From a virus: a stretch of 29,613 bases of DNA. Numbering within the stretch: the stretch's first letter is position 1; every line of letters begins with the position of its first letter. The notes beneath the pieces were generated by a model. That model searched no databases, had not been told where the DNA came from, and saw only the letters and a list, made by a program, of their open reading frames with translations. Location of the stretch: positions 1 to 29,613 of IMG/VR virus record IMGVR_UViG_3300027917_000137, one strand, 5' to 3'. The position numbers and the translations under genes were made by a program. This document shows, piece after piece, positions 1 through 29,613 of this stretch.

Positions 1-1
1 T

Positions 2-127
2 AATAAATGGGGTGCTAGTAATGAAAATACTTTAAAGAATTTAGAGTCAGGTATCAAAGAGTTTCAAGCTTGGAAAGCTAAAAAAGGTGTACCAAGAATA
101 ATAAGGTTAATTAATAAGTTAGGATAA
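2..127 (+). CDS. C-terminal end of a truncated late gene, possibly endolysin
   Basis: An open frame enters from the left edge and ends at a TAA at 125-127, giving about 41 residues. The fragment is polar and basic (it begins NKWGASNENTLKNLE and ends near IIRLINKLG) and carries no diagnostic motif. It lies two bases before a holin gene on the same strand, and endolysin genes commonly sit beside holin genes, so a lysis enzyme is the best guess. That guess rests on position only. The 5' part of the gene is outside the window. Confidence 0.55.
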   Translation, partial: NKWGASNENTLKNLESGIKEFQAWKAKKGVPRIIRLINKLG

Positions 128-129
128 TT

Positions 130-339
130 ATGAGTAAAGAATATAAAGATATATTAGAAAAAACTTTATGGACATTTGTTGAAGCATTTATATCTGCATT
201 AACAGTTGCTCCATTAGTTGGTGTAGACGCAGAAGCTTTACAGTTAGCTGCGTTATCAGGTGGTGCTGCAGCTTTAGTAGTTGTCAAAGAGTTTGCTAAA
301 AAACAATTAGTTAAACCTGTTAAGAAAGTAAGTAAATAA
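130..339 (+). CDS. Holin, phage r1t type
   Basis: A 69-residue protein with a short charged N-terminus (MSKEYKDILEK). A hydrophobic span follows at about residues 13-31 (LWTFVEAFISALTVAPLVG), then a second at about 37-53 (LQLAALSGGAAALVVVKEF), and a Lys-rich tail. Size, two-helix layout and the AALSGGAAAL-like second helix fit the r1t holin family, which makes pores in the inner membrane to time lysis. It follows the truncated upstream gene by two bases, and its TAA stop overlaps the next ATG (TAATG), so it belongs to a coupled late operon. The family call is from pattern recognition. Confidence 0.75.
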   Translation: MSKEYKDILEKTLWTFVEAFISALTVAPLVGVDAEALQLAALSGGAAALVVVKEFAKKQLVKPVKKVSK

Positions 340-590
340 TGCCAGGACATTACCACAACAAACATGAAGTACCTTTACAAGCAAAAGATACTGAGAGTAT
401 TGAAGAAGCAGGTATGAACTATCAAAAACTTATGGCTCATCAAGTTAACGTAGCATTAGGTATTGAATCTGGTGTAGACATTATGAGTCATGGCAAGAGT
501 GATGGTCAAGTATCTGTTAATACAATAGCTGACGCAGTAGCTGCTCCTAAAATAGATGAACGTAACGTATATACATTAGAGGATTTATAA
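339..590 (+). CDS. Hypothetical protein after the holin
   Basis: An 83-residue soluble, acidic protein of no family I recognise. The N-terminus is His-rich (MPGHYHNKHEV). The middle is predicted helical (SIEEAGMNYQKLMAHQVNVAL) and is followed by a Gly/Asp-rich stretch. It overlaps the holin stop and the next start, both as TAATG, so all three are probably translated by coupling. It is likely a late, lysis-proximal or minor virion protein. No signal peptide or membrane span is visible. Confidence 0.6.
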   Translation: MPGHYHNKHEVPLQAKDTESIEEAGMNYQKLMAHQVNVALGIESGVDIMSHGKSDGQVSVNTIADAVAAPKIDERNVYTLEDL

Positions 591-871
591 TGGATTCTAA
601 TGTTGGCATAGGTAAAATAGAACTTAATAAACGTATGGCACAACATAGAGCTTTGCGTGATAAAGCTTTAAATAAATCTAAACAAGCTGAAAAAGAAAAA
701 GATATGTATCTTAAAGTTATAGGTCAACATGGTAGTAAATTAAGTCTTAATCAATCAGATGACTTATATAAATCAGCAGACCAAGCATATGTTAAAGCTA
801 AATCACAAAGACAAAAGGCTTCTTTTTATAATCAAGGTTTAGTAAAACTTACTAATAAATTAGGAAAGTGA
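590..871 (+). CDS. Hypothetical basic helical protein
   Basis: A 93-residue, Lys/Gln/Ala-rich protein. Two long predicted helices (about residues 8-45 and 60-88) with many charged residues suggest a coiled coil. It starts within the upstream stop codon (TAATG). It is the last plus-strand gene before the convergent minus-strand cluster and overlaps the end of the HNH gene by 12 bases, tail to tail. No catalytic motif is visible. Confidence 0.6.
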   Translation: MDSNVGIGKIELNKRMAQHRALRDKALNKSKQAEKEKDMYLKVIGQHGSKLSLNQSDDLYKSADQAYVKAKSQRQKASFYNQGLVKLTNKLGK

Positions 872-1138
872 ACTTTCTCTTTTAAGATATCCTTTTAATA
901 AATCTCTATAAGCTGCTTTAGAACCAGAGTTTTGTCGCCCATCATAAACATCGTGATGCCATTTACATAGTATTGCAACATTGTTTATATCATACTTACG
1001 TTTCTTGTTACCGCCCATACCTATGCCTTGTATGTGTGCTAACTCTAACCATTTATTATCATTACAGTAAGCCCATTCACAACGACCTCCTGCACGTTTC
1101 ATAGCTTCTTCTCTTATTGGTGATAAACTTTCCATCAT
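860..1138 (-). CDS. HNH endonuclease-like protein
   Basis: A 92-residue protein with the HNH fold signature. Cys pairs flank the core (RCEWAYC near residue 19), the first His is in LELAHIQGIGMGG (about 32-44), then NNVAILCKWHHDVYDG (about 52-67) gives the Asn and the final His-His. HNH proteins are metal-dependent nucleases. A stand-alone one of this size can be a homing-type nuclease, a packaging cofactor or a restriction-like enzyme. Here it lies far from the terminase, at the downstream end of the minus-strand operon, overlapping the SET gene by four bases (ATGA). The role is not resolved. Confidence 0.8.
   Translation of the reverse strand: MMESLSPIREEAMKRAGGRCEWAYCNDNKWLELAHIQGIGMGGNKKRKYDINNVAILCKWHHDVYDGRQNSGSKAAYRDLLKGYLKRESSLS
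863..884. terminator. Possible weak terminator between convergent operons
   Basis: GAAAG-TGAA-CTTTC can fold as a 5-bp hairpin at 864-877, followed on the plus strand by TCTCTTTT. It sits where the plus-strand late operon meets the minus-strand cluster, where a terminator would be expected. The stem is short and AT-rich and the T-tract is interrupted, so the support is mostly positional. Confidence 0.3.
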
Positions 1139-1443
1139 ACTTTATACATTGTATATTTTAATGTAATCTCCTCTCCTGCTTTAATGGTTCTTAATGGAAA
1201 CAAATGGTTAACACCTTGACTAGGTGACTTGTCCATACGTATTAACTCACAGTTAGGTTCATCACTATGATTAATAAACCCACCTAATGGTGTTCTATAT
1301 ATAAACTCGTCACCATTTATAAATACATGTGTTATACCTAAAGATGTTTCTGTATCTTTAAGAACTTTATTAGTAAATAAACCTAACCCATCTATAGGTG
1401 ACTCTTTAATAGTCATATAACTAGGCAGTGGTTTGTATGTCAT
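1135..1443 (-). CDS. Small SET-domain protein, probable lysine methyltransferase
   Basis: A 102-residue protein that is almost only a SET domain. An N-terminal GLGLF motif lies in a segment resembling SAM-binding SET regions (IDGLGLFTNKVL). NHSDEPNCEL (about residues 58-67) matches the NHSxxPNC core. IKAGEEITLKY near the C-terminus matches the GEELTxxY segment that completes the active site. SET enzymes transfer methyl groups from S-adenosylmethionine to lysine side chains. The length is close to that of the 119-residue viral SET protein vSET of chlorella virus PBCV-1. It overlaps both neighbours by four bases. The substrate is unknown and could be a host chromatin, ribosomal or virion protein. 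Confidence 0.78.
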   Translation of the reverse strand: MTYKPLPSYMTIKESPIDGLGLFTNKVLKDTETSLGITHVFINGDEFIYRTPLGGFINHSDEPNCELIRMDKSPSQGVNHLFPLRTIKAGEEITLKYTMYKV

Positions 1444-1682
1444 TCTTCTTCTAAACGTTTGTAATCTTTAACATGAGCATCTTGTTGAAACTCTGTATCT
1501 AATTGTTCTAAATGCCAGTTATAATCTGCTACAAACTTATCCATAAGAAACCTTAATTTTTTCATATCAGGTTGCACATTAAATGTATCGCTGCCACATG
1601 CTTGATTAAACTGTGTAGCCCATACTTTTAAATACTTATGGTGTGTAAATATATTTATTTTATTTATGTCTAGTTTCGCCAT
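1440..1682 (-). CDS. Hypothetical protein
   Basis: An 80-residue protein with no recognisable motif. It is predicted mostly helical and is rich in aromatic residues (Phe, Tyr, Trp) and Gln. The C-terminus RLEEE is encoded by purine-rich DNA that can double as a ribosome binding site for the SET gene, whose ATG overlaps the TGA stop. It is directly adjacent to the zinc-finger gene upstream with no gap. It is probably an early accessory protein. Confidence 0.55.
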   Translation of the reverse strand: MAKLDINKINIFTHHKYLKVWATQFNQACGSDTFNVQPDMKKLRFLMDKFVADYNWHLEQLDTEFQQDAHVKDYKRLEEE

Positions 1683-1868
1683 TTATTCCTCTCCAAAATA
1701 TTCGTCAAACATTTTCTGTTCACAAGATACACATCGTTCTGTGTATTTGTAATCTGATTTAAATTTTTTACGACAATTTTTACATCTAATATCATATGTA
1801 TCTAAAACATTTTGGCCACGCCATATGTTCCAATTCTTAGATGTATGCGATTTATAATAATCATTCAT
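1683..1868 (-). CDS. Small zinc-ribbon protein
   Basis: A 61-residue protein with two CxxC knuckles (CKNC near residue 30, CVSC near residue 47) about 14 residues apart, the pattern of a zinc ribbon. It has an aromatic, basic N-terminus and an acidic C-terminal tip (YFGEE). Such small phage zinc ribbons often bind nucleic acid or host transcription proteins. Nothing here identifies a partner. Its start overlaps the stop of the lysozyme-like gene. Confidence 0.6.
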   Translation of the reverse strand: MNDYYKSHTSKNWNIWRGQNVLDTYDIRCKNCRKKFKSDYKYTERCVSCEQKMFDEYFGEE

Positions 1869-2305
1869 TAATTAGTTTCCTCCATATACAAGTATCTGTT
1901 ATTGTAATCTTTCCAACAGTGCTTGCTACTATTCCAATGATGCCATCCATCATTGTAGACTAACCAACTAGCTACAGCTGTAGATACTTTTGGATTAGTC
2001 CTATTACTTATTATATCAAGCTTAGATTTTAACCAAGCCCATGTATTGTCATTGAATTGCCAGAGGCCAACATCTGCAGTACCATTTGTGTTTACCCCTA
2101 CTGCGTCAGGTTTTCCTGAACTCTCACAGTAAATTATATTTAGTGCCTGCAAGATGTCATCCTCTTTAAAGTAAGTGGATACCAGGTCTGTATAATGAAC
2201 AACATACTCTACTTCTACTTTAGTAGTACGACATTCCTGGTATTCCACTAACGTGCTGGGTGTCAGTGCAATCGGAATCAAACACCCAACAATTACTTCT
2301 ATCAT
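1868..2305 (-). CDS. Lysozyme-like (SLT/Rpf-type) muralytic protein
   Basis: A 145-residue protein with a hydrophobic N-terminus (MIEVIVGCLIPIAL) that could be a signal peptide. The conserved block ALNIIYCESSGKPDA carries the likely catalytic Glu. It is followed by NTNGTADVGLWQFNDNTW, a typical substrate-cleft segment of transglycosylase and resuscitation-promoting-factor-like domains, and by a C-terminal helix. The family cleaves peptidoglycan glycan strands. It lies in the minus-strand early/middle cluster, not next to the holin, so it may act at entry, in exclusion or in wall remodelling instead of classical lysis. Two Cys (the one before the catalytic Glu and the one in HCW) could form a disulfide if exported. 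Confidence 0.72.
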   Translation of the reverse strand: MIEVIVGCLIPIALTPSTLVEYQECRTTKVEVEYVVHYTDLVSTYFKEDDILQALNIIYCESSGKPDAVGVNTNGTADVGLWQFNDNTWAWLKSKLDIISNRTNPKVSTAVASWLVYNDGWHHWNSSKHCWKDYNNRYLYMEETN

Positions 2306-2577
2306 TAGCTAATGGTAGCAGCTTTCTTAGTAGGTAATTTTGTACAATAGTAATGTACTAACCCACGTTTTTTACTAGGTAAGGTAGTAATTTCATAACC
2401 TTCTGCTCTAAGATTATGTATTATTCCACCAAACCTGTGGCAATGTAGTTCTGCCACAAACTCCCAATTACTAATTGGTTCATCATCTATGAACTCAGTT
2501 AATGCCCAAGCAACTAACTGTGTTTTAGATTTAATAAAAGCAGGTATTTCTCTGCCTCTAAAGTATTCAGGTATCAT
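2305..2577 (-). CDS. Helix-turn-helix protein, HTH_39-like
   Basis: A 90-residue protein. The segment from about residue 20 to 72 (SKTQLVAWAL, then FGGIIHNLRAEGYEITT) resembles the phage helix-turn-helix family in which RxxxxxLRxxGYxI forms the recognition helix and wing. It probably binds DNA and regulates or assists replication. It overlaps the stops and starts of both neighbours and is cotranscribed with the recombination genes just upstream. Confidence 0.6.
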   Translation of the reverse strand: MIPEYFRGREIPAFIKSKTQLVAWALTEFIDDEPISNWEFVAELHCHRFGGIIHNLRAEGYEITTLPSKKRGLVHYYCTKLPTKKAATIS

Positions 2578-3119
2578 TAGTTAATACCCCACTCTGCAGG
2601 TATATCAGAGTTATCTAGCCACCATGACTTACGCCACTTACCACTATGTCCTCCGCATTTTGCAGGGTCATTTGTGCTACATGTAAAGTCAGGACTTTTA
2701 TCTGACCTTTTAGAGTTACGGTTATCGTATACCATCTCTCCACAATATGGACACTTTAAGTCATCTCTATACTTATTTTGTTGTTCCATTTTATCTACTA
2801 TTCCTCCTATCATTCCACCAGAATCTTGTAATCCTGGTGTGATATCTTCTGACTCTATACCAACTGCTGCTAATTTTTCTTGCACTGATAAGTTATCAAA
2901 CTCATCTTGTGTATATTCAACAGGCATATCAGCAAGTCTTTCAATCATATCGAAATACTTACTAAGTTGTTCATCTGACCATGTTGTTTTATCAGCAGGA
3001 AACTTCATAGTAACTGCGTATTGATTAGCAGTACCTATGATTTTGTTTAGAGTTTCTTTATTTTGTACTGATGCAGTCATAGACTGTATAGTCTGTGCTA
3101 TAAATTCTAAGTCTTGCAT
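2577..3119 (-). CDS. Zinc-ribbon protein next to the annealing protein
   Basis: A 180-residue protein. The first 110 residues are acidic and predicted helical. A flexible Gly-rich linker (DSGGMIGGIVDK) follows, then a C-terminal zinc ribbon: CPYCGEMVYDNR near residue 123, and FTC and KCGGH about 20-30 residues later. The zinc end resembles modules that bind single-stranded DNA or recombination intermediates. It directly follows the Rad52-like gene with overlapping start and stop, so a helper role in recombination or replication is likely. Confidence 0.6.
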   Translation of the reverse strand: MQDLEFIAQTIQSMTASVQNKETLNKIIGTANQYAVTMKFPADKTTWSDEQLSKYFDMIERLADMPVEYTQDEFDNLSVQEKLAAVGIESEDITPGLQDSGGMIGGIVDKMEQQNKYRDDLKCPYCGEMVYDNRNSKRSDKSPDFTCSTNDPAKCGGHSGKWRKSWWLDNSDIPAEWGIN

Positions 3120-3712
3120 TAGAATGGTGCTTCATCTGGTGTTACTGGTGTAGTATCTACTTTGACATCTTGTGAAACTATACTGTCCATAATGTCATTC
3201 ATGCGTTGAATATCTTCCTTAGTAGGTTTGTTTTCTTTCTTACGCATATCTACTTTAGTAACTTCTACCATAGCATCTTTATCAGCCATCTCTTGTGTAT
3301 AGCCATCAGGTGCTATAGATGTAGCTTCTTCTTCTGATTGTACTGAACCTGACCATAGCTCTACGCCTAGACCAAATCGCATACATGCACGTTTAAATGC
3401 ATCAGACTCTGCATCTTTTAAGTTAGTACCATCATTGAACTTAGCATTGCCTAGCTTAAATGTATCAACGTCACCGAAGCCATCATAGCTACCCATACCA
3501 TCAATTGTTATAGTACCTTTAGCACCGACAATACGTTTTTCACCATTGTATGTACCATATACAGGTTCGCATTGCCATGTGTATTTAACTCCACTGTCCC
3601 TTAAACGCTCAACGTAGTGTGCGTGTGGAACGTAATCACCAAACTTACCAGCTGGTGCTTTTCTAACTATCTCCTGTGGAAATGGGGATAGTAAGTCAAC
3701 GTTATTAGTCAT
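3119..3712 (-). CDS. Rad52/Sak-like single-strand annealing protein
   Basis: A 197-residue protein. The N-terminal 120 residues contain features of the Rad52/Rad22-like phage annealing family: YVPHAHYVERLRDSGVKYTW, then a beta-rich middle (GTITIDGMGSYDGFG), and the signature LKDAESDAFKRACMRFGLG at about residues 98-116. These proteins bind single-stranded DNA and pair complementary strands for recombination-dependent replication. The C-terminal third is a charged linker ending PDEAPF, which resembles the acidic C-terminal tip of bacterial SSB. A conserved hairpin (3726-3762) stands just ahead of its ribosome binding site (AGAAGGGA). Confidence 0.75.
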   Translation of the reverse strand: MTNNVDLLSPFPQEIVRKAPAGKFGDYVPHAHYVERLRDSGVKYTWQCEPVYGTYNGEKRIVGAKGTITIDGMGSYDGFGDVDTFKLGNAKFNDGTNLKDAESDAFKRACMRFGLGVELWSGSVQSEEEATSIAPDGYTQEMADKDAMVEVTKVDMRKKENKPTKEDIQRMNDIMDSIVSQDVKVDTTPVTPDEAPF

Positions 3713-3725
3713 AACATTCCCTTCT

Positions 3726-3762
3726 GTATTTGTTTTTTTCTCATAAAGAGAAAAACAAATAC
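3726..3762 (-). promoter_or_regulatory. Conserved intergenic hairpin, copy 1
   Basis: The minus-strand RNA folds as a 15-nt 5' arm GTATTTGTTTTTCTC, a 5-nt loop TTTAT and a 17-nt 3' arm GAGAAAAAAACAAATAC. The 3' arm carries two extra bases. It lies between the stop of the 62-residue gene and the ribosome binding site of the annealing-protein gene. It is not followed by a U-tract, so it does not look like a terminator. Confidence 0.7.
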
Positions 3763-3764
3763 TT

Positions 3765-3953
3765 CTATTCTTTATCTAAGTCTAATAAACTTCGCAAGTT
3801 ATGTACCCCTTTTTCTATGGGTACAAGCTTGCACTCGCCATTTATGTTGGTCAGAATAAAGTATGGCTTATCACCTAAACCACTGTACTCTATACCTGTT
3901 AATTCCCAACTAGACTTAGTGTCTATGTTTGTCATAGTATTCATTATAGTCAC
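3765..3953 (-). CDS. Small hypothetical protein
   Basis: A 62-residue protein of no known family. The N-terminus has three in-frame Met (codons 1, 4 and 7, the first a GTG overlapping the upstream TGA). The body alternates beta-like and charged segments and ends LRSLLDLDKE. No clear ribosome binding site precedes any start. A -10-like TATAAT at 3943-3948 ends seven bases before the ATG at 3935, so a leaderless transcript starting with that third Met is possible. In that case the protein is 56 residues. Confidence 0.55.
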   Translation of the reverse strand: MTIMNTMTNIDTKSSWELTGIEYSGLGDKPYFILTNINGECKLVPIEKGVHNLRSLLDLDKE

Positions 3954-3972
3954 TTATGTGACAACTTTACAA
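3943..3972 (-). promoter_or_regulatory. Candidate promoter, possibly leaderless
   Basis: On the minus strand, TTGTAA (3972-3967) and TATAAT (3948-3943) are separated by 18 bases. The following bases, GAATACTATGA, place an ATG at the expected start point (about 3936-3935). The same TATAATGAATA-C/G-TATGA arrangement occurs at 5256-5240. A GTCAC-TTAT-GTGAC inverted repeat (3949-3962) lies in the spacer and could be an operator or an RNA hairpin over the upstream stop codon. Confidence 0.5.
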
Positions 3973-5008
3973 GGTATTCTGCAGTTACTCCATGATTAGG
4001 TTTAGCAAATAATAACCATTGACATGGTCTTCCCATACTTGCTAATTGTTCTAATGCATATGTATTGTAACTTTCAGTACTACCATTTACCCACAATCTT
4101 ATGTCATTAACATACATAGTTGTAGGTGTATGCCAGTGTCCTGCAATAGCATAATCAAAGTCAGGCATTAAGCCACGACTAGCTAATGCTTTCCAACCTA
4201 ATAGCTTTTTACCAAAACCATACCATGGGAAACCACTGTGTCCTCTAACATTATCGCCATGCCATACAAAGAATTTACATCCCTTACCCAAGTCAGCAAT
4301 ATCAAACCAATGATTATCACCCTCAGAATCAGGAATAATAAATTGTATTCGTTTATCTTTTTCATATACCATATCCATTATCTTTCCAAGCATTCTATCT
4401 GCATTAGAATCTGGATGATAATCTTTTCTTGCACGTCCACCTAGTGAACCATGATTACCTATTACCCAATGTACTTCTACTTCTTGGAAGTTCGCCAATA
4501 ATGTATCAAAGAATTTGGTAAGTATTCTAGGACCATCTATTGTTACTTGATTGTACAAACTTGCATCAATCAAATGTGTTTGACCTGGGAATATAAGCTC
4601 ACCTTCTACGATATCACCTGCAGCTAAAACTACGCATTTATTAACTGGATGTGCAGAACGTTGAACATTTGTCAATTCAACTATCTTATTTGCATATTCA
4701 ATTACACGTTCTTCAGCTACAGCTGTGTTATAATCTGGCGTTACTTTCGCCAATTGTACATCTGAGAGTACAGCTACAGCTACTTCTTCGTTCTTATTAC
4801 GTTTATGTAATTTAGGTTTAGGGATATTTGGTTTGTCCCATGTACGAAGGTTAGTAGATACAGCTTGATAAACTGCTTCAATCATATCAGCTTTTTTATT
4901 CTTAGCTTTTTCTAATGACTTAAGTAGTTTAAGGTTATCAGCTTTGAGTTCTTGAACTAATTTAGATTCAGCTTCTATAAATAGCTTATCAATATCTTTA
5001 TCACTCAT
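3950..5008 (-). CDS. Calcineurin-like metallophosphoesterase
   Basis: The start is placed at the ATG at 5008 (MSDKDIDKLF, 352 residues), which overlaps the upstream stop. A longer open frame to 5062 would overlap the upstream gene heavily. Metallophosphatase motifs appear in order, counted from the longer frame: LSDVQ near residue 100 (Gln where His is usual), AAGDIVEG near 150, IGNHG near 202, VWHGDN near 268 and AGHWHTP near 308. These residues bind two metal ions and cleave phosphoesters. A charged helical region of about 60 residues precedes the domain. Phage members are probable nucleases or DNA-repair phosphatases, and the annealing-protein gene downstream supports a DNA role. Confidence 0.82.
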   Translation of the reverse strand: MSDKDIDKLFIEAESKLVQELKADNLKLLKSLEKAKNKKADMIEAVYQAVSTNLRTWDKPNIPKPKLHKRNKNEEVAVAVLSDVQLAKVTPDYNTAVAEERVIEYANKIVELTNVQRSAHPVNKCVVLAAGDIVEGELIFPGQTHLIDASLYNQVTIDGPRILTKFFDTLLANFQEVEVHWVIGNHGSLGGRARKDYHPDSNADRMLGKIMDMVYEKDKRIQFIIPDSEGDNHWFDIADLGKGCKFFVWHGDNVRGHSGFPWYGFGKKLLGWKALASRGLMPDFDYAIAGHWHTPTTMYVNDIRLWVNGSTESYNTYALEQLASMGRPCQWLLFAKPNHGVTAEYLVKLSHK

Positions 5009-5252
5009 ATTGTGAACCAAGATTCGCCAAGTTTTCAAAGTGATTACGCACTGCACTCTCACTTATTTTGATACCATATTGTTCTTTCAATAATCTTGAA
5101 ACAACATATGGTTTTATGTTGCGTCCTGACTTAACACGTTCTTCGCAGCCATGCCAAAAAGGTTCAGCTTCTTCAGTTATCCTGTCAAGTATTGGACTTC
5201 TTTTACCATTTTCTGCTTCGTAAAGCATATCATCTATATTCATACTATTCAT
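5001..5252 (-). CDS. Small helix-turn-helix-like protein
   Basis: An 83-residue protein, or 80 if the second ATG at 5243 is used. Residues about 45-75 (KPYVVSRLLKEQYG, then ISESAVRNHFENL) look like a helix-turn-helix with a recognition helix ending RNHF. It precedes the phosphatase gene and overlaps it by eight bases. It may regulate transcription or act as a DNA-binding partner of the phosphatase. A TATAAT overlaps the first ATG, so the first ATG may not be in the mRNA. Confidence 0.6.
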   Translation of the reverse strand: MNSMNIDDMLYEAENGKRSPILDRITEEAEPFWHGCEERVKSGRNIKPYVVSRLLKEQYGIKISESAVRNHFENLANLGSQYE

Positions 5253-5277
5253 TATACTTTCATTGATATTTAGTCAA
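5251..5277 (-). promoter_or_regulatory. Candidate promoter, possibly leaderless
   Basis: Minus-strand TTGACT (5277-5272) and TATAAT (5256-5251) have a short 15-base spacer. The -10 is followed by GAATAGTATGA, so the expected start point falls on or beside the ATG at 5243. It lies just past a terminator (5287-5315), as expected for the start of a new transcription unit. Confidence 0.5.
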
Positions 5278-5286
5278 ACTTTATAT

Positions 5287-5315
5287 AAAAAAAATAGCGT
5301 AATGGTGTTCACTAT
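5287..5315 (-). terminator. Rho-independent terminator of the MoxR/VWA operon
   Basis: Minus-strand ATAGTG (5315-5310) pairs with CGCTAT (5299-5294), 6 bp including one U-G pair, around a 10-nt loop. A run of eight U (5294-5287) follows. The U-G pair forms only in the minus-strand RNA. It would end the transcript that carries the VWA gene and the structured 3' region. Confidence 0.65.
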
Positions 5316-5440
5316 AGGGATTGACTTGCACAAGATGTGCGAAAAACCTCGTCCGGAGTTCTCCTCCGACTCTATTCCATTACTTGATAAGGGTTACGTG
5401 GAAAGGAACACGTCACTATTGCTAGTACCTTACCTGCTAT
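5316..5440 (-). ncRNA. Structured 3' untranslated RNA after the VWA gene
   Basis: No gene lies between the VWA stop and the terminator. The minus-strand RNA can form several hairpins: ACUA-GCAA-UAGU, a GNRA tetraloop, at about 5423-5434; ACGUG/CACGU around 5399-5416; GUCGGAG/CUCC-G-GAC around 5351-5370; and GCACA-UCU-UGUGC around 5329-5341. The GNRA loop exists only on the minus strand. It may be a 3' untranslated region or a released small RNA. Confidence 0.45.
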
Positions 5441-6874
5441 TTAGTTTAGCACGCTTAGTTTTAATGCGTGTTCTTTTACTTCTTCTACGTCTTTTAAGTT
5501 AATTATCTGTCCTTTACGACATGTATCTATACAATCTTTAAGTAGATTGTAACCAACACTACTATCGTTTTTACCAAAGACTTTCATATCACTAACCCAT
5601 ATACGTCTTGCTGGTTGTTCAGCTAGCCAGCGTAATGCTGGACCATCTATAACATTACCTCTACCAGAATGTATACTTAGGTAATCATCATCAACACGTA
5701 GTCCATTCTTAGCAATAATGCGTAAGTCACCGTAGTCACCACTACCATTGTACATAGCAATGTTAACTGCAGGTAATATCATCATAATATCTAAGATATC
5801 TTTACCACTAAATCGCATTGAACCAGAAGCATCAATCAATATTGTGCCACCTTTGACACGTTGTCTTTGCTTGAATATCTTCTTGTCAATACAATATCTG
5901 TTAATGTATTTAGGATTGTAACCGTAATCTTGTGGTCTATATTCTCTACCATTTTTTAATCTAGCTTGTAAATTAACTGTTAATGGCGGCTCATGCATTC
6001 TCATTTCACCCCACTGACCCATGCTAGAAGTAGTATAATATTGCATATCCTTCATTAGTTCACGTTTCATACGTTGTTCTAAGTCTTTAGCAGAACCAAT
6101 ACCACCTGATTCCTGTTCAGATTTATCAGAACCTTTGCCATCACCTTCACCTTGACCTTTTTTAGGCATAGGTTTAAATACATATTTTTCATCTGGACGT
6201 TCATCCATTTCTAATAGTATTGACAAAAGTTTTGCTTGTCTTTTTACAGCAGCAAACGTAGGTAAATCAGCTCGTCTATCATCTATAAGCTTTCTCATAA
6301 ACTTATATACTTGACTATAAACAAATTGATATTCCATACGTCTTGCCTCAGTAAAACGCATATCATCTGCACAGTTATTAAGTACACTTAAGTACCATTG
6401 TGCTCTACCAGTTAAATTAGCACTCGTAGAGTAATATGCACGTGGATGTTTTGTATCAATCCATGTAACTAAATTAAGAAAACAAGTAATAAGTTCTGAA
6501 ATAGAACCTTTGTAGATTGTATTAAGTACTTGCATATCTGTAAACTCTTGGCATACATAAGGGTCTGTTATACCTCTACCTGAATAACCAAGTAGCCAAT
6601 CAATACGCATACGTTCTAGTATTTCTACAGCTTCTTGTCTTACATCTGGACCAAATTTACCTAATGTTTTAGGTGACCATTTAGCACGACCTAACTGATG
6701 TCTACGTATCATACGACTGTGATTAACACCACATGCTTCGCATTCTCTGTCAAGTGGTACAACCATTTTGTTGTTAACATTATCAGTACGTGGTACTGAA
6801 TTAAGTTCAGTTGTACCATAAACAGTCCAGTCTTCACCAGTTACAATTTCTGGATATGGATAAGCTTTAGTCAT
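5441..6874 (-). CDS. VWA-domain protein, CobT-like partner of MoxR
   Basis: A 477-residue protein. Residues about 1-230 are helical, with a CEAC pair near 45 and many Arg and Trp. A low-complexity Gly/Lys/Asp/Ser linker spans about 237-270. The von Willebrand A domain begins near 342 with GGTILIDASGSM, the metal-binding MIDAS motif (DASGS at 348-352), and continues through VWVSDM-like strands near 416. VWA proteins of this kind work with MoxR-family ATPases as chaperones or metal-insertion machines (CobS/CobT, RavA/ViaA). The MoxR gene is immediately upstream and overlaps by eight bases, so the two form one machine. The target is unknown, and cobalamin synthesis genes are not present here. 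Confidence 0.82.
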   Translation of the reverse strand: MTKAYPYPEIVTGEDWTVYGTTELNSVPRTDNVNNKMVVPLDRECEACGVNHSRMIRRHQLGRAKWSPKTLGKFGPDVRQEAVEILERMRIDWLLGYSGRGITDPYVCQEFTDMQVLNTIYKGSISELITCFLNLVTWIDTKHPRAYYSTSANLTGRAQWYLSVLNNCADDMRFTEARRMEYQFVYSQVYKFMRKLIDDRRADLPTFAAVKRQAKLLSILLEMDERPDEKYVFKPMPKKGQGEGDGKGSDKSEQESGGIGSAKDLEQRMKRELMKDMQYYTTSSMGQWGEMRMHEPPLTVNLQARLKNGREYRPQDYGYNPKYINRYCIDKKIFKQRQRVKGGTILIDASGSMRFSGKDILDIMMILPAVNIAMYNGSGDYGDLRIIAKNGLRVDDDYLSIHSGRGNVIDGPALRWLAEQPARRIWVSDMKVFGKNDSSVGYNLLKDCIDTCRKGQIINLKDVEEVKEHALKLSVLN

Positions 6875-7577
6875 TAGCTTTAGCTAGTAGTATTGCGTCA
6901 ATAATCTCCTCAGATTTATCAGCAAATATAAGTTTAGCTGCAACTTCTTGACTGAAGTCTTGGTCTTTAAGCATGAAAAATTCTTTCCATGCACGTATAG
7001 ATACACGTTGTTCTGGGTCATCAACTAACGTAGTTTCGTTGATAACTTTATGCCATTCAGTAGGAAATACAGCCAAAGCTTTTGGATGTATTGTATCCAT
7101 ATTAATCTTTACTGGGAATCTATCTTTGAGTGCCAAAGGTAAACTCTCAGGTGGACTATTAGTTGTTGCGATAACCTGGAAACCATCTGCTGGTCTAACA
7201 GTTTCTCTCTTATCATTGTTAAGAGTAATACCTGCTATTTCTGGGTCATCTAAAATTGCATGCAGAAAAGTCATAGCGTCTGGTGATGCGTGGTCAATCT
7301 CATTGATTACCAATCTACCGCCATGTCGCCATGCCTGTATAGCGATACCGTCATGCCATTGAAAGCCACCATCTTTACTTGGTTTATAAAAGCCTTCTAA
7401 ATTAGCAGAAGCAGTATCTTCTGTCATTGTAATTTGAAACACATTTGGTTCGCCAAACGCATTTATAGGTTGATTTTGCTTTACAGCACTATATGTTTTA
7501 CCAGTACCTGGTGGCCCATATAGTAATATTCTATTTGATACACTTATTACATTGTCAAGTAATTCCCAACAATTCAT
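6867..7577 (-). CDS. MoxR-family AAA+ ATPase, CobS-like
   Basis: A 236-residue, single-domain AAA+ protein. Walker A GPPGTGKT is at 20-27, Walker B RLVINEID at 88-95, sensor 1 VIATTNSP around 135-142, an Arg-finger-like KDRF at 151-154 and a sensor 2 region RVSIRAW near 191-197. MoxR ATPases use ATP to remodel or activate a partner that is usually bound through a VWA protein, which is encoded next. In marine phages such proteins are often labelled CobS, but a role in cobaltochelation is not shown here. It overlaps the upstream gene by four bases. Confidence 0.86.
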   Translation of the reverse strand: MNCWELLDNVISVSNRILLYGPPGTGKTYSAVKQNQPINAFGEPNVFQITMTEDTASANLEGFYKPSKDGGFQWHDGIAIQAWRHGGRLVINEIDHASPDAMTFLHAILDDPEIAGITLNNDKRETVRPADGFQVIATTNSPPESLPLALKDRFPVKINMDTIHPKALAVFPTEWHKVINETTLVDDPEQRVSIRAWKEFFMLKDQDFSQEVAAKLIFADKSEEIIDAILLAKAND

Positions 7578-8044
7578 TTTGTACCTTCCTTTCCTTCGTC
7601 TATATCTTTTAAGAACTCCTCAGCTTGGTCACCCAAGTGAGAAGCATGTTCCATTACATCATTCAATGTGATATCGTTCATACGTTGAGCTTTATCATAC
7701 TGAACAACTTGTATTGCAGATGCTGGATGCATTAGCCAGCTGCTAAATACACCATTATCTATAGCTTGCTGCCTAAGATTATCTATCTCATCTTTAGTAA
7801 ATATTTTCTTACCTACTAATGATGGATGAGTATTAATATAATCTGTCATCATTTCTGCTTTGTTTACCATATCAATAGTTGTAGCCATAGTTACAGCTTG
7901 TACTATATCCTTAGCTTTTAGCATTACACGAACAGTTCTAACATCATCATTATCATGTTCACCTGGCATATCTAAGTATGTTAAGGTAACCATAAACTCA
8001 ATGTCATCTTGTTCTTTTACTTCTAAGTAATCGCCTGATGGCAT
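7574..8044 (-). CDS. Hypothetical first gene of the MoxR/VWA operon
   Basis: A 156-residue acidic protein of no family I recognise. The N-terminus is beta-like (DIEFMVTLTYLDM, then VRTVRVMLKAKDIVQ), followed by helices and an acidic Lys/Glu C-terminus. It has a strong ribosome binding site (AGAAAGGAG) and overlaps the ATPase gene, so it probably supplies an adaptor or substrate for the ATPase/VWA machine. Hairpin copy 2 and a 300-nt structured RNA stand immediately upstream. Confidence 0.6.
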   Translation of the reverse strand: MPSGDYLEVKEQDDIEFMVTLTYLDMPGEHDNDDVRTVRVMLKAKDIVQAVTMATTIDMVNKAEMMTDYINTHPSLVGKKIFTKDEIDNLRQQAIDNGVFSSWLMHPASAIQVVQYDKAQRMNDITLNDVMEHASHLGDQAEEFLKDIDEGKEGTK

Positions 8045-8070
8045 ATATCTCCTTTCTATTTTTATAGTAT

Positions 8071-8103
8071 GTAAGCCTTTGGCTCATAAAGAGAAAGGCT
8101 TAC
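8071..8103 (-). promoter_or_regulatory. Conserved intergenic hairpin, copy 2
   Basis: Minus-strand GTAAGCCTTTCTC (13), loop TTTAT (5), GAGCCAAAGGCTTAC (15). The 3' arm has two extra bases (CC). It has the most GC-containing stem of the five copies and stands 20 bases before the ribosome binding site of the MoxR-operon leader gene. Confidence 0.75.
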
Positions 8104-8399
8104 ACACATTAGTCGCCAGTTATGCAGAGTAGACTGGGCATGAATACACATAACTAGCTTTGCATCTATGAATTGTAGTTGTAGATATTTACATAGTTTC
8201 TAAAACATTCATAGATAGCTTGTAACACACAACTTAGACACTCGCCACCATGGGTTCTTATTGTCTGTTAGCCGATAAATCGAACTGCAAGTGTTATGTG
8301 CTACAAGCTACCTACATTTTGGTCTAGTGGCTAGTAAGGGGAAACAAACTAGCAATGTAAGTAGCTCTGCGTTTCAATCACAGGGTTGCTGCATTGACT
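8104..8399 (-). ncRNA. Long structured minus-strand RNA upstream of the MoxR operon
   Basis: No open reading frame with a start signal is present, but the minus-strand RNA folds extensively. An 18-bp helix forms between 8310-8293 and 8233-8216. An 11-bp helix forms between 8364-8354 and 8318-8308, enclosing the hairpin GCUAGU/ACUAGC. A 10-bp helix forms between 8216-8207 and 8173-8164. A 7-bp helix between 8155-8149 and 8124-8118 competes with GCCCAGU/ACUGGC (8139-8133 with 8120-8115). The three non-Watson-Crick positions in the two longest helices are G-U pairs on this strand and A-C mismatches on the other. It could be a long leader, a riboswitch-like element or a processed small RNA. I cannot match it to a known family. 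Confidence 0.65.
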
Positions 8400-8630
8400 T
8401 TAATCGTGGTCACCACAATCACATTGCATATCTGGTGTAATTTTGCTAGCTAAAGCTAACAAAGCAACTTCCATTTCATGTCGGTTGCACCATATCTGCA
8501 CGTGTTCCATATCATTAGTTAATCCTACTGATATATCTTGCCATTCCATTGGGCTATAGTGTGGTGGTTTAGATTGTAAACATTCACCGCAATGACCATA
8601 TTGTACTATTAAGTTTTCTTTATATGGCAT
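8400..8630 (-). CDS. Small Cys/His-rich protein
   Basis: A 76-residue protein with CGEC near residue 14, then CNRH near 48, and a C-terminal CDCGDHD. These residues could bind one zinc ion. The last 20 residues (MQCDCGDHD) are acidic and metal-ligand rich. No family is recognised. It overlaps the start of the Api92-like gene's downstream end by 11 bases and ends where the structured RNA begins. Confidence 0.55.
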   Translation of the reverse strand: MPYKENLIVQYGHCGECLQSKPPHYSPMEWQDISVGLTNDMEHVQIWCNRHEMEVALLALASKITPDMQCDCGDHD

Positions 8631-9204
8631 TGTCTATACTGCTTCTCATATCCTGCATATTATTTCTATATTCATTAAACAATTCTTCTGCATTTTCTAT
8701 TGGATATGTGTCTGATTTAACTTCTTCTTCAAACTCTATGTCATATGTATTTATCATAGTTAAATTAAACTTAGTACATATGTCATGCAATAAAATAAAT
8801 GGTTGTCCCCATGCACTTTCAAACCAAAAGTGTAACGTTCTAGTATTACCATTAACTTCGTCATCTATTAGTTGAGTATCCATGTCACCCCATTTAGTAC
8901 CCCAGTAGTCATACTGCCAACTAACTGGTTCATATGTACCATACTTTTCTATGAGTTCATCTTTAACCATATCAAGCATAGGTCGTACACCATCTTCATC
9001 TTCATACCATACGTTGTATCTAACACCATCAATAGTTCTAGCACCTTGACATAAGTTAACTAGCTCTTTAGGCATAGGATTACATTCAGCAAGTCTGTAA
9101 TAGTACTCACCATTATCATTTTTCTTTGTAATAGTATTTAAAAATTTAGTAATATCTTCTGTATTACCTGTAATTTCAACGCTATTTCTACATATATTAG
9201 GCAT
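8620..9204 (-). CDS. Api92-like protein with ferredoxin-fold region
   Basis: A 194-residue protein. It begins MPNICRNSVEITGNTEDITKF, matching the MPNWCxNxVxITG start of the Api92/DUF1281-like family found in phages and plasmids. It has the later family-like features NPMPKEL, YDYWGTKWGD and HFWFESAWGQP. The function of the family is not established. It overlaps both neighbours (start with the upstream stop as TAATG), so it is part of the early minus-strand operon. Confidence 0.7.
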   Translation of the reverse strand: MPNICRNSVEITGNTEDITKFLNTITKKNDNGEYYYRLAECNPMPKELVNLCQGARTIDGVRYNVWYEDEDGVRPMLDMVKDELIEKYGTYEPVSWQYDYWGTKWGDMDTQLIDDEVNGNTRTLHFWFESAWGQPFILLHDICTKFNLTMINTYDIEFEEEVKSDTYPIENAEELFNEYRNNMQDMRSSIDNAI

Positions 9205-9467
9205 TATTCTTCCTCTCTAAGTTCTTTAATCATCTCATTAATTTCTTGCATTTCTAATTTAACAGCATCAGATACATTATTATCTGGGTCAAATACAAAA
9301 TTAGTAAATCCTTCAAGGACTTCTTGTTTAGATAATAAAGTTGCAATAACTTTAGCTTGAAATGATTGATTGTTATTACCCATTTCTTCAATTAATAACA
9401 TTTGTACATCTGCTAATAATGATATCTTTTTAGATAAACCATCTACTCTAGCTAATAATTTTTCCAT
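9204..9467 (-). CDS. Hypothetical helical protein
   Basis: An 87-residue protein, predicted almost all helix. The N-terminal heptads (LLARVDGLSKKISLLADVQMLLI) suggest a coiled coil. The last residues REEE are encoded by AGAGAGGAAGAATAATG, which also supplies the ribosome binding site and start of the Api92-like gene. It follows the upstream gene after two bases. Confidence 0.55.
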   Translation of the reverse strand: MEKLLARVDGLSKKISLLADVQMLLIEEMGNNNQSFQAKVIATLLSKQEVLEGFTNFVFDPDNNVSDAVKLEMQEINEMIKELREEE

Positions 9468-9469
9468 AG

Positions 9470-9673
9470 TTATTCTTCCTCTTTTTTATTTTTAGTTACA
9501 GCTTTATCAATTTGATATTCAATAGCTTCATTAAGCATTGCACACCAACCCTTGACTTTATCATCAAGTCCTGAGTAATTGTTAGCCGCATTATGTGTAT
9601 CTGCTAGTGCCCATTTAATAACAGTACGTAACTGTGCATTAGTTAGATTATCTAGCTTGTCATCAATATCCAT
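9470..9673 (-). CDS. Hypothetical small helical protein
   Basis: A 67-residue acidic, helical protein (NAQLRTVIKWALADTHNAAN) with a Lys/Glu tail ending KKEEE. The tail codons AAAAAAGAGGAAGAA act as the ribosome binding site for the next gene. Its own ribosome binding site is AGAAAGGGA, preceded by hairpin copy 3. No family is recognised. Confidence 0.55.
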   Translation of the reverse strand: MDIDDKLDNLTNAQLRTVIKWALADTHNAANNYSGLDDKVKGWCAMLNEAIEYQIDKAVTKNKKEEE

Positions 9674-9701
9674 ATGTTCCCTTTCTTATTATTAATAGTA
9701 A

Positions 9702-9738
9702 GTTCTTTTCTATTTTTCGTAAAGAAAAAGAAAAGAAC
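9702..9738 (-). promoter_or_regulatory. Conserved intergenic hairpin, copy 3
   Basis: Minus-strand GTTCTTTTCTTTTTC (15), loop TTTAC (5), GAAAAATAGAAAAGAAC (17). The 3' arm has an extra TA. It lies between the 35-residue zinc gene and the 67-residue gene, before the sequence AGAAAGGGAACATATG. Confidence 0.7.
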
Positions 9739-9751
9739 GCCAAGTATTCAT

Positions 9752-9859
9752 TTAGATAACGTTACATTTAAAACAAAGTTCATCTTCTTCTAATGGATAC
9801 TCTGTGTATTCTAAACATTTGTAACATTGTGGGTAAGGTTGTCCAGTTGGGCTACTCAT
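9752..9859 (-). CDS. 35-residue zinc-knuckle protein
   Basis: A short frame with the pattern CYKC-x13-CFKC (Cys at about 12, 15, 29 and 32), a compact zinc-ribbon layout. Its ATG overlaps the stop of the upstream gene (ATGA), and no other frame explains the stretch. The two exact CxxC pairs make chance unlikely. Function is unknown. Confidence 0.6.
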   Translation of the reverse strand: MSSPTGQPYPQCYKCLEYTEYPLEEDELCFKCNVI

Positions 9860-9972
9860 TTTAAATCGTAATCCAATTCAAATCTTACCTGTATTCTATC
9901 CTTAATTGTACGTTCATTTTCTTTCCAATATATATAGCTTGGATACATTGGATGTTCTTTAACGTTTTGCAT
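9856..9972 (-). CDS. 38-residue hypothetical protein
   Basis: The frame begins MQNVKEHPMYPSYIYWKENE and ends FELDYDLK. The pattern of Tyr, Trp and charged residues looks like a real small protein. The start ATG has AGGAGATTAGATA upstream, a good ribosome binding site, inside the end of the preceding gene. It overlaps both neighbours. No family is recognised. Confidence 0.5.
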   Translation of the reverse strand: MQNVKEHPMYPSYIYWKENERTIKDRIQVRFELDYDLK

Positions 9973-10105
9973 TATCTAATCTCCTTATTCTTTCTTTGAT
10001 TACATCATCATTACATTTGTCACAAACTCTACCTTTATATAATGGACTACCATTGTGTCCATATTCAAATTTATTAAGACACCAATAGTTACTACATTTA
10101 ATCAT
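9959..10105 (-). CDS. 48-residue Cys-rich protein
   Basis: The frame begins MIKCSNYWC and contains GRVCDKCNDDVIKERIRRL, so Cys pairs at about 4/9 and 28/31 could hold zinc, followed by a basic helix. It starts three bases after the upstream stop and overlaps the next gene. It is one of several small zinc-type proteins in this cluster. Confidence 0.55.
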   Translation of the reverse strand: MIKCSNYWCLNKFEYGHNGSPLYKGRVCDKCNDDVIKERIRRLDNAKR

Positions 10106-10247
10106 TGTAACTAACTGCACTAATGTCTAATTTAAATTGTGGTGGTAGATTTTCTAAGTGTGTTTCCGCCATACGTATAGCTTGGTCTTCACTTGATGCT
10201 GTGTATGTACGTTCACCTGTAAAATATATTTTATATTTCTTAGTCAT
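10098..10247 (-). CDS. 49-residue hypothetical protein
   Basis: The frame begins MTKKYKIYFTGERTYTASSEDQ, a beta-hairpin-like start followed by a helix (AIRMAETHLENL), and ends VSYNND-like (SAVSYND). It overlaps the upstream gene by eight bases with an AGAAAGGTAG ribosome binding site. The layout recalls small alpha/beta phage proteins that carry a signal-like YxxTA-S-x-D/E-x-A motif. No function is known. Confidence 0.55.
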   Translation of the reverse strand: MTKKYKIYFTGERTYTASSEDQAIRMAETHLENLPPQFKLDISAVSYND

Positions 10248-10380
10248 TGTCTACTACTACTACCTTTCTAATTGTATTTTTACCTTCGGCATAAGCTTTC
10301 ATATGAAGCTGTGCTTCACGATATGAATAACCTCTGCGTAAACATTCCCATAATTGTTGAATAATTTCTTCATGTTCCAT
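10240..10380 (-). CDS. 46-residue helical protein
   Basis: The frame begins MEHEEIIQQLWECLRRGYSY, a strongly helical acidic-then-basic segment. REAQLHMKAYAEGKNTIRK follows, and it ends in a Val repeat (VVVVDND). The start overlaps the upstream stop as TAATG and uses the perfect ribosome binding site GGAGGAGG lying in the upstream gene's last codons. Confidence 0.55.
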   Translation of the reverse strand: MEHEEIIQQLWECLRRGYSYREAQLHMKAYAEGKNTIRKVVVVDND

Positions 10381-10466
10381 TATTCCTCCTCCATAATTAT
10401 TTTATGTTCGTTTTCCATCCATTCCCAATCGGTAACAGAGTTAACTGCGTAAGTATAATCATCCAT
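10380..10466 (-). CDS. 28-residue acidic peptide gene
   Basis: A very short frame starting MDDYTYAVNSVTDWEWME and ending MEEE. It is joined to both neighbours by TAATG overlaps and is preceded by GGAGGAAG, so it is probably translated. Its last codons ATGGAGGAGGAA provide the ribosome binding site for the next gene. It may be mainly a coupling cistron. Confidence 0.5.
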   Translation of the reverse strand: MDDYTYAVNSVTDWEWMENEHKIIMEEE

Positions 10467-10579
10467 TATTCTTCCTCCATTTCATTTATCCAATCTTTTA
10501 GATACATATTTTCTACAACGCTAACAGCATCATCCCAATCTTTTGCATCAAACCTTACAACTATTTTATAAGTAGGCAT
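10466..10579 (-). CDS. 37-residue hypothetical protein
   Basis: The frame begins MPTYKIVVRFDAKDWDDAVS, a beta strand then a helix, and ends NEMEEE. It is linked by TAATG to both neighbours. The upstream ribosome binding site is GGAGGAGG. The body resembles half of a small ferredoxin-like fold, but it is too short to assign. Confidence 0.5.
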   Translation of the reverse strand: MPTYKIVVRFDAKDWDDAVSVVENMYLKDWINEMEEE

Positions 10580-10728
10580 TATTCCTCCTCCATATATGGT
10601 TCGCCAATAGTTTTAATAGCAGTTAAAAAATACGCCTGTTGTTCTGGTGTTAATAAGTCAAACGCTACGTCTATTTGTCTACGTAATACTTTTATAATTG
10701 CTATTAATTTTTTAATATCTGCAATCAT
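10579..10728 (-). CDS. 49-residue helical protein
   Basis: The frame begins MIADIKKLIAIIKVLRRQID, an amphipathic basic helix, followed by a second helix (TPEQQAYFLTAIKTIG), and ends YMEEE. TAATG overlaps and a GGAGGA ribosome binding site join it to its neighbours. It could be a small DNA- or membrane-associated peptide. No family is recognised. Confidence 0.55.
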   Translation of the reverse strand: MIADIKKLIAIIKVLRRQIDVAFDLLTPEQQAYFLTAIKTIGEPYMEEE

Positions 10729-11084
10729 TATTCCTCCATTTGACTTTGATGATTTAGAATTCTATTCCATTCATCTTGGGTTACACCAGTTAAAGCAACC
10801 TTTAATCCTTTAAATAAATCCATTAATTCTGGGAAATATATATCATCTAAAGTTTCGCTACCTTTTTCATTAGTCCAAAATGTAACCGCAAAGGTATCAA
10901 ACCATGTATGTATAACTGTTACTTCCATGTCGTCACCTTGGTAGTTTTTAAACGCAAGTTTTAATCCACCTCTTTCATTATTTTCGCCTTCGGTTAGTTC
11001 CTCAACTTTTACATTTGTAAAGTCAAAGTTAACTTCCTCTGCATATGCTTTGATAGCATCTGCACTGTCTGTGTATTGTCGCAT
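10728..11084 (-). CDS. Hypothetical acidic protein
   Basis: A 118-residue alpha/beta protein of no recognised family. The N-terminus is helical (ADAIKAYAEEV). A beta-rich middle follows (GLKLAFKN, MEVTVIHTWFDTFAVTFW), and it ends QMEE, encoded by the next gene's ribosome binding site. It is the first gene of a tightly overlapping run of nine small cistrons down to 9752. It has its own AGAAAGGA ribosome binding site and a structured leader. Confidence 0.6.
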   Translation of the reverse strand: MRQYTDSADAIKAYAEEVNFDFTNVKVEELTEGENNERGGLKLAFKNYQGDDMEVTVIHTWFDTFAVTFWTNEKGSETLDDIYFPELMDLFKGLKVALTGVTQDEWNRILNHQSQMEE

Positions 11085-11097
11085 TTTATTCCTTTCT

Positions 11098-11216
11098 ATC
11101 GTGTCTAGCCAACTTAATATGTTTTACTTTATTCCGTGCGGAAGCTAGACTATTGGTATAATATACCCAGCAGTCCATAGAATAATCTATAGACTGCAAG
11201 CTATACACCGTATTTG
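11098..11216 (-). ncRNA. Structured intergenic RNA
   Basis: No gene is present. The minus-strand RNA forms a 12-bp hairpin between 11197-11186 and 11181-11170 with loop UUAU. Its one imperfect position is a U-G pair on this strand. A 7-bp helix GUCUAGC/GCUAGAC (11150-11144 with 11109-11103) encloses UUCCG/CGGAA. GGUAU/AUACC lies between them. It is probably a leader of the 118-residue gene. Confidence 0.5.
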
Positions 11217-11477
11217 TTATACAGATACAGTATCTTCTACCGGTGCAGTAGTTGATACAGTTCCTTTCGTATCTGTAGTATTGTTATCTGCAGTAACTTC
11301 CTTCTTTACATAGTCTGCAGACTTCCTATGTAATTCTCTTACGCAATTAATGTGTAAATAAAATGGTATCTTTTCTAAGTTACCATCAATAGGGACAGAT
11401 GCCCAAGTTCTATCACGCCATGCTTCAATTGGTGTATGACATACACCGCAATCAACTGGCACATATTCTTTATTCAT
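11217..11477 (-). CDS. Treble-clef-like zinc protein, paralogue A
   Basis: An 86-residue protein. CGVC at 10-13 and YLHINC near 40-45 give a CxxC...HxxC zinc site. A helix (RELHRKSADYV) and a low-complexity Thr/Val/Asp tail follow. The layout matches the genes at 11888-12112 and 12152-12343 (CxxC then about 29 residues, then HxxC), so the three look like diverged copies. It has a strong AGAAAGGA ribosome binding site after hairpin copy 4. Confidence 0.6.
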   Translation of the reverse strand: MNKEYVPVDCGVCHTPIEAWRDRTWASVPIDGNLEKIPFYLHINCVRELHRKSADYVKKEVTADNNTTDTKGTVSTTAPVEDTVSV

Positions 11478-11503
11478 ATATTTCCTTTCTTTATATATAT
11501 AAA

Positions 11504-11540
11504 GTCTTTCTTTACTTTCCCTAAAGAAAGAAAGAAAGAC
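11504..11540 (-). promoter_or_regulatory. Conserved intergenic hairpin, copy 4
   Basis: Minus-strand GTCTTTCTTTCTTTC (15), loop TTTAG (5), GGAAAGTAAAGAAAGAC (17). It follows the 15-5-17 geometry and is placed before AAGAAAGGAAATATATG. Confidence 0.7.
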
Positions 11541-11663
11541 ACAAATTTTTCCATAATAATTAAAGATACGCCAATAATTAAGTGGTCGAAATGTCCATGA
11601 CTTAATTCCATTTGGATGAATGCCAACATATTCATGTCGGCACTCATCATATTGTGCGTAACT
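11541..11663 (-). ncRNA. Structured intergenic RNA after the SSB-tip gene
   Basis: The stretch between the stop at 11664 and hairpin copy 4 has no convincing gene. Minus-strand RNA can form AAUUAAGU/ACUUAAUU (11607-11600 with 11583-11576) and GCC-x-ACA/UGU-x-GGC (11641-11635 with 11628-11622). The odd position of the second helix is a G-U pair on this strand. It is probably an intercistronic or leader structure. Confidence 0.4.
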
Positions 11664-11876
11664 TTAGAATGGGCTTTCATCAAATGCATAGTCATCAACT
11701 ACTTTTATACCCAATGCTTTGGTATCACTTTCGGCTAATCCATTAGCTTGATTATCATACCAATCTTGTATGCCTTGTAGTAAGGCACGTTCAACTGTAC
11801 TCATAGTATCGGCATTAACATATTTACCAATTTCTGCCAATGCTTCGTTTAATTTTTCAACGTTTACGTAATTCAT
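11664..11876 (-). CDS. Small protein with SSB-like C-terminal tip
   Basis: A 70-residue protein, helical in its first 45 residues (VEKLNEALAEIGKYV, STVERALLQGIQDWYDNQ), with an acidic end YAFDESPF. The final D/E-rich PF ending resembles the conserved tip of bacterial SSB (acidic residues followed by I/S-P-F) that docks DNA-repair enzymes. The protein is too short for an OB fold, so it may be a decoy or adaptor that binds SSB partners. It starts with a good AGAAAGGA-like ribosome binding site. Confidence 0.6.
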   Translation of the reverse strand: MNYVNVEKLNEALAEIGKYVNADTMSTVERALLQGIQDWYDNQANGLAESDTKALGIKVVDDYAFDESPF

Positions 11877-11887
11877 AATTTCCTTTC

Positions 11888-12112
11888 TTAAAATAACGTA
11901 TCTTGTTTATTTAGTTTCTTTTGATATGTCCAGGATAACTTGTGAAAATGCCATACATTTTCGCCTAAGTTATCTATCTTACCTCCACATGTCTTGTGCA
12001 AGTATGCTGGAATAGATATACCTTTGCTATGCAAATGTATTTGATATCTGTCATTATCTGCGACTTCGTCTTGACAATAACCGCAGTATACAGTATTAAT
12101 TCGGCCTTTCAT
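11888..12112 (-). CDS. Treble-clef-like zinc protein, paralogue B
   Basis: A 74-residue protein. CGYC at about 10-13 and YLHKTC near 38-43 form the same CxxC...HxxC site as paralogues A and C. A basic aromatic tail (WHFHKLSWTYQKKL) follows. The ribosome binding site AGGAAGG is 12 bases from the ATG, and its bases can pair with an upstream CTTCC, so translation may be controlled by RNA structure. Confidence 0.62.
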   Translation of the reverse strand: MKGRINTVYCGYCQDEVADNDRYQIHLHSKGISIPAYLHKTCGGKIDNLGENVWHFHKLSWTYQKKLNKQDTLF

Positions 12113-12121
12113 GTAGTAACC

Positions 12122-12169
12122 AGTCCTTCCTAATGAGAAAGGAAGTGTCGGTTATGAACCGACAACTTC
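12122..12169 (-). promoter_or_regulatory. Alternative hairpins over a stop codon and ribosome binding site
   Basis: In minus-strand RNA, hairpin 1 (12169-12142) pairs GAAG and TGTCGGTT with AACCGACA and CTTC around a CAT loop. It contains the stop codon of the upstream gene. Hairpin 2 (12145-12126) pairs CTTCCT with AGGAAG, which is the ribosome binding site of the next gene. Both use the bases around 12145-12142, so they exclude each other. Confidence 0.5.
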
Positions 12170-12343
12170 CTTGGCTGCATTGAATTCCTTCCAATAACAA
12201 TCTCTGTGAATTGCTAAAGCGTAGGTTTTCGGCATACCTTTCTCATCTTTCTTGTATGTTTTGTTAGCAGTGTCCCATGATAAATCATGAACTCTACTAC
12301 CTTTGCTTGCGAATGCTTCACCGCACAATATACAATTAATCAT
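12152..12343 (-). CDS. Treble-clef-like zinc protein, paralogue C
   Basis: A 63-residue protein. CILC at about 4-7 and HRDC near 47-50 give the CxxC...HxxC zinc site, followed by a short helix. It is the first gene of the minus-strand region, next to the divergent control region, so it is probably expressed earliest. The ribosome binding site is AGAAAGGA, 13 bases upstream, with hairpin copy 5 directly before it. Confidence 0.65.
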   Translation of the reverse strand: MINCILCGEAFASKGSRVHDLSWDTANKTYKKDEKGMPKTYALAIHRDCYWKEFNAAKEVVGS

Positions 12344-12363
12344 TATCTCTCACTGTCCTTTCT

Positions 12364-12400
12364 GTCTTTAAGAGAAACTCATAAAGAGTTTCTTAAAGAC
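12364..12400 (-). promoter_or_regulatory. Conserved intergenic hairpin, copy 5
   Basis: Minus-strand GTCTTTAAGAAACTC (15), loop TTTAT (5), GAGTTTCTCTTAAAGAC (17). The 3' arm has an extra CT. It stands before the AGAAAGGA of the first minus-strand gene. Confidence 0.75.
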
Positions 12401-12692
12401 GTTAGAAAGGCGTGAGAGTAAGATTAATATATTGTGTCGGAAGCATTAAGCAAAGAGTAGAGTTAGATTTATCGGACACCTAACAACATACAAAAGATGA
12501 AAGGTAGCCGACTGTGCAAGCACAGAGATTGAATTAGGTAGTGAAATATCTAGTTTATATTACCATTTCATTATAGGGATAGGGTATGATATTTCACTAA
12601 AGAATACCCTGTATTCTTGTCATACTGTAGTAAATAGGTTACAGATTTCCATACTCTAGATTAAATCTAAAGTATAGTGTTCGGAAATCTGT
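12401..12692 (-). ncRNA. Structured leader of the minus-strand operon
   Basis: No gene is present. If transcription starts at about 12692 (see the promoter at 12698-12725), the RNA begins exactly with a 10-bp stem ACAGAUUUCC/GGAAAUCUGU (12692-12683 with 12650-12641). This encloses a smaller AUACU/AGUAU helix with a G-U pair. Further along, three helices overlap: AGAAUAC/GUAUUCU (12617-12601), AGGGUAU/AUACCCU (12610-12604 region with 12587-12581) and GUGAAAUAUC/GAUAUUUCAC (12597-12588 with 12550-12541). They cannot all form as simple nested stems, so a pseudoknot or switch is possible. A CUGUG-CUUG-CACAG hairpin follows near 12520. Confidence 0.5.
12426..12453 (-). promoter_or_regulatory. Second candidate minus-strand promoter
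   Basis: Minus-strand TTGCTT (12453-12448), a 16-base spacer and TATATT (12431-12426). The start would fall near 12419, just ahead of hairpin copy 5. The -35 box is poor, so this is only a possible internal promoter. Confidence 0.25.
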
Positions 12693-12710
12693 AATCCTAT
12701 ATACAGTATG
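12621..12710. repeat. 90-bp imperfect inverted repeat
   Basis: The outer arms CATACTGTA/TACAGTATG, middle ATAGG/CCTAT, inner ACAGATTTCC/GGAAATCTGT and central ATACT-x-TAGA/TCTA-x-AGTAT form a nested palindrome. Its right outer arm overlaps the -10 of the minus-strand promoter, so the repeat could act on DNA as an operator or cruciform as well as in RNA. Confidence 0.6.
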
Positions 12711-12725
12711 ACTACCTAATGTCAA
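12698..12725 (-). promoter_or_regulatory. Main candidate promoter for minus-strand genes
   Basis: A perfect -35 TTGACA (12725-12720), a 16-base spacer and TATATA (12703-12698). The predicted start, about six bases on, is the A at 12692, the first base of the leader's terminal stem. It is the strongest minus-strand promoter-like sequence in the divergent region. Confidence 0.6.
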
Positions 12726-12970
12726 TCTAAGGTGTTCTATAATATAACGTAAGGTCTAAAAAATATGTTGGTAATCTTTCGTACAGATAAAAGCCTTATA
12801 GTAGTTGCCTTTCTGGGCAGGAGCGGGCATTGTATGTACCAGTCCTGACTAAACCTTTTTTAGTGTTCTTGGGTACTGCCTTTGTCTTTCTAGTGTACAG
12901 TTTTACCTGTGAGCAGCTTTTGATGTCCCGGTCACCGCTTTACCTGTTACAAAATACTAGGGTTTAGTGT
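12726..12970. other. Non-coding part of the divergent region
   Basis: This 245-base stretch has no credible gene. It contains short inverted repeats (CAGGA/TCCTG around 12819-12848, ACTAAA/TTTAGT around 12849-12865, CTAGT/ACTAG around 12890-12960) and a direct repeat TTTACCTGT at 12902-12910 and 12939-12947. It has more G and C than the rest of the window. It lies just before the terminase gene and could hold a packaging or replication site. Nothing proves this. Confidence 0.35.
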
Positions 12971-12999
12971 TTGTATTTAATGGAACTATAGCATATAAT
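12971..12999 (+). promoter_or_regulatory. Candidate late promoter for the virion cluster
   Basis: TTGTAT (12971-12976), an optimal 17-base spacer and a perfect TATAAT (12994-12999). The start is expected near 13006, about 30 bases before the terminase GTG. It would drive the whole plus-strand structural operon. Confidence 0.65.
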
Positions 13000-13036
13000 T
13001 CTCACTATACAAACATCTATGGAAAGTTAGTTAATA

Positions 13037-14950
13037 GTGTCAAAGAATGTAATCTGTATAGCAGAAGGTTGTCGTAAAAAATTACGAGGTAGACAAACAA
13101 AATTCTGCTCAGGAACGTGCCAGAAGCGTCAATTTGCACGTGACAAGCGACATAATGACAAAGTGGACACGAAGCCCATTAATAAAGAGTATAATGCTGA
13201 TACAGGCGATTATGCTTCTGTACGCAGAGGACAGTATTACCGAGCTTTCGTAAGCGAAGGTATAGCCGAAGAAGTTGCAACTGGCGATATGACAGTAGCA
13301 AACGCAGCTTCCCTCCTTGGCTGCACCCCAGCTACTGTCAGTCGCATGCTCGCTGCCTACAAGATTGATAGTAGAAACGAAATAGCAGCAGAAGATTGGG
13401 AACTATCAGCCGAAGCAGAAGCTGCATTAGAAAATTTTTCGAACTTCCGACACAAGTATTTCCGCACGGAGCTTGGCAAACACTATGACACCGCAGATTT
13501 TCACACTAACTGGATTAATAACATTATTGATTCTATAGAACACGGTAAAGAATTATTAATACTGTCACCCCCACGACATGGAAAAACAGAGTTATTAATA
13601 CACTTTGCTGTATATCAGATATGCAAAAACCCTAACGTACGTATTATGTGGGTAGGTGGTAACGAAGACATAGCTAAAAATGCATTATCTGCTGTACTTG
13701 ATGTACTAGATACTAATGAAGAACTTAGAGAAGATTTCTGTCCACCTGGTCAATCATTTAAACCAGATAACAGGTCAGGTAAAAACTGGTCACAAAACCA
13801 ATTTACTGTAGGTACTAGAACAGTTGCAGGTATTAAATCACCTACTATGGTTGCTGTAGGTAAGGGTGGTAAAATTCTATCACGTGACTGTGACATAATT
13901 ATTGCAGACGACATTGAAGACCACCAAACTACTATGCAACCTGGTGCTAGAGAAAGTACAAGACAATGGTGGACAACTACATTATCAAGTCGTAAAGAGG
14001 AACACACTGCTGTTGTTGTTATTGGCTCACGTCAGCATCCTGATGATTTATATAATCACTTACTTGAATCAGATAACTTTACAAGCATTGTAGAAACTGC
14101 ACATAGTTTAGAATGTCAATTACCAGAACATTTAGAAGAAGAACATACTGATTGTATGTTATGGCCAGGTAAAAGAACTTACAAATGGTTAATGTCACGA
14201 TTACACTCTGCTGAATCTACAGGTGGTAGACAAACATTTGAAATGGTTTATTTTAATCAAGCATATGTAGAAGGTACACAAATCTTTACTATGAATATTA
14301 TTGACCAATGTATGCGACCTGACTTAGTACTAGGACAGGTATATAAAAATTTATATTTAGTTGCTGGACTAGACCCTGCATCAAGTGGCTACCAAGCATC
14401 GGTATTGTGGGGTATAGACCAGTACAGAGGTGAGTTGTATTTAGTTGATTTAGAAAACAGACGTGGTGGTGGTATTAGAGCTGCGTTAGACCAAATGGCA
14501 ATATGGTTACACGAGTACGATTGTAGACATTGGATAGTAGAAGAAAACGGATTTCAATCTGCTATACGACAAGATGCTGCAATAAAAGAATTTACATTAC
14601 GTACTGGTATAACTGTACAAGGTCATTTAACAGGTAAAAATAAACATGACCCATTGTATGGTGTTGGTGCTATGGCAGATTTGTTTGAAGATAAAAGAAT
14701 ACACTTACCTGTTGGTGATGGAGAATCTAACGCTAAAGTACAGAAATACAGACAACAACTGTTATACTTTGATGGAAAACCTGTTTCTAAACGAAACAAA
14801 GAGAAAACTGACATAGTTATGGCTAGTTGGTTTCCAATGAAAGTTTTTAGGCGTATGCAAAAAGAGCATACTGCAAACATAGGATTAGATTATAATCCTA
14901 GTTATGGAGATTATAAGATGACGGAGATAAACGAAGCACCATGGGCATAG
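13037..14950 (+). CDS. Terminase large subunit with N-terminal zinc finger and helix-turn-helix
   Basis: A 637-residue packaging motor. It starts with GTG after GGAAAG. Residues 7-28 hold CxxxxC...CxxxC (FCSGTC), a zinc finger. Residues about 82-108 (DMTVANAASLLGC, then TPATVSRMLAAY) form a helix-turn-helix. The ATPase has Walker A SPPRHGKT at 177-184 and Walker B DIIIADDIED at 286-295. The nuclease has LDPASSG near 443, VEENGF near 500 and a late acidic DIVMASW. The enzyme cuts concatemeric DNA and pumps it through the portal, whose gene overlaps its end. No separate small terminase gene is seen nearby, so the extra N-terminal DNA-binding part may do that job. Confidence 0.9.
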   Translation: MSKNVICIAEGCRKKLRGRQTKFCSGTCQKRQFARDKRHNDKVDTKPINKEYNADTGDYASVRRGQYYRAFVSEGIAEEVATGDMTVANAASLLGCTPATVSRMLAAYKIDSRNEIAAEDWELSAEAEAALENFSNFRHKYFRTELGKHYDTADFHTNWINNIIDSIEHGKELLILSPPRHGKTELLIHFAVYQICKNPNVRIMWVGGNEDIAKNALSAVLDVLDTNEELREDFCPPGQSFKPDNRSGKNWSQNQFTVGTRTVAGIKSPTMVAVGKGGKILSRDCDIIIADDIEDHQTTMQPGARESTRQWWTTTLSSRKEEHTAVVVIGSRQHPDDLYNHLLESDNFTSIVETAHSLECQLPEHLEEEHTDCMLWPGKRTYKWLMSRLHSAESTGGRQTFEMVYFNQAYVEGTQIFTMNIIDQCMRPDLVLGQVYKNLYLVAGLDPASSGYQASVLWGIDQYRGELYLVDLENRRGGGIRAALDQMAIWLHEYDCRHWIVEENGFQSAIRQDAAIKEFTLRTGITVQGHLTGKNKHDPLYGVGAMADLFEDKRIHLPVGDGESNAKVQKYRQQLLYFDGKPVSKRNKEKTDIVMASWFPMKVFRRMQKEHTANIGLDYNPSYGDYKMTEINEAPWA

Positions 14951-16719
14951 AAAATTTAGATGTTAAAACTTATGACGAGATAGTTAGAAACGCTGCTGAA
15001 CTTACATCTGGTAAGTTAGTACAAGAAAGACAAGTACAAAAAGCTAGAGTAAAAGCTATTCTTAACGGTGGTGCAGATGGTATTAAAGCATTACTAGGCA
15101 ATACAATGGAAACATCTGATGCTGATTTATTACCAGCACCTAACATGTTGCAATCTGGTATTGACCGACTAGCACAAAAGATTTCAGGTATACCACAAGT
15201 TAGAGTTGATGTACCTAATGAAAATGATTCTACTAGAGCTAAAATGCGTGCAGAAAAATTAGAACGTATTGTAACTAACTATGATGATAAACAAAATTTA
15301 TTAAGTCAATTACAACAAGCATCAAGATGGTTACCTGGTTATGGTTATTGTGCTTGGGTTATTACAACTAAACGTGATACTAATGGTTTCTTTTATCCTA
15401 GTGCAGAACTACGTGACCCTTATGATACTTTTGTAGGTAACTTAGGTCCTGACCAACAACCAAGAGAAATGGCTGTTATTAGACGTGTACCTAGATATAA
15501 ACTTGCACAAATTTATCCAGAGTTTGCAGAACAAATTTTAAAACAAGATGAAGATGCTGAAGAAGCACAAGATAATGCTACACCATTTTTGTCTTATGAA
15601 AATAACAGAGAACAAGCTTGGGAAGATAATACATACTCTGGTGTAAGAATTATTGAATACTATGACATGGGAGGTACATACATTGTATTCCCAGAACGTA
15701 ATATGATTTTAGATTTTATACCTAACGTATTATCTACTCCACCATTTGTATTTATGAAACGTGTATCTTTTGACCAGCTTAAAGGACAATATGACCACGT
15801 AATAGGTTTGATGGCAATGATGGCAAAGATAAACATTATGTCAGCAATAGCTATGGAAGATAGCGTATTTACAGAAACTAACATATCAGGAGAGATAGAA
15901 TCCGGACAATATAGAAAAGGCAGATTTGCGGTTAATTATCTAGCTCCTGGTACACAAGTTTCTAAACCAATGAACAATATGCCATATCAATTGTTTCAAC
16001 AAATAGATAGATTGGAAAGACAATTGCGTATGGTAGGTGGTTATCCTGTAACAGACGATAGCCAATCTCCTAATAGCTTTGTTACTGGTGCTGGATTATC
16101 TGAACTTAACAGCACTATGTCACTTATGATTTCCGAATATAGAGATATTATTAAAGCAGCTATGGTAGAAATGGATGCTAAAAGATTAGAGATGGATGTA
16201 ATACTATCTTACTCACAAGGCATATCTAAAAAACCTATGGCTGGTTTTCTTAATGGTGCAGCTTTTAGTGAAAATTATAACGTATTACAAGATATTGGTG
16301 GTGACTTTAAAACTAGACGTATCTATGGTGTTATGGCTGGTTTTGATGAACCACAAAAAATTGTAACTGGATTGCAATTGTTACAAGCAGGTGTTATAGA
16401 CGTAGAAACATTACAAGATAATATTGATGGTTTAGAAAACATAGCAAAAGTACAAGAACGTATACGTAAAAACAAAGCTGAACAAGTATTGTTTGATTCT
16501 ATACTAGCTAGGTCTGCACAAGGTGACCCTGCAGCTACAATGGCTGCTATAGCTATTTATGAGTATCCATCTGCAATAACAGAGATTATGAAACAGTTTT
16601 ATACACCACAAGAACCTCAAATGACACCTGAACAAGAAATGATGATACAACAACAAATGATGCAACAACAAATGATGGGTGGACAACCTTCAATAGCAGG
16701 TGCTTTAGGTGGTGCATAA
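14941..16719 (+). CDS. Portal protein
   Basis: A 592-residue protein encoded right after the terminase, where the portal gene usually lies. Features include PAPNMLQSGIDRLAQKI near residue 65, SRWLPGYGYCAWVI near 128, RDPYDTFVGN near 155, the stem-like helical region beyond 270 (HVIGLMAMMAKINIM) and a Met/Gln-rich disordered tail (EQEMMIQQQMMQQQ). The dodecameric portal forms the DNA channel at one capsid vertex and binds the terminase. The start overlaps the terminase by ten bases. Assignment rests on position, length and fold-like features. Confidence 0.82.
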   Translation: MGIENLDVKTYDEIVRNAAELTSGKLVQERQVQKARVKAILNGGADGIKALLGNTMETSDADLLPAPNMLQSGIDRLAQKISGIPQVRVDVPNENDSTRAKMRAEKLERIVTNYDDKQNLLSQLQQASRWLPGYGYCAWVITTKRDTNGFFYPSAELRDPYDTFVGNLGPDQQPREMAVIRRVPRYKLAQIYPEFAEQILKQDEDAEEAQDNATPFLSYENNREQAWEDNTYSGVRIIEYYDMGGTYIVFPERNMILDFIPNVLSTPPFVFMKRVSFDQLKGQYDHVIGLMAMMAKINIMSAIAMEDSVFTETNISGEIESGQYRKGRFAVNYLAPGTQVSKPMNNMPYQLFQQIDRLERQLRMVGGYPVTDDSQSPNSFVTGAGLSELNSTMSLMISEYRDIIKAAMVEMDAKRLEMDVILSYSQGISKKPMAGFLNGAAFSENYNVLQDIGGDFKTRRIYGVMAGFDEPQKIVTGLQLLQAGVIDVETLQDNIDGLENIAKVQERIRKNKAEQVLFDSILARSAQGDPAATMAAIAIYEYPSAITEIMKQFYTPQEPQMTPEQEMMIQQQMMQQQMMGGQPSIAGALGGA

Positions 16720-16877
16720 TGGACGAATATTATGAAGATACTTTTTGGGAAACTATATACAATGAATATGGTGTTGTTGATGAAATTGATATTATGGGTG
16801 ATGGTGTTAAACAAATTATATATCCAGCACCAGGTATTATAATTTTATTGACAGGAGAGTTTTATGGCGAAAAATAG
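16719..16877 (+). CDS. 52-residue hypothetical acidic protein
   Basis: A small frame whose ATG overlaps the portal stop (TAATG) and whose end overlaps the next gene by 14 bases. It starts MDEYYEDTFWETIYNEYG and ends with a hydrophobic stretch (YPAPGIIILLTGEF). No other frame accounts for the 145-base gap between portal and next gene, and its AT-rich codons match its neighbours. Function is unknown. Confidence 0.55.
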   Translation: MDEYYEDTFWETIYNEYGVVDEIDIMGDGVKQIIYPAPGIIILLTGEFYGEK

Positions 16878-17274
16878 ACGAGGTGGATACAGACAACCTA
16901 AAAAACCTGCTCCAGTAGCTACACAAGATAGAAATAGAACTGATGGTGGTGCAGGTAGTACTAAACAACCATTAAGAGATATGCCTGGTTTACCTTATGG
17001 TCAACAACAACAATTGTTACAACAGCAACAAGCTGCTCCCCTACCAGCACAAAGACCTATGCAAATTGATATGAACCCTCCAAAAGAGGAAGTTGCACGT
17101 CCAAATGTGTTTGCACCTACAGAAAGACCAGGGGAGTCACCTACTGCAGGTTCACCATTAGGAGATGGTTATACTCCACAAGTAAATATTGATGATATGG
17201 ACTTAACACTAATGGCAATGTATGAAGTTAGTAAATCTCCTATTATTTTAGATTTAATAAATAGAAGGTCCTAA
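16864..17274 (+). CDS. Disordered Gln/Pro-rich virion-cluster protein
   Basis: A 136-residue protein. The N-terminus is basic (AKNRRGGYRQPKKPAP). A Gln-rich stretch (QQQQLLQQQQ) is followed by Pro-rich segments, and an ordered helix lies only near the C-terminus (DLTLMAMYEVSKSPIILDLI). It may be a linker, a head decoration or an assembly adaptor between the portal and the giant protein downstream. It has a GGAGAG ribosome binding site and a TAATG overlap with the next gene. Confidence 0.6.
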   Translation: MAKNRRGGYRQPKKPAPVATQDRNRTDGGAGSTKQPLRDMPGLPYGQQQQLLQQQQAAPLPAQRPMQIDMNPPKEEVARPNVFAPTERPGESPTAGSPLGDGYTPQVNIDDMDLTLMAMYEVSKSPIILDLINRRS

Positions 17275-20200
17275 TGTACCATGATTGGGTAGATGAGAAG
17301 AATTACTTTCTTCAAAAAGAAAAAGAAAAAAGAATATATAATCAAAAGGTAGAATTTTTTAGAGAAAACCTAGGTGAAGTTGCTAGGTTTGAAGAATTAG
17401 TATCTACTCACGAATCATTACCTCTTAGAGAAACTTTTGATGCATATAACGCAAGAATACCTATAGGTTCACAAACTTTATTTGATATTGAAGATGAAAT
17501 AGCTGATGAGTATTTAAAAAAACAAACAGAACTATATCAAGAAATATACGATAAATATACTCCAGAAGATTTAGAAAGACACATGGGTCTTAATTTAACT
17601 GATTTTTTTACTGGTGGTTTTGCTCCTGGTGGTACTAAACCTGGAGATGTTCAATATGGTGTGTGGGCTATGTTAGGTTTAGAGTGGGTATGGCAAACAT
17701 TTGGACCATCTGGAAAAATAAATCTTGCTGGTATAGCAGGAAATGTTTTTGCAAGAGGAGAACCATATCAAAAAGGTAGATTATTAGAATATCGTTCTGC
17801 TTTATCTAAAGCAGATGAGTTGATGCAAAATGGTATGTCACTTGCTGAAGCACAAGATACACAATTTATTGATATTAGTAGAAGTGAAGTTCCTGGTTTA
17901 GGTGTAGACCAAGGATTTTTTGGTGAAGCTAAAAAAGAATTACTTATAGCACAAGAAGCTTGGTTAAAATCTGGTGAAACACGATTAGGTGCGTTATGGA
18001 ATGCTGTAGCACGTAATGGTGTTTTGTCTAAAGAACACGATATATTTGGTATGAAAATAGGTAAAGTTGATAAACCTGTAAACTTTGATAGAGATGCACT
18101 AGCAATGTTTAGACCTGTAATAGCAGAAGATACTGCTATGTATGCAGATTTAATAGAACGACAATTATCACCAGAAAAAGCAAAAGAAATAGTTTATAAC
18201 ACTATTGGTAAACCTTTAGTAGCTCCTGATAAAGATGGTGAAATATTTTATACATCTCTTAATAGACCAAACTCAGTTAATTTTTATGCAGGTAGATTTA
18301 CTAGAAACAGATTATTTGTTGCCGATAGTCCTGGTAGACATCAAGCATGGGAAAAAGATAATATTCTTTTAGAATATTCACCAGGTAAATTGTATGCATC
18401 AGAAATATATATACCTGGTTCTAAAGAATTTGCATTTGCTTCTGGTGCTATTGACATAGTACATCAAGTACCTGAATTGTTTTTTGGTGGTGTATTTAAA
18501 AAAGGTGCAAAAATATTAGGTGCTTGGAATGATTTAAATAGAGCAAGTAAATTATTAGACACAGGTTCATTAGTCAAAAATGGTAAACGTATTAGTTTAG
18601 ATAAAAATAAAATTATAGAAAATACATATAATTTACTTGGTAAAGATTTAGCTGAAGAATCTACACAAAATTACAGTAGACTTGCAAGAATATTTAATGG
18701 TAATCAAATATTATCTGAAGCTAGACAAGTACGTTCTGCTATTAAAGAAGCTAAAACACAAAGAAACAGAGCATTAATTTTTGGTAGGTCAAATAAAATA
18801 TTTAATCCTGGTATGGATGAAGTATTAGAAAGTCCTGTATGGCAAAACATGTATACATTAATTGCATCTACACCATTAGAAAAAATAAGTTCTATTAGTA
18901 AAATGCCTTTGTTTAGACAATTCCACCCAGATATTCTTTCTGATATGTTAAAGATGGATGACCCTATGAAAGTTAAAGCATTAATAAAAGATTATGCAAC
19001 TAATGGTCGTAAAGTATCTGATACTAAAGCTACATTAGGTGGAAAAAATGTTATAGAAACTAATTACATTGATAGATTAGAAGATATATCAGATGTAGGA
19101 CAATCTGGAATTATTAATGCTGTTAGAAGATATGCAGCTGACCAAGCAGATAAATTACAAAGCAGTAAAAAACTACGTGACAGAATAATTGCTAAACCTT
19201 TAGATTTTATAGGTGATAGTGATTCAGCTATTAGAAGTTTAGGAAGTTATATAGGTCAAGGTGTTAGAGGTATTGGTAATACTAAAAATGCAGTTTTTGG
19301 TGGTTTACTTGGTAAAAAAGTTAAATCAGTAAAAGCTGGAACTTTAGATAGCATACCAGTTAATACAAGTGATGAAGTTCCATTACTTAAAGCTAAGTTT
19401 AGAGAATTGTTTACTGATTATGGTGATTATGAAATACAAAAATATTTACGTTTTGGTGGTGCTTATAGAAGTTTTGATGAACCATACTTTAGAAATCTAT
19501 TAAGTATTGTACCTGATGCTGGATTACCTTTGTACAACAAAGCAAAAGCATGGCGACAACTTGTATCACATTTAGAAATTAACAGTGGTTTAAGAAATGA
19601 ATTAGAACAAAGTACTGTAATGATGAACTTTTTAGAATTAGATTTTTCTAATAAACAATCTGTTAGACAATTTGCTAGACAATTAGCAGATGATGATGCT
19701 AAAAGAGTAGCTAATATTGTTGGTGATGAAGTAGCTTCTCCACTTAAAAAATGGGTATCAGATAAATTTGGTGCATTAGATAGGTCTGTTGTATATTCAC
19801 AATCAAGAATGGGTACAACATTACCTAACCCTGGTAATAAGTTTCAAGTATTTAAAGCTAATTTACAAGGTAAGTTTTATAACGTTCCTATTGCAAATGC
19901 TTTTTTATATTCACAAATGGTTGATAATTATGCACCATTAATACCTTATCAATACATAAATAGAACAATAGGCGGTGTTTGGAAACAAATGCCTAGCCCT
20001 ACTGCTAATCCAATTATTGGTCAAATAGGAAGTGACATTAAAGCATTTGGTCAATATTTAGCTAACTGGGGTGATGACGCATATAAAAATCCATATTTTG
20101 GAAAAGGTATTATTCCTAGAAAAAATTTAGAAGAAGATGTACTAACAAGAGCTATGGACTTTTATACAAGAAAAGTATTTAAACCTTTGGTGTTATTTAG

Positions 20201-23200
20201 GTTTGCATTTTTAACACGTGTGTTTATGGAAGAACAAGCACGTATGTTTATGGCTGGATTAAAAGGTAATGTATATACACATCCATTTCATTACATTCAA
20301 TGGTTATCTAGTGGTAAAAAAATGAGCAATAAAAAATTGTTAAAAAGAGGTTATACACAAGACGAAATAGATGATATACCTATGTTACAAACTCTTGAAA
20401 TGCAAGAAGAAATGTTAGAAGCACAACAGAAAACATTTTCTCTTAGCGGTCTTAGAGGTGAAAGATGGAATCCAGCTAACACAGAATATTCTATATTACC
20501 TAAAAATCATCCTGATTTAAATACAACTAAATACACAGAACATAAACTATGGGATTATTTGCAAGTTAGAACAGACCCAGTAGGTAGAAAAGTTGCTGAG
20601 TTTGGTTATGGAAGTGATGATTTAAACAAATGGATTAAATCAGAAGAAGGAATGTTTTGGCGACAAGCACAAGCAGATAAATCTGGAGATTATAAATACA
20701 TAGATGATGATGATTTTGTAGACCAATGGTTGCAATCTATTGAAGGTTTTATTAGAGAACAAACAAATGACGTAATGATTGAAGGTGTTCATTATATTAA
20801 ATCAGTTGATGGTGTTACTTATCGTTGGGTATTAGATAAACATCCATACAAAGGTGATAGTAGATTAAGAGATATTATGGGTAAAGGTAAAATACCTGTT
20901 GTTAAAAATGGTGAAATAGTACCTAATAAATTTGTAAACTTTTTACCTGATATTGACAAACCTGGTGGTGGTCTTACACGTAAATGGCGTGTGTTAAATA
21001 AAAAAGAACGTGGTAAAGCAATTGATGCTGGTTATAAATTATTTGATGAAGTAGAAGGTTTAGGTCTAAATGGTGGTTGGGTAAGAGTACCTGAAGAAAT
21101 AGACGAAGCTACAAGAACAAGTGTACTTGATGATGGTATTAATATGATATTTGATTTGTTAATGCGTAGACCTATTGCATATTTAAACAGGTCACCTGTA
21201 TTTAAACAATATTATTGGGCATGGGTAATTGACAATGTAAACAATATGACTAGGTCTTTGCAGAAAAAATATATTAGAGATGCAGAAGTTTATAAAGTTC
21301 CTAATAGTGTTGTAAAACAATTAAAAGCTAAAGCATCATTAGGTTCTAAAGAAGATGGTTGGAAAGTATTTAGTGAAGCTGATGCTATGCCTAGAGCATA
21401 TGCATTAGAAAATTTAAAAGATTTATTATACGATACAAGTATTCAACATAAAATATCTGATGTAACTAGAAACATATTCCCATTTCCTGAAATATGGTTT
21501 GAGGTATTTAAAACTTGGGGTAAATTAGTTACAGAAAATCCATATCCACTTAGAGCTGGAACTCTTGCTATTAGAGGTTTAAGAGGTACAAGTGACTACA
21601 CATACAATAGACAAGGTTATTTTGCACCAGACCCATTTAACCCTGACAAAGATACATTTGTAACTCCTTGGGGTGCATGGATGGGTAACTTGTTAGTAGA
21701 AGATGAACAAGAAAATATGAGTGTACAATACAGAACAAATTTAGATAGTATTAACTTATTAGCACAGTCACAAGTTCCTGGTACAAACAGATTAATTTCT
21801 TTAGCTATTAACAGAGTTCTACCAAGCAAAGGTGTTACTGGAGAAATTAAAAACTTTTTATCTAAGTTTCCTATGCCTGATGATGTAGATGACGTAGCTA
21901 CTGTGTCATCATCATGGAGAAAATTCTTAGCATTTGCACAAGGAATAGATATAGACATAGAAGGATTGTGGAGAGGTGACAAAGATTTTATTAATGTATT
22001 TGAATTTTCTGAAGAAATAGATAGAGAACCTGGTGAAGATTTAACTGAAATAGAAACTATGAGAGCTGATGCAACTATTAATTTTTATAGATTTGGTATG
22101 GTTTCTGGTGAATATAACAAAATATATAAAAGAGGTAAGTTAGATAAATATTTAAAACGTAACATTGTTAATTGGGAAAAAGGTACAGAAACTAGAGCAG
22201 ACATAGAAGATGCTTTCTTAGATTATTCTAGAGATAGAGCCCAAGTACATTTCTTATTAACTTTTATTGCTGAGTTTATAGGACCAGGTAATTACAAACC
22301 TGAGTATTTTATTAAAGATAAAAATGGCGTACATTATGGATTAGCTACATTATACGAATTATTTCAAGCTGAATTAGAAAAACAAAACTATGATTACACA
22401 GCAGCTTCACAAGAATTTTTTAGTAAATATGGATTAGACCACACTTACTTGTTGTCACCTACAGATTTAAAAACTATGGGTAAAGCACCTAAAACAAAAC
22501 GTACTGTTTTCTTTTGGAATGAAAATGAAGATGTTAAAGATAGATTACCTAAATCATATGCATTTATGTATCCAGATAATCCTAATGAAGAAAGAACTTG
22601 GATGGAAGTTGTTAATGGTAGATATGATTTAACACCTGATGAGTATAGAAGATACATAAACGGTACTGTAGGTTTCTTTAAATACAATAGTTTTAAAGAA
22701 CAATTAGATACTTTTAATTATTTATTATCACAAGAAGGTACAGAGTTAAGTGGTTCTGATGTTGATTTATTAAACAAATTAGTACGTACTGCATTAGCAA
22801 CAGATTTAACAGGTTACGATAGAGATGAGTATGGACAAATTACTAATCCTGAAGCAGAAGATGTTTGGAGAGAAATTTCAGAAAAATGGGAAAAAGAACC
22901 TTTAGCTAAAGAACTTGAAGCAGGTAAGTTTATATTAGAGTTTTTACCTATATGGAGAGAATTAGAAAAACAATCTGGTGAGTACACTACTGAAACTAAA
23001 GGACAATACAATACTACTTGGTGGCGTAAATCTGAAGACCCTTATGCAATTATGATGAGAGCTAGTATGGATAGAGAAGCTAAAGAGTTAATGTCTAAAT
23101 ATCCTGATGGATTTTTTGTGTACTATAACATTATATTAAGATTGTTAAATGCTGATTATGCTGCATTTAATCAGATAAAAGTAAACGAAGATGATATTAT

Positions 23201-23222
23201 TGATAATATATTTAACAAGTAA
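17274..23222 (+). CDS. Giant unrecognised virion-cluster protein
   Basis: A 1982-residue protein, the largest in the window. It is rich in aromatic and charged residues and has no domain I can name with confidence. A hydrophobic helical region lies near residues 970-1000 (LVLFRFAFLTRVFMEEQ). Many Trp-containing repeats of alpha-helical character, such as VWQTFGPSG, VWKQMPS and YYWAWVIDNVNN, suggest a mostly helical rod or core. The gene sits between portal and scaffold in the same operon, so a virion protein is likely. An internal or ejected protein, as in T7-like phages, is one possibility. No lysozyme, protease or nuclease motif is apparent. Confidence 0.65.
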   Translation: MYHDWVDEKNYFLQKEKEKRIYNQKVEFFRENLGEVARFEELVSTHESLPLRETFDAYNARIPIGSQTLFDIEDEIADEYLKKQTELYQEIYDKYTPEDLERHMGLNLTDFFTGGFAPGGTKPGDVQYGVWAMLGLEWVWQTFGPSGKINLAGIAGNVFARGEPYQKGRLLEYRSALSKADELMQNGMSLAEAQDTQFIDISRSEVPGLGVDQGFFGEAKKELLIAQEAWLKSGETRLGALWNAVARNGVLSKEHDIFGMKIGKVDKPVNFDRDALAMFRPVIAEDTAMYADLIERQLSPEKAKEIVYNTIGKPLVAPDKDGEIFYTSLNRPNSVNFYAGRFTRNRLFVADSPGRHQAWEKDNILLEYSPGKLYASEIYIPGSKEFAFASGAIDIVHQVPELFFGGVFKKGAKILGAWNDLNRASKLLDTGSLVKNGKRISLDKNKIIENTYNLLGKDLAEESTQNYSRLARIFNGNQILSEARQVRSAIKEAKTQRNRALIFGRSNKIFNPGMDEVLESPVWQNMYTLIASTPLEKISSISKMPLFRQFHPDILSDMLKMDDPMKVKALIKDYATNGRKVSDTKATLGGKNVIETNYIDRLEDISDVGQSGIINAVRRYAADQADKLQSSKKLRDRIIAKPLDFIGDSDSAIRSLGSYIGQGVRGIGNTKNAVFGGLLGKKVKSVKAGTLDSIPVNTSDEVPLLKAKFRELFTDYGDYEIQKYLRFGGAYRSFDEPYFRNLLSIVPDAGLPLYNKAKAWRQLVSHLEINSGLRNELEQSTVMMNFLELDFSNKQSVRQFARQLADDDAKRVANIVGDEVASPLKKWVSDKFGALDRSVVYSQSRMGTTLPNPGNKFQVFKANLQGKFYNVPIANAFLYSQMVDNYAPLIPYQYINRTIGGVWKQMPSPTANPIIGQIGSDIKAFGQYLANWGDDAYKNPYFGKGIIPRKNLEEDVLTRAMDFYTRKVFKPLVLFRFAFLTRVFMEEQARMFMAGLKGNVYTHPFHYIQWLSSGKKMSNKKLLKRGYTQDEIDDIPMLQTLEMQEEMLEAQQKTFSLSGLRGERWNPANTEYSILPKNHPDLNTTKYTEHKLWDYLQVRTDPVGRKVAEFGYGSDDLNKWIKSEEGMFWRQAQADKSGDYKYIDDDDFVDQWLQSIEGFIREQTNDVMIEGVHYIKSVDGVTYRWVLDKHPYKGDSRLRDIMGKGKIPVVKNGEIVPNKFVNFLPDIDKPGGGLTRKWRVLNKKERGKAIDAGYKLFDEVEGLGLNGGWVRVPEEIDEATRTSVLDDGINMIFDLLMRRPIAYLNRSPVFKQYYWAWVIDNVNNMTRSLQKKYIRDAEVYKVPNSVVKQLKAKASLGSKEDGWKVFSEADAMPRAYALENLKDLLYDTSIQHKISDVTRNIFPFPEIWFEVFKTWGKLVTENPYPLRAGTLAIRGLRGTSDYTYNRQGYFAPDPFNPDKDTFVTPWGAWMGNLLVEDEQENMSVQYRTNLDSINLLAQSQVPGTNRLISLAINRVLPSKGVTGEIKNFLSKFPMPDDVDDVATVSSSWRKFLAFAQGIDIDIEGLWRGDKDFINVFEFSEEIDREPGEDLTEIETMRADATINFYRFGMVSGEYNKIYKRGKLDKYLKRNIVNWEKGTETRADIEDAFLDYSRDRAQVHFLLTFIAEFIGPGNYKPEYFIKDKNGVHYGLATLYELFQAELEKQNYDYTAASQEFFSKYGLDHTYLLSPTDLKTMGKAPKTKRTVFFWNENEDVKDRLPKSYAFMYPDNPNEERTWMEVVNGRYDLTPDEYRRYINGTVGFFKYNSFKEQLDTFNYLLSQEGTELSGSDVDLLNKLVRTALATDLTGYDRDEYGQITNPEAEDVWREISEKWEKEPLAKELEAGKFILEFLPIWRELEKQSGEYTTETKGQYNTTWWRKSEDPYAIMMRASMDREAKELMSKYPDGFFVYYNIILRLLNADYAAFNQIKVNEDDIIDNIFNK

Positions 23223-23231
23223 GGATAAATA

Positions 23232-24494
23232 ATGGACCCATTTGAGAAGTTAATTAAAGAATACGCATATTTATTTGGTATAGATGGTGCTACTTGGAAT
23301 GCAAATATGCCTACATTTTTTGGTCAGTATTATTATCCAGAACAAAATCGTCAAGGTGGTGTAGCTGAATCATCTGTAAGTTATGAAAAACTACAACAAC
23401 TTAAATCTTATTATGATGCAAATAACTATGATGCATTTGAAGAAGCTATAAAAAATTTAGATGCAGATTACAAAGGTAGAACAGTAACTGCTAACTCTAC
23501 TACACAAATGCTTACAGCTTTTGAACAAAATTTACAAGCACAATTAGAATCAGGTGCAATAACTCAGGAACAAAAAGATATTCAATTAGATATTTTTGTT
23601 CGTGGTTTACAAAATATGGTTGTTAAAAAACCTGTAATAAAACCTGGTCAAGTAGATGCTAATGGTGTACCAATACTAGATGTAGTAGAAACAGATGAGT
23701 TTGGTAATACTGTTACTACAGCATGGAGTGGACATTTTCCTGAAGGTATGGAAGGTGTTTATGAAGAAAATATGTCTTCACAAGATATTATGCAATTTCA
23801 AGATTTATTAGAAGAAACAGGAATAGTTCCTACTGGTACATTTGATAGTACTAGGGGACGTAAAAGCGATAAGTTAAGAACAGAGTTTGCTAAATTAATG
23901 TTATACATTGACACAAACTTTTATGCTGTACCTGGTACATCAGAATATAATGTTGTAAATAGCAAAGACCCTGTATATTTTACTGATGATGCTCTACTAA
24001 CTGGCAATGATTTATTTCTTAAAAAATTATTAGGACATGGTTTACAAGAATACGTAAAAGATGTAGAAAATAATTTAAAAGTTAATGAACGTTTAGCTAC
24101 ACAAGAACGATTAGCTCAATATATGAACAATATACCTGGCGAATTAGAACGTGAAGCTGCAGTAGAAGACTATTGGATGGTAACTTATGGCTATCAACCA
24201 TCACCTAAACAACTTAGTGATTGGTCTAAATCATTAGCACAATCTTATTGGACTGAATTTGACCAAATAAATAATGCTTACAATAGGTTAAAGAACATAG
24301 ATATGATTGAAACACCACAAGGTACATTTCAACCAGACCCAGAACAATTTGAAGAACTTGGTATTGATTCTGCTGCTGCAGTATTTGCACAAAAACAACA
24401 AGAAGAAATGGGTGCAGAGCTTGATTTAGCTGGTAGAGCTGCTCAAAAACGTAAAATGAATTATGACGTATTACAAATGATGCTTAATACCTAA
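23232..24494 (+). CDS. Unrecognised large virion-cluster protein
   Basis: A 420-residue acidic, Gln-rich protein, mainly helical, beginning MDPFEKLIKEYAYLFGI. A few Pro/Val/Asp turns occur near residues 130-160 (VIKPGQVDANGVPILDV). Coiled-coil-like helices follow (NNLKVNERLATQERLAQYM) and then Gln/Ala-rich ends. It follows the giant gene after nine bases with an AAGGATAA ribosome binding site. Its neighbours suggest a virion or assembly role. Confidence 0.6.
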   Translation: MDPFEKLIKEYAYLFGIDGATWNANMPTFFGQYYYPEQNRQGGVAESSVSYEKLQQLKSYYDANNYDAFEEAIKNLDADYKGRTVTANSTTQMLTAFEQNLQAQLESGAITQEQKDIQLDIFVRGLQNMVVKKPVIKPGQVDANGVPILDVVETDEFGNTVTTAWSGHFPEGMEGVYEENMSSQDIMQFQDLLEETGIVPTGTFDSTRGRKSDKLRTEFAKLMLYIDTNFYAVPGTSEYNVVNSKDPVYFTDDALLTGNDLFLKKLLGHGLQEYVKDVENNLKVNERLATQERLAQYMNNIPGELEREAAVEDYWMVTYGYQPSPKQLSDWSKSLAQSYWTEFDQINNAYNRLKNIDMIETPQGTFQPDPEQFEELGIDSAAAVFAQKQQEEMGAELDLAGRAAQKRKMNYDVLQMMLNT

Positions 24495-25996
24495 TGGATT
24501 ACGAATCAATAAAAGCAGACGTATTAAAAGAACTTGAATTATTAGGTTTACCTCAATCAGAAATAGATAGAATAATATTAGATTTTGATGATATAGTTAC
24601 AAAAGTATCTGATGACCCTTCTTTAATGAAAAGATTAGCTACTGATTTAATTAGTGCTGCAAAGTTTCGTGCAAATTTAAAAAGTGAAGTACCTGATACT
24701 ATACCTGATGAAGTTAAATCATTACAAACAGATAGTAAATCTACAGACCCATTAGGTAAACAACTATCTGCTAAAACTGCTGTATTTAGTGAAGGTGAAT
24801 ATGCTGGTAGAAGTATTGAAGATGTCTGGCAAAATACTGTAAAAAATAAAAGAACACCTGGAACTGCTGGTAAATCAGGTAAACCTGATGGTTCTGGATT
24901 AATTCAACCAGGAAATATGCAAGATTCTTACAATGCTTATGATGATTTATGGAAACAATGGTTTAATCAAAATCCTGATATATATGAACAAGCTGTTGCT
25001 AAAAGAAAAGAAGGATATACATTTGTAGATACATTTGGTAAAAAAGGTAACGTTAGACAAGACGAAACTATTATGCGTATTATTGATAGTGATTGGAAAC
25101 CAAATGCACAAGGCGGTTCTCTTGGTGCAGCTAAATTAAATGACCCTAATGTATTTGAAACATTTATAGAAAATGCTACATCAGATGAAAAGAAAATGAT
25201 TAAAGGTTTAGATGAATCAGGTAAATTAGATGATGTAGGTGGTGTTAAAGGACTTATAACTGATTTAGTTACACAATATCCACAAACTGCAAAAGTAATT
25301 GGACGTTCACTTGGTGCATTTTTACAAGGTGCTGCAACATTAATAGACCCTATAGGTGAAGCAATAGATTTAGGATTAAAACTTGCTGGCAAAGAACCTG
25401 TAGTTGGTGGTAAAAATGCTTTAAAACGTGAAGGTTTTACTTGGGCTATGTGGCAAGCATCAGCATTTGGTTATACACAGTTACAAGATATGGGAAACAT
25501 TGTCAATATGACATTAGATAAAGTAGGTTTATTACCTGATTGGTATAAAGATAAAGTAGATGTACCACAAAACATGGAAGAAATTAACGCAGAGTATTCA
25601 ATTAACATGGAAAAAAATAGAAGATTAGGTAATCAAGGATACAAAGCTACATCATTATGGTGGTGGTTAGACCAAGGTATACCAGCAAGATTAACTGGAT
25701 TATCACCAATAGAATGGGCTATAAGAAAATATGAATATAATCAGTTTGGTGATATTACTGATGATGAAAAGAAATTTTTAGATATTATGTATGGTTATGA
25801 CACTAGAATGGAAAAGAATAAAGAGTCTATGTTTGGTTGGTGGCAAAATGAATTTGATACTAATTTTAATAAAAAATACTATAATGAAGCACATATCAAT
25901 GACTTTAGAAAAATTGAAAAGATTGGACCAGAGTTTGGTATGGAAGGTGTAGAAATATATAATGATTTTAAAGAGTTAGGTTTAATAGATGAGTAA
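24494..25996 (+). CDS. Virion-cluster protein with amphipathic/hydrophobic segment
   Basis: A 500-residue protein. The first half is acidic with a Gly-rich linker near residues 120-140 (KSGKPDGSGLIQPGN). At about residues 270-300 there is a moderately hydrophobic, Gly/Ala-rich segment (IGRSLGAFLQGAATLIDPIG). Further aromatic helices follow (FTWAMWQASAFGY; ATSLWWWLDQG). Such a segment could insert into a membrane if the protein is ejected, but this is inference. It overlaps both neighbours (TAATG start; eight bases at the end). Confidence 0.6.
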   Translation: MDYESIKADVLKELELLGLPQSEIDRIILDFDDIVTKVSDDPSLMKRLATDLISAAKFRANLKSEVPDTIPDEVKSLQTDSKSTDPLGKQLSAKTAVFSEGEYAGRSIEDVWQNTVKNKRTPGTAGKSGKPDGSGLIQPGNMQDSYNAYDDLWKQWFNQNPDIYEQAVAKRKEGYTFVDTFGKKGNVRQDETIMRIIDSDWKPNAQGGSLGAAKLNDPNVFETFIENATSDEKKMIKGLDESGKLDDVGGVKGLITDLVTQYPQTAKVIGRSLGAFLQGAATLIDPIGEAIDLGLKLAGKEPVVGGKNALKREGFTWAMWQASAFGYTQLQDMGNIVNMTLDKVGLLPDWYKDKVDVPQNMEEINAEYSINMEKNRRLGNQGYKATSLWWWLDQGIPARLTGLSPIEWAIRKYEYNQFGDITDDEKKFLDIMYGYDTRMEKNKESMFGWWQNEFDTNFNKKYYNEAHINDFRKIEKIGPEFGMEGVEIYNDFKELGLIDE

Positions 25997-27353
25997 ACAA
26001 GACGAACTTACGATTAATGCTCCTGACGGTGCTGTACTTATTGTTATAGGAGATGTACCTGAAGAACTAGATAGGACTGGTGCTATGGGTGGTAGTTGGA
26101 CTGGTAAATGGAATGAAGGTAAAGTAAGTTATAAGATAGGTGTACCACTAGAAAATGGAACTATTATGGTTTTTAATGTATCTGATGGGTATACATTAGA
26201 AACTTTAACAGGTTTTACACAAGGAGATGCTGGTGCATACCTTAACGATTTAATTGCAAATGGTATGGCATACTCAGCTACACAAGATGCATATGACCAA
26301 GTTTATGTAAATAGTTTTAATGTAGTAGAAGTTGATGCAAGTTTTTTTGAAACAGAGCTTGGTGTATTAGATGAAGATGAAAGAGCTATTATACAATCTG
26401 GTGGAAAAGTAAATCTTGCAAATCAAATAGAAGATTTTACTTCACAAGTTAAAGCTGTTAATGCTAATAAAACATTATGGAACAATAGTTTATATCAAGA
26501 TATAGTTATGGAATATTATTTTAAATTTAATGACCCTAACTTAGCTGTAAGTTTAGCTAAAAATGATGGAAGATTTGGTAATGTACTTAATCAAGTAGGT
26601 ATGTCTATGGAAGAAGTTAATGCTACTGATAGATATAATTCTGACCAAATGGCATTAGATAGAGATATAAAAGCTAATGTAGCATACGTAGATGATTTAC
26701 TTGAAGGTATGGAAGGTGACTTAGATGATGAAACTAAAGAATGGGTTGCACGTGAATATACTTATAAAAGATGGAATGATAGATATTTACGTAGCCAGTT
26801 ACTTTTAGCTACAGACCCATACTCAGGTAATGAAGAAGATTTAGATACAGGTTTTGCTTTACAATTAGCTAAAGGTAAAGTTACACAAACTGAAGATGGT
26901 GAAACAGAAATACAAGCAATGTTAGATATGTATTTACCTAAAGCACAACACGCATCTTATTTAGATAATATGAAAATGCATGCTGGTAAATATAGAAATG
27001 ACCCTGAATATGCAAAAGAATTAGAAGAAGATTTAAAAGATTTACGATTTACTTTGTATCCACAGTATGACCGTAACCTTAAATGGTCAACAATACAAAC
27101 TGGTGCATTAAATACAATTAATAAAGCTTGGGGTATGCAAGTAGACCCAGGTGGTAAATATGGATATGTAGTAGATAAAATAATAGATTTAAATGACGCA
27201 TTAAAAGCTCAATCATTTTTAATTGACGAAGGATTAAACCTTAATATAGAAAATGTTGTTGGTAGTTTTGCTAAAGATATGATGCAAGCTTTTGGTGGTA
27301 GTATTGCAAGAAGTCAAGATTATATAGAACCTACACAGAATAGGAGAATATAA
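25989..27353 (+). CDS. Unrecognised virion-cluster protein
   Basis: A 454-residue acidic protein. The N-terminal 100 residues are beta-rich (LTINAPDGAVLIVIGDV, then GTIMVFNVSDGY). The remainder is helical and Asp/Glu/Tyr-rich. A segment near residue 180 (FNDPNLAVSLAKNDGRFGNVL) resembles one in the next protein. It overlaps the upstream gene by eight bases and the downstream gene as TAATG. It is likely a virion component. Confidence 0.6.
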   Translation: MSKQDELTINAPDGAVLIVIGDVPEELDRTGAMGGSWTGKWNEGKVSYKIGVPLENGTIMVFNVSDGYTLETLTGFTQGDAGAYLNDLIANGMAYSATQDAYDQVYVNSFNVVEVDASFFETELGVLDEDERAIIQSGGKVNLANQIEDFTSQVKAVNANKTLWNNSLYQDIVMEYYFKFNDPNLAVSLAKNDGRFGNVLNQVGMSMEEVNATDRYNSDQMALDRDIKANVAYVDDLLEGMEGDLDDETKEWVAREYTYKRWNDRYLRSQLLLATDPYSGNEEDLDTGFALQLAKGKVTQTEDGETEIQAMLDMYLPKAQHASYLDNMKMHAGKYRNDPEYAKELEEDLKDLRFTLYPQYDRNLKWSTIQTGALNTINKAWGMQVDPGGKYGYVVDKIIDLNDALKAQSFLIDEGLNLNIENVVGSFAKDMMQAFGGSIARSQDYIEPTQNRRI

Positions 27354-28351
27354 TGCCTTTTATATATCGTAGAGATTTAGATGGTCGTTATGAAGTAAGC
27401 GATTATGAATACAATACACTTTTTGTTAATGATAAAGGTGAAGAAGTTAGAGGTGGTTTAAAATCAATAGGATATACAACTGACTATGAATCACTTGGTA
27501 AAAATGAAAAAGGTGTAACAGTATCTCAACCTAAATCAGGTACTGATACAAGTGGTGCAGATTATAAATATGCAATGTCTATTGCTAATACTTTGTATTC
27601 TTTTATGCCTCCAGCTGTAGTAAAAAAATTTGCAGAAGGATATGTTAAATACGGAGGAGATAAAGATTTAGCTTTAGCTTATACACGTAATACTAAAGAA
27701 TATCAAAATGAATTTGGTTATTTAATGAATGATGATGGTACTTTAAAAATGACAGAAATAGAAGCTATTGGTGTTATAAATTCATATAAAAATACTTTAT
27801 CAGAAGTAGGTATTAATGATTTTGCAGATTTTGAAGATAAATTTAAAGAAATGGTTGGAAGCACTTCTGCATTAGAATTTCAACAAAGAATAGACTTTGT
27901 ATACAACAATGTTATTGACAAAATACCAGAAGTAAGAGAATTGTTTGCAAATCAAATGGGTATAGAAACTGATAATGCAACTATATTTGCTTCATTAATT
28001 AATCCAGATATAGAAGATAAAGTATTAATGGGTACTATAGATACAGTTAATATTGCAGCAGAAGCTACATCTAGAGGATTTGGTTATTCATTTGCTAAAT
28101 TTGATAGACTTAAAAAAGAAGGTATGAATTTAGAAACAGCTAGAAAACTATATGAAACAGCTGGTGACTTTATGGGTAAAGCTGGAATGATTGGTAGAGA
28201 ATTAGATTTAGAAACATTAGAAGCTGCAGCATTAGGTGACTTAAGTTCTACAAATAAAATTAAACGTATTGAAAGTGAATTACTTTCTACATATGGAATG
28301 AGTTTAGGTGCTGCACAAAAAGATGGTAAAGTTACTGGACTTATTACATAA
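27353..28351 (+). CDS. Unrecognised virion-cluster protein
   Basis: A 332-residue protein. A short beta-like N-terminus (MPFIYRRDLDGRYEVSDYEY) is followed by a mostly helical body with KYGGDKDLALAYTRNTKEY near residue 100 and a Gly/Met-rich segment near 270 (AGDFMGKAGMIGREL). It is the last gene before the capsid leader and closes the 11-kb block of five large unknown genes. Its role is unknown. Confidence 0.6.
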   Translation: MPFIYRRDLDGRYEVSDYEYNTLFVNDKGEEVRGGLKSIGYTTDYESLGKNEKGVTVSQPKSGTDTSGADYKYAMSIANTLYSFMPPAVVKKFAEGYVKYGGDKDLALAYTRNTKEYQNEFGYLMNDDGTLKMTEIEAIGVINSYKNTLSEVGINDFADFEDKFKEMVGSTSALEFQQRIDFVYNNVIDKIPEVRELFANQMGIETDNATIFASLINPDIEDKVLMGTIDTVNIAAEATSRGFGYSFAKFDRLKKEGMNLETARKLYETAGDFMGKAGMIGRELDLETLEAAALGDLSSTNKIKRIESELLSTYGMSLGAAQKDGKVTGLIT

Positions 28352-28353
28352 TC

Positions 28354-28362
28354 TGTTATAAT
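28354..28362 (+). promoter_or_regulatory. Extended -10 promoter for capsid genes
   Basis: TG-T-TATAAT matches the extended -10 consensus TGnTATAAT. No good -35 is seen, which is normal for this type. Transcription would start near 28369 and give a leader of about 195 bases before the scaffold gene, allowing capsid proteins to be made in greater amounts. Confidence 0.6.
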
Positions 28363-28368
28363 ATTTGT

Positions 28369-28560
28369 TAGGCGTTGCGTGGTCCGCTACAAATAGACCT
28401 GCAATCAGCTTTCAAAGCCTACGTAGAAAGCTCGTATTAAAACCGTAGAGTAATGGACTTATAGCTTGTAGCTACCAGAGAGATAAGTCAAGTGGTAAAG
28501 GTAGCACCACGGCAAGATGCCTATGGTCTTGTCTGATAGGTTAATACATAGTGGAGGTAC
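28369..28560 (+). ncRNA. Structured leader RNA upstream of scaffold and capsid
   Basis: No gene is present. Perfect short helices include GCTTTC/GAAAGC (28408-28413 with 28426-28431), GACTTAT/ATAAGTC (28456-28462 with 28483-28489), an inner TAGCT-TGT-AGCTA (about 28462-28474), and ACCA-x-GGC/GCC-xx-TGGT (28506-28513 with 28519-28527). GCTACC/GGTAGC can pair across them. The region is less AT-rich than the genes. It could be a regulatory leader, a stabiliser or a small RNA. Confidence 0.55.
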
Positions 28561-28563
28561 AAG

Positions 28564-29025
28564 ATGGAAGAATTTGATGCACCGCAAGAACATGGTGTAA
28601 AACAAATGAGAGAAACAATTGATAGAAAAGATGATACTATCAAAAAACTAGAGGCAGAGTTAGCTTCTTATAAAGATAAAGAAATTAACAATGTGTTTGG
28701 TAAATTAGGATTGTCTACTGACAAAGGTTTCGGCAAGGCGTTAAAACAAGTGTATGATGGCCCTGTAGATTTAGAGTCTATCGCACAGTTTGCTAAGGAT
28801 GAGTATGGTTTTGAACCAACAGGACAGGTAGAGGTTATACCACAATCTGAACCTGAACCGGTTGTACAAGATGATGCACGTGCTAGAGTAGCTGCACTTG
28901 ATGCAAATTCTACTTCAGAGATACCTCTTGATGTTAATGAGCAATTAGCTAAAGCATTACAAGGTGCGTCTGTTAAAGATTCACTTAGAGCTAGGTTAAG
29001 TGCTATGGAACAACAAAAAAAATAA
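28564..29025 (+). CDS. Capsid scaffold-like protein
   Basis: A 153-residue protein. An N-terminal coiled coil (about residues 15-45, MRETIDRKDDTIKKLEAEL) is followed by a small ordered middle (KGFGKALKQVYDG), an acidic Pro/Glu linker near 95-105 and a C-terminal helix (LAKALQGASVKDSLRARL). Size, coiled coil and position directly before the capsid gene fit phage scaffolds, which shape the procapsid and then leave. It has a strong GGAGGT ribosome binding site and a long structured leader. Confidence 0.7.
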   Translation: MEEFDAPQEHGVKQMRETIDRKDDTIKKLEAELASYKDKEINNVFGKLGLSTDKGFGKALKQVYDGPVDLESIAQFAKDEYGFEPTGQVEVIPQSEPEPVVQDDARARVAALDANSTSEIPLDVNEQLAKALQGASVKDSLRARLSAMEQQKK

Positions 29026-29063
29026 GTAAAAGAATTTAATACGACACAATACGGAGGTGTACA

Positions 29064-29613
29064 ATGGCAGAGATTACTCTGACAGGTAACGCAATTTACT
29101 CCCAGAATATTAATAACTTTTCTGGGGAGCTATTCCGTGTAGGTGGTCAAAGAACTCCTTTCTTATCTGCAACAGGTGGATTAAACGGAGGTAAGGTTTT
29201 ACAATCTACTTTCTGGCAAATCCAAGCTGCTGATTCACACACTGTAAATTCTGAACCTGACAAAGGTGTAGAAGGTAACACACCAACTGAATATCTCGGT
29301 AGAGATAGAGTTGCTTACACAGGTGTGACACAGATATTCCACAAAGGTGTAAAGATGACTTACACAGCAATGGCAACATTTCAACAACAAAATACTTTCA
29401 CATTAGGAGCTGCAGCTTATAATGCTTCTGATGGAGATGGTACAACATCCGCATCTACACAACTTGGACTAGCTGGTTCTAATCCAATCGTTGATGAATT
29501 TGCAGAGCAAATGTCTTTAGCTCTTGAAAAAGTAGCTAGAGAAGTAGAATGGTTCGCATTCAATGGTACTTTTGCTGATGGAGCTAATGTAACTCCAGGA
29601 GCTGGTACTAGAG
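29064..29613 (+). CDS. Major capsid protein, N-terminal part (SU10/DUF5309-like)
   Basis: The gene is cut by the window end after 183 codons. It starts MAEITLTGNAIYSQNINNF and has FRVGGQRTPFLSATGGLNG near 24-42, FWQIQAADSHTV near 50, PTEYLGRDRVAYTGVTQIF near 74-92 and EQMSLALEKVAREVEWFAF near 147-165. These are the pattern of the HK97-fold capsid family that includes SU10/DUF5309 members: an N-arm, thresholds in TPFL, and the long spine helix. It forms the shell. Its ribosome binding site is ACGGAGGT. Confidence 0.78.
   Translation, partial: MAEITLTGNAIYSQNINNFSGELFRVGGQRTPFLSATGGLNGGKVLQSTFWQIQAADSHTVNSEPDKGVEGNTPTEYLGRDRVAYTGVTQIFHKGVKMTYTAMATFQQQNTFTLGAAAYNASDGDGTTSASTQLGLAGSNPIVDEFAEQMSLALEKVAREVEWFAFNGTFADGANVTPGAGTR

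Follow-up and report, generated by a model that had tools for sequence, protein, structure and literature searches.

GOLLD and ROOL form an ordered homo-oligomeric cage. Both are phage-encoded, long, elaborate RNAs of unknown function, described as large and ornate (PMC12286853), and in GOLLD one region is conserved and a second one less so. Among bacterial RNAs, Y RNAs occur together with Ro60/Rsr, a protein that combines a TROVE and a VWA domain, while in integron attC sites conserved arms enclose a variable apical sequence and cassettes are exchanged. On a smaller scale, the mRNAs of phages contain intercistronic hairpins such as the CUUCGG hairpins of T4 and the RNase III sites of T7, which are structured RNAs located just before start codons within operons.

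The locus considered here lies in 29,613 nt of phage DNA (IMG/VR record IMGVR_UViG_3300027917_000137; this whole stretch is called the window), in which a long structured RNA had been predicted on the minus strand at 8104–8399, ahead of a MoxR/VWA operon. Judged by comparison with related loci, this RNA is one copy of an undescribed RNA family of ocean-derived phages, and not a lone leader.

Structure of the window RNA

The RNA (8399–8045, minus strand) fills the 355-nt gap between the minus-strand ORFs 8400–8630 and 7574–8044, and no long ORF is present on the minus strand within 8045–8399. An exhaustive helix search of the minus strand from 8400 to 8060 returned, as the longest helix, 24 uninterrupted base pairs (8293–8316 with 8210–8233, five G·U), followed by two 14-bp helices (8354–8367 with 8305–8318, two G·U; 8094–8107 with 8067–8080), a 12-bp helix (8147–8158 with 8115–8126) and an 11-bp helix (8207–8217 with 8163–8173). 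When the same region was dinucleotide-shuffled 300 times, no helix exceeded 16 bp; the folding z-score was −3.7 for the minus strand and −2.9 for the plus strand. The region and strand of the original prediction were right. Its helices of 18 and 11 bp do exist, but only as parts of the longer 24- and 14-bp helices, and the element continues past 8104 to include the hairpin at 8067–8107. Because the 24-bp helix and the first 14-bp helix overlap at 8305–8316, they compete for the same strand; mutually exclusive pairings, which had been expected near 8115–8155, are thus real, but their main site is 8305–8316. Scanning this region for promoters and terminators gave nothing in excess of shuffles.

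The features of the RNA and the genes referred to below, all on the minus strand, are:

8045–8399, minus strand: whole intergenic structured RNA, a one-frame array with leader hairpins (no long ORF; z −3.7; conserved in relatives)
8367–8383, minus strand: 5' hairpin module CUGUGAUUGAAACGCAG, nearly invariant (CUGUrAUUGAAACGCAG) in L001–L004, L070 and L046
8354–8367, minus strand: strand P, GAGCUACUUACAUU, partner of the 5' part of Q (14-bp helix; covariation in 28 relatives)
8330–8353, minus strand: inner hairpin within module 1, with UUUCCCCUU as its loop (in relatives, all five pairs have changes on both sides)
8305–8315, minus strand: token Q, GUAGGUAGCUU, common to the P–Q and Q–R helices (9-nt core GUAG[GA]UAGC, used as blind anchor)
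8297–8304, minus strand: arm x, GUAGCACA, pairing with x' at 8222–8229 (complementarity of arm pairs 97.5% in one sample and 100% in another)
8230–8296, minus strand: variable apical insert of 67 nt, the exchangeable cassette of the window phage (replaced by unrelated inserts in close relatives)
8222–8229, minus strand: arm x', UGUGUUAC, pairing with x (same arm tests)
8211–8221, minus strand: token R, AAGCUAUCUAU (token anchor; 24-bp helix 8293–8316/8210–8233)
8163–8217, minus strand: hairpin 3, UAUCUAUGAAU...AUUCAUAGAUG, rival of Q for the 3' part of R (11-bp helix; almost invariant in L001–L004)
8115–8158, minus strand: hairpin 4, with AUGCCC in the loop (12-bp helix; UGCCC loops recur in the arrays of relatives)
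8067–8107, minus strand: terminal hairpin, immediately 5' of the ribosome-binding site (14-bp helix; stem conserved with changes in L001–L004)
8042–8055, minus strand: Shine-Dalgarno sequence AAAGGAG with the start codon of the gene that follows, read from the sequence
7574–8044, minus strand: downstream gene, 156 aa (no family, no fold match)
6867–7577, minus strand: MoxR/AAA_5 ATPase (Pfam AAA_5, E 1e-19)
5441–6874, minus strand: VWA-domain protein with DxSGS motif and no TROVE (VWA-type C-terminal domain)
3119–3712, minus strand: single-strand annealing protein, which could plausibly bring about the exchange of cassettes (PHROG 3290, E 3e-10)

Elsewhere in the window, strong hairpins resembling 8067–8107 lie a short way 5' of the Shine-Dalgarno sequence of minus-strand genes at 9690–9745, 11490–11545 and 12360–12415. 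The divergent gap before the terminase gene (12420–12780) is a second strongly structured region (z −5.9) with a multibranch fold and long hairpins (TAGTGAAATATC/GATATTTCACTA and TCATACTGTA/TACAGTATGA); it has no Q/R tokens and is partly conserved in relatives (70–87%). The adjoining non-coding stretch 12780–13036, just upstream of the terminase, is 85–92% identical in many relatives, above many of their genes. An intergenic region at 28352–28563 contains TAGCTTGTAGCTACC and a D-arm-like sequence; it is not a tRNA, its z-score is −0.2 and it has no relative among the collected loci. The 102-aa protein encoded at 1135–1443 (minus strand) is SET-domain-like by sequence and matches PHROG 28741 (unknown function).

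Arrays in related phages and conservation of their pairing

Four IMG/VR relatives of the 156-aa gene share the intergenic region, which is in parts almost invariant and in parts compensated (e.g. GCUAGU/ACUAGC against GUUGAC/GUCAAC). With further loci collected from IMG/VR, both as MoxR relatives and as contigs carrying the frame sequence, the same frame was found in many phages, a locus holding from one to four or more copies, with quite different apical sequences. The arrays are built by strict rules, a grammar of the form P-[loop]-Q·x-[insert]-x'·R-[module]-Q·x-[insert]-x'·R. The token Q, GUAGGUAGCUU in the window, reads GUAG(G/A)UAGCUU across arrays and R is AAGCUAUCUAU; the order of tokens alternates (QR 236, RQ 142, QQ 22, RR 18). 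Because Q has complementarity to P as well as to R, each Q can pair with the preceding or the following R. Joint changes of P, Q and R in the sub-lineage L059/L083/L063 have left both pairings possible. In L070 and L073, mutually exclusive hairpins stand ahead of the start codon.

The check on homologues that had been proposed for the predicted helices was carried out, and the helices proved to be kept with compensatory changes. For the P–Q hairpin, 96.7% of cells are paired in 28 relatives and 11 of 22 pairs have changed on both sides; the covariation score was 0.318, against 0.168 for shuffled alignments and 0.03–0.082 with slid partners. The arms x and x' were located through the Q and R token sequences only, as blind anchors. 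An earlier token set gave 30 distinct arm pairs that were 89.6% paired (re-dealt partners: mean 61.9%, maximum 70.8%), and strict 9-nt tokens gave, in a first sample, 28 arm pairs that were 97.5% paired, with 21 G·U and 3 A·C. In new loci, which were gathered later by a different pattern and some of whose arms recur in the first sample, 30 distinct arm pairs were 100% complementary (276 Watson–Crick and 24 G·U pairs, no A·C and no mismatch).

The argument by which the RNA strand had been deduced, namely that odd positions are G·U on one strand and A·C on the other, is sound and holds across relatives: G·U outnumbers A·C by 43 to 8 in the P–Q alignment, by 37 to 0 in the module described below and by 24 to 0 in the arm pairs of the new loci. 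Since G·U is found without A·C, the RNA strand is the strand of the genes.

A module that recurs between R and Q is invariant in three places: AGUA(A/G)G on one side, AC(U/C)GAA on the side opposite, and CCCUGU in its loop. By its sequence, the AGUA/GAA pair of strands is the signature of a loop E (sarcin-ricin) motif. The strict pattern closed 32 of the 45 loop-E starts in the new loci. As 7 of the 10 pairs of the R–Q outer helix are constant in the alignment of this module, covariation does not settle the pairing register.

Position and distribution of the arrays

Nearly always, an array shares its strand with the genes on either side. Their 3' end is found 10–25 nt before a start codon with a Shine-Dalgarno sequence, or the start codon follows after further hairpins. 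Own promoters were detected for 6 of 111 arrays and terminators for 2 of 111, a short gene having been overlooked in one of the two terminator cases. At locus L192, a strong terminator, CGCCCCCATTAATTTGGGGGCGTTTTTTTT, comes after one array with no gene between. This terminator lies within 8770–9100 of L192 (minus orientation), as does a promoter-like site, TTGACA-17-TATTCT, 45 nt before the next array.

No nucleotide match to the region and no match to the VWA protein were found among the cultured phages of INPHARED, and the exact frame pattern with a gap of 30–60 nt did not occur in the cellular genomes of about 85,000 bacterial and archaeal species. A search of cellular genomes with the VWA protein led to marine MAG contigs that carry Q/R tokens, namely L209, L215 (Actinomycetota MAG RS345) and L210 (filed under Gammaproteobacteria), which are probably binned phage. 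In 41 further genomes from the order to which the Actinomycetota MAG belongs, the loop-E module was not found. By binning only, the host may be among low G+C marine actinobacteria.

Inserts and their exchange

The 159 distinct insert copies fall into 76 families (clusters), and inside the frame they fold better than shuffles (median z −1.4). Five pairs have changed on both sides in one insert family. Hairpins like the T-arm of tRNA, with a T-loop, occur in 3 of the 76 families against 0.15 expected; these are at L072 2965–3117, L115 3224–3368 and L015 3176–3274. In several of the insert T-loops, C56 is replaced by G; as a guess from sequence, a nearby AGCGA could restore the elbow contact.

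The copies within one genome have unrelated inserts. The same inserts recur in different phages and ahead of different genes, and near-identical genomes differ by insert: L036 and L039 share 98.2% identity across 6.2 kb, yet their inserts (54 and 53 nt) are unrelated. Conversely, the RNA module of L046 and L043 is 98.75% identical over 80 nt against 72–74% for their genes, and occupies different loci, ahead of the 156-aa gene in one phage and behind the VWA gene in the other; the RNA of L022 and L073 is 90.9% identical over 110 nt against 71–77% for the genes. These comparisons between genomes show that inserts are exchanged as cassettes while the joints stay fixed.

Neighbouring genes

Fold searches with the VWA protein and the 156-aa protein gave nothing significant, the VWA model matching only VWA domains, and weakly. 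The RNA sits before the MoxR/VWA operon in many phages and elsewhere between VWA and a downstream gene, or before unrelated genes. MoxR was present in 26 of the 31 large records examined; among 54 independently sampled loci, 21 had MoxR or VWA within the available DNA. In five records that share the terminase and contain arrays (G020, G026, G028, G029 and G048), neither VWA nor MoxR was found by searches that detected the positive controls, these records being 35–41 kb long and possibly incomplete. At least two gene families follow 35 of the 39 recurring insert families, a figure that is soft because single-linkage BLAST families may split divergent genes. Clearly different genes nevertheless stand behind one and the same insert, namely those for an SGNH-hydrolase-like protein (GDS and GGND motifs), a 192-aa protein and the 156-aa family.

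The functional tie to a MoxR/VWA machine, which had been the reason for regarding the RNA as a candidate regulatory or functional RNA, is not supported by these data: the RNA occurs without detectable MoxR or VWA, and its insert families stand ahead of unrelated genes, so that the link is not obligatory. Like a leader or riboswitch, the arrays are co-directional with a gene and upstream of it; one type of RNA is not associated with one gene family, as the 35 of 39 insert families indicate.

Comparison with described RNA classes

That no known family was recognized in the window agrees with the Rfam 15 covariance search, where the window and 11 array loci gave no match at the gathering threshold and permissive scans yielded only sub-threshold noise. 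ARAGORN found no tRNA or tmRNA in the window or in 17 loci.

The nearby VWA protein and the T-arm-like hairpins of some inserts recall bacterial Y RNAs. A Pfam scan, however, detected no TROVE domain in 29 VWA homologues, and a VWA protein without TROVE does not make a Ro60/Y RNA pair; this candidate was rejected on that account, for want of an Rfam Y-RNA match and because the RNA occurs without the VWA gene. Compared with GOLLD and ROOL, the present family differs in having an array grammar, swappable inserts and a variable number of units, in matching the covariance model of neither RNA and in that no tRNA genes were found beside its arrays. The likeness to attC lies in the conserved arms and the cassettes, but here the arms pair as RNA, with G·U kept on one strand, and the cassettes hold no ORF; the attC core GTTRRRY (RYYYAAC/GTTRRRY) was not seen in R when inspected by eye. 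Intercistronic hairpins of phages share the location before start codons, but the present RNA is far longer and has sequence-conserved tokens and dozens of exchangeable inserts. To the best of our knowledge, no RNA family has this Q/R array architecture. Searches of open PubMed Central text gave no description of such an RNA, and an earlier account may exist elsewhere.

Discussion

Structure, strand, compensatory changes, grammar, conservation and exchange are all read from the aligned loci, and the question is what a chain of this kind might do. We consider it only slightly less probable than an even call that the RNAs are an undescribed phage family of Q/R hairpin chains whose exchangeable inserts act as domains in trans; with the same assurance or marginally less, we would regard the inserts as interchangeable specificity domains selected by varying hosts or rivals. 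A trans role is favoured because inserts are replaced in near-identical genomes, because they are independent of the downstream gene and because the L192 array ends at a terminator. It is weakened because the arrays are co-directional with genes and many end 10–25 nt before a Shine-Dalgarno sequence and start codon, which fits action in cis equally well, and because own promoters and terminators are rare.

The most serious competitor, which we consider doubtful but a genuine possibility, is a cis element indifferent to the gene, that is, a 5' leader or intercistronic structure governing the processing, stability or translation of the following mRNA, with register shifts reaching the last R near the ribosome-binding site. 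The strict co-direction with neighbours and the closeness to start codons would be expected of it, as would the competing P–Q and Q–R helices, whose three strands changed together in L059/L083/L063, and the exclusive hairpins of L070 and L073 or the terminal hairpin before the start codon in the window. It would not account for insert identity that is independent of the downstream gene, for differing inserts before the same gene in near-identical phages, for frames numbering from 1 to 4 or more or for an array ending at a terminator without a gene, and simple stabilizers would not need dozens of structured inserts. Dedication to the MoxR/VWA operon, as a riboswitch-like sensor, is very improbable: the position before the operon in many phages and the switch-like geometry speak for it, but phages have the RNA without detectable MoxR or VWA in searches with positive controls, the RNA precedes unrelated genes and the copies in one genome have unrelated inserts. 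As a general explanation the sensor is refuted by this distribution, and it could hold for a single module only.

Two further readings concern the chain itself. Adjacent helices without linkers and motifs of the tertiary type (AGUA/GAA internal loop, T-loops, invariant CCCUGU loop) would suit an RNA-only or RNA–protein scaffold that assembles as a particle, like GOLLD and ROOL, and is decorated by the inserts; considering that array length varies several-fold, we think this improbable. Inverted repeats and the clear exchange of cassettes at the Q/R strands could also point to a hairpin-forming recombination or replication site at the DNA level, for which the RNA would be irrelevant. A DNA hairpin, though, would not keep G·U and nearly exclude A·C on one strand only (24 against 0, 37 against 0), and the orientation of the arrays follows the genes and the inserts carry RNA motifs (T-loops, AGUA/GAA), so that such an element is already disfavoured and has very little probability.

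If the inserts do act in trans, the RNA would be transcribed inside operons and its inserts would be interchangeable domains. Each Q can pair either with the preceding R or P or with the following R, so that the chain could shift register by branch migration. Homologous recombination at the Q/R strands is presumably how the inserts are moved, possibly through the single-strand annealing protein encoded in the window; phage Rad52-like proteins recombine short, diverged stretches (PMC3945230). Most likely the inserts would bind or mimic factors of the host or of rival phages that differ among hosts, and targets varying between hosts would explain the fast exchange in otherwise identical phages.

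Implications

The locus should no longer be read as a MoxR/VWA leader. If the structure holds in cells, it represents a class of RNA with recombination-shuffled cassette domains and fixed joints, found in a widespread group of marine phages, and raises questions about the binding partners of the small, well-folded inserts, which number dozens, and about whether the chain of competing helices relays a signal along the RNA. A broader proposal, to which we give a somewhat lower, tentative weight than to a trans role as such, is that this phage lineage keeps a recombining library of structured, trans-acting RNA domains on a universal two-strand scaffold, which would for example inhibit host defence or rival phages or act as decoys, and which would be exchanged between phages far faster than genes. 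If true, this would be the equivalent, in RNA, of anti-defence gene cassettes that are swapped, and one may ask whether phages fight host defences with RNA instead of protein. The arrays thus suggest an RNA-based arsenal or control layer in marine phages that seems not to have been described before.
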